Shown here piece by piece: positions 1-64,000 of a DNA stretch of 64,000 bases. A program made the position numbers and the translations under genes. The stretch's first letter is position 1. Each line of letters opens with the position of its first letter. Origin of the DNA: Klebsiella pneumoniae (lineage in GTDB: Bacteria > Myxococcota_A > UBA796 > GCA-2862545); assembly GCA_945861065.1 (NCBI GenBank), contig CAMASI010000007.1, positions 1-64,000 on the forward strand. The letters run 5' to 3'. The notes beneath the pieces were generated by a model that did not search any database, was not told the DNA's origin, and was given only the letters and a program-made list of their open reading frames with translations.

Positions 1-1613
1 CGACCCGACGTGGCCGTGAGCCGCACCGCCGTCGCGTGAATTCCCGACGTGTAGGCCACCTCCGCGAGCCCGTTGATGTCGGTGCGCACCGTGGCGGGCA
101 TCGTTCCGCCGCCGTGTTCGACCAGCAACAGCACGTCCACGTTGGGAACGGGAAGTCCGAGTGCGTCCACGCTCGCGACCAACACCGGCATCTCCCCGAC
201 CCCGTCGTTGCGAACCACGGGCCGCCCCGCCACCAAAACCACATGGCGAAGCGGATTGGCCGACGCTGGCGTACGCACGCGACAGCGCACCTGGACGGTA
301 GAACCGACGACGGGCTGGAAGGTCGCCGTATACGCCCCTCCGCCCGCATCTCGCACCGCGCCCACCAACGTGGCGCCAGCGGCGGCACATTCGACCTTGC
401 GCCCGGCAAGCCCGAGGCCCGCTGCATCCAACGCCTTGATCGCCAGTTCGACTTTGCCCGAAGACGTGTCGGCCGTCAGCTCCAACTTCGCGGGCCGCGC
501 GGGCACCACCATAGTTTCCATGACAACGCCGGGCGCGTCCGCGACCAGCCGGGCCGTGAACTTGACCGGCGTATTGGCCGTGACCGCAGCGGGAATCCAT
601 TCGGCTTCGAACAGCCCATCGGACTTGGCTGCGACTGGGCCCACCGTGCCCGACGAGGCCTCGATCAGCACGGTGGCTTTGCCATCGGGTTTGCCGTCGG
701 GCCCAACGTGTTTCACCGACAGAACGAACGGGTGTCCAGGGTCTCCAGCGACTTGTTTAGGCAACGGAAGAAAACCCAACGGCGGGTTTGAGACGCCGAA
801 CTGGAGCGGGTAAGGCTCCTCTTTCGCCGTCCCTCCCTGAACTCGGATCAACGTGGCGCTGGGCACCCCAGGCGGGATCTCCACCCGAATCGTCGCGCCT
901 TTCGGACCCCCAAGCGCCGGACCGAAGTCTCGATCGCCTATGCGAACCACCAGGGCTTCGTCGGCCGCAGCAGGAATTTGCAACTCACGTTGCACGGCCA
1001 CGGGCACGCCTACGAACGCAGACGCAGGCCCGGTTCCCGAAGCGTCGCGAACGCCGATCACGGCGACATACGGGTCCACGACCTTCGCCGTCGTGTACAA
1101 ACCCCGGTGCGTGCCTGCGCCCAACGCGACCACCGGTGTGACCGTGCCGGTTCCGGTTTCGATTCGGACAGCGCCCGTGCCGTCTGCACCGGTCACCTGC
1201 ACCGAAGCCGTCATCCGCTGCCCAACCGTGACGAAGTCCGGCACCAGTTTGACCACCAACGCGTCCGGGAAAGGGGCCAGCACCGGCACCATATAGGACG
1301 AGTTGACGAGCCGTTTGTCCGGCGTGCGCCCATTGATCGCCACGTTGACGTCTTGTGCGACAGACAGGTGCGGCGGCACGAATACGAAGGCGTACAAGCC
1401 AGGGCCGACCTCCTTCCACCCGCTCGCCGTTCCCCGGCTGGCACGGGAGGTGACCCGAAGGTCCACGATGGGCTTGCCTGTCGTGTCCAACGCGATCAGA
1501 ACCACGTCCAAGGCGCGCGCGTCGCCCACCGCCTCGCTGACGGAGAGAATCTCGACCAGCCCGTCGTCGGGAAGGGGAGCAGCAACCGCGAGCCCCAGTA
1601 GCGTCCACAACAA
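1..1613 (-). CDS. secreted protein with Ig-like/invasin-like beta domains, 3' end outside window
   Basis: About 537 residues are in the window and the reading frame stays open to base 1, so the C-terminus is missing. The N-terminus is a short hydrophobic signal peptide (LWTLLGLAVAAP). The rest is a run of Val/Thr/Gly-rich segments of the kind seen in bacterial Ig-like repeats, for example VQVTGADGTGAVRIETG. A TTG at 1613 is chosen because GGAGG lies 5 nt upstream; an in-frame GTG at 1619 sits directly on that GGAGG, and an in-frame TAG lies just beyond it. No catalytic motif was recognised. An export or surface role is inferred from the signal peptide and fold impression only. Confidence 0.7.
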   Translation of the reverse strand, partial: MLWTLLGLAVAAPLPDDGLVEILSVSEAVGDARALDVVLIALDTTGKPIVDLRVTSRASRGTASGWKEVGPGLYAFVFVPPHLSVAQDVNVAINGRTPDKRLVNSSYMVPVLAPFPDALVVKLVPDFVTVGQRMTASVQVTGADGTGAVRIETGTGTVTPVVALGAGTHRGLYTTAKVVDPYVAVIGVRDASGTGPASAFVGVPVAVQRELQIPAAADEALVVRIGDRDFGPALGGPKGATIRVEIPPGVPSATLIRVQGGTAKEEPYPLQFGVSNPPLGFLPLPKQVAGDPGHPFVLSVKHVGPDGKPDGKATVLIEASSGTVGPVAAKSDGLFEAEWIPAAVTANTPVKFTARLVADAPGVVMETMVVPARPAKLELTADTSSGKVELAIKALDAAGLGLAGRKVECAAAGATLVGAVRDAGGGAYTATFQPVVGSTVQVRCRVRTPASANPLRHVVLVAGRPVVRNDGVGEMPVLVASVDALGLPVPNVDVLLLVEHGGGTMPATVRTDINGLAEVAYTSGIHATAVRLTATSG

Positions 1614-1672
1614 TCGCACCTCCGATGGCGCGTTCTACCCGAACAGAACCCTCCGATGACGGGGATTGACCG

Positions 1673-2566
1673 TCAATCCACGAGCCGGGCACGAAAGCGC
1701 TGTTCCGGCAACGGCAGATCTTTGCAAATGTGGCCGTTCACACGACGCGATCCGTCGTCCGAAAGCACCCACCACCGATCTTTAGAATCCCGGACAAGGG
1801 CCTCCGGGACGAGATCTCCGGACAGGTCCTTCACCTTGCGGATCGGCGTTCCCGGCTTCCAGGACCACAACGCAGAGTAGACGCCTGCATCCGCGGGGGC
1901 GCCGGAAAGCAACAGGAATCCGTCGCCATCTGCGACGACGTCGCGGATCCCTCGTCCCTCCAGGTCAATCGGGTGCAATTCCGCCGGGCGAAGCGTCGGC
2001 AACTCGGCCAAGAGTGCGAGGGGACCATCCATCGGGCTGCGCAAACCCAACCACCAGGTGCCGTCGGCGCCCATCGCAGCGCCCTCCAGATTCAAACCGC
2101 CCGCTTTGGGCGCCCGTTGTTCGACTTCGGGGCCGAGCACCGCCCATTCCGGCGCCGTACGAAGTCGGTCGAGCAAGTCGGACAGATCGGCGCCCACTGC
2201 GAAATCCACGCCGCCCTCACGTGCCGTCAACGTCGTCGAAACACGACGTTGTCGCGACGGCGCAGGATCCGCATCCCGGTCCCGGCCCAGCGAGCCTACC
2301 CACCACGTTTCCGGGCCCGACACCACGACCGCCTCGATGTCGCGCTCCCCAGGTTGGGGGAAAACGGTGTCCAAATCAAAGGTTTGAACAGGCGGTCCGG
2401 GTTTGGCCGGGTCGTACACCCTGAGCACATCGTCTTCGTCGGAAGCGACGACCCACAAGGATCCCACACGAACAGCCGCCGAGGCGTCGCACATACCCTC
2501 AAACACGCTGTCGTCTGCGTTGGCTTTGCGGCAACCCGCTGCCCACAGGAGAAGGCACGCCCACAT
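1673..2566 (-). CDS. DUF3616-type lipoprotein
   Basis: This 297-residue protein begins [12 protein letters not shown], a lipoprotein signal whose lipobox (WAAGC) predicts lipidation at Cys12. The body looks like a beta-propeller and carries a segment typical of DUF3616 proteins (LNLEGAAMGADGTWWLGLRSP region, followed by DVVADGDGFLLLSG). The family has no established function. Its ATG overlaps the uvrB stop by one base (TGATG), so it is probably translationally coupled to uvrB, although no functional link is evident. It would sit at the inner face of an envelope membrane. Confidence 0.75.
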   Translation of the reverse strand: MWACLLLWAAGCRKANADDSVFEGMCDASAAVRVGSLWVVASDEDDVLRVYDPAKPGPPVQTFDLDTVFPQPGERDIEAVVVSGPETWWVGSLGRDRDADPAPSRQRRVSTTLTAREGGVDFAVGADLSDLLDRLRTAPEWAVLGPEVEQRAPKAGGLNLEGAAMGADGTWWLGLRSPMDGPLALLAELPTLRPAELHPIDLEGRGIRDVVADGDGFLLLSGAPADAGVYSALWSWKPGTPIRKVKDLSGDLVPEALVRDSKDRWWVLSDDGSRRVNGHICKDLPLPEQRFRARLVD

Positions 2567-4629
2567 CAGCGGGACGCCGCATTCGCGGGTTCAAGTCCCG
2601 CAGACTCTTCTTCGATTCGTTTGATCCGATCCCGCAGCTCAGCCGCGCGTTCGAAATCCAACCGGGCTGCCGCTTCACGCATGTCCCGCCTCAGACGCAA
2701 CAACACGGCCGGCAACTGGTCCGGCGCGATGCCGTCAACCGCGCGTTTCGGCGCCTCGATGGGCACATCCACGTAGTCACCCAAGCCCGAGCTTCCCATG
2801 GAATCGTCGATCGCCCGAACAATCGTCCGCGGAACGATGCCATGCTGCTCGTTGTAGGCCTGCTGGGTGGCACGTCGTCGGGCGGTCTCGTCCATCGCGG
2901 CCATCATGCTGCCCGTGTGGCGGTCGGCGTACAGAATGACCCTTCCGTTGACGTTGCGCGCGGCCCTGCCCATCGTTTGAATGAGGCTCCGTGCGTTGCG
3001 GAGGAAGCCCTCCTTGTCGGCATCCATCACGCACACCAGCGACACCTCCGGCAGGTCCAGACCCTCGCGCAACAGGTTGATTCCCACCAACACGTCAAAG
3101 ACCCCCAACCGAAGGTCGCGCAAGATGTCCATGCGTTCGAGCGTGTCCACATCTGCATGTAGCCACCTCACTTTGACCCCCACCTCAGTCCAATGGCTGG
3201 CGAGTTCTTGGGCCATACGTTTGGTGAGCACCGTGACCAACACACGTTCGTTGCGAGAGACCCGCAACCGGATCTCGGCCAAGGCGTCGTCGACCTGCAC
3301 CGATGCGGGTCGAACCTCCACCTCGGGATCGAGCAGCCCCGTCGGGCGGATGAGCTGTTCCACGATCCGCCCGTGGGCATGGGCCATCTCCCAATCCCCA
3401 GGCGTGGCCGACACGTGAATCACCTTGTCCACGAGCCGCTCGAACTCCTCAAACATCAGCGGTCGATTGTCGAGCGCGCTCGGCAGGCGAAAGCCGTGTT
3501 CCACCAACACCTCTTTGCGCGAGCGATCCCCCCGGTACATCCCTCCGAGTTGCGGGACGGCGATATGGGATTCGTCGACGATGAGCAGCCAGTCGTTCTT
3601 CGGAAAATACTCTACGAGTGTGGGTGGAGGCTCGCCCGTGGCACGGCCGGACAGGTGCCGGCTGTAGTTCTCGATCCCTTTGCAGCGACCGATCTGTTCG
3701 ATCATCTCCAGGTCGAACTGCGTGCGTTGTTCGAGGCGCTGGGCCTCCAGCAGTCGATCCCCCGACCGCAGATGTTCCAAGCGGCCGATCAGCTCGGTGC
3801 GAATGGTGTCGACCGCGCGTTGCAGCTTGTCCTTCGGCGTGACGTAATGACTCGCCGGGTACACCGCGATCTTGTCCAACACAGCGGTGCGGGTGCCACG
3901 GAGCGGGTCGATCATCGTCAGCCGTTCGACTTCGTCTCCAAACAGCTCGATTCGAATCGCCTGCTCATCCGAGTAGGCCGGGAACACATCGATGACGTCA
4001 CCACGAACACGAAAGGTACCCCGGTGAAAATCCACGTCATTGCGCTCATATTGAATCTCGACCAGCTTACGAAGCACGTCCTCGCGACGCGTGTCTCGCC
4101 CAACTTCCAATTGAAGCAACATTCCCTGGTACGCTTCCGCACTCCCCAAGCCATAGATGCATGACACACTTGCGACGATGATGACGTCGTTGCGCTCCAG
4201 CAGCGACCGGGTGGCCGCATGTCGCAACCGGTCGATCTGCTCGTTGATCATCGAGTCTTTTTCAATGTACGTATCCGACGCCGGAATGTAGGCTTCGGGC
4301 TGGAAGTAGTCGTAATACGAAACAAAGTATTCCACGGCATTGTCCGGGAACAACGACTTGAATTCGCTGTAAAGCTGGGCCGCCAAGGTCTTGTTGGGCG
4401 CCAACACCAACGTGGGCCTCCCCCACGATGCAATCACGTTCGCGATCGTGAACGTCTTTCCCGACCCTGTGATGCCGAGCAGGACCTGCTGCGGTGCGCC
4501 TCGATGAAGGCCGTCTAGAAGGGCGGCAATGGCGGAAGGCTGATCTCCCGTCGGTTTGTGGGGCGCCACCAGCGCAAAAGGGGTCCCACCCCGTGGCGGG
4601 CCGACATCGGATTGCAGGGGGGGCCACAT
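2566..4629 (-). CDS. uvrB: excinuclease ABC subunit B
   Basis: UvrB is the damage-verifying helicase-like subunit of nucleotide excision repair; it receives DNA from UvrA and recruits UvrC. The 687-residue protein has Walker A GITGSGKT (about 52-59), the damage-binding beta-hairpin region ([12 protein letters not shown]), the DESH box ([19 protein letters not shown]), helicase motif VI (QTMGRAARN) and a C-terminal UVR motif that contacts UvrC. Length and domain order match the family. The N-terminus is about 15 residues longer than usual before the conserved PTGDQPSAI; no nearer ATG is present. A DUF3616 lipoprotein follows with a one-base overlap. An SOS box was not identified upstream. Confidence 0.97.
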
Positions 4630-4718
4630 GACCCGCCTTGTAGCCCGAGCCCAATCCGGAGGCGGACAGGTGAAGTCCGGACGCAGGCGGCGTACAAGGT
4701 TGCCCGCCCGGGGGCCCT

Positions 4719-5012
4719 TTGAAATCCAATTCTTACGCCGTCGCTTCGTGCGCGATGGGGCTGATCTCCATGGTCACAGCGTTGTGTTGTTGCTACGGAT
4801 TGCCCTGGAACGCGCTCGCCGTCGTGTTCGGCGCCGTGGCGCTATCGCAATGCAATGCAGACCCCACGCTCGGGGGTCGCGGCCTCGCCACCATCGGGAT
4901 CATCGCAGCGGTGCTGTCGGTAGTCGAGGTCATCGCTGTCATCGTGTTGGCGGTTGGACTCAATGTGGGTGTGCTCCTGCTGAGCCTCGTGGCCGCCCTG
5001 ATCCAAGGCTAG
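4719..5012 (+). CDS. small DUF4190-like membrane protein
   Basis: This 97-residue protein has two to three hydrophobic segments (about 7-45 and 55-95) and the small, Gly/Ala-rich, two-helix layout of DUF4190 proteins, including the [17 protein letters not shown] stretch that commonly follows the loop. It starts at a TTG; an ATG twelve codons downstream ([13 protein letters not shown]) is an alternative. It is divergent from uvrB and is followed by two more small membrane proteins on the same strand, probably one transcript. No biochemical role is known. Confidence 0.65.
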
Positions 5013-5089
5013 GCCATAAGGACCGCGACGATTCTTGACATCCAGAAGACCGCACGCTAGCGCGCTGGGGTTCACTTACGAGGTGTTTC

Positions 5090-5431
5090 ATGAAGGGTAA
5101 TGTCCGCAATCCCCTGATGGCTTGGCTTCTTTGCTTCATCCCCTGCTTGGGGCCATTCTGGGCGCTGTACAATCTGTTCACTTGGTTGACCGAGATCAAG
5201 GCCTACCTTGAGGACGACAGCATCAACCCGATGATGGAGCTCGTGCTCTGTCTGATCCCGTTCTACTCCTTCTACCTGCTGTTCAAGATGGGCGGCCTCG
5301 TGCAACGCGCACAACAGAAGGCCGGCATGGGCGATGCGCAAGACCAAGGCATCATGTTCGTGGTCTTCAGCATGCTGTGTGTCTTCGGCATCTACAAGAT
5401 TCAGGATGAGCTCAACAAGGCGTGGGCCTGA
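5090..5431 (+). CDS. DUF4234-like membrane protein
   Basis: The protein is 113 residues with three likely membrane helices (about 9-33, 45-65 and 84-102). The pattern NPLMAWLLCFIPCLGPFWALYNL, then a charged turn (WLTEIKAYLEDDSINP) and a second hydrophobic segment (LVLCLIPFYSFYLLFKMG), is that of DUF4234 proteins. An AGGTGT motif precedes the ATG. The stop overlaps the start of the next gene by 10 bases, which indicates co-translation. Function is unknown. Confidence 0.7.
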   Translation: MKGNVRNPLMAWLLCFIPCLGPFWALYNLFTWLTEIKAYLEDDSINPMMELVLCLIPFYSFYLLFKMGGLVQRAQQKAGMGDAQDQGIMFVVFSMLCVFGIYKIQDELNKAWA

Positions 5432-5859
5432 GTTCCTCTGGATCCGCATCGGCGGGTCCTGTTGAATCCCAAAGGTTGACCCCGGCGCGCTCGCGCTGGG
5501 GGCTGCTCGCGGCCGGAGGGACCCTCCTGGCCGCGTTCGCGTTTCTGGCGCAAATCCACGTTTCGGCCTGCCCATTCTACGTGACGACTGGCGTGCCCTG
5601 TCCGGGCTGCGGGATGGTGCGCGCTGGCTTGGCTCTGCTGCAGGGCGACGTCGGCGCCGCCGCGCAACTTCACCCCTTGATCTTCGTGGCGGGGCCCATC
5701 CTGGTGTTGGAATCCGCGGCACTGGCACTTCCCGCCGTCGCCTCTTGGCGGGCGACCTGGCGATGGCCCAACTGGGCCGTGCTGCTCCTCGGTCTGGCGT
5801 TCGTGCTCGTGTGGGCGATCAGGCTCGGCGGAGGCCTCGGTGGCCACCCGGACTGGTGA
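5422..5859 (+). CDS. DUF2752 membrane protein
   Basis: This 145-residue protein has the DUF2752 signature CPGCGMVRA (about residue 60) after a first hydrophobic helix, then two further helices (about 83-105 and 113-135). The paired cysteines and the following Arg are the conserved core of this family, whose function is not established. The GTG start lies inside the end of the preceding gene. It is one of three DUF2752 proteins in the window (others at 30604-30942 and 58989-59447), all sharing the Cys-x2-Cys-Gly core but otherwise different. Confidence 0.8.
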   Translation: MGLSSSGSASAGPVESQRLTPARSRWGLLAAGGTLLAAFAFLAQIHVSACPFYVTTGVPCPGCGMVRAGLALLQGDVGAAAQLHPLIFVAGPILVLESAALALPAVASWRATWRWPNWAVLLLGLAFVLVWAIRLGGGLGGHPDW

Positions 5860-5865
5860 GCCCGA

Positions 5866-7251
5866 CTACAGCACTTCGCCGACCAAATCGTAATCCGACG
5901 CTCGCCGAATCCTGACCCGCCTGATCTGGCCTACAGCCACGTCTGCAGGCGCATTCTGAAGGTACACGACGCCGTCTACGTCCGGTGCCTGCGTGGGCAA
6001 CCGTCCCCGCAACAACAACTCAGTTTCCTCCGACAGCCCCTCCACCAACACGGGTTGGATGGTTCCCACCAACGATTTGAGCTTGCTGCGGCTGATTTTC
6101 TTTTGGCGACGCATCAGCTCCGACTGACGCTGCGTCTTCAGCTTGGCGGGCACGGAGTCCTCCAGCGCGCCCGCGGGGGTTCCATCCTCCGAGAAGTACG
6201 TGAACACGCCGACGTGGTCGAACCGCTGCTCTTCCAAGAAGTCGCAAAGCACCTGGAAATCCGATTCCGTCTCCCCGGGGAAACCGACGATGAATGTCGT
6301 TCGGATGGCAATGTCGGGGACCGCTTTGCGCACACGATCCAGAATCCGCCGCTGGCCATCGGTGGTCACACCCCGACGCATCGCTTTGAGCATCGTCCCG
6401 CTCGCATGTTGCAGCGGAATGTCGAGGTAGCGCACCACTTTCGGGTTGGTCGCAAACTGCTCCAACAACGAGGCGGGCAGCCCATGCGGGTAGGCATAAT
6501 GAAGCCGCAACCACCGAATCCCATCGACCTCCGACAAGGCGCCCAGCAACTTTCCAACGTCGGCGTTGTCGAGGTCTTTCCCGTACGCGGTCGAATCCTG
6601 ACTGACGAGGTTGAGTTCGACCACACCCTGCTCGGCCAGGCTTCGCGCCTCGGCCACAAGGGAGGGGATGGTTCTGGACCTCAGTTTGCCACGCAGGGTG
6701 GGGATGATGCAAAACGCACAACGATGGTCGCAGCCTTCACTGATTTTCAGGTAGGCGCTGGCCTGACTCCACGAATGCACGCGCGGCGCAAACTCGTCGG
6801 GCAGGTACATCGGGACGTCGACATGCGTCTTCGGTGCCGCCTTGTCCCGCGATTTCAGCACCTCAGAAATGCGGTGGTACTCTCCCGTGCCGAGGAACGC
6901 ATCCACCTCCGGCAACTCACTTTCCAACGCGCTGCCGTACCGCTGCACCATACAGCCCGTCACCACCAGCTTGTGTGCGCGCCCCTCCGTGCGGTGTTTC
7001 GCCAACTCGAGCACGGTATCGACAGACTCCTCAGTGGCTGGCTGGATGAAAGAACAGGTGTTGACGACGATGACGTCGGCTTGCGCAGGGTCGTCGACAA
7101 ATGCAAAATCATCCCGTTGCAGCAGGCCCACCATGACCTCGCTGTCCACTCGGTTCTTTGGGCAACCCAAGCTGACGAGGTGCACATTCTGACCCCCAGT
7201 CGTGGACGGGGTCAGCACCGGCCGACTGCTGGTCGTGGTCGATGGGTTCAC
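5866..7251 (-). CDS. rimO: ribosomal protein S12 methylthiotransferase RimO
   Basis: RimO is a radical-SAM methylthiotransferase that modifies a conserved Asp of ribosomal protein S12. The 461-residue protein contains the N-terminal MTTase domain (VSLGCPKNRVDSEVM, with cysteines binding one cluster), the radical SAM triad (CDHRCAFCIIP, near residue 178) and a C-terminal TRAM domain ending LVGEVL. The CPKN sequence and SLGCPKN context favour RimO over MiaB. It overlaps the lolA stop by 4 bases. The N-terminus is about 20 residues longer than in E. coli. Confidence 0.95.
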   Translation of the reverse strand: MNPSTTTSSRPVLTPSTTGGQNVHLVSLGCPKNRVDSEVMVGLLQRDDFAFVDDPAQADVIVVNTCSFIQPATEESVDTVLELAKHRTEGRAHKLVVTGCMVQRYGSALESELPEVDAFLGTGEYHRISEVLKSRDKAAPKTHVDVPMYLPDEFAPRVHSWSQASAYLKISEGCDHRCAFCIIPTLRGKLRSRTIPSLVAEARSLAEQGVVELNLVSQDSTAYGKDLDNADVGKLLGALSEVDGIRWLRLHYAYPHGLPASLLEQFATNPKVVRYLDIPLQHASGTMLKAMRRGVTTDGQRRILDRVRKAVPDIAIRTTFIVGFPGETESDFQVLCDFLEEQRFDHVGVFTYFSEDGTPAGALEDSVPAKLKTQRQSELMRRQKKISRSKLKSLVGTIQPVLVEGLSEETELLLRGRLPTQAPDVDGVVYLQNAPADVAVGQIRRVRIRRASDYDLVGEVL

Positions 7252-7859
7252 TGCATGCCCCCCGTAGCGTCTATGACTGTCGCGCCGACCGGCGGCGGGA
7301 AGCGGAATCGGTCGGCAGCAATCGGGCCCACCCGCACCTCGGAGAACGCCACTTCCGTGACCGAGCCGAGCGCATCCAACACGACGACGGATTGGACCGT
7401 GAGGTCCACGGCGAGACGAAGCCGCACCGAGGCCACCATCCCGTCCGGCGTGCGCGGCACGAGCGACAGAAGCACGCCAGAGGCATCGTCAGAAACGAGG
7501 TCCACGACAAAATACTCGTCCAGCGTGTCCAGCGATTGAAGGAGGCCCAACGCAGGTGTGGCCGCAATTTCGCCGGCCGGCCCCTTCAGGTAGGTGTGGT
7601 CCATCGGGGTCCAGGCGACGAGCGTATGGCCATCACAGGCATACACGCGTCCGTCCGCCGCGAAATCCCATCGAAACTGCCCAGGCCGTTGCAGGGCCAA
7701 CGACCCACGGTCTGACGACTCGCCCCAGGATGACCGGGTCGTTTGCACAAACTTCGCTTCAAAGCCGGGCGCCCGTACATAGCGCGCTTCAATTCGGGCG
7801 ACGGCAACTGTCGCATCCGACGCTACGGCCTGATTCACCATGAAGACGACCTGCCACAT
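7248..7859 (-). CDS. lolA: outer-membrane lipoprotein carrier LolA
   Basis: LolA shuttles lipoproteins through the periplasm from LolCDE to the outer membrane. The ATG at 7859 is chosen because GGAGG lies 5 nt upstream and it gives a compact signal peptide (MWQVVFMVNQAVASDA). The mature part shows the LolA pattern: a helix with IEARYVRAPGFEAKFVQT, then SLALQRPGQFRWDF, DGHTLVAWTPMDHTY and a C-terminal hydrophobic half-barrel. The length (203 residues) is normal. It lies between ftsK and rimO on the same strand. The many lipoproteins in this window would be its clients (inference). Confidence 0.88.
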   Translation of the reverse strand: MWQVVFMVNQAVASDATVAVARIEARYVRAPGFEAKFVQTTRSSWGESSDRGSLALQRPGQFRWDFAADGRVYACDGHTLVAWTPMDHTYLKGPAGEIAATPALGLLQSLDTLDEYFVVDLVSDDASGVLLSLVPRTPDGMVASVRLRLAVDLTVQSVVVLDALGSVTEVAFSEVRVGPIAADRFRFPPPVGATVIDATGGMQ

Positions 7860-7927
7860 CACCACCTCCGCGCGTGGGACGGGCGGCCCCGCCGTTATCA
7901 TCGATCTTCACGCCGGATATAACGTGG

Positions 7928-10573
7928 TCAGCGTTCGAGCACTTCCCGGGGCCGAGCACCGTCGGCCGGACCGACGATTCCCGCGAGTTCCATCAGCTCG
8001 ACAATTCTCGCCGCCCGATTGTACCCAATCTTGAACTGGCGCTGGACCATCGACGTAGACGCAACGCCCTTGTTGCGCACCAACGCGACGGCCTGATCGA
8101 AGAGGTCGTCTTTCTCCGCTTCGTCGATCTCCGACGCGTCGTCCAAGTCCGCAGTCACGTGGTGCACATAGCGAGGCTTGCCTTGGCCCCGAAGGAAGTC
8201 TGCCACCCGAACGACCTCCTCGTCGGACACGAACGGGCCGTGCAGACGGACGAGATCACCCGCATTGGGCAGGTACAACAAGTCGCCGCGACCCAGCAAG
8301 GACTCGGCCCCACCCGCATCCAGAACCGTGCGCGAGTCGATCACGGTCCGAAGTTTGAACGCGATTCGGGTCGGCAGGTTCGATTTGATCAGGCCCGTCA
8401 CGACGTCCACCGAAGGCCGCTGCGTGGCGACGATCAAGTGGATGCCACAGGCCCGCGCCATCTGCGTGAGCCGTGCGATGCTAATCTCGACCTCTTTGCG
8501 GGCGACCAACATCAGGTCCGCCAATTCGTCGATGACAATGACGATGTAGGGGAGCTTCTCGGGACGAGGGGGTGGCTCGTCGGTGGGCCAGGCGGCGGGC
8601 GCGAATCGACGGGCTTTGTCCGGCGTCCAGTCCACGAGCTCGGTATCGACCCGCTTGTTGTAGGACGCGATGTTGCGTGTGTCCCACCGTGCCAACAACG
8701 CGTAGCGGTCATCCATCTCGCGACAGGCCCACGCAAGTGCCGCCGCCGCATGTTTGGGGTCGGTGACCACGGGATGAAGCAGGTGAGGGATGTCTGTATA
8801 GGGCTTGAACTCGAGCTTCTTCGGGTCAACCAGTAGCAGACGCAGCTCATCCGGAGTTTTTGTAAACAGCAGCGACAGAAGCATGCCGTTGACGCCAACC
8901 GACTTTCCGGAACCCGTCGACCCGCCGACGAGCAAGTGCGGCATCGACGCGAGGTCGGCCACCACCGGCGCCCCTTCTACGTCCTTGCCGAGCACGACGG
9001 GCAACGCACCCTTGGCTTGCCGGAACGTCTCGCTGGCCAACAACTCGCGCAAGTAAATCGTGAGTCGCTGGCTAGAGGGGATCTCGATTCCGACGACACC
9101 TTTGCCCGGAATCGGGGCGACAATTCGCACCGACAATGCTTTGAGCGCCATCGCCAGATCGTCGGCAAGTGCGGCAATCCGACGAACCGAGATGCCCCGC
9201 TCAGGCAAGAATTCGAGGGTCGTCACGACGGGCCCGACGCGCACGTCGGTCACATTGCCGCTGACCTTGAACGAAAGCAGCGTCTCCTCGACCAGCCTCG
9301 CCATCGCTCGAAGCTCTTCCGGATCAAAGGTCGCGCGTTGGGTCGGAACAAGGTCGAGGTGCGACAAACGAGGGAGTTCAAAGGCGGCCCGGCCGCGCTG
9401 AAGGGAGCCGCCGTCGTCCCGGACCCGATGATCGAGATGCGCCGCTTTCCGGACGACCGCACCGCGCCTGGGCGTCGGCGGCGCGTCCGATTCGTCCAGC
9501 AGATCGGGGTCTTGCACCGGCCCCCCACCGGGAACCTCCGTGCGCTCATGCCCTTCCGAGAGGGTCGCCGTCGGGTCATCGCGTTCGGAAAAATCGTCGC
9601 GACGCGACGCGCGCTCGGTTGACCGAGGCCTTGGCGACTGCTCGGGAAACAAACCGAGCACCGCCGCATCCCCGGCCGCACCGATCGAAGCGGTTGGCTC
9701 CCAACGCAACTCCGCGACCGCGACAGGCATGCCGCCCAACGTGTCGCCCTCCGCCGGAATCAGCGGTTCGGACCCAGCCTCGGACAGCGGTTCAAAATCC
9801 ATCTGTACGGTCGAAGGCGGGCCCTCCTCGGCCTCTGGGTCGTCCGCCCGACGCAACGAGCGCCAAGCCCGCCACGTCGCACGCGCGGTCGCGTCCGCCA
9901 CGCCAGAGGCGCCTCGCCAACCGACGTCTGCCACCACCCCGGCCACCGCCGCAGCGCCTCGACCGCCGTACGACGCGCCTTGGGAGGCCGTCGCCCTCCA
10001 CACCGGCACCTGCGCCTCGGTCCAACCGACGAGGGCCCGTGCAATCGAGGCCCAATGGATATGCAGCAGGACCGTAGCGCCCATCAGCAGCGCTGATGCG
10101 ACCACGAGCCAGGCGCCAGCACGCCCCACGACCGCCCGCAAGGTCTCCGCGAGCGCAGCGCCCACCCACCCGCCGCCCGCGTCGCCAAAGCCCAACGCAA
10201 GGCCAGCCAGCACACATACCGCCATCGCGAGCGCAATCGGCGTACGCACCCGATCAAAGAGCGGCCGACCAGCAAGGCCGAGCACCGTGGTGACCATGGC
10301 GCCAAGCGCGAGCCACGAACCTTGCCCAAAGGTGTCGACCAACACCCGGGAAATCAGTGCACCCAGAGGGCCGCAAGGGTTGTGAACCGGCCCCGCCGCT
10401 GGATGTAGCCAGGTGGGGTCGAGTGGCGAGAAGCCCGCTACCGACACCGTGGCAAACGAAGCCAGGAGCAGACCTGACACGAGCACAAGCTCACGCCTAC
10501 GCTCAAGAAAGGCGCCGCTCATCGTTGAGGTCGGCTCCCGCAACCCTTTCCGTACTGAGGTGGACGTACGCAC
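7928..10573 (-). CDS. ftsK: FtsK/SpoIIIE DNA translocase
   Basis: FtsK pumps chromosomal DNA at the division septum and helps resolve dimers. The 881-residue protein has four to five N-terminal membrane helices (about 25-180), a variable acidic/Pro-rich linker (about 240-380), then the motor: beta domain, Walker A (GGSTGSGKSVGVNG), LLLVDPKKLEFKPY, and HLIVATQRPSVDVVTGLIKSN with GRGDLLYLP. A C-terminal gamma winged-helix domain follows (QRQFKIGYNRAARIVELME), which in the family recognises KOPS sequences. GTG at 10573 has GGAGG 5 nt upstream. lolA and rimO follow. Confidence 0.95.
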   Translation of the reverse strand: MRTSTSVRKGLREPTSTMSGAFLERRRELVLVSGLLLASFATVSVAGFSPLDPTWLHPAAGPVHNPCGPLGALISRVLVDTFGQGSWLALGAMVTTVLGLAGRPLFDRVRTPIALAMAVCVLAGLALGFGDAGGGWVGAALAETLRAVVGRAGAWLVVASALLMGATVLLHIHWASIARALVGWTEAQVPVWRATASQGASYGGRGAAAVAGVVADVGWRGASGVADATARATWRAWRSLRRADDPEAEEGPPSTVQMDFEPLSEAGSEPLIPAEGDTLGGMPVAVAELRWEPTASIGAAGDAAVLGLFPEQSPRPRSTERASRRDDFSERDDPTATLSEGHERTEVPGGGPVQDPDLLDESDAPPTPRRGAVVRKAAHLDHRVRDDGGSLQRGRAAFELPRLSHLDLVPTQRATFDPEELRAMARLVEETLLSFKVSGNVTDVRVGPVVTTLEFLPERGISVRRIAALADDLAMALKALSVRIVAPIPGKGVVGIEIPSSQRLTIYLRELLASETFRQAKGALPVVLGKDVEGAPVVADLASMPHLLVGGSTGSGKSVGVNGMLLSLLFTKTPDELRLLLVDPKKLEFKPYTDIPHLLHPVVTDPKHAAAALAWACREMDDRYALLARWDTRNIASYNKRVDTELVDWTPDKARRFAPAAWPTDEPPPRPEKLPYIVIVIDELADLMLVARKEVEISIARLTQMARACGIHLIVATQRPSVDVVTGLIKSNLPTRIAFKLRTVIDSRTVLDAGGAESLLGRGDLLYLPNAGDLVRLHGPFVSDEEVVRVADFLRGQGKPRYVHHVTADLDDASEIDEAEKDDLFDQAVALVRNKGVASTSMVQRQFKIGYNRAARIVELMELAGIVGPADGARPREVLER

Positions 10574-10591
10574 AGCGCCCTCCTGAGACGG

Positions 10592-10620
10592 AGTGTAGCA
10601 TTACGCCCTTGACGCGTCAC
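10592..10620 (-). promoter_or_regulatory. candidate sigma-70 promoter of ftsK
   Basis: On the minus strand GTGACG (10620-10615) and TACACT (10597-10592) are separated by exactly 17 bases. Each matches four of six consensus positions. They lie 20-50 bases upstream of the ftsK GTG and just after the stop of the barrel gene. Inferred by eye. Confidence 0.35.
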
Positions 10621-10641
10621 CGGGAACGCTGATGTTCTACA

Positions 10642-11931
10642 TCAATAGGTAAAGGTCGCGTGCAACCCGATGGTCACGTCGTCGTATTCCACGTCGGCCA
10701 GGTCCGATGCCCGTTGCTGCCAACCGACACCGGCGCCCAACACGGCCCAATCCTGCGCCGCCCAATCCAAGCCCACGTCAAACCGGTTGACGACGTCTGC
10801 TCGCGGCGTGTCACCCTGGTAGTCTTCCAGGCGAATGCTGTACTTGATCGACGGCCGCAACGACTTCGCTACGGTGCCTGAGAACTGGGCAAACACGTAG
10901 TCGTACTGGATGTAGTTGGTGGCCCAGGAGTCCATGAAATCTCGGCGATAGCCAAGCGCCGCCAAAGTCTTTTCGGTGACTTTGTACCGTATTTGCGCCG
11001 CGAGGAGCAGGCCGTCCAAACCGCCGACGTCGGCCGCGGCGTCGATCAACGCTTCAGCCCCACCCGCATTCGCCTCGTCGTAGATGCCGACGCCGTACCC
11101 AACCACCACATCGGCGAACAACTTCTCCGTGTATTGGCCTTCGATCCCGGTCTTGACCTTGATGTGGGTCGAATCCGGTTTGTTCAACTCCGCTTCGCCC
11201 GTGGGCGAGGCCGGGTTGGCCGCAATCACGTTGTCCACCCAGTCGAAGAACAGAAGCCGGGCGTCCACAATCCACGACGTACGCGGCAAGAACGCGTACT
11301 TTCCAGTAAACACCGGCCCGTAGGTGTGGCGGCGGTTGAAGATCTCCGGCTTTGCATCCCCGACAGGAGGCGTGCGGAACTCGTCGTAAGCGTAGTCGCC
11401 CAACACATTTACGGTCAGCGCCTTGCTGGGAGACGCACGAAGCCCACCTGACAACTCGTCGCGCAACTGCACCGTGAATGGGGCGGCGGAATAGTCCGCG
11501 TCGGACGCCGTGCTGCGCAAGGTTGCAAGATTGTGGAGCTCAAACCCAACTTTCCTGTCCTTCAGGAATGAGCCGTCGAAGTCGATCGCAAAATTGTCGA
11601 AGCGATCGAGGTTCTTGACCTGCTCCCCAGACGACAGTTGGTCCGTGGACTCCACAAAGATGTACTTCTTGAGCTCCCACTCGCCGTCGAAGATGACTTG
11701 ATTCTTGTCCGACTCCGCACCGATCGCGAGGCCCGGCGCGAAACGAAGCCAGCCGCCACCTTCGGGTTCAATCTCTTGCCGATACACGTTGGACCGGTAC
11801 TCGAACGCCGTAGCAAGCCGCGGTGCCATCGTAGCATCGGGTCCCAGACGGATATGTTCGCCCGGCGCAGCCATTGCGATTCCTGGCAGGAACGATGCCA
11901 GGAGTAGAGTTTGGGGGAAAGAGAAGAACAT
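10642..11931 (-). CDS. outer-membrane beta-barrel protein, GltH-like
   Basis: Starting at the ATG at 11931, the protein has a signal peptide (FFSFPQTLLLASFLPGIAMA) and about 400 residues of alternating strands rich in aromatic and charged residues. It ends in Tyr (ATFTY), as expected for a BAM-inserted barrel. Examples of strands are WIVDARLLFFDW and YIQYDYVFAQFSGTV. It is the last gene of the Glt-like cluster, in the place where Myxococcus has the predicted barrel GltH; the assignment rests on position and fold, not on recognised residues. An upstream in-frame TTG (11991) would overlap the preceding gene and spoil the signal peptide, so it is rejected. Porin-type proteins of other systems remain possible. 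Confidence 0.75.
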   Translation of the reverse strand: MFFSFPQTLLLASFLPGIAMAAPGEHIRLGPDATMAPRLATAFEYRSNVYRQEIEPEGGGWLRFAPGLAIGAESDKNQVIFDGEWELKKYIFVESTDQLSSGEQVKNLDRFDNFAIDFDGSFLKDRKVGFELHNLATLRSTASDADYSAAPFTVQLRDELSGGLRASPSKALTVNVLGDYAYDEFRTPPVGDAKPEIFNRRHTYGPVFTGKYAFLPRTSWIVDARLLFFDWVDNVIAANPASPTGEAELNKPDSTHIKVKTGIEGQYTEKLFADVVVGYGVGIYDEANAGGAEALIDAAADVGGLDGLLLAAQIRYKVTEKTLAALGYRRDFMDSWATNYIQYDYVFAQFSGTVAKSLRPSIKYSIRLEDYQGDTPRADVVNRFDVGLDWAAQDWAVLGAGVGWQQRASDLADVEYDDVTIGLHATFTY

Positions 11932-11971
11932 CAGGGGGGGAAACTCTGCCGGTACAATCGGCGATGAGGGA

Positions 11972-12511
11972 CTACAAATAAGGGCTTTCAAGCGGGGCGT
12001 CAGTCACGGTGGTGTCCTCCGTGATGGCGAGGTCAGCGCCGAGTTTACTGCCAACTTCGGTGAGGGAATCGCCGTCTCCACCCGCTTGATCGGCCGAGCA
12101 TCGTTGCGCTTCACCGACGAGGCCGCGTGACTTGCTGCGTGCGACCGCGACCTTACGGAAGTTGTGATCTGCAAGCTCGGAATCCGCACCCGCAATCGCA
12201 TCATTCATCGCGGTGGTCGCTGCTTGACCTACCTGCTGCAGCGCCCGAACCGTGGTAAGCTTGCTCGTGACACACTGGATCTCTTCGGTGTCTCCGCCGC
12301 GCCGAGCCGTTTCCAGCAACCGCGCGATTTGACGCACCGCGTCTGCAATCTCTGCAGCCGCTGCTTCCGCATAGGAGCCTTTTTCCTCATCGCTCGTCTG
12401 AGCAACGCGCATGAGCTCGCTCGCTACGCCGGTATCCGCTGTGTCCTGCGCGACTGCGAAGGCAACGGGCACCATCGAAAGTGCGAACAAACCGAGTGAG
12501 TTCCATCGCAT
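11972..12511 (-). CDS. small secreted helical protein of the Glt-like cluster
   Basis: The protein is 179 residues from the ATG at 12511 (GAGG 6 nt upstream). It has a signal peptide ending near AFAVAQ and a mature part that is mostly Ala/Glu-rich helix (EKGSYAEAAAAEIADAVRQIARLLETARR), with two cysteines (in EIQCVTSK and AQRCSAD) that could form a disulfide. A short acidic tail (AITEDTTVTDAPLESPYL) closes it. No family was recognised. It lies between the FHA/AgmX-tail protein and the barrel, so a periplasmic accessory role is inferred from position alone. Confidence 0.7.
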   Translation of the reverse strand: MRWNSLGLFALSMVPVAFAVAQDTADTGVASELMRVAQTSDEEKGSYAEAAAAEIADAVRQIARLLETARRGGDTEEIQCVTSKLTTVRALQQVGQAATTAMNDAIAGADSELADHNFRKVAVARSKSRGLVGEAQRCSADQAGGDGDSLTEVGSKLGADLAITEDTTVTDAPLESPYL

Positions 12512-12578
12512 GATCCACCTCGGGTAGCCTGACACCAACTATACCTCTCAGCCGTCCCACGTCAACCGCAGGCGACTG

Positions 12579-13898
12579 TCAGTCCTTTGACGTAAACGCA
12601 AAACCCCAACTGACATCGCCAGTTGACTCGGGGCATTGGGAGAAACTCCACTTACGAACCTTGCCTTTGATGCATTCACCGAACACGTCGTCGCCCGTTG
12701 AATTCGCAACAACATAAACGCTTTCGACGATTCCGGCGCCGCCGATGGCCCATCCCACCTCGATCCGCCCGGCGAGGTCAGGCACTTCGTTTAGCCGCTT
12801 TTCGTAGCAATACTGTAGCTGCCCGGCCTTGGCAAGAACCACCTTTTTCACGCAGTCGCCATCGGCAATGTCCTCGTCGACTGTACCGGAGGTATCGGTA
12901 TTGACGCGGGGCCTGATTGCCGGCCCTGCGGCCACAGCGCCTTCTCCACCACCCACAGTTCCCAACTCGCCGATGTCTTTGACGCTTCCGTCCACGCCAG
13001 CGCCGCCGCGGGTCGTCGCCTGATCCCCAACGGTCGTGGTGCCATCGGCCGTCTTGAGCGCCCCGTCGATGTCGGCAATCGCAGTCCGATCGCCCCACAC
13101 GGTGTCCGTGACCGAACTGCTCTCACCTGTGGTCCCGATCAGCTTGATCAGCAGCTTGCTCCGTTTGAGCAGATCGTTCTTGACGTCCTCCGCGGACCGA
13201 ACTGGCGGGGCTTTGGTCTCCCCTTCCGCCTTGGTCTTCGTCTCCGTTTTCGCCTTCGCGGGCTGTTTGCCCTTGTTCGGATCTTCGACCAGGACGGGGG
13301 GTGGCTTCTTCTGCGGAATCACGAGTTTGACGAAACGCTCGGGCATGCTCTCCAAGGTCGGAGGCACGGGCTCAATCGTATTGATCCACACGACCAACAC
13401 CGCACCAAGCGCTGTCCAAAGCCCCAGAAAGCCAAGGAAAATGGGGTCGTCTTCCGCGATTAACTTCGCACGGAAGTCCTTCTCGTCCATCGGCCGAACG
13501 GCCTGAGGAGGAGGGGGCGCAACGAACTGAAACAGGATCGTGGCCGTGCCAATTTGCAACTTTCCGCGATCCGAATCGGCGAGCGGGACCGTCCACACGT
13601 CTCCGGTTCGTTTCACATTCGAATCATCGTACAGTTTCTGAAGGGGGAGGACCTGCCCACCCGAACTCACTCGGCCCTTCATGTCACCAGTGAATCGCAG
13701 TGCATAGCCCTGCGCCGAATGCGGAAACAATACGAAGTCTGCACCGGCGAGCTGCCCCTTCGGCAGTTGGAACGACGCTTTTGACGATTCCCCGATCGTG
13801 ACTGTTTCGCCCGCCTTGACCAAGCGCTCCTGGATGATCTTGCCATCCTGGATGACGCCGATCCGCAGGACTTTTAACGAGCGAACGGGCTTGGCCAT
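12579..13898 (-). CDS. FHA domain, single TM and AgmX/PglI C-terminal tail protein, GltG-like
   Basis: This 439-residue protein starts with an FHA-like beta domain (about 5-130; VKAGETVTIGESSKASFQLP). One membrane helix follows (about 158-180, FLGFLGLWTALGAVLVVWI), then a Pro/Lys-rich periplasmic linker (QKKPPPV, then KTETKTK) and the C-terminal AgmX/PglI tail. That tail has VVLAKAGQLQYCYEKRL, GRIEVGWAIGGAGIVESVYV and CIKGKVRKWSF. In Myxococcus this architecture belongs to GltG/PglI, which links an inner-membrane motor to outer-membrane parts. GGGAG lies 5 nt before the ATG. A 178-base gap separates it from the small gene upstream; no clear promoter was seen there. Confidence 0.88.
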   Translation of the reverse strand: MAKPVRSLKVLRIGVIQDGKIIQERLVKAGETVTIGESSKASFQLPKGQLAGADFVLFPHSAQGYALRFTGDMKGRVSSGGQVLPLQKLYDDSNVKRTGDVWTVPLADSDRGKLQIGTATILFQFVAPPPPQAVRPMDEKDFRAKLIAEDDPIFLGFLGLWTALGAVLVVWINTIEPVPPTLESMPERFVKLVIPQKKPPPVLVEDPNKGKQPAKAKTETKTKAEGETKAPPVRSAEDVKNDLLKRSKLLIKLIGTTGESSSVTDTVWGDRTAIADIDGALKTADGTTTVGDQATTRGGAGVDGSVKDIGELGTVGGGEGAVAAGPAIRPRVNTDTSGTVDEDIADGDCVKKVVLAKAGQLQYCYEKRLNEVPDLAGRIEVGWAIGGAGIVESVYVVANSTGDDVFGECIKGKVRKWSFSQCPESTGDVSWGFAFTSKD

Positions 13899-14076
13899 CA
13901 GGTCTCCCGGCCCCGGCGAATCGCAGGGATGCCGACCAACGGACTTGGGTACATAGGCCTTACAGCCCTACACATCGTCCGCACATACCTTGCCTTGAAC
14001 TGCAGCCGACCGCAAGCCACATCAGGCGTACGCCAGCCGGGCTTTGCGACTTCCTGCCAACGACGGGTGCACATGA

Positions 14077-14283
14077 CTAGAATGGCGGCTTCTCGACCGC
14101 TTCAGCGATTCGGTCGAGAAAGGACTCACGCAGCTGGAGCTGGTAGTCCCGGTTGAGGTTTTCCCGAGCGATCACCACGGTAATCTCAGGCTTCTGCACC
14201 TTCCCCGTGATGACGAGGTCTCGGCCGGTGTCTTCTGGAGAAGGCGCCGCGTTGGCGAACGCACACAACAGGAACATCATCAT
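14077..14283 (-). CDS. short exported protein in the GltF position
   Basis: A 68-residue protein with a short signal peptide (MMFLLCAFANA) and a mature part predicted as a strand followed by a long helix (ITGKVQKPEITVVIAREN, then QLQLRESFLDRIAEAVEKPPF). The VQKPEITVVIAR sequence resembles C-terminal segments of AgmX/PglI-type proteins. It overlaps the upstream TPR lipoprotein by 4 bases (ATGA). In Myxococcus a small protein, GltF, lies between GltE and GltG; similarity in residues is not claimed. Confidence 0.72.
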   Translation of the reverse strand: MMMFLLCAFANAAPSPEDTGRDLVITGKVQKPEITVVIARENLNRDYQLQLRESFLDRIAEAVEKPPF

Positions 14284-15626
14284 GGGGGTACAACCTCCCC
14301 TTCGGTCGGTGGGGGCGTTTCGGAAGGCGTAGGCTCAGGCGGCGCCTCTGTCGGAGGCGCTTCCGGCGGAGGCGCCTCCACCGGCGTGCTGTCCTTCTGA
14401 CGCTGAGAATCTTTGTCCCGTTTGTCCTCCTCGGCTTTGCGGCGGCGATCGGCGTCACGCGCCTCCCGCTTAAGGTCGTCCATCAACTCCTTTGCCTGAT
14501 CCGCCAACGGACCCCCGGCCTTCACGTAGTCCTGCGCAGCGTTCTGGCCCGCACTGTAGTCTTTGTTGTAGTCGCCGAACAGAATCGCGAGGTTCAGCAG
14601 CGGCGCCGGATCGGAGGGGTTTGTCGCCAACGCCTTGCGATACGAAGTCTCTGCAGCCGCCAACTGGTTGACGCCGCGTTGGGCGATCGCGAGGTCCACC
14701 CACACGCCCGACTGGGACGAATCGGCTGCGGTGGCCCGCTCCAGAAGCGGCAATGCTTGCGCGTAAGCGTGGTCCTGAACGAGCATCCGACCCAACTGCA
14801 CCTGGGACGGCAAGTTGCGATCGTCCAACGCCAGGGCCTCGGTGAACGCTGCCCGTGCGAGCAGTCGATCGCCTGAAGCGAGGTAGACCCGCCCAAGGTT
14901 GGCCCGTATTTCCGCGTCTTTGTCCGCGCCGGGCACGCTACCCAGCGCCTTCTCGAACACGAATCGCGCGAGCGCAAGTTCGCCTTGGCCAAGGTAAGCG
15001 AGGCCCATCGCGTTGTGCACAGGAAGTGCAAACGCGTCTTGGAGTAGCGCCGCCCGGGCCTCAGCCACGGCCCCGGCGGTATCTCCGCTTCGCCGGAGCG
15101 CCTCAATCAGTGCCACACGTACGGCCGTGTTGTCCGGCGCTGCAGCGACGCCCGACCGTGCAGTCGCCACCGCTTCATTCCACCGTCCCGCCTCCAGCGC
15201 CGAGACGGCCAAACCGGCCCACGCAGCGCCTGCGCCGCGGTCCTTCTCAATCGCCTTCTTCCACGTGGCCTCGGCCGCGCGTGGATCGCCCGTTCTGTAC
15301 TGGGCGACCCCTAGATTGGAGAGCACAACCGCATCGGGATTCTCAGCCGACGCGAGCCGGGTCAGCAGTTCCAACGCAGCCCTGTCGTCCACCCCGCTGT
15401 CTCTGCCCAGCAGTCCGACTGCGTCCTCGACCGAGGGTCCTTTCGCACTTGCAGGCGGTGCCGGTGTAGCGGGCGCCACGGGTTGTGGTCCCGCGCCCGG
15501 AGCGGGTTCCGTACTTGGGGCCGACTCCCACGGCGACGGCGCACCTGACGCCGGTGTCGGCGATTCGGGCGGCGCTTTGCCAGCACAGGCCGCCAAGCAA
15601 ACCCACAACGACAAGTACCGCATCAT
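14280..15626 (-). CDS. TPR lipoprotein, GltE/AglT-like
   Basis: From the ATG at 15626 (ATGA overlap with the preceding stop) the protein has 448 residues. A lipoprotein signal (RYLSLWVCLAAC, lipobox LAAC) is followed by a Pro/Ala-rich spacer. About eight tetratricopeptide repeats come next (roughly 80-370), with pattern residues such as NLGVAQYRTGDPRAAEATWKKAI and NLGRVYLASGDRLLARAAFTEAL. The tail is highly charged and Pro/Glu-rich. The layout matches AglT/GltE of Myxococcus, an outer-membrane-associated TPR lipoprotein needed for gliding. It would scaffold other members of this cluster. Confidence 0.85.
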   Translation of the reverse strand: MMRYLSLWVCLAACAGKAPPESPTPASGAPSPWESAPSTEPAPGAGPQPVAPATPAPPASAKGPSVEDAVGLLGRDSGVDDRAALELLTRLASAENPDAVVLSNLGVAQYRTGDPRAAEATWKKAIEKDRGAGAAWAGLAVSALEAGRWNEAVATARSGVAAAPDNTAVRVALIEALRRSGDTAGAVAEARAALLQDAFALPVHNAMGLAYLGQGELALARFVFEKALGSVPGADKDAEIRANLGRVYLASGDRLLARAAFTEALALDDRNLPSQVQLGRMLVQDHAYAQALPLLERATAADSSQSGVWVDLAIAQRGVNQLAAAETSYRKALATNPSDPAPLLNLAILFGDYNKDYSAGQNAAQDYVKAGGPLADQAKELMDDLKREARDADRRRKAEEDKRDKDSQRQKDSTPVEAPPPEAPPTEAPPEPTPSETPPPTEGEVVPP

Positions 15627-18600
15627 GGCGACACCTCGGCCTTGAGCTCCGTCGGAAGAACGCGCAAGGGCGATTCTGCAGACGACGGAACCTGGATTTC
15701 GTCGTGCACGGCCGGCCAAACTTCGGGTTTGCGCTTGTGCAATTCGCGACGCGCGGCTTCAATCCACTTCGAATAACGCCCTTGCTCGGCCGCTTTTGAA
15801 ACCAGGGCCTCGAGCTGGACAACGCCGCGCGCTTCGACCTCCCGATACTGGGGGTACACCTTTTCATCGAGCAGGTCACGGAAGGCCCACTCTTCTTCTT
15901 CTGGCAAACCAGGCGGCGGTTCGATCGAAAGCCCGAGGTCGCCAAAGTACAGCGTCGCCATGGCTGCCAGGTACAACGCGCCACTGTTGTGCTCGAAGCT
16001 CTGATAGTGTTTCACATACCCGCCGACCCGATCCTCGAACGCAAGGACTTCGGCAGGCTTGGTCTCCGACAACAACGCCGTGTCTTTGTCGTCATCGCCG
16101 GAGAGTTTGTCATCCACAACCGCGGCATAGGCCTTTTCGACGCTTCGGAAATCCGCCGCAGCCGCAGCTTCGTGGCCCGCAGGTCCGACCGCCGCGCCCG
16201 TCGCGACGATGGCACCAAAGGTCCTCACCACTTCGTCGAGCGTCTTGCTGGAGCCCGCCGCATCGCCACCTTCAGCTTGGAGAGCCGCAATCCGTGAAAG
16301 TGCTTCCAACGCATGGTCTGGATGGGCGGTCCCATACTGTTTCGCGTAGCCGCGGTAGAAGCCGACGGCCTTGGCCGCATCGACCTCCTCATACAAAGCA
16401 CCCGCGCGCCAATGCACATCTTCGCGGTCGGTCTTGTCGGGGTAGGTAGCGGCGTAAGTCTCAAAACCCTTCGCAGCCTCCAGATATTTTCTTTGACCTA
16501 CCCGAAGAAAGGCCGAGTTGAACATCGCGTCCGCACGGTTTTGGTCGTCCGGGAACAGCCGAACCAACCGCTCGTAGTAGTCGATGGCCTTGTCCAAAGA
16601 GAAGGTCTGCTCGTAGTTGGCGGCAATACGGAAATACAAAGCGCGGCTTCGTTCGTCCTTCGGGTACTTCTCGACAAACTGTTCGTACAGCCCGTTGGCG
16701 CGCTCCACCTGGCCCACTTTCTGGTAGCTGAACGCAGCGTCATGCAGGGCGTCCGAAGCGTACTGCGACTGCGGAAACTCCTCGATGAATTCAAGAAATG
16801 CTGACGCGGAGCCCGCGAAGTCGCCGGAAGAGAACTTCGCCGTCGCCAGCTTGTAGGAAGCCCCCTCCAACGCGTCTTTGAATTTCGGATCCGGCGTGCC
16901 CGAAGGGCCCAGCGCCATCGTGACGTATTTCTTGGTCGCGGCCCGCACGGCGACGAGGTCGCCCTCGACGTTGTAGGTGTCCACGATGAGCCCCGCTGCC
17001 CAGGCTGCTTCTTTCGATTGTGGCCACCGATCGATGACCTCCGCGAGCACCTCTCGCGATTCTGGGTATTGTTGGTGTTCGAAAAGAATCTGACCGATCA
17101 CGTAGGTCAACGTGCCGCGTCGTTTGTCCGTTTCTTCTTTGTAGTTGATTTCACCGACCAGCGCGTCCGTCAATGATGCAGCCAACAAGCCGCGCGTCGC
17201 CTCGATGAACTCAGCGCGATCGGGGGGAATAACCCACCGCTCCATGACTTTGCCGGAGGTCAGCGTCACCGTGTTCAGGACGACCGGGTCAACAGGCGCC
17301 AAGTCCGGGGCGCCGCTCGTCGCGAGCATCCGCTGGTAGGCCACGTCCATCAGCGAGTACCGGGAAGCATCGCCCCACGTGTGGTACTTCGCACTCGACG
17401 TGAGTGTCCGGAACTCGGCCGCGGCCTCCGCATACCGACCGCTCTCCTTCAGCACGTTCGCGTACAGCCATTCCTGGTCGTAATAGTCGTCGGCAATCGG
17501 AAACTTTTGCAGGTACTCAAGGTACCGTTCCGTCGCGAGGGCGTAGTCGTCTGGGTTCTTCGTTTCTTGGGCGCGGGCATAGTATTCCGCCGCAACCCCA
17601 AGCAACGAGGCCTCGATGTAGTCTCGCGCTGTGGAGAGCGCATCGGGGTTATTTCGGTTGTGGCTCCACCATTCGCCACCCTCGTTGTACTTCTGTGTCA
17701 GCTTGACGCGCTCGGCGCCCGCAGCGACCAAGTCGCGCGTGAGGGCGTTGCTGCCATACAGTTTGACGACTTCCATCAACCATTGCGGATTGTCGGGTTC
17801 CCATACCCACCGGGAGTCCTCCTGCAGGTGATTGTAGATCGCAATCGCCTCTTCGGGCCGTGCGTAACGCAGGAGAACAAGTCCCAGTTCGGCGAATACT
17901 TCGCGCTCGTAAGGGCGCGGCCCAATCTGCTGGAAGAAGGCGATGGCTTCTTCGCCAGCGGTCCGGTCGTTCGCAATCGCGCGATCCGCCAACGAGTAGG
18001 CGACGTACTTGACCGAGTCCGACGCGTAGTTGCTCGGCTGGCCGGATTCCCGCTCTGTCACCTCGGACAAGTCCAAAAGCTTGATGAAAACAGGCAGACC
18101 CGCGTCGTGGCTCGCCACCTTGTAGTGCGTCCAGGCGAGTTGGTAGAGCGCTTCGTCGTAGTATTTTCCCTCCGGGCCCTTGTTGAGAACTCGGTGGTAG
18201 CGCCCGATGGCCTCGGCGAACTTGCCTTCGCGAAACAAGAAGTTGCCGATGAACAGGTCCGCTCGGTCGGCCAAAGATGAGTCGGGCCGCTCCTGAATCA
18301 GCGTTTCCAGCGTTGCGCGGGCGCGAACCTCGTCGAACTGCGCAGCTCGCGGGTCGATGAGGCAGAACGCGAGCATCAGGTACGCGCCGTCCAGCCGCTC
18401 ATACTGCTCGGCGAGAGGCCTTCTGGTGTTTTCCGCGACGATTTGTTCGTACAGGGCCATCGGGCCTGACAGGTCGAGTTTCGGCTCTTCGCCGATGGTC
18501 TCAAGAGCGACGAGGTCGTCCGTCTCAACCGCGGCAAAGTAGGCGGTCGCTTTGGTTTCATACTCGCCCTTCGCGACCTCGAACAACAGGTCCGCGAGGC

Positions 18601-18916
18601 GAAACCGCACATGCGACGTGTAGGAGGCCGACGGGTGTAGTCGCAAGAAGTCGCGGAATCGGGCGATGGTGTCGATTCGGCCCTGAGCCGCCGACACGGT
18701 CAGCTCCGCAATGACAGGGTCGTAGCCCTCCGCAATCCGAGTGCGTTCTTCGGCCTCTCGCGAATCGACCCAGGCCGTGGCGTCGGCTGCCATCTCCGAG
18801 AGTCGTTCCGCAAAACGGTTGTGCGCATTGCGCCATGCGTCGACTTCCGCAGGAGGCGGTGCCTCTGCGGCAAGCGCAGTCGCCCACAACGCTAACCCAA
18901 TGATTGACGCGCTCAT
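15623..18916 (-). CDS. large periplasmic TPR protein, GltD/AgmU-like
   Basis: A 1097-residue protein with a cleavable signal peptide (MSASIIGLALWATALAAEAP) and many TPR-like helical hairpins from about residue 100 to 900, for example YYDEALYQLAWTHYKVASHDAGLPVF and ALYFRIAANYEQTFSLDKAIDYYERL. Size, export signal and repeat content match AgmU/GltD of Myxococcus. Its start overlaps the upstream TPR gene and its stop overlaps the downstream TPR lipoprotein, each by 4 bases, so the three are one translational unit. A structural scaffold role in the periplasm is inferred; no enzyme motif is visible. Confidence 0.88.
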   Translation of the reverse strand: MSASIIGLALWATALAAEAPPPAEVDAWRNAHNRFAERLSEMAADATAWVDSREAEERTRIAEGYDPVIAELTVSAAQGRIDTIARFRDFLRLHPSASYTSHVRFRLADLLFEVAKGEYETKATAYFAAVETDDLVALETIGEEPKLDLSGPMALYEQIVAENTRRPLAEQYERLDGAYLMLAFCLIDPRAAQFDEVRARATLETLIQERPDSSLADRADLFIGNFLFREGKFAEAIGRYHRVLNKGPEGKYYDEALYQLAWTHYKVASHDAGLPVFIKLLDLSEVTERESGQPSNYASDSVKYVAYSLADRAIANDRTAGEEAIAFFQQIGPRPYEREVFAELGLVLLRYARPEEAIAIYNHLQEDSRWVWEPDNPQWLMEVVKLYGSNALTRDLVAAGAERVKLTQKYNEGGEWWSHNRNNPDALSTARDYIEASLLGVAAEYYARAQETKNPDDYALATERYLEYLQKFPIADDYYDQEWLYANVLKESGRYAEAAAEFRTLTSSAKYHTWGDASRYSLMDVAYQRMLATSGAPDLAPVDPVVLNTVTLTSGKVMERWVIPPDRAEFIEATRGLLAASLTDALVGEINYKEETDKRRGTLTYVIGQILFEHQQYPESREVLAEVIDRWPQSKEAAWAAGLIVDTYNVEGDLVAVRAATKKYVTMALGPSGTPDPKFKDALEGASYKLATAKFSSGDFAGSASAFLEFIEEFPQSQYASDALHDAAFSYQKVGQVERANGLYEQFVEKYPKDERSRALYFRIAANYEQTFSLDKAIDYYERLVRLFPDDQNRADAMFNSAFLRVGQRKYLEAAKGFETYAATYPDKTDREDVHWRAGALYEEVDAAKAVGFYRGYAKQYGTAHPDHALEALSRIAALQAEGGDAAGSSKTLDEVVRTFGAIVATGAAVGPAGHEAAAAADFRSVEKAYAAVVDDKLSGDDDKDTALLSETKPAEVLAFEDRVGGYVKHYQSFEHNSGALYLAAMATLYFGDLGLSIEPPPGLPEEEEWAFRDLLDEKVYPQYREVEARGVVQLEALVSKAAEQGRYSKWIEAARRELHKRKPEVWPAVHDEIQVPSSAESPLRVLPTELKAEVSP

Positions 18917-21162
18917 TGGGCCACGCGGGTTCGAAGTTGGCGGTACCGATCGTCCAACGCGCCGAGCAACAAGTTGCGTTCGTTCAGGTTGCGCTCGATT
19001 TCCGCTTCCGTATCGATCATCTGCGACCAGTACACGTCCACCACGCCGGTATCAGCCCGAAGCAGGGCGTCCCCAAAAAAGTCGGCAAGGTCCACGAAGC
19101 CCCGACGGGCCAGTCCAACACCTACCGCCGAGGACGCCTGATCCAGGCGCGTAAACTGTGCGCGCTCGGCCTCAACGTCTGCGGCCAGCCGGTCGAGCTG
19201 CGATCGGACAAGCGCTAGCTTCGAGTCCGCGAGTTGCGCAACTTGGACACCCACGTCCACGAAGCGCGCCCGAGCGACCGCGATGGCGTTGTACAAACCG
19301 TCGATCTGTTTGCCCACTGGCGTCGTCCGCAAGCCTGTGGCCAATAGCGCATCCTGCAGCGACGCCATCTCGGCCACAATCGCCGCATCCTCCTTGGAGG
19401 ACAACATCGACACGACGACGTCAGGCAAACGCTTGTCGCCCAGTTGGCGCTCCAGGCCCCTCAGCTGCTCGCTTTCTCTGTCGATTTCGGCAACGACAGA
19501 GCTGGCATCCAGCTGAACGCCGGATCCCAGCGATTGTGCCGCACGAACCACGGCGAGGTCGTCTTCCAGCGAACGCACGCGTTTCGCACGCTCCGAGATG
19601 TCGACTTGCAGGGTGCTCACTTCGAGGTCGTAGGCGTCTAGCACCGCGCGGACTTGCGCCACCCGCGTGCGGGCCTCGCCCACCCTTCCTGCCAGGGCCT
19701 CGCGTCGCGCAGTCACGGTCGGCGGAATGCTGACGCCCCCGTCCTTGAGAACCGTCTCGTGTACGCCCAACAGGGCGCCCCACGCATCCAACACGCCAAC
19801 CTGGGACTCAGCAATCGAAAAGGACATCTGTTCAAAGCTGGTCAGCGTCGCCTGATGATCGACGATGAGTCGGAGCTCACGTACGATCTGCTCGGCCCGC
19901 GCGAGGTCTTCTGCCTGATTCTGGAGATCTCGGGCAGAGCCCACGGCCCGAGCAAATTCTGGGTCGTCCAGCATCATCGCCGTCGCATAGCTGGGCACAC
20001 CTTCAATCACGGCACCGTCGAGCCCAAAGGCGGCGGCCTGCCGAAAGAAGTCTGAAGGGCCCTGTGAACCGACCGCAAGATCAGAAAAGCGTTGTTGCAC
20101 CGGCGTATAGTCGCGAACCACCTGATCGTAGGACGCCAAGGCCGCTTCGGCGTTCCGCTGGTTCATCTGGAGGTGGCCCACCAGCAACCTGAGGCGCGCC
20201 GTGTAGGCATGTTGGGGGTACCCGAGGCTAAACACCTCGACGCCGCGCAACGCGGACTCCCAATCCTCCAAGCGGATCCACGTCCAAATGGACTCGTAGA
20301 GCTGATCGGCCAGAAGCGTCGGCGCACCCACGACCAAGCTGTAGGACTCCGCCGCGGAAAGGAACTCGCCCAGTTCGTACTGCACACGAGCGCTTGCCAA
20401 CCGACCGTGGGCCACGACCTCTCGGTCCTCCGTCGTCAAAGCGGGGGCACCCGCCAACTCCGTGAAGAGTACCAGGGCGCCCGCCAGGTCCTTTTCGCGA
20501 ACCGCGATGGTCCCGAGCAAGTACCGACCCTTGAGGTACCACGTGGTGCCTGGCCCGATGTCGAGCAGGTAGGACTTCGCGCGGGTAAAATCAGCTTGCC
20601 AATAGAAGTTCTTGCCCACGGCGTAGGTGATCTGCGGTGTCGCAGCGATGCGTCCACCGAGAATCTCCTTCTCGAACAACTTGTAGAACCGATCGGAACG
20701 GCCGTTGGTTGCGTACAGATCCAGCAACCGCCGAACGGACGCCACGCGGAACGGATGGGCGCTGTCTTCCGCCATCGAAGAGTAACGAACCTCGGCCGTT
20801 TCGAAATCCTCCATTTCGAACAGTGACTCTGCGAAGGACCACTCCACATCCGCTTGCAGGTCCGTTCCCGCCAGGGAACCCGACGTGACGAGGGAGAAGA
20901 ACCCTTCGGCCGCCCGTTTGTGCTCGCCGATCATCTCCGCATACACGCTGTCCGCAAAACGCTCGGCCGCGGCGCCAGTGTCCAGCGCACCCTGACCCGC
21001 GCTCCCCGCCCGCCGTTCAATGTCGCCGGCGAACCGGACAAAGCCGCCCACCCGTGAATCGAGTTCCGCCAACTCGTCAGCCACGCCTGCGCGCGCGGAG
21101 TTCACGACCGCTGCACCGAGCGCGATCGAAACGACGCGCATTCCGAGCATCCACCGCTTCAT
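18913..21162 (-). CDS. periplasmic TPR/coiled-coil protein, GltC-like
   Basis: The 749-residue protein has a signal peptide (MKRWMLGMRVVSIALGAAVVNSARA). TPR-type hairpins fill the first half (WSFAESLFEMEDFETAEVRYSSMAE, LRLLVGHLQMNQRNAEAALASYDQVV). The second half is dominated by long coiled coil (about 400-740), for example VAEIDRESEQLRGLERQLG. It resembles the periplasmic TPR protein GltC/NfsC in size and position, next to the GltD-like gene with which it overlaps by 4 bases. The family name is an inference from architecture and gene order. Confidence 0.82.
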   Translation of the reverse strand: MKRWMLGMRVVSIALGAAVVNSARAGVADELAELDSRVGGFVRFAGDIERRAGSAGQGALDTGAAAERFADSVYAEMIGEHKRAAEGFFSLVTSGSLAGTDLQADVEWSFAESLFEMEDFETAEVRYSSMAEDSAHPFRVASVRRLLDLYATNGRSDRFYKLFEKEILGGRIAATPQITYAVGKNFYWQADFTRAKSYLLDIGPGTTWYLKGRYLLGTIAVREKDLAGALVLFTELAGAPALTTEDREVVAHGRLASARVQYELGEFLSAAESYSLVVGAPTLLADQLYESIWTWIRLEDWESALRGVEVFSLGYPQHAYTARLRLLVGHLQMNQRNAEAALASYDQVVRDYTPVQQRFSDLAVGSQGPSDFFRQAAAFGLDGAVIEGVPSYATAMMLDDPEFARAVGSARDLQNQAEDLARAEQIVRELRLIVDHQATLTSFEQMSFSIAESQVGVLDAWGALLGVHETVLKDGGVSIPPTVTARREALAGRVGEARTRVAQVRAVLDAYDLEVSTLQVDISERAKRVRSLEDDLAVVRAAQSLGSGVQLDASSVVAEIDRESEQLRGLERQLGDKRLPDVVVSMLSSKEDAAIVAEMASLQDALLATGLRTTPVGKQIDGLYNAIAVARARFVDVGVQVAQLADSKLALVRSQLDRLAADVEAERAQFTRLDQASSAVGVGLARRGFVDLADFFGDALLRADTGVVDVYWSQMIDTEAEIERNLNERNLLLGALDDRYRQLRTRVAQ

Positions 21163-21779
21163 CGTTCGCGAAGGTCCTCGGTTCGCGCGTCGAACTCGAT
21201 GCGCGGCCGGTCGACGTAGCTCGTAAATGCGCCCTTGCTCTGGGCGACCGCGCGAAGAACGGTCAGGCGACCATCCTCAACCTTGAACTCGTAGCTGGAG
21301 GTCACCCGAAATTCGTAGCCTTTCAGATACGAGAAAATGCGGTAACCGGCACCGCGCAGCGTCAGATTCACCTGCAGGTCGTGGTTGCCAGCGGGCAACG
21401 CCTGCTCGTGCACCTTGAGCTCCGTCGTATCGTCGAGGGCACCTGTGCTATCGACCTTGCTAAAGATGTTCTTGCCATTCAGGAAGTATTGCGCCGACTC
21501 CATCGAGTAGCCACCTCCCAGCTCGTTGACATGCCACACAGCGACACGCGCACCGACAGTCGCCGAACTGGAAACCAGCTCTCTCAGCAGCTGTAGCGTC
21601 GCCTTCGAGCGAAAAACGCGCTCCTTCAGGTCGTCCACGTCCTCTTCTACGGTTCTCAGCTCACGGCTGAAATCCGTAGACGGGACTGGAGCCTCCGGCG
21701 GAGTGGCGGTCCCATCTTCCGCCTGGGCAACGGCAGCGCAACACAAAAACGCCCCGACAAACACCGCCCGAAACCACAT
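21159..21779 (-). CDS. secreted protein with N-terminal coiled coil and C-terminal beta domain, first gene of the Glt-like cluster
   Basis: Start ATG at 21779 has GAGG 5 nt upstream. The signal peptide (WFRAVFVGAFLCCAAVAQAED) is followed by a short coiled coil (RELRTVEEDVDDLKERVFRSK). Then comes a beta-sandwich-like region with LPAGNHDLQVNLTLRG, of the type seen in domains that describe carbohydrate or protein binding. The product (206 residues) was not assigned to a known family. It overlaps the GltC-like gene by 4 bases, so it is part of the same operon and likely acts in the periplasm. Confidence 0.75.
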   Translation of the reverse strand: MWFRAVFVGAFLCCAAVAQAEDGTATPPEAPVPSTDFSRELRTVEEDVDDLKERVFRSKATLQLLRELVSSSATVGARVAVWHVNELGGGYSMESAQYFLNGKNIFSKVDSTGALDDTTELKVHEQALPAGNHDLQVNLTLRGAGYRIFSYLKGYEFRVTSSYEFKVEDGRLTVLRAVAQSKGAFTSYVDRPRIEFDARTEDLRER

Positions 21780-21832
21780 CACAGCCTCGACAGCTCGTGG
21801 TAATCCACACTTGCGGAATCACCACCTCGGGG

Positions 21833-21862
21833 CGCATATCGCTGACTCCGACCCCATGTCAA
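21833..21862 (-). promoter_or_regulatory. candidate promoter of the Glt-like operon
   Basis: A perfect -35 hexamer TTGACA (21862-21857, minus strand) lies about 80 bases upstream of the first gene. The best -10 candidates are GATATG (16-base spacer) or TATGCG (18-base spacer); both are weak. It sits in the gap after the dacB stop, so the cluster could be transcribed separately from dacB. Confidence 0.35.
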
Positions 21863-21878
21863 AGCGTCGGATCCACCG

Positions 21879-23354
21879 TCATCGAGGATAACCAAGCGCC
21901 ACCTCATCGGTTTGTGTCATCGACAACTCCTGTACGAAGCGATCTTGCACACGCCGGACCTGAGCGTTGCCGCCATCAATGTCGTTGGCGAGAAACGCAA
22001 ATGCGTAGCGTTCACCACCATCCGAGCTCACCATTCCCACCAGACAATGAACGCCGTCGATGGTACCGGTCTTGCCACGAAACGAGCCTGGCTGGTCATT
22101 TCCACGGCGGACCAAGGTCCCGTCGACCCCGGCGATGGACAACGAAGCCCGAAACTCGTCGGCAAGTAGGGGGTCCCGATCCATGTCGCGGAGAACCTCG
22201 ACCAGCGTCGTGGGGCGGACTGCGCCATGCTCAGCAAGGCCAGACCCGTTGACGAGTTGGTCAAGCTCTGGATCGACGCCAAGACTGCGCAAATAGTCGG
22301 CGACCGCCAGCATGCCGTTTTCATTCGAACCCGGCTGGCCCGAGGTCTGCGCCCCGATGGCGCGTATGACCTGTTCAGCAATGAAGTTGTTGGAGTGTTT
22401 GTTCATGTCCGCCAAGACCGCGGCCATGGGCGGGGAGGTGGACCGCGCGAGGCGGGTCGCATCGCCCGGGGCGTTGCCCGCCCGGAACTTGCCCTTCACA
22501 GCGATGGGTTCCCGCAACATCATTTGTTTGAATGCAGCAATGAAGTGGCCGGTCGGGTCCGCTACGGCCCGGTAGTGTCGGTCCACCTCAGACGCGGAGG
22601 GAACCACGCCGGTGACCGTGAACTTGAGACGTTTGTCTGCAAGAATCTCACGCTCCAGCTTGATCGTATTCGACGACCGCTCGCTCCCCGTCGTTGCGGT
22701 CGAGACGAGCTCCACATGATCGCCCACCGGCGTTTCCAACACGACACGGGCTGGACCCCCGACGGTCGCACCGGGTCCGACGACCACCGCTACGGTGTTG
22801 AAGTTAACCGCCAACGCCCCCAATTCTGGAAAGTAGGCCGGGCCGTTCTGAACGTCGTCGGATTTGTCCCAGCCCACGATCCGCGTCTCGGGCGCAAAAT
22901 AGTCGGCGTCGAAAACCACATCGCCGTCCACCGTCGCAATCCCGACGACGGCGAGGTCATGGACCAGCTTCCACAGCCGCTCCACAACCAGCGTTGGATC
23001 TCCACCGCCTCGAACATACAAATTCCCGTGCAACACACCGTCGGCGTCGACTTCGCCATCTGTTTCGACCACGGTTTGGAATCGCCAGGCCGGTCCGAGT
23101 GTGCGCAAGGCCGTGGCGGCCGTCACGACCTTCATCGTGCTGGCGCCGTTGAGCGCCTTGTCCGCGTGCGCCGCGTACATGACCTCTCCGTCCGCCACGC
23201 GCACGACAACGACGGAGACGTCCACACCGCGCAACGCACGGTCGGCGAGCACCGGGCTGAGCAAAGAATCCAATGGATGCAGCTGCACAGGCACTTCGGC
23301 GTAGGCCGAGGCAGAGAGCCACAAGGCTAAGAAGGCCACGCGGATGGGGCGCAT
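21879..23354 (-). CDS. dacB: D-alanyl-D-alanine carboxypeptidase/endopeptidase, PBP4 family
   Basis: This is an S13-family penicillin-binding protein that trims peptidoglycan stem peptides or cleaves cross-links in the periplasm. All three active-site motifs are visible: SxxK (STMK at about 72-75), SxN (SNN in KHSNNFIAE) and KTG (FRGKTGTIDG). A signal peptide (MRPIRVAFLALWLSASAYA) confirms the start at 23354, which has GGAG 5 nt upstream; the frame is open further upstream but only into unrelated sequence. The length of 491 residues is typical. It precedes the Glt-like cluster on the same strand by about 100 bases and is divergent from sppA. Confidence 0.94.
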   Translation of the reverse strand: MRPIRVAFLALWLSASAYAEVPVQLHPLDSLLSPVLADRALRGVDVSVVVVRVADGEVMYAAHADKALNGASTMKVVTAATALRTLGPAWRFQTVVETDGEVDADGVLHGNLYVRGGGDPTLVVERLWKLVHDLAVVGIATVDGDVVFDADYFAPETRIVGWDKSDDVQNGPAYFPELGALAVNFNTVAVVVGPGATVGGPARVVLETPVGDHVELVSTATTGSERSSNTIKLEREILADKRLKFTVTGVVPSASEVDRHYRAVADPTGHFIAAFKQMMLREPIAVKGKFRAGNAPGDATRLARSTSPPMAAVLADMNKHSNNFIAEQVIRAIGAQTSGQPGSNENGMLAVADYLRSLGVDPELDQLVNGSGLAEHGAVRPTTLVEVLRDMDRDPLLADEFRASLSIAGVDGTLVRRGNDQPGSFRGKTGTIDGVHCLVGMVSSDGGERYAFAFLANDIDGGNAQVRRVQDRFVQELSMTQTDEVALGYPR

Positions 23355-23480
23355 GGGAACTCCGGGGACAGGGCGGGCAACGCGGAAACACCGGCGGGCG
23401 CCGGATGCGTCCCACCCTGCGTATCCGATTGGCGCGCAGGTGGGCGCCTCGGGGTACGATGCGTGTCCGCGGGAGCAAGA

Positions 23481-25847
23481 ATGCTGTTGTTGGTCGCCCT
23501 CAGTTCGCCATCCCTTGCACAGGAGCCGACCGCTCTGAGAGGTTCCGCCCCTGCTGCATCCGTCGCAGGCGCCGACGTGGCGTGGGCTCCTTTCGTCTCC
23601 CCCGCCCTGACAGCCTTCGACCCTGATCCGCGCGGCGGCTTCTTCTTCGCCGCTCAGAATGGGGCGCTGAACGGCTTCGCGATGACGACCGGTCGGGGCG
23701 GTATTGGGGCCGGCGGCACGTGGCTCGACCCCGACGGCGACGGTTCCGGCGAAGGGTCCATCGACGCCAATTTCGCGGCGCGCTTCGAAGACAACGTCAG
23801 TATCGGAACCACCATCGTCACGCGTTTCCAAGACACGGGCGTCACGCCGACCTTGGACTTGGGCCTCGCGTGGCGACCCACCGGCGGTCTCGGATTTGCG
23901 GGTGTGTTGCACAACGTGGCCACCCACAACCCGGACTTCAGCCCGATCGCATCGGCAGGTCTCGTGGTTCGCCCGTGGGCTGGGCGGACCGAGCTAGGCC
24001 TGGACGCCGTCTCCGACCTGGCCACCGACCAACTGTGGTTGCGTCCGACGCTGCATCTTTGGCCTACGCCAGGATTTCACCTGTTCGCCGACCTGCGACA
24101 GGAAGTCGGGCTGGCCCTGTCGCCAACCGTCGGCTTCGGCGCGGCGTTTACGGCGTTCAGCCTCGAAACAGGGGCCGCAACCCAGGTTCTGAACACGACT
24201 CCGAACGCGGTCGCCTTTGTGGCCCTGCAAGATTCCGACGATTCGCTGATTCGCCCCAAGGAGACGGCAGACATCGACCTTTCGTCGACACCGCCCTACG
24301 AAAGCCGGCGGTCGTTGCTCGTCAGAGACACGGGACTCACGTGGTCGGAGACGCTGAGCGCCGTGAAACGCGCCGCGCAGGACCGGTCCGTCAAATCGCT
24401 CATCCTCCGGCTCGACGGGGCCGCCCTGTCCTGGGCCCGGGGGAAAGAGCTGAGGGACGGCGTGCTAGAAGTCACCGCTGCCGGCAAGCCCGTCACCGCC
24501 TGGTTGGGCCCCAATGTAGGCACGGGCTCGTACTGGATTGCAACGGCCGCAAGCAAGATCGCGATCGACCCGGCCGGCCAACTCGACCTCACCGGCGGAG
24601 CGATTGACCTCCTCCATTTGCGCGGTCTGCTCGATCGAATTGGGGTTGAGGCCCAGATGGTTCGCCGCAGCGAGTACAAGAGTGCACCCGAACAAATGTC
24701 GTTGAACGAGCCGTCCGCCGAGGCGTTGGAGCAAATGGAAGTGCTGCTCGACGACGTGTTCGACGGCATCGTAGCGGATATCGCCAATCGACGCGGACGG
24801 AATGCGGACGAGGTCAAAGCGTGGATCGACGAAGGCCCGTGGCCAGCAAAAAAGGCGGTGGAAGCTGGGCTCATCGACGAGCTGATGTGGCCTGACCAGC
24901 TGCACGACGGGGAAACCGATCTCGTGGCGGCCCTGGCGTCTCGTCCTGGGCATTCCGGATGGACCCCGGACAGGGCCATCGCCGTCGTCGTCATCGAAGG
25001 GGCCATCGTGGACGGCGACAGCCGTTCGGGGAACTTCCTGGGTCCTAGAACATCGGGCGCCGACACCGTCGTCCGCCAGCTCGAAGAGGCTCGAACGACG
25101 GACCGGATCAAGGCGGTCGTGATCCGGGTCGACAGCCCCGGCGGCAGCGCCTCAGCCTCCGACGCCATTTGGCGCGCCGTTCAGCGCGTGAAGCGTGAGA
25201 AGCCAGTGGTCGTCTCGATGGGAGGGCTTGCAGCAAGCGGCGGCTACTACGTGGCTTGCGGCGCCGACGAGATTTTTGCCGAACCTCAAACGATCACAGG
25301 CTCGATCGGTGTGTTCACAACGAAGATTTCGGCCGGAGCGTTGTTCGACAAGCTCGGGGTCACGTCCACCGTCATCCAGCGCGGCCGGAATGCGGACCTC
25401 AACAGCACCAGCCACCCGTGGAATGCCGACCAGCGCGAAGAGATGCAATCGTTGGTGGATTCCATTTATGAGTTGTTCAAAGAGCGCGTCGCCGAAGGTC
25501 GTCGGTTGGAGGCCGACGTCGTGGAGGCCGCGGCGCGAGGCCGTGTGTGGAGCGGCACACGGGCACAACAGGCGGGCCTAGTGGACAAACTCGGCGGCTT
25601 GCCTGATGCCGTGATGGCAGCGCGTGCCCGGGCAGGAATCTCGGACAAGCGCGAAGTCGCCTTGGTCAGCCTTCGCGAGGACGGACGAATGGTGGATCTG
25701 CTCACGCCGGAACTGATCACCGCGACCGCTACGCAACCGCTGGAGGCGCTTATGCGCCCCCTCGGGCCCGCATTGTTGTTGGCCACCCACCCGGAAGTCT
25801 CTGTGTGGGCCCTTGACCCGACATGGCTGGTCCAGGAAGTTCGGTGA
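23481..25847 (+). CDS. sppA: signal peptide peptidase SppA with extra N-terminal beta-rich domain
   Basis: SppA degrades cleaved signal peptides at the membrane. The C-terminal ~530 residues are the tandem 67K-type protease: the Lys of the dyad is in EYKSAPE of the first domain and the Ser in LAASGGYYVACGADEIFAEP of the second. Before them lies a signal peptide (LLLVALSSPSLAQ) and about 240 residues that alternate like beta-barrel strands (IDANFAARFEDNVSIGTTIV, LDLGLAWRPTGGLGFAGVLH), where classic SppA has only a membrane anchor. ATG at 23481 has GGAG 5 nt upstream. Its GTGA end overlaps the next regulator gene, suggesting co-expression. Confidence 0.9.
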   Translation: MLLLVALSSPSLAQEPTALRGSAPAASVAGADVAWAPFVSPALTAFDPDPRGGFFFAAQNGALNGFAMTTGRGGIGAGGTWLDPDGDGSGEGSIDANFAARFEDNVSIGTTIVTRFQDTGVTPTLDLGLAWRPTGGLGFAGVLHNVATHNPDFSPIASAGLVVRPWAGRTELGLDAVSDLATDQLWLRPTLHLWPTPGFHLFADLRQEVGLALSPTVGFGAAFTAFSLETGAATQVLNTTPNAVAFVALQDSDDSLIRPKETADIDLSSTPPYESRRSLLVRDTGLTWSETLSAVKRAAQDRSVKSLILRLDGAALSWARGKELRDGVLEVTAAGKPVTAWLGPNVGTGSYWIATAASKIAIDPAGQLDLTGGAIDLLHLRGLLDRIGVEAQMVRRSEYKSAPEQMSLNEPSAEALEQMEVLLDDVFDGIVADIANRRGRNADEVKAWIDEGPWPAKKAVEAGLIDELMWPDQLHDGETDLVAALASRPGHSGWTPDRAIAVVVIEGAIVDGDSRSGNFLGPRTSGADTVVRQLEEARTTDRIKAVVIRVDSPGGSASASDAIWRAVQRVKREKPVVVSMGGLAASGGYYVACGADEIFAEPQTITGSIGVFTTKISAGALFDKLGVTSTVIQRGRNADLNSTSHPWNADQREEMQSLVDSIYELFKERVAEGRRLEADVVEAAARGRVWSGTRAQQAGLVDKLGGLPDAVMAARARAGISDKREVALVSLREDGRMVDLLTPELITATATQPLEALMRPLGPALLLATHPEVSVWALDPTWLVQEVR

Positions 25848-27229
25848 GCGCTCGATTGTTGGTCGTCGACGACGACCGGGCCGTACGCACGGTTCTCGCG
25901 GTCAACCTCGGCAAAGCCGGACACACCGTTGTTGCGGCATCCGATCCGGTCGAGGCCGCTGGCGCCCTCGCCGACGCGCCATTTGATCTCGTCCTCACCG
26001 ACGTTCGCATGCCAACGGGAACGGGTCTGGCCCTGCTCACCCGCATCCGCGCTGCGTGGCCCGACATCGGCGTCATCGTCATGACCGGGTACGGATCCGT
26101 GTCTGACGCCGTGTCCGCCATGAAGGCAGGCGCCGAAGACTACCTCATCAAGCCCATCGAACGCGACGCCTTGCTCCTGGTGGTCGACCGGGCGCTGGCA
26201 CGCAGGGCGCTGCGCTCCGAACTGCTCCTGCTCCGAAAGGAGGTCGACCAACGGTACGGATTCCACAACCTGATCGGAACCACGCCCGTCATGGTAGCGC
26301 TCTACGAATCGCTGGCAGCCGTCGCAGACACCCAAGCCACCGTCTTGTTGCAGGGCCAGACCGGAACCGGCAAGGAGCTGCTTGCGCACGCGCTTCACCG
26401 GGCGAGTCGCAGATCCGAGGGTCCATTCGTCGCCCTCAACTGCGCGGCACTCCCCGAAAGTCTGCTCGAGAGTGAACTGTTCGGTCACGAGAAGGGGGCC
26501 TTCACCGGCGCCGTCCGACACCACAACGGCCGCTTCGAACAGGCGCACGGAGGAACGCTTCTCCTCGACGAAATTGGCGACGTATCCGCCGCCGTTCAGG
26601 CCTCCCTTTTGCGCGTACTTCAGAACGGCGAAGTACAACGCGTCGGCGGAACACACACCGTGCGCGTGGACGTTCGGGTGATTGCGGCGACGAACAAAGA
26701 CCTCCGAGCGGAAGTCTCTGCGGGTCGTTTCCGTCAGGACCTGTATTACCGACTCAAAGTCGTCTCCTTACGCGTGCCTTCGCTGTTCGAACGAACGGCC
26801 GACATTCCCCTGCTCGTAGACCATTTCGTGCGCAAATACGCCGCGGAGCACCAGCGCAACATTCCTCGGGTGTTTGCGGCAGCCTTGGAGCCCTTGCTGA
26901 CGTACGCCTGGCCCGGGAATGTTCGGCAACTCGAGCACGTCGTCGAGAGCGCTGTGGTTTTGTGTCGGAACGACGAGATTCACGGATTCGACTTGATGGA
27001 CGAGGCCCCACCGGCACCCGCCCGCGAGGCACCCGACCTGCTTCCACCGCTCGGCATGAACCTGCAACAGGCGTTGCTAGAGTACGAGCGACAGGTGTTG
27101 ATCGCGGCGCTCAAGGAGTCCGGCGGCGTACAAGCGGCTGCGGCGCGACGTCTCGGCGTCACCCGCAGCAACCTCAACTATCGGGTCACGAGGCTGGGAA
27201 TCACCCTCAAAGACGTCGACTACGAGTAA
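25844..27229 (+). CDS. sigma-54-dependent response regulator, NtrC family
   Basis: The protein has a receiver domain (LLVVDDDRAV, phospho-acceptor Asp in LVLTDVRMP, Lys in YLIKPIE). An AAA+ sigma-54 activator domain follows, with Walker A GQTGTGKE, the GAFTGA loop that contacts sigma-54 (HEKGAFTGAVR), and Walker B TLLLDEIGD. A C-terminal Fis-type helix-turn-helix ends it (GGVQAAAARRLGVTRSNLNYRV). GTG at 25844 overlaps the sppA stop as GTGA, with an AGGA-type site upstream. The length of 461 residues is normal. The cognate kinase and the target promoters are not in the window. Confidence 0.93.
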   Translation: MSARLLVVDDDRAVRTVLAVNLGKAGHTVVAASDPVEAAGALADAPFDLVLTDVRMPTGTGLALLTRIRAAWPDIGVIVMTGYGSVSDAVSAMKAGAEDYLIKPIERDALLLVVDRALARRALRSELLLLRKEVDQRYGFHNLIGTTPVMVALYESLAAVADTQATVLLQGQTGTGKELLAHALHRASRRSEGPFVALNCAALPESLLESELFGHEKGAFTGAVRHHNGRFEQAHGGTLLLDEIGDVSAAVQASLLRVLQNGEVQRVGGTHTVRVDVRVIAATNKDLRAEVSAGRFRQDLYYRLKVVSLRVPSLFERTADIPLLVDHFVRKYAAEHQRNIPRVFAAALEPLLTYAWPGNVRQLEHVVESAVVLCRNDEIHGFDLMDEAPPAPAREAPDLLPPLGMNLQQALLEYERQVLIAALKESGGVQAAAARRLGVTRSNLNYRVTRLGITLKDVDYE

Positions 27230-27238
27230 AAGGCTGGT

Positions 27239-27526
27239 TCATTGGACGTAGACGGCGATGAGGCTGTCGCAAGTCATCTGTGCAAGGTCTCCAGACGCAT
27301 CATCGCACACGTCTTGAGCCACCGAGAGCTCACCGGACGACAGGTCTGCGCTGGTTCGATCCCAATCGTCGAGGCACTGGTTCACGAAGCCGGCGCGGCC
27401 AGAGGCGCCGAGGTCTTCCCACACCAAAGCGCCGCTCCGACACGCCGCAATGCGGCCTCCCGTCTGGCGACACAGCGCGGCACAGGGGTCGCCGCCACAT
27501 GCGAGGAGGGCGAGAGCAAGAAGCAT
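27239..27526 (-). CDS. small Cys-rich lipoprotein starting at the tRNA-Phe 3' end
   Basis: The 95-residue protein begins LLALALLACGG, a lipoprotein signal with lipobox LLAC, and carries six more cysteines (DPCAALC, AACRSG, NQCLDDW, DVCDD, MTCDS) suggesting disulfides. No family was recognised. Its ATG uses the discriminator A of tRNA-Phe as its first base, and no Shine-Dalgarno site lies upstream because that sequence is the tRNA acceptor stem. The start is therefore uncertain. It converges with the sigma-54 regulator gene. Confidence 0.55.
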   Translation of the reverse strand: MLLALALLACGGDPCAALCRQTGGRIAACRSGALVWEDLGASGRAGFVNQCLDDWDRTSADLSSGELSVAQDVCDDASGDLAQMTCDSLIAVYVQ

Positions 27527-27598
27527 GGCCGGAGACGGAATCGAACCGCCGACACGGGGATTTTCAGTCCCCTGCTCTACCAACTGAGCTACCCGGCC
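27526..27598 (-). tRNA. tRNA-Phe (GAA)
   Basis: The 73-nt gene folds as a cloverleaf with acceptor GGCCGGG/CTCCGGCC-type pairing, a D-loop AGCTCAGTTGGTAGAGC, and anticodon loop CTGAAAA between GGGGA and TCCCC (anticodon GAA). The T-arm carries GGTTCGATTCC. The discriminator is A. The 3' CCA is not encoded (TGC follows), so it must be added after transcription, unlike the two tRNAs at 40318-40472. Confidence 0.96.
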
Positions 27599-27633
27599 GA
27601 GCCCAGCGGCGGTAACGAGCGCGTCCTGGACGG

Positions 27634-27903
27634 TCAACATCCTGCGGCCAGCGCTACAACGCAATCCGTCAGCATTCGCGCCTGGCATCCGAGGCGTTGG
27701 TTCGGTGCGTCGAGAAACGGGATCTCTTCGCGCTCCAGCGGGCTCAGCGTGCCGGAAATCAGCTCCACACGGCATGCGTTGCAGCAGGCGAAACCACCGC
27801 ACGAGGAACCCATCGGAATGGACGCATCCTCACACAGGTTCAGCAGGGTAGCGGCTGCGTCGCCGTGAACCGGGGCGAACCCCTGCACGGTGAGCCGCGC
27901 CAT
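27634..27903 (-). CDS. 2Fe-2S ferredoxin
   Basis: This 89-residue plant-type ferredoxin binds one 2Fe-2S cluster and transfers electrons. Three cluster cysteines are in SSCGGFACCNACRVEL (C-x4-C-x2-C type, with an additional adjacent Cys) and the fourth near the end (RLGCQARM). Start ATG at 27903 overlaps the stop of the upstream A-type carrier (TGATG), indicating translational coupling. Together these two genes suggest an Fe-S biogenesis or electron-transfer pair; the electron partner is not visible here. Confidence 0.9.
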   Translation of the reverse strand: MARLTVQGFAPVHGDAAATLLNLCEDASIPMGSSCGGFACCNACRVELISGTLSPLEREEIPFLDAPNQRLGCQARMLTDCVVALAAGC

Positions 27904-28223
27904 CAGAAGGACACACTCTCCCCACATCCACACGTCCGACTCACGTTTGGATTGTCCAACTGGAACCCACCCTGCCAGCGACCCTCAACCCACCGGAGCG
28001 TACAACCCGCCAAGTACGGCGCGTGCATCGGGTGCACGAACAACCGCACACCGTCAATCTCAAGGACGGTGTCTTCCGGATCGACCACTTTTTCGAAGTC
28101 GAACAGGTAGGCAAATCCGCTGCAACCGCCATCGGTCAGGCCCACGCGGAATCCCACAAGTTCCGGCCGTTCGTCAAGCACACTGCGGATTCGCGCCCGC
28201 GCACTGTCGTCCAGCTGAATCAC
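27903..28223 (-). CDS. A-type iron-sulfur carrier protein (ErpA/IscA/SufA family)
   Basis: A 106-residue HesB-type protein that delivers Fe-S clusters to apo-proteins. The three conserved cysteines are in GLTDGGCSGFAY and near the C-terminus in SRTCGCGESV. The GTG at 28223 begins the domain directly (VIQLDDSARARIRSVL) and has AGGTG 5-7 nt upstream; the open frame further up overlaps the divergent amidotransferase gene and is rejected. It cannot be assigned to ErpA, IscA or SufA from sequence alone. The ferredoxin gene follows. Confidence 0.92.
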   Translation of the reverse strand: MIQLDDSARARIRSVLDERPELVGFRVGLTDGGCSGFAYLFDFEKVVDPEDTVLEIDGVRLFVHPMHAPYLAGCTLRWVEGRWQGGFQLDNPNVSRTCGCGESVSF

Positions 28224-28287
28224 GGCATCACCTGCGCCTCCCCTATCGTGCTCCCGCGCGCCCGACCCGTGCAGGCTAGCAGACGGC

Positions 28288-28866
28288 GTGCACGTGGTGC
28301 TGGTCGACTCGGATGACTCCTTCACCTACAACCTCGTGCACGCGCTCGCGCGAAAAGGCGTGTCGGTAGAAGTGGTGGCCGCCCGTCGCGGTCAGCACGT
28401 TCAGGCCGACCTCGTCGTACTTGGGCCCGGGCCGGGCCGCCCCGAGGACCGAGGTCTAGACGAACTCGCGTCACGCTTGTTGGGCCGCACCCCCCTGTTT
28501 GGCGTCTGCCTCGGACACCAAGCACTCGTGCTCGCCACCGGCGGCAGCATCGTTCGCGCCGAGCCCGTACACGGATTCGCCACCCCTGTTCGACACAACG
28601 GGAAAGGTCTGTTTCGCGGCTTGCAGGACCCAGTGGCCTTCGGCCGTTACCACAGCCTCGTCGCCGAGCCAGCAGCCGACGGGGCCCTAGACGTTCTCGC
28701 TCGAACCGACGACGGGTTGGTGATGGCCGTGCAACACGTCGCCGCGCCGGCGTGGGGCGTCCAATTCCACCCCGAATCCGTTCTATCGGGGGCAGCTGGA
28801 CGAAAACTGCTGCGCAACCTGTTTCTTAGCGTCCGCGACGCGCACAGCGGTGCGCAAGTGTGTTGA
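28288..28866 (+). CDS. glutamine amidotransferase subunit of anthranilate/aminodeoxychorismate synthase
   Basis: This class-I amidotransferase (192 residues) supplies ammonia from glutamine for making anthranilate (TrpG) or aminodeoxychorismate (PabA). The catalytic triad is visible: Cys in FGVCLGHQAL, and His and Glu in GVQFHPESVL. The oxyanion motif LGPGPGRPED is also present. No TrpE, PabB or other partner is next to it, so TrpG and PabA cannot be told apart. It is transcribed divergently from the Fe-S carrier gene. Confidence 0.9.
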   Translation: MHVVLVDSDDSFTYNLVHALARKGVSVEVVAARRGQHVQADLVVLGPGPGRPEDRGLDELASRLLGRTPLFGVCLGHQALVLATGGSIVRAEPVHGFATPVRHNGKGLFRGLQDPVAFGRYHSLVAEPAADGALDVLARTDDGLVMAVQHVAAPAWGVQFHPESVLSGAAGRKLLRNLFLSVRDAHSGAQVC

Positions 28867-28902
28867 GCGCCAGCGAGCACCGAAGGGAGCGGGCTCAGAT
28901 GC

Positions 28903-28916
28903 CCGGACCGGTCCGG
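28903..28916. repeat. 14-bp perfect palindrome in an intergenic gap
   Basis: CCGGACCGGTCCGG is a perfect inverted repeat between the convergent amidotransferase gene and the MopE-like gene. It could be a regulator binding site or part of a terminator; there is no T-run. The remaining ~100 bases of this gap show nothing else. Confidence 0.5.
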
Positions 28917-28969
28917 AGGACAGAGGAGCACAGCCAGCGACAACGGATCAACGCGCTTGCCCGCCGCTG

Positions 28970-30585
28970 TCACGGATTGTAGCCGGACGCCCACACTAGG
29001 GCGTTGTAGACCAACTGCTCCCCGGACGTCGTCGCGCCTATGTGCTGGCCCCACGTCAACCACACGCTCCGGCGATCGCCGTCGTCGTAGGCCACGACCA
29101 CCACAGAATCGTTTTCGTCGATAGCCACCAGCGAGGCACCCGGGAGCAAGGCCTCTGCCCAGGTCGTCGTCGGCACCAACGCGTCGTACGAACCACCCGG
29201 GTTGAAGGACGGTCCCAACCCCGCCAGCAGGGCATGGTCTTCGAGCAACGGCACCAGGGTGGGGTACACAAAACCCACCGTCCCATCCACCTGGCCGACG
29301 TCCACTCCCAGTAAGGGACCCCAAGCCAATTCGGAGCCGGTGACATCATAAATGACCACCAGACCCCCGCGCCGCTGCTGGACGAACGCTTCGATCGCTG
29401 CCGCCTCTGCGCCCGGATAAAATTCGCTGGTCGGCACCGCGATGACCACCGCTTCGCTACCCCGCACGTCCATCAGGCCGAGATTGAACGACGCGTTGAA
29501 ATTAGCCAAAGTCACCGCACACAATCCGTAGTCGGCCTGGTTCGTGATGACGTTGTTCAGGTCGCCCCAGGGGTCGCCCGGTAGCAGCGCCACGGTCAGA
29601 TCCGTGCAAGTGCAGTCGTCTACAGCGCCGTCGCAGTCTTCGTCTACGCCATCGCCGCACACATCGACTCGGCTAGGATGAATCTCAGCGTTGCCGTCAT
29701 CACAGTCCGCGACCCCCAACTCTTGCACCCACCCCAGACCCGGCGACTCACACTGCACCGTTCCGAACAGCGCTCCCGTACCAAAACCGTCCCCGTCTGC
29801 GTCCAGCCACCAGTCCGAGGGCGCGCCAACGAGCGGATCGTTGGGGTCACAATCGTCGTCACCCGGCGCATGGTGGGTGTCGGGCCAATCGCAGGCCGTC
29901 ACGGGGTCTTCGGGTGCCCCGACGCCGTCCAAATCGGCGTCCAGATACCAGGTCGCCAAGCTCGTTTCATCGATCCAGCTGTCTTCGTCGTTGACAAAAC
30001 CATCGCAATCGTCATCAACGCCGTTGACGCAGACCTCCGCCTGATCGGGAAACACGAGCGGATTGTCGTCCGCACAATCGCCGATTTGGCTCGACTGGTT
30101 CGGCCCCAGAGCGCAGCCCGTAGCGGCTGGTCTTCTGTACCGTACCCGTCGCCATCACCATCAAACCACACGACAATATTGTCCACGGTATCGGAATCAT
30201 CGTCGTCGATCAGCGCGTCGCAGTCGTTGTCGATCGCGTCACAGAACTCCGCCGCGTCTGGATGGACGGTGGCGACAGCGTCGTCACAGTCCGATCCACC
30301 CAGTGCCGACGTCGCGTAGCCGTCCAAGTCCCCGTCACACGGACACAACTCGGCACATCCGGGCGCGACACAATCGTCGTCCAAGCAGTCTGACGCGCCA
30401 TCGTTGTCATTGTCCAACCCATCGTCACACGACTCGACGGCATCCGTAGGAGGCTCGGAGGTGTGGGACGTGGGCTCCGTACCCGGCGTCGGAGACGGCA
30501 CCGTCGGCATGAACGGCGAAACCGGGTCGGGCCCAAACGCCTTCTCTGCAGCCGTGTTGCATGCAAGCACGAGCCACAGACGCAC
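28970..30585 (-). pseudogene. MopE-like Asp/Cys-repeat lipoprotein interrupted by a frameshift
   Basis: Two overlapping frames together make one protein of about 538 residues. The N-terminal frame (GTG at 30585, GGAGG 5 nt upstream) has a lipobox (LVLAC) and repeats such as CDDGLDNDNDGASDC and DCDALIDDDDSD, ending in DGDGYGTEDQP. The second frame continues with ATGCALGPNQSSQIGDCADDN and further repeats, then a C-terminal domain (about 215 residues) resembling a GATase-like/DUF4350 fold (VVIAVPTSEFYPGAEAAAIEAFV). The repeats resemble the copper/metal-binding repeats of MopE. The frames join if one base is restored near 30124, where the sequence reads CCGCT instead of the expected CCGGCT. It may be a true mutation or a sequencing error. 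Confidence 0.75.
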
Positions 30586-30603
30586 CAGCCCCTCCTCGTT
30601 TTT

Positions 30604-30942
30604 CTAGTGTACCACAGCGCGTCGCCTATGCGCGCGCAGCGCCTTCACCGTGCGCCACGGGACTTGACTCGCAAACAGCAAGAAAAGGGCAGGCCCGAGG
30701 TGATTCATCTCCCAAGCCAGTCCAACCTGCCCATCGGCCATAAACGCGAAGCTCCGGGTCAGGCCGCAGCCGAAACACTCAATGCCGAACAACAGCCGCG
30801 ACGTGCAGGTGACTGGCACCTCCCAACCCCACAAGGCGACGGATTCCGTTGTCGGGACCAACACCCACGCAAGCAGAATCACCGCACCACACACCGCAGC
30901 GGTGAGCCATTCGGCCGTAGGGTCACTCCTCTTCTGCGCCAT
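30604..30942 (-). CDS. DUF2752 membrane protein
   Basis: This 112-residue protein starts at the ATG at 30942, inside the end of nusB. Two to three hydrophobic segments flank the DUF2752 core (FGIECFGCGLTRSFAFM). Membrane helices lie at about 14-32 and 76-92. It is a different copy from those at 5422 and 58989. It is co-transcribed with nusB and the riboflavin genes by position; the function of the family is unknown. Confidence 0.8.
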   Translation of the reverse strand: MAQKRSDPTAEWLTAAVCGAVILLAWVLVPTTESVALWGWEVPVTCTSRLLFGIECFGCGLTRSFAFMADGQVGLAWEMNHLGPALFLLFASQVPWRTVKALRAHRRRAVVH

Positions 30943-31399
30943 GTCTCGACTTGGCACCGTCGACTCGCCCCAATTGCCGGGCCATTCGATCGACAATTCC
31001 GTTGACGAATGCACCCGAATCCGCGCCGCCAAACCGCTTGGCGAGCTCGATCGCCTCGTTGATCGTCACGCTGCCAGGGATGTCAGGGCAGGCCAACAAC
31101 TCAAACGTCGCAATCCGAAGCACATTGCGGTCTACGACGGGCATGCGCACCACGCGCCAATGCGCACTGACACCTTCCAACAACCCGTCGATCTCTTCCT
31201 TGCGCGCGTCGGCACCCCATGCAAGCCGTTGAGCGAACTCCACCTCGTCGCTGTCCGCCGGGCGTGCTTCTCCCAGGCCGTCATCTTCGACAAGCGTGGT
31301 CCACAACTCCGAGAGGACCCCGCGAACGGACACATTGCCCAAGTCGGAGGCGACCAACGCCGAAAGCGCATATTCGCGGGCACGCCGTCGCGAACTCAA
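30923..31399 (-). CDS. nusB: transcription antitermination factor NusB
   Basis: NusB with NusE binds boxA RNA in rRNA leaders and spacers and prevents premature termination. The 158-residue helical protein has the family pattern SSRRRAREYALSALVASD at the N-terminus and a C-terminal IATFELLACPDIPGSVTINEAIELAKRFGG plus FVNGIVDRMAR. A TTG at 31399 is chosen: it overlaps the ribH stop (TTGA) and begins the conserved domain; the longer open frame upstream is unrelated ribH-shadow sequence. A boxA-like site is present in the rRNA operon of this window (57000-57011). Confidence 0.9.
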   Translation of the reverse strand: MSSRRRAREYALSALVASDLGNVSVRGVLSELWTTLVEDDGLGEARPADSDEVEFAQRLAWGADARKEEIDGLLEGVSAHWRVVRMPVVDRNVLRIATFELLACPDIPGSVTINEAIELAKRFGGADSGAFVNGIVDRMARQLGRVDGAKSRHGAEEE

Positions 31400-31869
31400 G
31401 GCATGTCCGGATGTCGAAGGAGGTTGGCCATCTCCACCGCGGATTCCGCCGCCTTCGCGCCTGCGTTGCCGAGTTTTCCGCCCGCGCGATCCAGCGCCTG
31501 TTCCATCGTATTCGTGGTCAACACCGCGAAGATCACAGGCAACCCCGTTCGCCGACTCACCTCCGCCACGCCGCTCGACACGGCGCCGGCCACGTGGTCG
31601 AAATGGGCAGTCTCCCCTCGAACGACCGCGCCCACCGCGATCAAAGCCGCATAGCGACCCGAAGTCGCAAGCTTTAGGCATACGAGGGGAATTTCGAAAG
31701 ATCCTGGGACCCACACAACCGTCACGCGGTCTTCGGACACCCCAAGGCGGCGAAAACCGGTCAGGCAACCCTCGATGAGTCGGCCTGTCACCAAGTCATT
31801 GAATCGCGCCGCCACGATGGCGAATTCGCCGCCCCCGTCCACCAATGTTGCTTCAATTACGTCGGGCAT
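31396..31869 (-). CDS. ribH: 6,7-dimethyl-8-ribityllumazine synthase
   Basis: RibH condenses 5-amino-6-ribitylaminouracil with the 4-carbon product of RibB to give lumazine, the direct precursor of riboflavin. The 157-residue protein has the substrate-binding FNDLVT, WVPGSFEIPL, AVGAVVRGETAHFDHVA (catalytic His in HFDHV) and FAVLTTNTMEQALDRAG motifs. GGAGG lies 4 nt upstream of the ATG. It overlaps ribBA by 13 bases and nusB by 4. It would assemble as an oligomeric shell-type enzyme. Confidence 0.96.
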   Translation of the reverse strand: MPDVIEATLVDGGGEFAIVAARFNDLVTGRLIEGCLTGFRRLGVSEDRVTVVWVPGSFEIPLVCLKLATSGRYAALIAVGAVVRGETAHFDHVAGAVSSGVAEVSRRTGLPVIFAVLTTNTMEQALDRAGGKLGNAGAKAAESAVEMANLLRHPDMP

Positions 31870-33017
31870 ATCCCCTCCGGCGAAACGCGTTCAACGACCC
31901 GCAAACCATAGGCTTCGATGCCCACAATGGGCCGACTGCTCTGGGTCACCAAGCGGAGGTCGCCTAGCCCCAAGTCGAGAAGGATCTGACACCCCGTGCC
32001 CAGGTCACGGAGCACGTCGGCGGCCGGAACCGAGGTCTGTGTCCGCTCACCCTGGAAGTCCGCGACAAAGGCACTATCGACCACGGCAGTTGGACTGCTC
32101 AGGTGCATGAGTACCACCGCGCCCCTGCCCTCGGCGGCGATTTTTACCAAGGCCTTGCGGGTCGCGTCAGCGCCCGCGTCTACGCCGTCCCCAAGAAAGC
32201 TCCACACAGGCGGCGCGGTGGCCACGCGAACCAGCGTCGGCGAACGATCTAGCTGGCCACGCCACAACGCGACGTGCCGCCCCGTCCCGCCGAGGCCTGT
32301 GTACAACCGGGTGTGGAATTGCCCCAAACCGGGAATCTCAACTGCGCCATCCCGGCTGCGATTCACGACACGTTCGTTGCGCATCCGGTAACGAATCAGG
32401 TCGGCCACAGCGACCAAACGCACGCGGTGAATCGCCCCAAATACGAGCAACTCCGGCAAGCGGGACATCGAGCCGTCTGCGTTCATGACCTCGCAGATCA
32501 CGCCCGCTGGCAACAGCCCCGCCATGCGGGCGAGATCGACCGATCCTTCGGTCTGTCCCACGCGTTCCAGCACCCCGCCATCTCGGGCACGAAGCGGGAA
32601 GATGTGCCCGGGCGTCACGATGTCGCGAGGATGAGCTTCCGGTCGGATTGCGACGGCCACGGTGCGCGCCCGATCGCTCGCGGAAATGCCAGTCGAAACG
32701 CCTTCCCGCGCTTCGATGCTGACCGTGAACGCCGTGTGCCACGCACTCTGGTTGTGGGCCGTCATCATCGGCAAACCCAGTCGTTCGACCTGAGACCCCG
32801 TCAACGACAGACAGATGAGGCCACGCGCATGGGTGGCCATGAAGTTGATCGCCTCGGGCGTGATTCGCTCGGCAGCGATGACCAGATCCCCTTCGTTTTC
32901 ACGATCTTCGTCATCGGTCAAGATGACCATCCGACCCGCCGCGATGTCAGCGAGCGCCAGTTCCACCCGCACAATCGGATCAGCGTGCATCACCACAAAG
33001 TCAGACGGCGTCTGCAT
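31857..33017 (-). CDS. ribBA: 3,4-dihydroxy-2-butanone 4-phosphate synthase fused to a degenerate GTP cyclohydrolase II domain
   Basis: The N-terminal RibB domain (about 1-205) is complete, with the acidic metal-binding motif TDDEDRENEGDL and downstream TPGHIFPLRARDGGV and RTGHTE-like TEGSVDLARMAG. The C-terminal part (about 210-386) aligns with RibA in outline but lacks the zinc cysteines: where active enzymes have HSECLTGD and a Cys-Asp-Cys element it reads VRVATAPPVWSFLGDG, followed by DATRKALVKIAAEGRG. It is therefore predicted to lack cyclohydrolase II activity, like the described RibBX proteins. ATG at 33017 overlaps the ribE stop (TGATG) with GGGAGG 5 nt upstream. Confidence 0.93.
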   Translation of the reverse strand: MQTPSDFVVMHADPIVRVELALADIAAGRMVILTDDEDRENEGDLVIAAERITPEAINFMATHARGLICLSLTGSQVERLGLPMMTAHNQSAWHTAFTVSIEAREGVSTGISASDRARTVAVAIRPEAHPRDIVTPGHIFPLRARDGGVLERVGQTEGSVDLARMAGLLPAGVICEVMNADGSMSRLPELLVFGAIHRVRLVAVADLIRYRMRNERVVNRSRDGAVEIPGLGQFHTRLYTGLGGTGRHVALWRGQLDRSPTLVRVATAPPVWSFLGDGVDAGADATRKALVKIAAEGRGAVVLMHLSSPTAVVDSAFVADFQGERTQTSVPAADVLRDLGTGCQILLDLGLGDLRLVTQSSRPIVGIEAYGLRVVERVSPEGICPT

Positions 33018-33610
33018 CACGACCTCCCAGCGACGAGGCGCTCGACGTAGCGCGCCACCACGTCGATCTCCACGTTGCACCGGTCGCCTGTCCGCCACTC
33101 GGTCAGGCGTGTGACGGCCAGCGTGTGCGGGATGAGGTCGATGCGGAAGGCGTCACCGTCGACCTCGTTGACCGTCAGCGACACACCGTCGACCGTGATG
33201 CAGCCCTTGGCAGCGACGAACCTTGACAGCAACGTTGGGACGCGGACCCACGCTGTGAGTCCGTCGGTGCGCAAATTCACGCGTTCCACGACGCCTACAC
33301 CATCCACGTGGCCAAGCACGAGGTGGCCGCCGAGCCGATCCGCAAGCCGCAGCGCCCGTTCCAAGTGAACGCGGCTACCTACGCGTAGGGCACCCAACGT
33401 CGTCACCGCCAGCGTCTCCGGGCCCACGGTGACACGAAATTCATGGTGACCGGCGGCCTCAACGGTGAGGCAAACGCCGTCAACCGCGATGCTTTCGCCC
33501 AGCTTTGCGTCGACCAACGGCAACGTCGGGCGCAAGAGGACCGAATTTCCCCCTGGAACCGCCGCTACCGCAATCACGACGCCGAGATCCTCGACGAGAC
33601 CCGTAAACAC
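33017..33610 (-). CDS. ribE: riboflavin synthase alpha chain
   Basis: Riboflavin synthase dismutates two lumazine molecules to riboflavin. The 197-residue protein has two tandem lumazine-binding domains: MFTGLVEDLG and AVDGVCLTV in the first, GHVDGVG and TVDGVSLTVNEV in the second. Start is GTG at 33610. No clear Shine-Dalgarno site is visible, and 69 bases separate it from ribD. ribBA overlaps its stop, so the two are coupled. Confidence 0.96.
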   Translation of the reverse strand: MFTGLVEDLGVVIAVAAVPGGNSVLLRPTLPLVDAKLGESIAVDGVCLTVEAAGHHEFRVTVGPETLAVTTLGALRVGSRVHLERALRLADRLGGHLVLGHVDGVGVVERVNLRTDGLTAWVRVPTLLSRFVAAKGCITVDGVSLTVNEVDGDAFRIDLIPHTLAVTRLTEWRTGDRCNVEIDVVARYVERLVAGRS

Positions 33611-33679
33611 GCGCGGCGGATAGTCCGGCGACCGCGGGAGCGCAGCAGCGCCGTTTACAGCCGACGCGCGGCAAACATG

Positions 33680-34306
33680 TCAGAGGTCACCCGGTGCAGG
33701 CTCCCACACGATCCATGCGTCAGGACCGACGGCGTCGACCGAACACACACCAAATCGCGGCAACGCGTCTAAACGGTCCACGGGCGGACCCCCGAGCGCC
33801 GTGCGACCGCCCGGCAGCCATCGCCCGCCGATGACTGTGACCAGCCGGTTCACGCGGTTCTCGTCGATAAAACTCCGCGCCACCGTCGGTCCACCCTCCA
33901 CGAGGATCGACCGAACGCCGAGCGCCGCCAACGAATCAACTGCGGCACCAAGGTCCACCCGCCCATTCACCAGAGGAACCGAGAGAACGTCACATCCGCG
34001 AATGCGCACGCCAGGCCCCGCAACCACCACCGCACGACGCGAACCGGCCGTCAAGGCGGCCCCGAGGGGCAGGCGACCCCGGCTGTCCAACACCACGGGA
34101 AGGGGATCGGCGCCCACTGCGTCTCGTACCGTCAACCGCGGGTTGTCCGCAAGGACCGTCCCGATGCCCACAAGGACCGCGTCATGGGAAGCGCGAAGCG
34201 CGTGCACCCTCGCCCGGCTCTCCGGACACGTGATCCACTGGCTTCTCCCTTCATGCGTCGCGATCGCTCCGTCGAGCGACATCGCCAGCTTCAGGGTGAT
34301 TCTCAC
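33680..34306 (-). CDS. ribD: RibD C-terminal reductase domain protein (stand-alone)
   Basis: At 208 residues this contains only the reductase half of RibD, which reduces the deaminated pyrimidine intermediate with NADPH. Typical elements are LKLAMSLDGAIATHEGRSQWI, VGIGTVLADNPRLTVR, VLDSRGRLP and SILVEGGPTVARSFI. The zinc deaminase half (HAE and PCxxxGxxPPC motifs) is absent, so that step must be carried out by another gene. The start overlaps the nrdR stop by 4 bases. Confidence 0.9.
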   Translation of the reverse strand: MRITLKLAMSLDGAIATHEGRSQWITCPESRARVHALRASHDAVLVGIGTVLADNPRLTVRDAVGADPLPVVLDSRGRLPLGAALTAGSRRAVVVAGPGVRIRGCDVLSVPLVNGRVDLGAAVDSLAALGVRSILVEGGPTVARSFIDENRVNRLVTVIGGRWLPGGRTALGGPPVDRLDALPRFGVCSVDAVGPDAWIVWEPAPGDL

Positions 34307-34752
34307 CCACTTCTCTGCAAAGGCGCCAGCACCTCAAGAAACTGCTCGATGCTCTCGAAATTGCCGTACACGCTCACAAATCGCAGCCAAGCCACAGGGT
34401 CCGTGTCACGAAGTACGGCGCTGACTGCGTCGCCCACTTCTCGGCTAGGAACCTCCCCTTCTCGTGCCGCCGCCAGACGCTGTTCCACCTTGCGAACGAT
34501 CCCGTCCAACTGCGCAGGGTCGAACGGTCGTTTGTGACAGGCCAGCGAAATGCCGCGCATCAGCTTTTCGCGGCTGAACGGTTCCCGTGCACCGCTGCGT
34601 TTCACGACCCACTGGACGCGATCCTCCACCCGTTCATGGGTGGTGAATCGTCCGCTACACTGCGGACATTCCCGGCGGCGACGGATGACGCCGTCTGCGG
34701 CGCGCGAGTCAATGACCCGCGTGTCGTCGTCGCCACAGTCCGGGCACCTCAT
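34303..34752 (-). CDS. nrdR: transcriptional repressor NrdR
   Basis: NrdR senses dNTP/ATP and represses ribonucleotide reductase genes. The start at 34752 begins the zinc ribbon [17 protein letters not shown], with its second pair in [18 protein letters not shown]. An ATP-cone follows ([19 protein letters not shown] and [20 protein letters not shown]-type sequence). The length of 149 residues is normal. It overlaps both glyA (ATGA) and ribD. Its placement before the rib genes is common in many bacteria. Confidence 0.96.
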
Positions 34753-35996
34753 CCGTACAGATCCTCGGGGTAGGGGCGGAAGGACGCGCAAATGGCGTGA
34801 ACTTCGGCACGAACCCGCGCCAATGTGGCGCTGTCGTCTCGATGGTTGAGCACGTCTGCAACGAGGTGACCGACCCGTTCAGCCTCCACGGCACCCAACC
34901 CCCGCGTGGTCATTGCAGGCGTGCCGATTCGAATCCCCGAAGCCTCCAGTGGGCCCCTCTTTTCGCCCGGCACGGTGTTCTTGTTGACGGTGATTCCGGC
35001 CCGACCCAGGGCGTCTTCCGCCTCGCGCCCACTGCAACGGGCGCCCAAATCGACAAGTAGCAGGTGGTTGTCCGTACCCCCGCTGACCAGTCGAAAGTCG
35101 CGCGCGATCAATGTGGCGGCCATGATTGCGGCGTTGTCCACGACGTTCTTGATGTAGGTCGCAAAGGACGGCTGAAGCGCCTCTGCAAAGGCGACCGCTT
35201 TCGCAGCCACGACATGGCAAAGCGGCCCCCCTTGGATTCCCGGGAACACCGCCTTGTTCATCGCGGGCGCGCGTTCGCGATCGGCGAGGATCAGGCCGCC
35301 TCTTGGACCTCTCAGCGTCTTGTGCGTTGTCGAGGTGACGATGGCACAATGCGGAACTGGGCTCGGGTGAAGACCCACAGCCACCAAGCCAGCGATGTGG
35401 GCGATGTCCGCGACCAACAACGCGTCCACTTCGTCTGCAATCACCTTGAAGGCTGCGAAGTCGATCACGCGAGCGTAGGCCGACGCGCCGGTCACGATGA
35501 CCCTCGGCCGAAACTGCAGGGCCAATTCCCGGACCCTGTTCATGTCAATTCGTTCGGTCGTCGCGTCGAGCGTGTAATGAACGGGCTTGTAGATCAGGCC
35601 CGAAGCACTGACGGGCGACCCATGGGTGAGGTGGCCGCCGTGCGTCAGATCCAGTCCCAGAATCGTGTCACCCGGGCGACACAGAGCCAGGTACATGGCG
35701 GCGTTTGCCTGTGCACCCGAGTGTGGCTGTACGTTCGCGCCGACCGACCCGAACAACTCTTTCGCCCGTGATCGAGCGAGTTCCTCGATCACGTCGACAT
35801 GCTCACAACCGCCGTAGTACCGCTTTCCGGGCAAACCCTCGGCGTACTTGTTGGTGAGAACCGTGCCTTGGGCCTCCAAAACCGCAAGCGAAACGTAGTT
35901 CTCTGACGCAATCAGTTCGAGGTCGTCTTGTTCTCGACGGAATTCCGCTCGAATGGCCGCAGCGATGTCAGGGTGCTGCGCGGTCAGAAACTTCAT
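34749..35996 (-). CDS. glyA: serine hydroxymethyltransferase
   Basis: GlyA interconverts serine and glycine with transfer of a one-carbon unit to tetrahydrofolate. The 415-residue PLP enzyme has [32 protein letters not shown], the PLP lysine in [15 protein letters not shown], and FPGIQGGPL near the middle. Start and end overlap rpiB and nrdR by 4 bases each. Family length and motifs are fully conserved. Confidence 0.97.
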
Positions 35997-36433
35997 CGGG
36001 GCTCCAATTTGTCAAACAGTGCGACCCGAGCCGCGTGCCGACCGCCCGCAAAGCTCGCGCCCATCCACGCGTCCACCAGCGCGAGCGCCAGGCCGGAACC
36101 GACGACGCGGGCGCCGAGGCACAACACACGGGCATCGTTGTGCTCGATGGCCATGCGGGCCGAAAACGTGTCGGCAACGACCGCCGCGCGAACCCCAACA
36201 ACCTTATTGGCGGCCATGGCCATGCCTTGGCCCGTGCCACAGACAAGCACGCCCCGGTCTGCCTCGCCACTGGCGACTCGTTGGGCAACCCGCAGCGCGA
36301 ACTCTGGGTAGTCACACGACGAAAGCGCATGCGTGCCGACGTCTTCGACCTCATGTCCCGCGATGGTAAGGTGGGCTGCCACTGCGCGTTTCAGTTCGAG
36401 CCCCGCGTGGTCGGAACCGAGGCAAATGCGCAT
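35993..36433 (-). CDS. rpiB: ribose-5-phosphate isomerase B
   Basis: RpiB interconverts ribulose- and ribose-5-phosphate in the pentose phosphate pathway. The 146-residue protein starts [15 protein letters not shown], carries the catalytic Cys in [17 protein letters not shown] and the [16 protein letters not shown] segment that separates RpiB from LacA/B-type isomerases. glyA follows with a 4-base overlap, a conserved arrangement in many bacteria. Confidence 0.95.
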
Positions 36434-36464
36434 TCAACCTCCGAGGGCGGCCGCCTATCTCGGC

Positions 36465-37700
36465 TCAGGCCCCGAACACGACGACCGCATTGGTTCCACC
36501 GAACCCAAACGCATTCGACACCGCGTACTTCAGGTCCACTTTGCGCGCCGAACCCGGGACGTGATCGAGGTCACAACCGGGATCGGGGGTCACCAAGTTT
36601 GCAGTCGGCGGCACCAGCCCATGCCGAAGCGCCAACACGGTTGCGACGGCCTCCACACCCCCAGCAGCGCCGAGCAGGTGACCCGTTGCGCCCTTCGTGC
36701 TCGTCACCAACAACCGCTCTGCATGGGCGCCGAACACCGTGCGAATCGCCGCCACTTCCGCGGGGTCGTTCGCAGGCGTACTGGTACCGTGCGCATTGAC
36801 GTAGCCAATGTCGTCGGGCCTCAACCCCGCCGACCGCAACGCCAAAGCCATGCACCGAGCCGCGCCTTCTCCGCCGGGCGCGGGCGCAGTCACATGGTGG
36901 GCGTCTGACGTTGCCGCATACCCAGCGACGCGCGCGAGTATCGTTGCCCCACGTCGGTTGGCATGTTCCTCCGACTCCAACACCAACACGCCCGCTCCTT
37001 CCCCCATCACAAAGCCGTCCCGATCGCGGTCGAATGGCCGCGAGGCCGCCTCAGGCTGGTCGTTACGGCGACTCAGCGCGCCCATATTCATGAAGCCGAC
37101 GTACCCAACCGGATGCAAGCTCGCTTCCGTCCCGCCGCACAACGCGACGTCCACCGTACCATCCCGAATCGCCCGCCACGCCTCGCCGATCGCGTGGTTG
37201 CCCGCGGCGCAGGCGGACGCGATGCACAGGCTCGGACCCGCCGCGCCAAAACGAATCGATAGATGCCCCGCTGCCAGATGGATCAGGGACCGCGGGATAA
37301 AAAACGGGCTCACCCGACCATGCCCCTCAACGGGCAGCCGCTCTGCCCCGACACAAATCTCCGGAAAGCCGCCGATTCCAGACCCGAGCCACACGCCAAA
37401 CGCATTCCGCTCGGGCCAACTGCCCTCTCGCACAAAGCCCGCACAGCCCATCGCTTCTTCTGCAGCCGCGATCGCATACGCCATGAACAACCCGAGGCGG
37501 CGCGCTTCCCGGGCGCCTACCCGATCGTCCACGTCAAATCCCTTGACCTCTCCTGCCACTTGGCATTTGTAGTCATCCACTGGAAAGCGGGTGACCCGTC
37601 CTGTTCCGGAACGACCCCGCACCAGGGCATCCCACGTCGAGGGGACGTCGAGTCCGCAAGGCGTGACTGCACCAAGGCCTGTGACGACAACGGACCGCAA
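36465..37700 (-). CDS. fabF: beta-ketoacyl-ACP synthase II
   Basis: FabF elongates acyl-ACP with malonyl-ACP in fatty-acid synthesis. The 411-residue protein has the nucleophile Cys in SLCIASACAAGNHAI, the two histidines in NAHGTSTPAND and KGATGHLLGAAGG, and the start VVVTGLGAVTPCG. The start codon is TTG at 37700 with AGG about 8 nt upstream. It follows acpP by 14 bases, the standard acpP-fabF pair. Sequence is typical for FabF rather than FabB. Confidence 0.95.
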   Translation of the reverse strand: MRSVVVTGLGAVTPCGLDVPSTWDALVRGRSGTGRVTRFPVDDYKCQVAGEVKGFDVDDRVGAREARRLGLFMAYAIAAAEEAMGCAGFVREGSWPERNAFGVWLGSGIGGFPEICVGAERLPVEGHGRVSPFFIPRSLIHLAAGHLSIRFGAAGPSLCIASACAAGNHAIGEAWRAIRDGTVDVALCGGTEASLHPVGYVGFMNMGALSRRNDQPEAASRPFDRDRDGFVMGEGAGVLVLESEEHANRRGATILARVAGYAATSDAHHVTAPAPGGEGAARCMALALRSAGLRPDDIGYVNAHGTSTPANDPAEVAAIRTVFGAHAERLLVTSTKGATGHLLGAAGGVEAVATVLALRHGLVPPTANLVTPDPGCDLDHVPGSARKVDLKYAVSNAFGFGGTNAVVVFGA

Positions 37701-37714
37701 CCGAGAAGCCTAGG

Positions 37715-37957
37715 TCAGCTCATGCGGTTGACGATAAAGTCGACCGCGTCCTGTACGGTCCGGATCTTCTCGGCGTCTTCGTCGTCGATCTCGAGATCGA
37801 ATTCCTTTTCCATGGCCATGACCAACTCGACAATGTCGAGCGAGTCGGCGTTGAGGTCGTCAATGAACGACGCCGTCGACACCACATCCGGCCGTTTCAC
37901 GCCAAGACTCTCGGCGATGATGTCCTTGACCTTTTCTTCCAACTCGCCGCGGGACAT
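37715..37957 (-). CDS. acpP: acyl carrier protein
   Basis: AcpP carries growing acyl chains on a phosphopantetheine arm attached to the Ser of the DSL motif ([20 protein letters not shown]). The 80-residue acidic protein is chosen to start at the ATG at 37957, which has GGAGG 6 nt upstream; a GTG six bases earlier is too close to that site. fabF follows and plsX precedes it. Confidence 0.97.
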
Positions 37958-38009
37958 CAGCACCCTCCGAAGCCTCGTGCCCTAACGCGGCACGACACCA
38001 CCGCAACGG

Positions 38010-38996
38010 TCAGCCCAGCGCGCGCCTCACCGCATCGACGGTACCCCGAACCGCGGCGTCATGCGCAACGCCGATCGCAGCGCGCACCGCGCCAGCCCTG
38101 GCACGCCCGTGTCCCACGACCACCGCCCCGCCGACACCGAGCAAGAGTGCGCCCCCGTGCGCGTCCCAGGCCACGCGATTGCGGAATCGCCCAAACGCGG
38201 GAGAGAGCAACCATTTCCCCAACGACCCCCTCGGTGTTCGGGCCACTTCTTCCGAAAGCAGGCCTACGACCGTCGCGACCGCGCCTTCTGCGGCCTTGAG
38301 CAACACATTGCCAACAAACCCGTCGCAAACAAGCACATCGCAGGCCCCCGCCATCGCTGCGGACGGCTCTACGTTGCCTACAACGTGCAGACCGGACGCC
38401 TCTCGGAGCAACGGCAACGTCGCCCGCACCTGCATATTTCCCTTGCCGTCTTCCTCCCCGTTGCTCAACAGGCCCACCCGCGGCGCTTCGATTCCCAACG
38501 CCACCGCATACGCGGCGCCGAGTCGGGCAAAACACACAAGCTGCTCAGGACGGCAGTCCACGTTGGCACCGGCGTCGAGCAGCACCAAGCGGCCACCGTC
38601 CATGCGAGGAAGCAGGGTAGCCACCGCCGGACGGTCCACGCCCGGAAGCGCACCCAACCGCGTCACCGCGGCGACCAGGAGCGCACCGGTGTTTCCACAA
38701 GAAACGACCGCAGAAACACGACCGTCCCGCACCGCTTCGACGGCGACGACCAGGCTGCTGTCGCGCCCATTACGCACCGCGGCCACCGGCGACTCGTCCA
38801 TGGCGATTGTCGCCGCCGCATGCAGGATCGGCACCGAAGAGCCACGCGGGAGCAACGGAGCCAGGCGGCTTCGGTCCCCGACCAGCACGACCGAGAGGCC
38901 GTCGTTGGCTGCAGCAAGCGCGCCCGCAACCAACTCAGCCGGTGCGTGATCGCCACCCATCGCGTCCACGGCGATGACAGCGCGGTCGCCGCCCAT
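38010..38996 (-). CDS. plsX: phosphate acyltransferase PlsX
   Basis: PlsX makes acyl-phosphate from acyl-ACP for phospholipid synthesis. The 328-residue protein begins AVIAVDAMGGDHAPAELV and contains SCGNTGALL, LLDAGANVDCRPEQL, GLLSNGEEDGKGN and VCDGFVGNVLLKAAEG. Its ATG overlaps the rpmF stop by one base. Unusually, fabH, fabD and fabG, often placed between plsX and acpP, are absent here. Confidence 0.95.
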   Translation of the reverse strand: MGGDRAVIAVDAMGGDHAPAELVAGALAAANDGLSVVLVGDRSRLAPLLPRGSSVPILHAAATIAMDESPVAAVRNGRDSSLVVAVEAVRDGRVSAVVSCGNTGALLVAAVTRLGALPGVDRPAVATLLPRMDGGRLVLLDAGANVDCRPEQLVCFARLGAAYAVALGIEAPRVGLLSNGEEDGKGNMQVRATLPLLREASGLHVVGNVEPSAAMAGACDVLVCDGFVGNVLLKAAEGAVATVVGLLSEEVARTPRGSLGKWLLSPAFGRFRNRVAWDAHGGALLLGVGGAVVVGHGRARAGAVRAAIGVAHDAAVRGTVDAVRRALG

Positions 38997-39181
38997 CAGT
39001 CGCGAGCGACGCTCACGACTTCACGACCACGGTATTGGCCGCAATGGCCACACACATGGTGACGAAGCTTCAACTGGTTGCAGTTGGGGCACGCCTCGCT
39101 CGCAGCCGTCTCAATGAGATGATCATGCGAACGGCGCATCCCTCGGCGGCTGCGCGACATGCGCTTCTTAGGTACGGCCAT
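38996..39181 (-). CDS. rpmF: 50S ribosomal protein L32
   Basis: A 61-residue ribosomal protein starting [19 protein letters not shown], with a zinc-ribbon tail: [18 protein letters not shown]. The ATG at 39181 has GGAGG 5 nt upstream. The yceD-rpmF-plsX order is conserved widely. Confidence 0.96.
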
Positions 39182-39234
39182 GGGGTCCTCCGAAATCGAC
39201 CACGGGACGCCAATGGGCGTCGGGGCCCCGCCTG

Positions 39235-39741
39235 CTAGTGCGTCCGCCGCAGGGCCGCAAATGGACTCGACGCAGGATCCCGTGTCGCCTCCAACATTGC
39301 TGCTGTTCGGGCATCGCAAGCCGGCACGTCCGCACAGACGACGAGCGAAGGAATCGCCAGTGCCAACGCCTCAGTCACGACGTCGGCCGCCGACACATGG
39401 CCGTCTTCGTACCAACCCTGTTCCATCTCTTCTTCCGACAACTGCTGCTCCCCAGGCGCGCCGTTTGGATCGACCGGTTGATAGGTCAACGCAACCTCGG
39501 ACTTGACTTCAAGCGCAACGTCCTCGGCGCACCGGTCACAGACACGCGCTGCAACTGCCACCAATTTCACATGCACGGCAACCCGCCCATACGTGCCAGG
39601 CGGGTGAACAACCAACACCCCAGACAGCACCGTCGGCGGCGCTTCCAACGCCCTTACCGCCGCCTCCCGCGCCCAAGGCGTCGCCAGGGACACCTCGATT
39701 CTCCGCCCCTGCGACGGAATTCCGTCCACTGATACGCGCAT
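39235..39741 (-). CDS. yceD: YceD/DUF177 family protein
   Basis: The 168-residue protein has a CDRC motif ([14 protein letters not shown]) and an acidic stretch ([19 protein letters not shown]) followed by [22 protein letters not shown], as in YceD proteins. The family is linked genetically to 23S rRNA accumulation. It precedes rpmF, which is its usual neighbour. The second Cys pair (VCADVPACD) replaces the more common C-x5-C-x3-C pattern of Proteobacteria. Confidence 0.85.
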
Positions 39742-39823
39742 GGCAGCCCCCTAACTTCGCGCGGGCTCGACCCGTAGATCCCAGGGTGATCGCCAGGCCT
39801 CGGCGGGCGGGCTAAACGCACCC

Positions 39824-40282
39824 ATGGCATGGCTAGCGCTGCTGTTGGCGTGTGCTCCCGGGGCAGCCGAGAATCGGGCGTACGCCGACGCGCTCGCACC
39901 CGTGTTGCTGGAAAACGGGTTGCTCGCAGACCAGTTGCTCATCCTCGCAGGCGCCGTCCACGACGATCGTGTCAACAGCTCCCTCCTCACGACGAGGTGG
40001 TCAGAGGAAATCGTCGTGCTCGCCGAGCGCGTCGCGATCGAGGCCGCGGCCGTTCCCGCCCCACCCGCGTGGCGAGCGGATCACGCCTCCCTACTCGCTG
40101 CCTGGAAGGGCAGGGCCGGCGCACTTCGCGACGGGGCCTCAGCATTGGCGGACGGCGATCGGGCCGGGTGGGAAAGCGCCAGAGCGGCCGCAACGCGGGC
40201 ACAATTGGACGAAGAGGCTTGGTTTCGAGCAGCCAACGACCGTCTCGGGCCGTCGGGCATGCACCTCAATCCGCACCCTTGA
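39824..40282 (+). CDS. small predicted lipoprotein
   Basis: The 152-residue protein begins WLALLLACAPG, a short signal with an LLAC lipobox. The rest is helical and Ala-rich, with no recognised family. It is divergent from yceD and lies just upstream of the two tRNA genes. No clear ribosome binding site precedes the ATG, so the start is moderately supported. Confidence 0.55.
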   Translation: MAWLALLLACAPGAAENRAYADALAPVLLENGLLADQLLILAGAVHDDRVNSSLLTTRWSEEIVVLAERVAIEAAAVPAPPAWRADHASLLAAWKGRAGALRDGASALADGDRAGWESARAAATRAQLDEEAWFRAANDRLGPSGMHLNPHP

Positions 40283-40317
40283 CACCGACCGCGACCAAGC
40301 TAACTACCGCGCGACGT

Positions 40318-40393
40318 TGACCCGTAGTCGAATTGGCAAGACGTCGGGTTCTGACCCCGAAGGTTCTAGGTTCGAGTCCTAGCGGGTCAACCA
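40318..40393 (+). tRNA. tRNA-Gln (CTG)
   Basis: 76 nt with acceptor pairing TGACCCG/CGGGTCA, D-arm AGTCGAATTGGCAAGAC, anticodon loop TTCTGAC (anticodon CTG) and T-arm GGTTCGAGTCC. CCA is encoded. A second tRNA follows 4 bases later. Confidence 0.96.
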
Positions 40394-40397
40394 ATTC

Positions 40398-40472
40398 GCT
40401 CCCATCGTCCAGCGGTTAGGACAGTGCCCTCTCACGGCACAGACAGGGGTTCGATTCCCCTTGGGAGTACCA
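40398..40472 (+). tRNA. tRNA-Glu (CTC)
   Basis: 75 nt, acceptor GCTCCCA with TGGGAGT (a G-U first pair), anticodon loop CTCTCAC (anticodon CTC), T-arm GGTTCGATTCC, CCA encoded. It pairs with tRNA-Gln in one transcript. Confidence 0.95.
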
Positions 40473-40497
40473 AACCTGCGCCTGTCAGGAGGCCGTC

Positions 40498-41304
40498 TTG
40501 GTTCGGGTCGCGTTCTTGGCGCTCGCCGTGACCGGTTGCGCCTCAGAGGCCACGGTCCAGGCTGACATGGAGTCTGCCCTGACCGCGACCGGACACGCGT
40601 TCGCAGGCAGCCTGCTCGTGACCGAATTTTCGCAGAGCTTGGTCGCGCCCCCCACATCCTCAACGGCGACGCCCAGTGCGCTCCTGCGGCATGCCGGTGT
40701 GCTCTGTCCGAGTCTCGCCAATTTCGGCGACGTGTCCACGCTCGACTACCTGGACGTCGGCTGCCTTCCCGATTCGCTGCTGTTTCCGGAAATCGTCGGA
40801 GGCCACGTAGAGGCAAGGGTTTCGGGCGACGTCACTTTTGCGTCCCCCGCCTCGGTGGTTTGGACCGTGCCGGCCGCGGGGTCGGTGTTTGAACTTCGGC
40901 CCCACGAGCTGCCCGTCGAAGGATCCCTCGACACAACATTGGCTGGAGGCCCACTTTCGGTCGACCTTGTCGTCAACGGTACGCTGAGTGTTCCCGAACT
41001 GAGCCTTAGGTTCACTGACGTTCGTGTCCTTCGCACCGAAGAGGAGATCCGCCTGGTCGGCCAGATCGACGTGGACTTTGGAGTCGTGGTACCGCTCGAC
41101 CTCGACGGCGTCGTGATCCCCGTCAGCGACATCACGCGCCAATGCCCGACGGCCTCCGCCGGCAACATCACGAGCGACGACGGTGACGGCCCACCCGTGG
41201 TGCTCGACTTCGATGCCGGAAAAGGCGCCGCCCTCGACGTGACGCGCAACCGTCGCTCGGCGGTCAACGTCTCTCTCTGTGACTACCCGTCCACCCTCCT
41301 CTAG
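40498..41304 (+). CDS. predicted lipoprotein
   Basis: 268 residues with a lipoprotein signal (VRVAFLALAVTGC, lipobox AVTGC). The body is a mainly beta protein with Val-rich strands (LSVDLVVNGTLSVPELSLRF, LVGQIDVDFGVVVPLDLDG). It starts at TTG, with AGGAGG 5 nt upstream. No family was recognised. It lies between tRNA-Glu and the helicase gene. Confidence 0.7.
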   Translation: MVRVAFLALAVTGCASEATVQADMESALTATGHAFAGSLLVTEFSQSLVAPPTSSTATPSALLRHAGVLCPSLANFGDVSTLDYLDVGCLPDSLLFPEIVGGHVEARVSGDVTFASPASVVWTVPAAGSVFELRPHELPVEGSLDTTLAGGPLSVDLVVNGTLSVPELSLRFTDVRVLRTEEEIRLVGQIDVDFGVVVPLDLDGVVIPVSDITRQCPTASAGNITSDDGDGPPVVLDFDAGKGAALDVTRNRRSAVNVSLCDYPSTLL

Positions 41305-41320
41305 TCCCAAGAACACCACC

Positions 41321-43372
41321 ATGAATCCCGCGCCGACGGCCCCCACACACTGGGGCGGTTTCGCCCTCGATCGATTCCAACAGGAAGCCATTGCCGCGCT
41401 CGCTGCCGGCCGCTCGGTTCTTGTGTGCGCGCCGACCGGTACCGGTAAGACCGTCATCGCAGACTGGATCGTTGACGAAGCCCTTCGGACCGGCCGCCGC
41501 GTCGTCTACACGGCGCCCGTCAAAGCGCTGTCGAATCAGAAGTACCGAGGATGGGCAGCCCACTACGGCGTTGAGCGTGTCGGCCTCATCACTGGCGACC
41601 TCGTCATCCGCCGTGATGCCCCGCTGCTCGTGATGACCACCGAGATCCTGCGCAACATGCTCCTGCAGGACGATGCACCGGCGGACCTGCTCGCCGTCGT
41701 GCTGGACGAAATCCATTTCCTCGACGATCGAGAGCGGGGAACCGTGTGGGAGGAGGTGCTGATCTACCTCCCCAAAGAAGTGCGTGTCGTCGGTCTCTCC
41801 GCCACGCTGTCCAACGTTTCGGATTTCGCGACGTGGTTGTCCTCCGTTCGGGGAGAACAGGTGGCGGTTGTCACCGAGACTGAACGGGCTGTGCCCCTTA
41901 AGGTGTCCTACTGTTCACGCGAAACCGGCCTCGTCGACCCAGACATCTTCGCCAACCGCATTCGTTCTCATAGCAGCGGCAGTAGCGGGTCGGATCGAGG
42001 AAGGGGAAGGGGAAGGGGACACAGCCGGGGCACCAGTCACATCGACGTGATCGCCGCACTGGACGATCGCGATTTGCTTCCTTGTCTGTACTTTTCTTTC
42101 AGCCGACGGGACTGCGAGGGGCTTGCTCGCGCGCTCGCCCGCCGCCCTCCGAACTTCTGGTTGACTGATGAAGAAGTCGCCGCCGTGGACGCTGCGATGG
42201 CCGATCCCGACGTTGCGGACGTCGTAGACCAAAACCTGGCGGAAACGCTTCGCTTGGGCATCGCTTGGCACCACGCCGGGCTGCACGTTCGCCTCAAACA
42301 ACTCGTCGAGCAGTTGTACGAACGCCGCCTCATTCGGGTGCTTTACTGCACGTCCACGTTTGCATTGGGCGTGAACATGCCCGCGCGATCCGTGGTTTTC
42401 CACGGGTTGTTCAAATTCGACGGCCGCGCGGTCGCGCCGCTGACAACGCGCCAATTCATGCAAAAGGCGGGCAGGGCAGGGCGCCGCGGCCTCGACGATG
42501 TGGGTCATGTGGTTGTACGCATCGACGCCGACGAATGGGATCGCGTTGCGCCAGTGTTGGAGCGGCTCCGCCAGGCGCGCCCCGAACCCGTACGCAGCGG
42601 TTTCAACTTGTCGTTCAGCTCCGTCACCCGCCTGTTGCAGCGCCACGGGTTCGAACGCGCACGCGAGGTCGTCGACCGCAGTTTTCTCGCGTGGCACCTC
42701 GGACGAAAAGCCGCGGCTGACACGGCTGCTGCACGCCTCGCTGCCCGACCGAAGGACCAGAAACGCCTTGAACACCGCGCCACCGAGAGTGTGGACCGCT
42801 GTTGGAACGAATTCCAAGAGAAAGTCCATTTTCTCCGCGGTATTGGGTACCTAGACGAAGAATTCGCCTTCAATGCCGGGGCCAACGTCCTGCTGCACCT
42901 CCAAATGTCAGAGATTCTCGTCGCCGAGCTGTTCCTGCAGGGCCTGCTCGACGAACTGCCACCACACGTGCTGTTTGGCTTGTGTTGTGCGTTGGTGTCC
43001 GACCTGCCACGCAATGCCCATCGCCGCTCCCGCACCACACGCGAAGAGAAACAACTGGCGGGTCGAATCCGCGCCATCGTCGAAACGCCGGCCGTCGAAG
43101 AAGCCGCTAGGTTGACAAATACGCCGACGACCTTCGACCCCAACCTGATTCCCTTCGGGGTCGGCTGGGCCCGTGGGGTCCCGTTGGCCGCATTGATGGA
43201 AGACCTTGAATGCGAAACTGACGTGTCCGGCGACATCGTCGGCGCCTTCCGCCGCGCGAAGGATTTAGTAGGTCAACTCGCTCGTGTCTGGGAACACGAT
43301 CCCTCCCGACGGGACGAGATGCGAGCGCTGATGCGCACCGTAGACCGCGACGAGGTCGAAGTCATCGCGTAG
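41321..43372 (+). CDS. Ski2-like DEIH-box RNA helicase
   Basis: A 683-residue superfamily II helicase. Walker A is in VLVCAPTGTGKT, the DEIH box in VVLDEIHFLDDRERG, motif III is SATLSN, and motif VI is QKAGRAGRRGLDD. A C-terminal helical region (about 480-683) resembles the Ski2/Mtr4 core. Unusually, an RG-rich insert (bases 41966-42036, about residues 216-239, SDRGRGRGRGHSRG) lies after motif III. The ATG at 41321 is chosen, since the longer frame runs into the lipoprotein gene. Probable roles are RNA unwinding or decay. Confidence 0.88.
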   Translation: MNPAPTAPTHWGGFALDRFQQEAIAALAAGRSVLVCAPTGTGKTVIADWIVDEALRTGRRVVYTAPVKALSNQKYRGWAAHYGVERVGLITGDLVIRRDAPLLVMTTEILRNMLLQDDAPADLLAVVLDEIHFLDDRERGTVWEEVLIYLPKEVRVVGLSATLSNVSDFATWLSSVRGEQVAVVTETERAVPLKVSYCSRETGLVDPDIFANRIRSHSSGSSGSDRGRGRGRGHSRGTSHIDVIAALDDRDLLPCLYFSFSRRDCEGLARALARRPPNFWLTDEEVAAVDAAMADPDVADVVDQNLAETLRLGIAWHHAGLHVRLKQLVEQLYERRLIRVLYCTSTFALGVNMPARSVVFHGLFKFDGRAVAPLTTRQFMQKAGRAGRRGLDDVGHVVVRIDADEWDRVAPVLERLRQARPEPVRSGFNLSFSSVTRLLQRHGFERAREVVDRSFLAWHLGRKAAADTAAARLAARPKDQKRLEHRATESVDRCWNEFQEKVHFLRGIGYLDEEFAFNAGANVLLHLQMSEILVAELFLQGLLDELPPHVLFGLCCALVSDLPRNAHRRSRTTREEKQLAGRIRAIVETPAVEEAARLTNTPTTFDPNLIPFGVGWARGVPLAALMEDLECETDVSGDIVGAFRRAKDLVGQLARVWEHDPSRRDEMRALMRTVDRDEVEVIA

Positions 43373-43380
43373 AGCGAGTC

Positions 43381-44046
43381 TTAGGTGGTGGCCAGGTTCC
43401 GGTGTCGCACGTCCTGATCATCCACGAGGAACACGACCAACTGCGCGACACGGACCGCATGATCCGCCATCCGTTGAACCTGACGCAACGAACTGGACAA
43501 CAGGAACGCACGATCTGCTTGGCCTGGCGCCACAGACGCTGCTGCCGCGAGTCGTGCCAGCCCCTGCCGGTGCAGGTGGTCCACCTCTTCGTCCCGTTCC
43601 ATGATGGCGCGAGCAAGGTTTGCGTCGTGGACCCCGAAGGCCGTCGTCGCCTGCCGAATCATCCCGACGGCTACCTGCGCCATGACTGGGAATTCGAGCC
43701 CCGGCTCCAGCCCCGGCGCCGTGCCGAGGTCAATCGCTCTGTCCGACAAGTTGACCGCGTGATCTCCGATTCGCTCTAGCTCCGTCACTACCTTGAGCGA
43801 ACAAACCAGAAAACGCAGCGCACTGCCCGACGCCGGATAACGAGCGAGTCGCGCCACCACGAGACGATCGATTTCCGTTTCCAGGTGGTCGAGTTCGACG
43901 TCGGCAACCGCAACCGATCGCGCCAAAACCAAGTCGCGTTCTGCGACGCCGCGGGCAGCGAGTCGGGCCATCGATTCGGCCCGCACACCCATGCGCAGCA
44001 CCAGCGACCGGATGTGGTCCAATTCCTCGTCGTGCGGCGTTACCAT
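43381..44046 (-). CDS. phoU: phosphate signalling protein PhoU
   Basis: PhoU represses the Pho response when phosphate is plentiful, acting with the Pst transporter and PhoR. The 221-residue all-helical protein has two repeated three-helix bundles with the metal-binding motif ELERIGDHAVNLSD in the first half and QVQRMADHAVRVAQ in the second. It follows phoR on the same strand, 8 bases after it. No pst genes are in the window. Its stop is 9 bases from the convergent helicase stop. Confidence 0.93.
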   Translation of the reverse strand: MVTPHDEELDHIRSLVLRMGVRAESMARLAARGVAERDLVLARSVAVADVELDHLETEIDRLVVARLARYPASGSALRFLVCSLKVVTELERIGDHAVNLSDRAIDLGTAPGLEPGLEFPVMAQVAVGMIRQATTAFGVHDANLARAIMERDEEVDHLHRQGLARLAAAASVAPGQADRAFLLSSSLRQVQRMADHAVRVAQLVVFLVDDQDVRHRNLATT

Positions 44047-44054
44047 ACACGCCG

Positions 44055-45239
44055 CTAACTCCGTTCACCTGCTCGCAGGATCAAACGAAACGTGCTGCCC
44101 TTTCCGGCCACGCTGTCGACCACAATCCGCCATCCACACGCGATCGCCAGATGTTTCACAATGGCGAGGCCAAGCCCGGTGCCGCCGGCAACCCGCGCGC
44201 GACCGTCGTCCACCCGGTAGAATCGCTCAAAAATGCGCTCCTGATGCGCCGCTTCAATGCCGATTCCGTCATCCGCGACCTCGATCCACACCTCCGCGCC
44301 GTCGCGGCGAGCCGTCAACCGAACGCGGCCCCCGGCGGGCGTGTAGCGGACAGCATTGGCCACCAAATTGGACACCGCCGTCGCCAGCGCGTCGGTCTGC
44401 ACGTACGCATACACCCCGGCCGGAAGGTCCACGTCAAAGTGCACACCCTTGTCGCGCGCCACGTCCATCCCGCCCCCTGCAGCCGTCAGCACGAGCGGGC
44501 CCACGGGGAGGACCTCAAGCGGCAGGTCTCGCCGTCGCATCTCAATCCGATGCAACCGCAACAGCGCCGAGAACAGGTCGCGCAACCGCTCGGCGTTTCG
44601 GTAGACGGCGTCCAGCATTTCGACGAGTGCGGGATCCATCCGTTGGCGATCGAGCAGTGCCGTCTCCGTGAACCCAAGAATCGCCGATAGCGGGGTTCTC
44701 AACTCGTGCGATACGTTGGCAACGAAATCCGTCCTGCTGCGCTCTGCCTCCGCCACCCGGGTCCGGTCCTCGACCACGACCGCCACCTGCCCCGACGGCA
44801 GCAGCGTCGGCCGCAACACCACGTCCAGCCGTTCACCCACAGCATCGCGGCCACGCAAATCGCCCCCGCGCGCCGCTTCGACCACGGCCACCAACTCGGG
44901 GGGCGGTCCGACCTGAAGCAGCGGGACACCAGCAACCGCAGACGAGAGACCCAGAACGGCGACCGCACGAGGGCTGGCTTGCACCACATTGCCGTCGGGC
45001 CCCACCCGAATGACGGCCAACTCGGTGTCGAACTGCCAATCCTGCACCACCACACGAACAGGTGTCGGTGGCTCGGTCCGCGGCTGAAATACCCGTGTGG
45101 GCTCCCGTGTCCTGGCGGCCGCAACGGCGGCGACGACTGCCAAAACGACCGGCCATGGCGTGTCCCACCACAACCCGACCCCCGTAAGGACGGCGATGAG
45201 CGCCAAAATCGTCCATTGCGCCCGCACCACCTGCGTCAC
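44055..45239 (-). CDS. phoR: PhoR-like sensor histidine kinase
   Basis: 394 residues: two short N-terminal membrane helices (about 9-45), a PAS-like domain (about 75-165), the HisKA H-box (FVANVSHELRTPLSAI), and the HATPase domain with N-box NLVANAVRYTP, G1 VADDGIGI and G2 GGTGLGLAI. The ATG overlaps the phoB stop (ATGA). The gene order phoB-phoR-phoU supports phosphate sensing. The signal-input mechanism is not evident from sequence. Confidence 0.92.
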   Translation of the reverse strand: MTQVVRAQWTILALIAVLTGVGLWWDTPWPVVLAVVAAVAAARTREPTRVFQPRTEPPTPVRVVVQDWQFDTELAVIRVGPDGNVVQASPRAVAVLGLSSAVAGVPLLQVGPPPELVAVVEAARGGDLRGRDAVGERLDVVLRPTLLPSGQVAVVVEDRTRVAEAERSRTDFVANVSHELRTPLSAILGFTETALLDRQRMDPALVEMLDAVYRNAERLRDLFSALLRLHRIEMRRRDLPLEVLPVGPLVLTAAGGGMDVARDKGVHFDVDLPAGVYAYVQTDALATAVSNLVANAVRYTPAGGRVRLTARRDGAEVWIEVADDGIGIEAAHQERIFERFYRVDDGRARVAGGTGLGLAIVKHLAIACGWRIVVDSVAGKGSTFRLILRAGERS

Positions 45240-45940
45240 GCCGAATCGGACTTGAACCGGTAGCCCACCCCGCGGACGGTCTCGACCCGAGAGCCAACCT
45301 CCTCACCCAGTTTTTCGCGAAGCCGCTTGACGTGGGTGTCTACGGTTCGGGTGACGATGTGAGGAGACATGTCCCATACGTCTCGCAACAAGGCAGGGCG
45401 GCCGACGACCCGACCGGCCCGGCTCGCCAAGACGAACAACAAACGAAACTCCGTCGCTGTGAGTCCCAGCTCGGCGCCATCGACAAAGGCTCTGTGCGCG
45501 CCGCTATCGATCCGCAGCGGACCAAATTCGAGGAGGCTCTCCGAAACTTGGGGCCGTTCATCGTGACGTCGAAGCACGGAGCGAATGCGCAGCATGAATT
45601 CGCGCATCGAAAACTGGCTTTTCACGACGTAATCGTCGGCCCCCACCTCGAATCCGACAACTCGGTCGATCTCGTCACCGCGCGCCGTCAGCATGATGAT
45701 GGGCACGGCCGCCGTTGTCGGAATCGCGCGCAAACGCCGACAAATTTCCGTGCCAGCCATGTCGGGAAGCATGAGGTCCAGCACAACGAGGGCCGGCATC
45801 GCTCGGGCCACGGCGGCCAGTGCTTCTGCGCCGGTAGCAGCGGTAGCCACCTGGAAACCCTCTTTCTGGAGGGCGAGCACCAACATACGACGAAGGTCGG
45901 GCTCATCATCGACGACGAGAACCAGCCGAGGCGGAACCAT
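45236..45940 (-). CDS. phoB: PhoB-like OmpR-family response regulator
   Basis: A 234-residue regulator with receiver domain (VLVVDDEPDL, phospho-acceptor Asp in VVLDLMLPDMAG) and a winged-helix DNA-binding domain ending VETVRGVGYRFKS. The usual Lys-Pro after beta-5 reads YVVKSQFS, so the Lys is kept but Pro is replaced by Ser-Gln. It is the first gene of the phoB-phoR-phoU set and is divergent from the metallopeptidase/barrel gene; no Pho box was identified by eye. Confidence 0.9.
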   Translation of the reverse strand: MVPPRLVLVVDDEPDLRRMLVLALQKEGFQVATAATGAEALAAVARAMPALVVLDLMLPDMAGTEICRRLRAIPTTAAVPIIMLTARGDEIDRVVGFEVGADDYVVKSQFSMREFMLRIRSVLRRHDERPQVSESLLEFGPLRIDSGAHRAFVDGAELGLTATEFRLLFVLASRAGRVVGRPALLRDVWDMSPHIVTRTVDTHVKRLREKLGEEVGSRVETVRGVGYRFKSDSA

Positions 45941-46020
45941 GGGTGGATGTCCTATCGCCTGCGCACGCGACCGCCAGCCAATCGCGCGGTGGGCTGCTAC
46001 AGCCCCGCCGGGAGTGCGGC

Positions 46021-49000
46021 GTGTTTGGTTGTTTGCTCGCTTTCATGCCGCCGGCGCTCGCCGCTTCGTACGACCCAGAACTCCGGTGGCGGACGATAAC
46101 GACAGAGCATTTTCATCTGCACTTTCATCAGGGCGAGGAACAACTCGCGGAGGAACTTTCCCACACCGCCGAGCGTGTATTTGACACGCTCGTCGAGGAA
46201 ATCGCATGGGACCCGCGCGGCCGCATCCACGTCATCATCGTAGACCGCACGGACCAATCGAACGGCTTTGCGTCCACCATTCCGTACAACGCCATCGTCA
46301 TCTATGCGACCGCGCCGATGCCCGACTCTAGCCTAAGCCTGTACGAGGACTGGACTACGGCACTGTTTACCCACGAACTGAGCCACATCCTTCATATCGA
46401 CAGCAACCATGCAATTGTGGCAGCGGCCCGCAAGGTGCTCGGCCGAGTGGCTACGACGCATCAGGCCTCTCCGCGGTGGATCATCGAGGGTTTCGCCACA
46501 TTTCAGGAGACGCGGCAGACCACAGGAGGTCGTGGCCGGGCACCGGCCGCAGAGATGGTGAAACGCACATCGGCGCTTCAGGACCCTTTTCCGCAGCTGG
46601 GCAACCTCGACGGGTTTCAGCCCGATGCACCCGGCGGCAACCTCCGCTACCTGTTTGGGCAGGATTTCATCCAATGGATCGCCGACCACCAGGGGGAACA
46701 GAGTTGGACCCGATGGATTCACCTGTACGGCGGACACGTTCCCTTTCTGCTTCCCACTCAAGCCACCTTTGGGCGATCCTTCCAATCCATGTACAAAGAT
46801 TGGAAGGCGGACGAGATCGCCGACGCATTGTCGGTCGCTGCCGACGTGCGCGCCGCCGGGGAGACCGAGAGCCGTCTGTTGTCGGACCCGGGCGCTTCTT
46901 GCAGCGCACCCGCGTTCTCTCCAGACGGCGATCATCTCGTGTGGAGCTGCTACGACAAGCGCAAGGGTAGCGCGATTTGGCGCACTGACGGTGACGGATA
47001 CGCGCCGGTCATCGAGCTCGACCGGCGCGGGGCCTCGCAATTCACTTGGCGTTCCGACAGCCGGGCCTTCGTGTACGCGGGTGTGCACATCGTCAATCAG
47101 TTCAACACATGGTCGGACGTGTACCTACACGTGCTTGGCGAAGAGGGAACGACAGCGCTGACGAGCGGCAGCCGTGCGAGGGATCCGGATTTCTCCCCTG
47201 ATGGCAGCCGTTTGTTGGTCGTGACCAACAAGGCACAAAACACGCAGCTGGAACGCCTCACCGTCGACCGTCGGCGGGAGGCACTCACGCACCGCACAGA
47301 CCACGCCGTCTTCGCGACGCCGCGGCATTCTCCCGACGGCAACGTCATTGCCGTCAGCGTGTGGGAGCATGGCGCTCGCGACCTGTGGCTCTACGATCCC
47401 GAAGGCAAACCGCTGCGCCGGCTGACCGCCGACCCCGCCATCGAGGCCGACCCCACGTGGTCTGCCGACGGCCACTGGTTGTACTTCACGTCGGATCGAT
47501 CGGGCATCCCTAACGTGTACGCCATCGACATCGCCACGGAGCATTTGTGGCAGGTCACCAACGTCGTCACAGGCGCCGCCAAACCATCGCTTCGCGCCGA
47601 CGGTAAGCTGCTCGCGTGGCAAGAATACTCGGTGGATGGGTGGCAAATCCGAGCCATGGACGTGGATTCATCGCTCTTTTTGGACCGAGGCGTCCTGCCC
47701 CAACCCGTCCACTATGGACCGGCCACCGCGAATCTCATCACGTCCACAAGGCAACCGGCCGCGCCCGAATCACTGGCCTGGGTTGGAGAGCCGTCCAAGA
47801 CGCGGAAACCCTTCGACCTCGGGAACGCCGACCCGTACGGCCAAGCCCCACCAGAGTCGGTCGACAGCTTCGATGATGCGCATGTCAGCGACGTCTTCGG
47901 CGAGGAGGCCGACTATCCGTTCACGTTCGCGCCCCACCGATACCGACCCCTTCCCGGCCTGTTGCCCCGGTACATTCTGCCCTGGTTTCAGTCTACGCCG
48001 CACGCTCCGAGCGATCCCTGGGCTTTCACCTGCATCGATCCAGTGTGGTTCTGCTCCGGCGTGCAGGCCAACATCGCGACGGGCGCGGCGGACCCCCTGC
48101 GACACGCATCCTGGGGAATCAACGCCTCGTACCGGACGGATGCGGCGGCCGGGGGCGGCAGCGCCGGCTTTGTGTGGAACCGCTACTTGCCGGTTGTGGC
48201 CATTGGCGGAAGCACGCTACCCGTCGCCGCAGCCAATCTCTTATTCGTCGACCCAGCGGCGCCCGTGGACGAAAATGGCGACCTGCTCCTCTATGCAACG
48301 GATCCAGCCACACTCTACTACGAGCGGCGAAACACCGGCTATGCGCAGGTTTCTTTCCCGTACCGCCTTCGCAGCACGCTGTTTGGCAGGTACTCGATGA
48401 CCGAACGCAAAGAGCTCGACCCTCTGCCGAAGGACGTTTACCTTCCGCTCGTTCCGCTCCGCGGCACACAAGGGGCGCTGAGCGCGGGTTGGCGATTCGC
48501 GACCTCAGAGCAGACGCCGTACGCCATCAGCACAGAGAACGGCCGTGTCACCAGCGTCGTCGCGAGCGTCTTGACCCCCTGGCTCGGCAGCTTTGTGCAA
48601 GCAGAAGACGGGTCCTCCGTGCCGCTCACCCAAGTCCAACTCACCGCAGACGTGCGCGAATATGTGGTGAATCCGTGGATTCCGAACCACGTCTTTGCCT
48701 TTCAGGGGGGCGTTGGACTCGCTGTCGGAGGCACGCAATACCTCGGCAACTACCAACTCGGCGGCAGCTTTGGCGACAGCGCTTTTTACGTCACGCCCGA
48801 CGAGTTTCGAATGCTGCGCGGCTACCCGTTCGCCTACGACGCCGGCGACTTGTATTGGCTTGGAACGGCCGAGTACCGCGCGCCGCTATTGCGCTTCAAT
48901 CGAGGCTTTGGGACGGTACCGGTCTTCGTGCGCGACCTCAGCATCGCCGCATTCGTAGACGTCGGCAATGCCTTCGTGAACCCGACCGCTGGCACAGGGC

Positions 49001-49194
49001 TTCCGATCACAGCAGCCGCGTTGGGCGAGGAGGCGTTCGGCGACCCCCTCATCGGCGTCGGCGCAGAGGTCACCCTTCGCACCGTGTTGTTGTGGGGCGC
49101 AGGGCTGGACGGGCGCGCCGGCGTTGCCGTTCCCGCCACCTCCATCGACAGCCATGCGCCGGTGCCCTACCTCCAACTCGGAGGTTCGTTCTGA
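46021..49194 (+). CDS. zinc metallopeptidase - TolB-like propeller - outer-membrane barrel protein
   Basis: The 1057-residue protein combines three parts. A signal peptide (FGCLLAFMPPALAA) is followed by a peptidase-MA-like domain with HELSH (about 118-122) and a downstream Glu in RWIIEGFATF (about 156), the gluzincin pattern. A six-bladed WD40/PD40 propeller follows (about 290-610), with FSPDGDHLVWSCYDK, FSPDGSRLLVV and WSADGHWLYFTSDRSG. The C-terminal ~400 residues are a beta-barrel with the Omp85-type motif FRMLRGYPFAYDAG and a terminal Phe (LQLGGSF). GTG at 46021 has GGAG 6 nt upstream. It overlaps the lytic transglycosylase gene. Cleavage of surface or periplasmic proteins is a possibility only. 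Confidence 0.82.
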   Translation: MFGCLLAFMPPALAASYDPELRWRTITTEHFHLHFHQGEEQLAEELSHTAERVFDTLVEEIAWDPRGRIHVIIVDRTDQSNGFASTIPYNAIVIYATAPMPDSSLSLYEDWTTALFTHELSHILHIDSNHAIVAAARKVLGRVATTHQASPRWIIEGFATFQETRQTTGGRGRAPAAEMVKRTSALQDPFPQLGNLDGFQPDAPGGNLRYLFGQDFIQWIADHQGEQSWTRWIHLYGGHVPFLLPTQATFGRSFQSMYKDWKADEIADALSVAADVRAAGETESRLLSDPGASCSAPAFSPDGDHLVWSCYDKRKGSAIWRTDGDGYAPVIELDRRGASQFTWRSDSRAFVYAGVHIVNQFNTWSDVYLHVLGEEGTTALTSGSRARDPDFSPDGSRLLVVTNKAQNTQLERLTVDRRREALTHRTDHAVFATPRHSPDGNVIAVSVWEHGARDLWLYDPEGKPLRRLTADPAIEADPTWSADGHWLYFTSDRSGIPNVYAIDIATEHLWQVTNVVTGAAKPSLRADGKLLAWQEYSVDGWQIRAMDVDSSLFLDRGVLPQPVHYGPATANLITSTRQPAAPESLAWVGEPSKTRKPFDLGNADPYGQAPPESVDSFDDAHVSDVFGEEADYPFTFAPHRYRPLPGLLPRYILPWFQSTPHAPSDPWAFTCIDPVWFCSGVQANIATGAADPLRHASWGINASYRTDAAAGGGSAGFVWNRYLPVVAIGGSTLPVAAANLLFVDPAAPVDENGDLLLYATDPATLYYERRNTGYAQVSFPYRLRSTLFGRYSMTERKELDPLPKDVYLPLVPLRGTQGALSAGWRFATSEQTPYAISTENGRVTSVVASVLTPWLGSFVQAEDGSSVPLTQVQLTADVREYVVNPWIPNHVFAFQGGVGLAVGGTQYLGNYQLGGSFGDSAFYVTPDEFRMLRGYPFAYDAGDLYWLGTAEYRAPLLRFNRGFGTVPVFVRDLSIAAFVDVGNAFVNPTAGTGLPITAAALGEEAFGDPLIGVGAEVTLRTVLLWGAGLDGRAGVAVPATSIDSHAPVPYLQLGGSF

Positions 49195-51137
49195 TCGTTT
49201 TCCTGTGGGCGGTTCGCTGTTTCGCCAGTGACGCAGACGCTGTCGCATTGGGCGACTGTGGTCGAGCGCGCGCGGCGCTCACGTCCACAGACACCGACGC
49301 CGATCGGCTGGCCGCCGCACGCTGCGCACTGGACCTGGGCCGGCCAGAGGACGCCCTTGCCGACCTCCGCGGCGTCTCCGGCTTCAGCGCATGGGTCGCA
49401 TGGATCCGACTCAAGGCACTCGTAGACCTGCAACGGTGGGAAGAGGCGCTGTCGGTGGACATTTCCGAACTGCCGACGTCGGCAAAGGACGCGCTTGAGG
49501 TCGAACGAGGCCGGGCTCAGGGCGCCTTAGGCCGGCCGACCCCCTGGTTGGAGGCCCACACCGATCGGTCGGACGCACGGTTCTACGCCGCAAGCGCCGC
49601 CGCACAACGTGGCGACTCTGTCACCGCGCGCCGTCTGTGGCTGCAAGGGTGGGCAGATGCAAGTCTCGGGGGTTGGGACCAGCGTGCCGCCGAATCGCTC
49701 GCAGGCCTCGGAACCTCGGTCGCTGACGTCCAGAACGTGGACGTCCGCGCCGCCGCCCGTACCCGCGTCTCCTCCCTGAGTCAGGCGGACCGCAACATCG
49801 AAGCGCTAGCGCTGCTGGAGTCACTCTCGCCCAGTCCCGACGTTGCCCAGGCGGCTCGCTACGCGCGCCTCGCCACAGCGGCCAAGGCCTACCCAAAGGC
49901 AATCGATTGGTGGACGGTCGCCCACGGCCCTGCAGCGAGCGCCACCGCTGGGCCGAAGGACCTGTTCGATCATGCGCTTACCTACGCCCGCGCCGACGAC
50001 TACGAAAACGCAGCGGTCGTCTATCGTCGACTCATGGCACAACACCCAGCGACCGATGAAGCGGAATTCGCATCGTTTAAGCTCGGGTATATGCTTTGGG
50101 ACCGAGGAGATTGCGCCGCAGCAATCCCCTTGCTCCTAGACGTCAAAGGCAGCCACCTTGACGAAGCGTTGTGGTTTGCCGGACGCTGTCGTTGGCGGGC
50201 GGGCGATCAGCCCGGCGCTATCGAACTCATGGGTCGCCTGCAGCGGGAAACACCCCGATCGACCTTGGTCGCCGGCGCGGCCTACTGGACTGCCAGGGGA
50301 AAACCCGAAGGTCCTGAGCGCGCCGAAGCGTTGCGATCCGTCCGGTCCCGCTGGCCTGTCTCCCTTTGGGCGTGGTTCATTCCCTCGGGTCCAAACAAAC
50401 CCGCCCGGAACTCTGTCCCGATCCCCCTTCCCGCGGAGCTAGCCGAACAGCCGACCGTTCAGCGCGTCTTAGCCCTACGTGACGCGGGCCTTCTCGATTG
50501 GGCAGCGACGGAACTGCGATCCGTGCGCTGGACCGGCAGCGCCGATCCGCTCCCCGTCGCTTCTCTTCGATTTTCGGTGGGGGAGTACGCCAGCGCCCGA
50601 AAACTCGCTCAACCCGCCTGCTCCGACCCGAGGGCTAAGGCGTTGTGCAGCCCGTTACCGGAACGCGACTTGGTCAGCCGGGTCGCCAAAGAACACGGCC
50701 TGGACCCAGTCCTTGCTTGGGGCGTCATGGAAGCCGAATCAAGCCTGGACCCGAGCGTCACGAGCCCCGTGGGCGCGAGAGGACTCATGCAGCTCATGCC
50801 GACCGTAGCGAAGTCATTGCATGAGGCGCTCATGCCTGGCACGCCATTTGAGCCCGATCGCCTCTACCAAGGGCGATACAATGCTTGGTTGGGGACGTCG
50901 GAGTTGGGACGACTCCAAAACAGGTACAAAACACATCTCGGGGGCACTTCCGCGCCTGCCGTTGTCGCCGCGTACAATGCCGGCACAGACGCAGTGGACC
51001 GCTGGCTCGTTGCGTCAGACGGTGATCCCGCCTCCTTCGCTGACGACATCCCGTGGACTGAGACCCGGCGCTACGTGCGCCGCGTGCTGAGCGTCGCCTT
51101 GGACGTACGCCGCGTGTGGGGTCTCCCAGCGCCGTGA
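49191..51137 (+). CDS. Slt70-type lytic transglycosylase
   Basis: The enzyme cleaves the glycan strand of peptidoglycan to 1,6-anhydro products. The 648-residue protein has a superhelical N-terminal part and the C-terminal goose-lysozyme-like domain: catalytic Glu in GVMEAESSLDPSVTS, then VGARGLMQLMP and PAVVAAYNAGTDAV. No ATG, GTG or TTG gives a signal peptide; CTG at 49191 (GGAGG 6 nt upstream, overlapping the previous stop as CTGA) does, giving IVFLWAVRCFA. Start is inferred on that basis. It is coupled to the peptidase-propeller-barrel gene. Confidence 0.85.
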   Translation: MIVFLWAVRCFASDADAVALGDCGRARAALTSTDTDADRLAAARCALDLGRPEDALADLRGVSGFSAWVAWIRLKALVDLQRWEEALSVDISELPTSAKDALEVERGRAQGALGRPTPWLEAHTDRSDARFYAASAAAQRGDSVTARRLWLQGWADASLGGWDQRAAESLAGLGTSVADVQNVDVRAAARTRVSSLSQADRNIEALALLESLSPSPDVAQAARYARLATAAKAYPKAIDWWTVAHGPAASATAGPKDLFDHALTYARADDYENAAVVYRRLMAQHPATDEAEFASFKLGYMLWDRGDCAAAIPLLLDVKGSHLDEALWFAGRCRWRAGDQPGAIELMGRLQRETPRSTLVAGAAYWTARGKPEGPERAEALRSVRSRWPVSLWAWFIPSGPNKPARNSVPIPLPAELAEQPTVQRVLALRDAGLLDWAATELRSVRWTGSADPLPVASLRFSVGEYASARKLAQPACSDPRAKALCSPLPERDLVSRVAKEHGLDPVLAWGVMEAESSLDPSVTSPVGARGLMQLMPTVAKSLHEALMPGTPFEPDRLYQGRYNAWLGTSELGRLQNRYKTHLGGTSAPAVVAAYNAGTDAVDRWLVASDGDPASFADDIPWTETRRYVRRVLSVALDVRRVWGLPAP

Positions 51138-51236
51138 GCAAGCTGACCTGCTGTTCACCGGGTTCGGCGATGAAGCGACAGCCTCTGTGTTATGGCGCGC
51201 CGGCTCGGCAGTGCCAGGCCAACCAACGAGGAGACA

Positions 51237-51737
51237 ATGACAAGCTGCCCATCGTGTGGAGCCCTGGTCCCGGAAGCCGCCACGCGTTGTAAAGACTGCT
51301 TTGCGGACCTGACGGCGACGAAAAAGAAGAGCAACACAACGCTCGTAGCCCTGTTGGGCATGTTCGCTTTGATGGCCATTATTGGAGCAGGTGTTCTGTA
51401 CTACGGCGCCACGCTGCCCCTAGAGGAGCGCATCCTCGTGGACGAAGACACACGCTCCATCATTTGGACGACCAAGTACCGCTCCGGAATCGAGACGAAG
51501 CGATTGTCATGGGATCAGGTGCAGCGACTAGAATCGGGCACCGGCAGCGCCGGCGGCTTCGAGGTCGTGGCGATCGACCTCAGCGGAAATCGACACACGG
51601 TGATGCGGGGCGAGGTGCCCCTCGCTGGGGAGGCCTCCAGTTACGCATCGCTTATGAACAAACCGTTCACTGACCTAGACAATATCGAGAATTTGAGCCC
51701 CGCACCGAGCCCGACCCCGGCACCCACCGAGCACTGA
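51237..51737 (+). CDS. zinc-ribbon membrane protein
   Basis: 166 residues: a short zinc ribbon (TSCPSCGALVPEAATRCKDC), a basic linker, one membrane helix (about 35-58, LVALLGMFALMAIIGAGVLYY), and an extracytoplasmic/periplasmic domain of about 85 residues with a Pro-rich tail. The ATG at 51237 has GAGG 5 nt upstream; the longer frame begins in the intergenic region. No family function is known. The MreB-like gene follows. Confidence 0.72.
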   Translation: MTSCPSCGALVPEAATRCKDCFADLTATKKKSNTTLVALLGMFALMAIIGAGVLYYGATLPLEERILVDEDTRSIIWTTKYRSGIETKRLSWDQVQRLESGTGSAGGFEVVAIDLSGNRHTVMRGEVPLAGEASSYASLMNKPFTDLDNIENLSPAPSPTPAPTEH

Positions 51738-51783
51738 CGGAGGGCAAATACTCCGAACCCGACCGACTCCCTGGGACATCGCG

Positions 51784-52743
51784 GTGGACCTGGGCACATC
51801 GCGCCTCCGCTGCGTGACCGCGTCGGGCGCTCTGGCCTCGGACGAGCCCTCGCTCATTGCACGCCGCGCCGGTGGAATCATCGTTGCCATGGGCGACGAC
51901 GCCGCCGATCTCCTGGGTCGTGAACCGCCAGGGGTAACCGTCACCCAACCGATTCGATGTGGCGTCGTGGTGGACCCGGTCGCCCTCGGCCCCATGCTTA
52001 CCCGTGCCTTTGAGCGCGCCGGAAGGCGTCGTCCAAGAGTGCTGGCGCTCGGCGGGCCCGGCGGGGAACTAGCGGCGCGCTCTTTGGATGCGGCGTTACG
52101 AAGCGCCGGCGCATCGGACGTGTCCGTGCTCCCGAGCGCCGTCGCAGTCGCAAGCGGCATCGGTCTGCCGTTGCTCGAACCCATCGGCGCCCTCGTCATC
52201 GATATCGGCGCCGGCCAGTTGAGTGCCACGGTCCTGACCGCTGGCGAAGTTGTGGTTCGCAAGGAGGCGACGGTAGGCGGTGACGATGTCACCCTCCGAA
52301 TCGCTGCCTGGCTTCGGGATGCCCATGGTCTTGACCTGGGTCAGCGCGCCTCGGAAGCCCTTAAGGTCCGTCTCGCCGCCGCCCGTCCACCCGGCGACCC
52401 CATCCGCCTGCGATGTCGGGGTCGGGAGGTCTCCACAGGGGCACCCCGGGAGGCAGAAATCGGACAAGCCGAACTGGTCGCAGCGATCAAGCCGTGGGTC
52501 GTCGCGCTGACCCACCTGGTCCTGGACGCGCTGGCCGCCACACCCCCCGAGTTGGCAGGCGACATCGCGGATCGCGGGGCCATCCTGGTAGGTGGGGGCA
52601 GCCGATTGCGTTTCCTCGACGAGGTGCTCCGGGACGAAATTCGGTTGCCCGTGGTCACCCCAGACGCGCCCGAACGTGCCGCAGTCCAAGGCGCAGCCCA
52701 ACTCTTGGCTCGCCCAGCAGAAGTGCGCCCCCTCACGACGTGA
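51784..52743 (+). CDS. divergent MreB-like actin ATPase
   Basis: The 319-residue (at least) protein has actin-fold motifs: phosphate-1 region DLGTSRLRCV, phosphate-2-like VIDIGAGQLSATVL, a conserved GGDDVTLRI (MreB GGD) and the C-terminal adenosine motif ILVGGGSRLRFLDE. It is unlike standard MreB in length and sequence. GTG at 51784 cuts the first strand (WDIAVDLGTS), so the true start may be an ATA at 51748, which has GGAGG 4 nt upstream; no canonical start lies between. No mreC/mreD is adjacent. Cytoskeletal or scaffold function is inferred. Confidence 0.78.
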   Translation: MDLGTSRLRCVTASGALASDEPSLIARRAGGIIVAMGDDAADLLGREPPGVTVTQPIRCGVVVDPVALGPMLTRAFERAGRRRPRVLALGGPGGELAARSLDAALRSAGASDVSVLPSAVAVASGIGLPLLEPIGALVIDIGAGQLSATVLTAGEVVVRKEATVGGDDVTLRIAAWLRDAHGLDLGQRASEALKVRLAAARPPGDPIRLRCRGREVSTGAPREAEIGQAELVAAIKPWVVALTHLVLDALAATPPELAGDIADRGAILVGGGSRLRFLDEVLRDEIRLPVVTPDAPERAAVQGAAQLLARPAEVRPLTT

Positions 52744-52749
52744 CCGTCG

Positions 52750-53730
52750 CTACTCAATCAGTTCGGAGGGTCCAATCGCCTCGTAGGTCACAGAGACCGG
52801 CGTCAACGGCTCCACCTCAAAGTCCGTCAGCAACACGCTGTTCCGCGCCGGCTGATAGGTCCACTGGGTTTCCGGCGTAAACACGACATGCGCACCGTCG
52901 ATGTCGGCCGCGACCTCGATGGATTCCACAATCGGTATCTCAGACAAGAAATATTCTTGCGATGGGTTCGCCACCGTTTCACCTATTTCCCCAAGCACCG
53001 CGGCCCAGTCCTCCGTACAAATCGGGGTCAGAACGCCGCCAAGCGCTTCCGTTACCTCAATGTACCCCGACCCCTCCTCGGCCTCGAGTCCACACCCGCC
53101 CGGCGGCCCCACGATCGAGTGCACGCCCACCATCGATGGCGCGCGCTTCAGGTCGTACAGGTAGTCGATCCACTCCTCCAGCCCGATCGGCACATCCCCC
53201 GAGTGGTCCACTTCGTCTGAAAGCACGATGATTGCCAGCCGGGCCTCTTCGCGAATAAAACCCGCGTTCTGAGTTTGTCCCTTGAGCTCAATCGCCGTGT
53301 ACGCAGCGGCCCGACCCATCTCCGCAGAATCACCCGAAACGCCGAGTCGAGCCATGTCATCAAAAACACTCTCAGGAAACGGGGTGGCGGGATCAATCCA
53401 TTTGACTCCCTGAGCCGCCTGGAGCTGACCCGACTGGGTGGGATCCTCCATGTCCGTGGAAACAACGCCTATGTGGAATAAGAGTCCCGAACTCACAAAC
53501 CACTCGATGAACACGGGGAAATTAACGGCAATCGCGTCTTGCTCGTCGTCCATTGAGCACGAGTTGTCAACGACCCACAACACGTCCACCGACGGCTCCG
53601 TCACCTGAACAAAGCTGTCCACGACCTCCACATTCACCGGCTTCGCCGCCGATGGGACGGCATCCAGCCGGCTTGGGTCTGCGAAACCGACCTCCGAGCA
53701 CCCCGCCGAAAGCGTCAGGAACCACCGCAT
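52750..53730 (-). CDS. VWA-domain lipoprotein
   Basis: 326 residues with a lipoprotein signal (RWFLTLSAGC, lipobox LSAGC). A von Willebrand A domain follows with the MIDAS motif VDVLWVVDNSCSM (D-x-S-x-S), then a metal-binding Asp region (IIVLSDEVDHSGD). The C-terminal ~80 residues form a beta-rich tail. ATG at 53730 is used; a longer frame runs into 5S rRNA and is rejected. It lies next to the rRNA terminator. Adhesion or scaffolding of surface protein partners is the usual role of this architecture; the partner is unknown. Confidence 0.82.
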   Translation of the reverse strand: MRWFLTLSAGCSEVGFADPSRLDAVPSAAKPVNVEVVDSFVQVTEPSVDVLWVVDNSCSMDDEQDAIAVNFPVFIEWFVSSGLLFHIGVVSTDMEDPTQSGQLQAAQGVKWIDPATPFPESVFDDMARLGVSGDSAEMGRAAAYTAIELKGQTQNAGFIREEARLAIIVLSDEVDHSGDVPIGLEEWIDYLYDLKRAPSMVGVHSIVGPPGGCGLEAEEGSGYIEVTEALGGVLTPICTEDWAAVLGEIGETVANPSQEYFLSEIPIVESIEVAADIDGAHVVFTPETQWTYQPARNSVLLTDFEVEPLTPVSVTYEAIGPSELIE

Positions 53731-53796
53731 GCCAGCACCGTAGCCGTGGCTCCCGCCGGCCGCCAGCCGCCCTCGGCCCAACCTTAAACGGAGCGA

Positions 53797-53822
53797 CCCC
53801 ACCCATGAAAACATGGGTGGGG
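53797..53822 (-). terminator. stem-loop at the end of the rRNA operon
   Basis: The arms CCCCACCCATG and CATGGGTGGGG (11 bp) are separated by a 4-base loop, just downstream of 5S rRNA on the minus strand. A short T-run (GTTT) follows about 8 bases later, so it is a plausible, though not classic, intrinsic terminator. Part of its arm sequence recurs in a second stem-loop at 56941-56962. Confidence 0.7.
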
Positions 53823-53833
53823 CCGCAAAAGGG

Positions 53834-53951
53834 TGGCCGGCGATACCTACTCTCCCACCAAGTTGCCCTGGCAGTACCATCGGCGCGACGAAGCTTAACT
53901 TCCGAGTTCGGAATGGGATCGGGTGGAACCTTCGCGCTATCGTCACCGGCC
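53834..53951 (-). rRNA. rrf: 5S ribosomal RNA
   Basis: About 118 nt, starting GGCCGGTGACGATAGCG and ending GGTATCGCCGGCCAC, with terminal arms pairing and the conserved CCGATCCCATTCCGAACTC segment. It is the 3'-most gene of the operon. Confidence 0.95.
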
Positions 53952-54029
53952 ATAAGGATACGCGTATAGGGAGGGGTCGACGTTGTCGATCGGCAAGATC
54001 TTACTCTAAAACCCGTCGTCGGAGCGCAC

Positions 54030-56914
<2,885 letters not shown>

Positions 56915-56940
56915 CGGATAATTGTGCGCTCGATCAACGA

Positions 56941-56962
56941 CACCCATGACGAATCATGGGTG
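56941..56962 (-). other. UUCG stem-loop in the 16S-23S spacer
   Basis: Arms CACCCATGA and TCATGGGTG (9 bp) close a loop that reads TTCG on the transcribed strand, a very stable tetraloop. It lies about 27 bases before the 23S 5' end. The arm CACCCATG recurs in the terminator at 53797-53822. Confidence 0.6.
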
Positions 56963-56999
56963 GATCGACATATACGTCTACCCCATTCCCTATACGCGA

Positions 57000-57011
57000 T
57001 GTAAAAGAACA
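57000..57011 (-). promoter_or_regulatory. boxA-like antitermination site in the 16S-23S spacer
   Basis: The transcribed strand reads TGTTCTTTTACA, close to the boxA consensus TGCTCTTTAACA bound by NusB-NusE. nusB is in this window (30923-31399). An equivalent site in the 16S leader was not found by eye. Confidence 0.55.
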
Positions 57012-57051
57012 AATCGTCGAGTTTTCACTCCACGAAATGCAGGCAGAAAGA

Positions 57052-58686
<1,635 letters not shown>

Positions 58687-58807
58687 CGTCGGCGCCACCT
58701 TGCGGGGGTGCCAACTCTTCCTTCTGCCTGCATGTCAAGGAGCGATGACGTGGACGTTTTTACACGTCTTCCGTCTTTCCGTCGGGAGGGGTCCCGACAG
58801 CCCGGCG

Positions 58808-58836
58808 GCTCTAGCGCTGATGCGATGAGCCGTCAA
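58808..58836 (-). promoter_or_regulatory. candidate rRNA promoter P2
   Basis: TTGACG (58836-58831) and TAGAGC (58813-58808) on the minus strand with a 17-base spacer, about 190 bases upstream of 16S. A 7-bp hairpin GTCGGGA/TCCCGAC lies just downstream of the predicted start. The whole 58618-58988 gap holds no gene; it is the rRNA leader and promoter region. Confidence 0.5.
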
Positions 58837-58963
58837 GGAGGGCGACGTTTGCCGCCTTTTGGCAGGGCCTCGGCCCCACCGTTGGGCGACTTTGGGTCAC
58901 CCGCTGCCCCGGCGTACGGCCGGGTCATTCGTACCCGGCAGGTCATGCCTGCAAGGTGACAGC

Positions 58964-58992
58964 CTTCTATGGGCCGCTACGGGGCCTGTCAA
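58964..58992 (-). promoter_or_regulatory. candidate rRNA promoter P1
   Basis: A perfect TTGACA (58992-58987) and TAGAAG (58969-58964) with a 17-base spacer, minus strand. The -35 hexamer overlaps the stop codon of the upstream DUF2752 gene. It is the better of two tandem rRNA promoters. Confidence 0.55.
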
Positions 58993-59447
58993 GGTGCGGG
59001 TGCACCCACGGTGTACACCTTCCATACCCAGGCGAGGCCCATTAGGACGAGGAATGCTGCTGCGACTTGGATTTCTCTGTCCCCGATCGCGATCGCAATG
59101 CGCGTCCACCGTCGGCGGGGGAGCACGACCTCCGCCGCAGACACGGCGAATACGAAACCGGTTGCGACGGCTAGGGCTGCCGCAAAGGGTTGGTTGAGCA
59201 CCGCATCGAGCGGCCTCAGGTCGGCCATCAGCGCAAACGTCGTCGTGGCCCCACACATCGGACAGGGTAGTCCCGTCAAGACAAGGAAGGTGCAGGCTCC
59301 AAGGCCTAGTTGGCGATGGGTTCCAAAACCCGCAGCGTCAGGGGTGAGCCACCGCGCAACGCCCAGAACGGTCCCCGCGCCCACCGCAGACACGCCGCTG
59401 AGAAGTCGCTCCCAACCGGCGGCGTCAGGCCTTTGAAAGCCCCACAT
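58989..59447 (-). CDS. DUF2752 membrane protein
   Basis: The 152-residue protein has the DUF2752 core LTGLPCPMCGATTTFALM (about residue 60-75), preceded by one hydrophobic segment and followed by two more (about 85-105 and 125-145). The Arg after the Cys pair is replaced by Thr. It overlaps zapA by one base and its end contains the -35 of rRNA promoter P1. It is the third copy of this family in the window; the function is unknown. Confidence 0.8.
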   Translation of the reverse strand: MWGFQRPDAAGWERLLSGVSAVGAGTVLGVARWLTPDAAGFGTHRQLGLGACTFLVLTGLPCPMCGATTTFALMADLRPLDAVLNQPFAAALAVATGFVFAVSAAEVVLPRRRWTRIAIAIGDREIQVAAAFLVLMGLAWVWKVYTVGAPAP

Positions 59448-59725
59448 TAGGCTTCCGCCCCCGTAGACTCCAGGAGTACACGAAGCGAGGCGAGGTCCCT
59501 GTCGACGCCCTCCAGTTCGTTGTCGACGGCACGGCGCAGACGTTCCAACTGAGATGCCAAATTCAACGCCGCCAAGATGGCGATCGTGTACTCATCCAGG
59601 GCGGCGGATCGCCCCGCTAGGTCTTGCATGGTTCGATCCACGATCGCCGCCATCGCCGTTGGATCCTCGTCTTCGTCCCCGCGTACCGTGTAGGTCCGGC
59701 CGCGAATACTGATTTGCACGCGCAT
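59447..59725 (-). CDS. zapA: cell division protein ZapA
   Basis: ZapA crosslinks FtsZ filaments at the division ring. The 92-residue protein has the typical N-terminal strand pattern VQISIRGRTYTVRGDED followed by a long coiled coil (LDEYTIAILAALNLASQLERL). It lies between ftsY and a DUF2752 gene. No associated ZapB was seen. Confidence 0.88.
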   Translation of the reverse strand: MRVQISIRGRTYTVRGDEDEDPTAMAAIVDRTMQDLAGRSAALDEYTIAILAALNLASQLERLRRAVDNELEGVDRDLASLRVLLESTGAEA

Positions 59726-59732
59726 CTTTGCC

Positions 59733-60758
59733 TCAGGTAATCGCGTCCACGAACGCGGCGCCGTCGAAGTCGCGAAGGTCCTCTAGCCGTTCTCCAATCC
59801 CGACGAGCCGAATCGGGACGCCGGTTTCGGCCGCAACGGCAAACAATGCCCCGCCCTTCGCCGTTCCGTCCAGCTTCGTGACGACGATGCCAGTCAACGG
59901 GGTCGCGCTATGGAAGAGTGATGCTTGCGACACAGCATTTTGACCTACTGTTCCATCCACCACCAGAATCGTTTCGTGCGGTGCGCCGGGCATGGCCTTG
60001 GCGATCGCCCGACGAATCTTTGCCAGTTCGTCCATCAACGGCTTCGTCGTCTGAAGGCGACCCGCCGTATCGATCAGCACGACGTCCCGAGATCTCGCGA
60101 CCGCGGCGCGAACAGCGTCGTACGCCACTGCACCCGGATCCGCACCGGGCTGGTGGGCGACGACCTCTGCGCCGGCACGTTGCGCCCAGACAGACAATTG
60201 CTCGATCGCCGCCGCCCTAAACGTGTCTCCCGCCGCCACCAAAACGCTCCGTCCGCGGGACCGAAACAGAGCTGCCAACTTCCCAATCGTCGTCGTCTTT
60301 CCACTTCCATTCACTCCGACGACCAAGATCACGAAGGGACGAACTGCCTCGTCATCCTCAAGCCCCGGCCGCCCAGCGCCAAGGACGGCAAACATCTCGG
60401 CGCGAACCGCGGCCCGTACCGCATCTGGCGCACAGCTCTTGGCCGCATTCACCAACCGTGCCGTCGTTTTCACGCCGACGTCAGCAGCGAGTAGCGTCTC
60501 CTCCATCTCCTCCAAACGGCCGTCGTCGGAACGGCCCCACAAAGCCGACAGGCGGTCCCCGACCGCGGATCGCGTGAGTCGGAGTATCGCTCGCCAACCC
60601 GACTCGACCACTGGCTCGGGGGCGGCGATTTGAACCGCTTTCGGGACCTCGTCGTCGCCGGAATCCTGACGTTGCCAAAACCGGCCAATCGCGACCGCCA
60701 GGATCACGAGCGCGACAATCGCTACCGACACCACGATGCCGCCTAAGGTCCACGACAC
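59733..60758 (-). CDS. ftsY: signal recognition particle receptor FtsY
   Basis: FtsY docks SRP-ribosome complexes at the inner membrane. The 341-residue protein has an N-terminal membrane helix (about 7-28), the N domain ([19 protein letters not shown]), and the G domain: [48 protein letters not shown]. Length is normal for the shorter FtsY type. smc precedes and zapA follows on the same strand. Confidence 0.96.
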
Positions 60759-60782
60759 CGACGCTCCTCTAGGGGCCGAACG

Positions 60783-63700
60783 CTATCGCGAGCCCAAAGG
60801 CCGGGGTTGAGAATTGGGCGCGCCATCGAGTCGCACACTGACCACCCGACTCACGCCTGGTTGGGCCATAGCCACACCGTACAGCACGTCAGCTGCCTCC
60901 ATCGTCCGGCGGTGATGCGTGACGAGCAAGAGTTGGGTGTCCCGCGCCATTTCGCGGAGGATCGAGGTGAACCTGGCCCCATTTGCCTCATCCAAAGGCG
61001 CATCAACCTCATCCAAGACGCAGAACGGCGCAGGCCGGTACCGAAACAGCGCGATCAACAGCGCGATTGCGGCCATGGCCTTTTCTCCTCCAGACAACAG
61101 ACTGAGGTGTTGGAGCCGCTTCCCGGGGGGTTGGACCCACAGCGCCACGCCAGCGTCCAACACGTCGTCCGTTTCCTCGAGCACGAGACGCGCAGCCCCG
61201 CCTCCCACCAGGGCCGGGTAGGCTTGCCTCAGGGCGCCATCGACGTGGTCGAAGGCCTCACGAAACCGCTCCCGACAATCGCGGTTGAGGCGCGCGATCG
61301 CAGTCCGAAGGTCGGCAACGGAGCGCTCCAGGTCCGAACGCTGTGCGTCCAGATCCGCGTACCGGGCCGACAGTTCCTCAAACGAAACGAGCGCGGAGAG
61401 GTTGACCTCCCCCAAGGATTCGAGCGCGCCTCGAGCTTCGCGCACGGCACCGACCCAAATCGCTGCATCCGAGGTGTCCGTAGTACTCCGGATCACGAGC
61501 GCTTGGACGGCTTCGATAACGACGTCGCCGACGACCGCTGCGTCAGCAACACTCGGGTCCGGCTCCAGAACCACCGGCCCTCGCGACAATCGGTCGAGGA
61601 GTCCTGGCAGCGACATCTGATACCGATCGGACACCGTCGAACGCAACGTCTCCACCTCCGCAATCGCGTCCTGGAGAAGGGCCTCTTCCTGGGCGACTCG
61701 TTCCGTGGTTTCCGCACGGCGAACGACATCGCCGCTGAGCGCAGCCTCGGCCGCTTGAAACGCAGTGCGCAACGCGATCCATCGCTCCCGAGCCAACGAG
61801 TTCGCGGCGTCAGAATCCGCCCGAATCACCTGACAACGATCCACCTCGCACTGCCACGCCGTCAACTGCACGGCGTGTCGCCCAAGCTCGCTCGTTGCCA
61901 ACTCAAGCCGTGCGACAGCAGCAACCGACGCGCCTCGGGCCGTTGCAAACGCCGCCTCCGCAAATTCCTCAGCGACTCGGGCCGCGTCCTGTCGGCCTGA
62001 AGCTGCCAGGCGCTCCCCTGCCGCCGTAGCAGCAGCCCGCTCCGCCGCGAGACGCAATGCCCCGGATTCATTCGCTTTGGCGGTGGCGCGGTCGAGCACG
62101 AGATCGGCTTCAACTGCTGCCGCATCCAAGACCGCGCCTTCGCTTTGACAAAGGGCAAGGAACGCGGTCGTTTCCTTCCACGCGGCTGCTGAGGCCTGCA
62201 CTGCTGCGGTCACCCGCGCGAGATCCTCGGTCGCCGATCGCCATTCGGTGTCCAGCCGCCTCAATTCCGCCTCTGACGCACCCACGCCAGCGCCCGCAAC
62301 AGCCACCTCGGTCGAGCACAGCGCGAGCGCTCGCGCCTGTTGGTCCACCGCGTCGGCTGCGGCTGCAAAGATTTCGCGGGCTACGAGGGCGTCGATCACG
62401 AGCGACTCGGCCGACTCCAACACATCTTCTCGATCCGCCGTCATGGTAGCGGGAACGGGTCGTCGCTCCAACGCTGCCCGTTCGCTCGCCGACCACGCCA
62501 CAATGGCAGCGCGCGCGGAAGCCCCGGCCGCCACGACTGCCAGGTCGGCTTTCGCCACAGCGTCGACGGCCTCGCCGATGCCCCGCAACGCGGTGTCGAT
62601 CTCAAGACTTTGGACGGTCTCGAGCCGGCTAGAGGCGAGCGCCGACGCACAGGCCTCCACCGTGACATCCGCCTGTTTCGCCCCTTCCCGAGCCACATCG
62701 ACCGAGCGCTCGACCAAAACGATCCGATCATTCACCCCAACGAGCTCAAACTCTACTTCCGTGGCTCGCCGCCAACGCGCAGCCGCATTTCCGCCGCCAG
62801 CACGCACCACACCCATCGGGTCAGTCCACACGCCGTCGCCTCGGGCGCGCACCGCTTCCATCCAACTCGACGCGCGCTCGAGCGGGGCTGCCGCCAGCGC
62901 TTCGGATGGGCCCCGCGCCGACAACAGTGCGTCCAGGTCCATCTCTGTGACGACCGGAAGGTCAAGCCAAGGGTCCAAAGCCGCCCGACGCGGATCGTCC
63001 GCGTCCGTCACCGCCGCAAATCGGACCAGCCGAACGTCTGCGCGCGCAGCGATTGCGTCGCAATCCCCTGCAGGAGGACGAAGCGCGAGCAGTTCGGCGA
63101 GCAGGCTCCCTCGGGCGACCTTCAGCGCTGACACGGAGCCCAACGCTTCGTCCATGATTCGTTTCGCGTTCTCTGCAGCCTCCGAGGCGAGGGCGAGGGC
63201 AAGCCCAGCAGCGTCCACGCGAACCGCCTGTTCCCGTTGCACGCTCGCCGAATGGGCCGCGCGGGCCCTGGCGATTCGCAGTTCCCCGTCGATCCGAATG
63301 GCTTGACGATCCGTGTCGAGCTGCCGCTCGCTAGCACCAAGGCGATCGTCCGTTTCAACGGCAAGGCGAGCCAAGGCATTGCGGTTGTGCTCGTCTTCGA
63401 CGGCACGCGACTTCGCCGCCGTGACGCGCCTCAGCTCTGCCTCCGCAACCGCGGCGTCGTTGCGTGCCCGAATCGCGGCCAGCCCCGACTCAGCCTCCTG
63501 CAACGACGCTGCCGCCGCCTGGCGCAAAACCAACCCACCCTCGCTCGCCTGTTTCACCACGCCAAATGCCGTTTGTGCGCGGGCCAGCTCTGCAGACGCA
63601 ACAGCAAGCGCGCGCGCAACTTCGTCGCGTTGGCCGCTCAACCGATCTCGTCGAGCCACTCGCCGCTCCGTCTCCGCCTCGGCCGACAACGAATTGTAAG

Positions 63701-64000
63701 AATCAACGCGTGCCTCGGCCGACGCGATCGCCACGGCGACCCGCGCCCGGGAGGCTTCCAACACCTGGCGGGCCCGAGTGGCCTCAGCCTGGGTCGCCAG
63801 GTCCGCATCGGCACCTTCAATGGCACTGATCGCGGCGTGCTCGGCCGTTTCGGCGGCCTTGACGTGCCCCGCGTGTTCCTCGCGAAACCGAGCCAATTCC
63901 CGGCAACTGGCGCCCCACGAGCGTTCCGCGGCCATGGCCCCATTGGTCGCTTGGGCAACGTCTTTCTCCGCGGCTTCGCGCCGGGTTTCGGAATCCGCCT
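60783..64000 (-). CDS. smc: chromosome segregation protein SMC, 5' end outside window
   Basis: SMC forms the condensin that compacts and segregates chromosomes. About 1072 residues are in the window and the frame remains open at the right edge; the N-terminal Walker A is missing. Long Ala/Glu/Arg-rich coiled coil surrounds a divergent hinge (around bases 62700-63050, with GVWTDPMGVVRAGGG). The C-terminal ATPase half is intact: LSLLSGGEKAMAAIALLIAL (signature) and FCVLDEVDAPLDEANGARF (Walker B and D-loop). It is followed by ftsY. ScpA and ScpB are not adjacent. Confidence 0.93.
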   Translation of the reverse strand, partial: ADSETRREAAEKDVAQATNGAMAAERSWGASCRELARFREEHAGHVKAAETAEHAAISAIEGADADLATQAEATRARQVLEASRARVAVAIASAEARVDSYNSLSAEAETERRVARRDRLSGQRDEVARALAVASAELARAQTAFGVVKQASEGGLVLRQAAAASLQEAESGLAAIRARNDAAVAEAELRRVTAAKSRAVEDEHNRNALARLAVETDDRLGASERQLDTDRQAIRIDGELRIARARAAHSASVQREQAVRVDAAGLALALASEAAENAKRIMDEALGSVSALKVARGSLLAELLALRPPAGDCDAIAARADVRLVRFAAVTDADDPRRAALDPWLDLPVVTEMDLDALLSARGPSEALAAAPLERASSWMEAVRARGDGVWTDPMGVVRAGGGNAAARWRRATEVEFELVGVNDRIVLVERSVDVAREGAKQADVTVEACASALASSRLETVQSLEIDTALRGIGEAVDAVAKADLAVVAAGASARAAIVAWSASERAALERRPVPATMTADREDVLESAESLVIDALVAREIFAAAADAVDQQARALALCSTEVAVAGAGVGASEAELRRLDTEWRSATEDLARVTAAVQASAAAWKETTAFLALCQSEGAVLDAAAVEADLVLDRATAKANESGALRLAAERAAATAAGERLAASGRQDAARVAEEFAEAAFATARGASVAAVARLELATSELGRHAVQLTAWQCEVDRCQVIRADSDAANSLARERWIALRTAFQAAEAALSGDVVRRAETTERVAQEEALLQDAIAEVETLRSTVSDRYQMSLPGLLDRLSRGPVVLEPDPSVADAAVVGDVVIEAVQALVIRSTTDTSDAAIWVGAVREARGALESLGEVNLSALVSFEELSARYADLDAQRSDLERSVADLRTAIARLNRDCRERFREAFDHVDGALRQAYPALVGGGAARLVLEETDDVLDAGVALWVQPPGKRLQHLSLLSGGEKAMAAIALLIALFRYRPAPFCVLDEVDAPLDEANGARFTSILREMARDTQLLLVTHHRRTMEAADVLYGVAMAQPGVSRVVSVRLDGAPNSQPRPLGSR

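Follow-up and report, generated by a model that had tools for sequence, protein, structure and literature searches.

An HExxH peptidase-like domain, a TolB-like propeller and an Omp85-type barrel combined in one predicted outer-membrane protein

One gene in the window (the whole stretch of 64,000 nucleotides analyzed here) appeared to join a metallopeptidase, a beta-propeller and an outer-membrane barrel in one polypeptide. This raises the question of whether the combination is real and, if so, what such a protein would do in the cell envelope. Our preferred reading, which we put forward with moderate confidence, is that its own Omp85 barrel anchors a zinc peptidase at the outer membrane on the periplasmic side, where it probably carries out housekeeping proteolysis.

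Gene and domain layout

The gene lies in an open frame that spans positions 45943 to 49194 of the plus strand. We chose GTG 46021 as its start because this agrees with the start of a relative (L010), which begins MFRSLLATMG at the same place. The signal peptide predicted from this codon has an n-region without a positively charged residue; starting from the upstream GTG at 45943 would give 26 more amino acids at the N terminus, RR included. The features of the locus are as follows.

46010 to 46014, plus strand: probable ribosome-binding site GGGAG, 6 nt before GTG 46021 (sequence)
46021 to 49194, plus strand: whole gene of the peptidase-propeller-Omp85 barrel protein (ORF list; 1057 aa, GTG start, TGA stop)
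46021 to 46062, plus strand: putative signal peptide MFGCLLAFMPPALA followed by AS (inferred from sequence; weak Sec signal, short hydrophobic leader ending ALA/AS)
46069 to 46860, plus strand: gluzincin-like (clan MA) metallopeptidase domain (weak clan-MA family matches; M1/M61 folds by Foldseek, weak)
46372 to 46386, plus strand: HELSH (HExxH), residues 118 to 122 (H, E and H invariant in the 57-row alignment)
46486 to 46488, plus strand: E156 in WIIEG, 33 residues downstream of HExxH and probably the third zinc ligand (invariant in the 57-row alignment)
46879 to 47661, plus strand: TolB-like PD40 beta-propeller, about residues 287 to 547 (PD40 E = 1.8e-18; TolB by profile and Foldseek)
47662 to 48045, plus strand: Pro/Ala-rich linker in place of POTRA (low pLDDT; no POTRA match on the contig)
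48052 to 49191, plus strand: C-terminal Omp85-type barrel (PF01103 in the family; BamA structure match; predicted strands)
48760 to 48822, plus strand: Omp85 motif G914-G915 ... FRML-R933-G934-YPF (GG and RG invariant in the 57-row alignment)
48958 to 48966, plus strand: Omp85 motif D980-V-G982 (93 to 96% conserved)
49191 to 51137, plus strand: downstream gene for a TPR + SLT lytic transglycosylase (Pfam SLT, 2.4e-18; overlaps the stop codon), a neighbor outside the conserved system

The 1057-residue product thus runs from the leader through the gluzincin-like domain, the PD40 propeller and the linker to the Omp85 barrel, and its last residue is phenylalanine. In the window protein alone, PD40 was the sole Pfam domain above threshold (E = 1.8e-18), with peptidase and barrel below the Pfam thresholds; at the family level, both were clear. 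Because the same order was found uninterrupted in dozens of independent genomes, an assembly or annotation artifact could be ruled out as the source of the fusion. A chance fusion is also unlikely, since relatives throughout the phylum keep the protease active site almost without exception. The architecture originally proposed for this locus in a preliminary description, three domains in one exported polypeptide, therefore holds, given the 1057-residue ORF and the domain searches on the family.

Peptidase site, propeller and barrel across the family

Relatives are widespread. With a single query and a threshold of E ≤ 1e-30, matches were found in 237/379 sampled genomes of the same phylum (167/237 among the high-quality ones), and a family profile found members in 3 of 8 genomes that had no single-query match. 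A second, very small phylum yielded matches in 5/5 genomes, and several of its members carry HExxH, PxWxxEG and the RGY motif. The family is mostly present as one gene per genome, and a scan of viral contigs for relatives found none.

HExxH and the downstream Glu were both present in 98 of the 100 homologues with a complete peptidase domain, and the motif is therefore not a chance match. Of the 97 members measured, 88 had a spacing of 33 residues between the two, and the invariant positions of the first 57-row alignment included H118, E119, H122, E156, G157, A159, E163, G170 and R171. Mean column identity reached 51% in the peptidase domain versus 31% in the barrel, indicating that the catalytic part is under the strongest constraint; overall, distant family members share only about 28 to 30% identity. 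The conservation check that had been suggested for HExxH thus came out in favor of the motif, its two exceptions being paralogous second copies.

Both of these paralogs (L144 in G174:C99 and L148 in G242:C81) are full length and have lost HExxH, which is replaced by SSQIARI and ATHIARL, respectively, as well as the third-ligand Glu. Their genomes each hold another copy with HExxH. By their sequences they are apparent pseudoproteases, and some members of the family therefore do something noncatalytic. In another group (f34; L131, L132, L134, L135 and L138), HExxH is kept in the main copy and the motif search did not find RG(Y/F). In the alignment, LHAYP or MHGYP stands at its position in two members, and L138 is cut before this region. 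The genome of L006 (PKDJ MAG) additionally encodes a 929-aa paralog (L149) with peptidase and propeller, in which the family model did not detect a barrel.

The peptidase domain could be placed in a clan, without a family, because members match several clan-MA families weakly. Among 47 members, weak Pfam matches fell on M48 (11 members, best E = 3.8e-5), DUF1570 (10), Peptidase_MA_2 (9), BSP (6), M61 (4) and M9 (4), that is, on six families of HExxH peptidases or peptidase-like domains. The window protein matched no named peptidase family above the curated cut-off, and membership in M48, the family of BepA, was rejected at a score of 13 to 17 bits versus a cut-off of 20.3. A profile of the domain gave no significant match in the PDB. 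In a model of the isolated domain (pLDDT 62), two successive helices carry HExxH and the Glu, respectively. The top 40 or so Foldseek matches to this model were nearly all M1/M61-type aminopeptidases, although weak (best E = 3.9e-3, TM about 0.3). Taken at the clan level, these matches and motifs suggest that the N-terminal domain belongs to the gluzincins of clan MA, with proteolysis as its predicted activity; H118, H122 and E156 would serve as zinc ligands and E119 as the general base.

The propeller profile matched TolB structures with an E value of 5e-49, and TolB was also matched by Foldseek with the whole-protein model (E = 6.7e-12; pLDDT 58). Since the whole-protein matches were dominated by the propeller, they are uninformative on the peptidase and the barrel. 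The linker that follows has conserved Y641 and P649 close to its end. At least one POTRA is typical of the Omp85 superfamily but not universal; POTRA (PF07244) gave no match at this locus or on its contig, and it does match BamA and two further Omp85 genes that the genome encodes apart from the fusion gene. A resemblance to PorE of the T9SS (NCBIfam, E = 0.011) was rejected.

Omp85 barrels are closed and 16-stranded. In the whole-protein model, a low-confidence one, the C-terminal part consists of beta structure throughout and shows about 15 long strands, as obtained in the structure prediction that had been proposed as a check. Pfam Omp85 (PF01103) matched 25 of 47 family members (best E = 4.3e-9), a level that the window sequence by itself does not reach, and the barrel profile aligned with the BamA structure 8xnb over nearly 300 residues (E = 8.7e-11). 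GG, RG, EYR and DxG are the barrel motifs conserved across the family. Judged by PF01103 in family members and by the RG(Y/F) and DxG motifs, the barrel is a member of the Omp85 superfamily, and the Omp85 identity first read from FRMLRGYPF is thereby borne out.

Proposed mechanism, gene neighborhood and alternative explanations

According to the reading that we prefer, the protein would be exported by Sec, after which its C-terminal Omp85-type barrel would insert into the outer membrane. In the canonical Omp85 topology, N-terminal domains lie in the periplasm. The enzyme domain of PlpD, another enzyme-Omp85 fusion, also stays in the periplasm (PMC11116518). Because of this topology and this precedent, peptidase and propeller would be expected to hang in the periplasm, against the inner face of the outer membrane, where other Omp85 proteins have POTRA, and this is also the side to which they had been assigned at the outset. 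The propeller would most likely present or gate substrates, or dock the protein to Tol-Pal, BAM or similar partners. As its most probable task, the protein would clear or mature misassembled outer-membrane or envelope proteins, comparable to the action of BepA on the BAM complex but within one polypeptide, and a role in the quality control of the envelope or of outer-membrane proteins is plausible on this analysis.

Given an active site kept in 98/100 homologues and an Omp85 barrel, the self-anchored protease of the preliminary description appears to be the best reading. The f34 group, whose main copy keeps HExxH while RG(Y/F) is altered, points in the same direction, whereas the missing above-threshold match of the window's peptidase domain to a known family, the low pLDDT values (58 and 62), the two inactive-site paralogs and the uncharged n-region of the signal peptide point against it. 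The genome encodes DegP/HtrA-type proteases, and its sole M48 match is of the lipoprotein type and resembles LoiP. A search of this genome, which is about 91% complete, found no BepA-like M48, so that BepA may nevertheless be present. No conserved neighbor tied the family gene to a BAM or quality-control regulon. A more far-reaching proposal, which we advance only tentatively, is that an undescribed clan-MA family fused to propeller and Omp85 constitutes a self-contained outer-membrane protease in most of the phylum and replaces BepA-type quality control there, with a pseudoprotease copy in some lineages.

The gene for the lytic transglycosylase overlaps the stop codon of the fusion gene at CTGA (49191 to 49194). 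No ATG, GTG or TTG start for it was found at the overlap, and its start is likely the CTG that overlaps TGA. An SLT gene lies directly downstream in many relatives of the window's own family and in some of its own order; in other relatives of these two groups it is distant or missing. This confinement to the own family and order makes the link to SLT a local arrangement. A subset of loci elsewhere in the phylum shares an upstream FHA gene and downstream pyrH/tsf-type genes. In L042, L049, L052, L057, L058 and L060, pyrH/tsf-type genes are found close to the family gene, and a gene with an FHA domain lies upstream of it in the opposite orientation. Neighbor clustering was noisy owing to shadow frames inside the family gene, and only the FHA and pyrH/tsf clusters were used. 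On the other side of the fusion gene, 80 bp upstream, a divergent PhoU/histidine kinase/response-regulator cluster occupies 43381 to 45940 on the minus strand; the kinase and regulator also adjoin the family gene in the close relatives L006, L007, L009, L072 and L073.

Translational coupling to the transglycosylase gene had originally suggested an envelope-remodeling pair. On this explanation, which the overlap and the recurring adjacency favor, the fusion protein would be a peptidoglycan- or lipoprotein-processing enzyme acting with the transglycosylase. Several members of the own order have no adjacent SLT, however, and about 31 loci of the family gene from other parts of the phylum showed no neighboring SLT match; some of these loci have the FHA and pyrH/tsf-type neighbors. 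Functional pairing as a general feature was rejected on these grounds, and we regard the remodeling pair, which finds no support beyond the own order, as very improbable. The order of an N-terminal enzyme and a C-terminal barrel also recalls that of autotransporters, and a protease displayed on the surface or secreted via its own barrel, for instance for predation or nutrient degradation, is an explanation that the history of PlpD brings to mind, since PlpD was at first thought to work that way (PMC4104836). Its enzyme domain nevertheless turned out to be periplasmic (PMC11116518). Moreover, crossing would involve two folded domains of about 530 residues, and a broadly conserved gene that mostly occurs once per genome fits a housekeeping role better than variable cargo, so that surface display or secretion seems improbable.

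A better-founded but still unlikely explanation is that the protein is an Omp85 assembly or translocation factor with a BamB-like propeller, in effect a BamA+BamB fusion, in which the peptidase is minor or regulatory. Heinz and Lithgow described WD40-Omp85 proteins as resembling such a fusion in 2014 (PMC4104836), the Omp85 motifs are kept in the barrel, and the two paralogs without HExxH retain propeller and barrel. Yet conservation is higher in the catalytic domain, it is RG(Y/F) and not HExxH that is altered in the f34 group, and no POTRA was found at the locus.

Relation to known systems

Our literature search found no characterized member of the family and no paper on PD40 with HEXXH and the outer membrane or on PD40 with Omp85. 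PF00149, which we take to be a calcineurin-like phosphoesterase domain and not an HExxH peptidase, differs from the N-terminal domain of the window protein. It is this domain that defines the "Metallo" subfamily of Omp85 proteins, which is likewise called Omp85-metalloprotease (PMC4104836).

Among better-known proteins, the patatin-Omp85 PlpD likewise carries an N-terminal enzyme on an Omp85 barrel and keeps it in the periplasm, but it is a lipase with POTRA, whereas the window protein is a predicted protease with a propeller. BepA shares HExxH and is a periplasmic protease at the outer membrane that works on a barrel protein, a substrate of BAM (PMC8423444). It differs in being a member of M48 without a fused barrel, while the window protein would be self-anchored and falls outside M48. 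TolB has the same type of PD40 propeller (profile E = 5e-49) but is a soluble partner of Pal with neither peptidase nor barrel.

The closest relation is to the WD40-Omp85 subfamily, which was recognized in 2014 (Heinz and Lithgow, PMC4104836) and listed as not well characterized in a 2024 paper (PMC11116518). The two have in common a TolB-like propeller that precedes an Omp85 barrel and the lack of POTRA, and the window protein indeed has its propeller directly N-terminal to the barrel. It differs by an extra conserved HExxH peptidase domain ahead of the propeller; for such a domain in WD40-Omp85 proteins, no report was found in a search that covered few subscription papers and the 2014 article without its supplements. 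The propeller and Omp85 part thus appears to be already known as WD40-Omp85, with the N-terminal peptidase as the added element. At least in this phylum, a near-invariant protease site would supply WD40-Omp85-type proteins with a specific function that can be put to the test, and the natural pseudoprotease copies offer a built-in comparison. If this is true, the role of this Omp85 protein would be degradation or processing instead of assembly.
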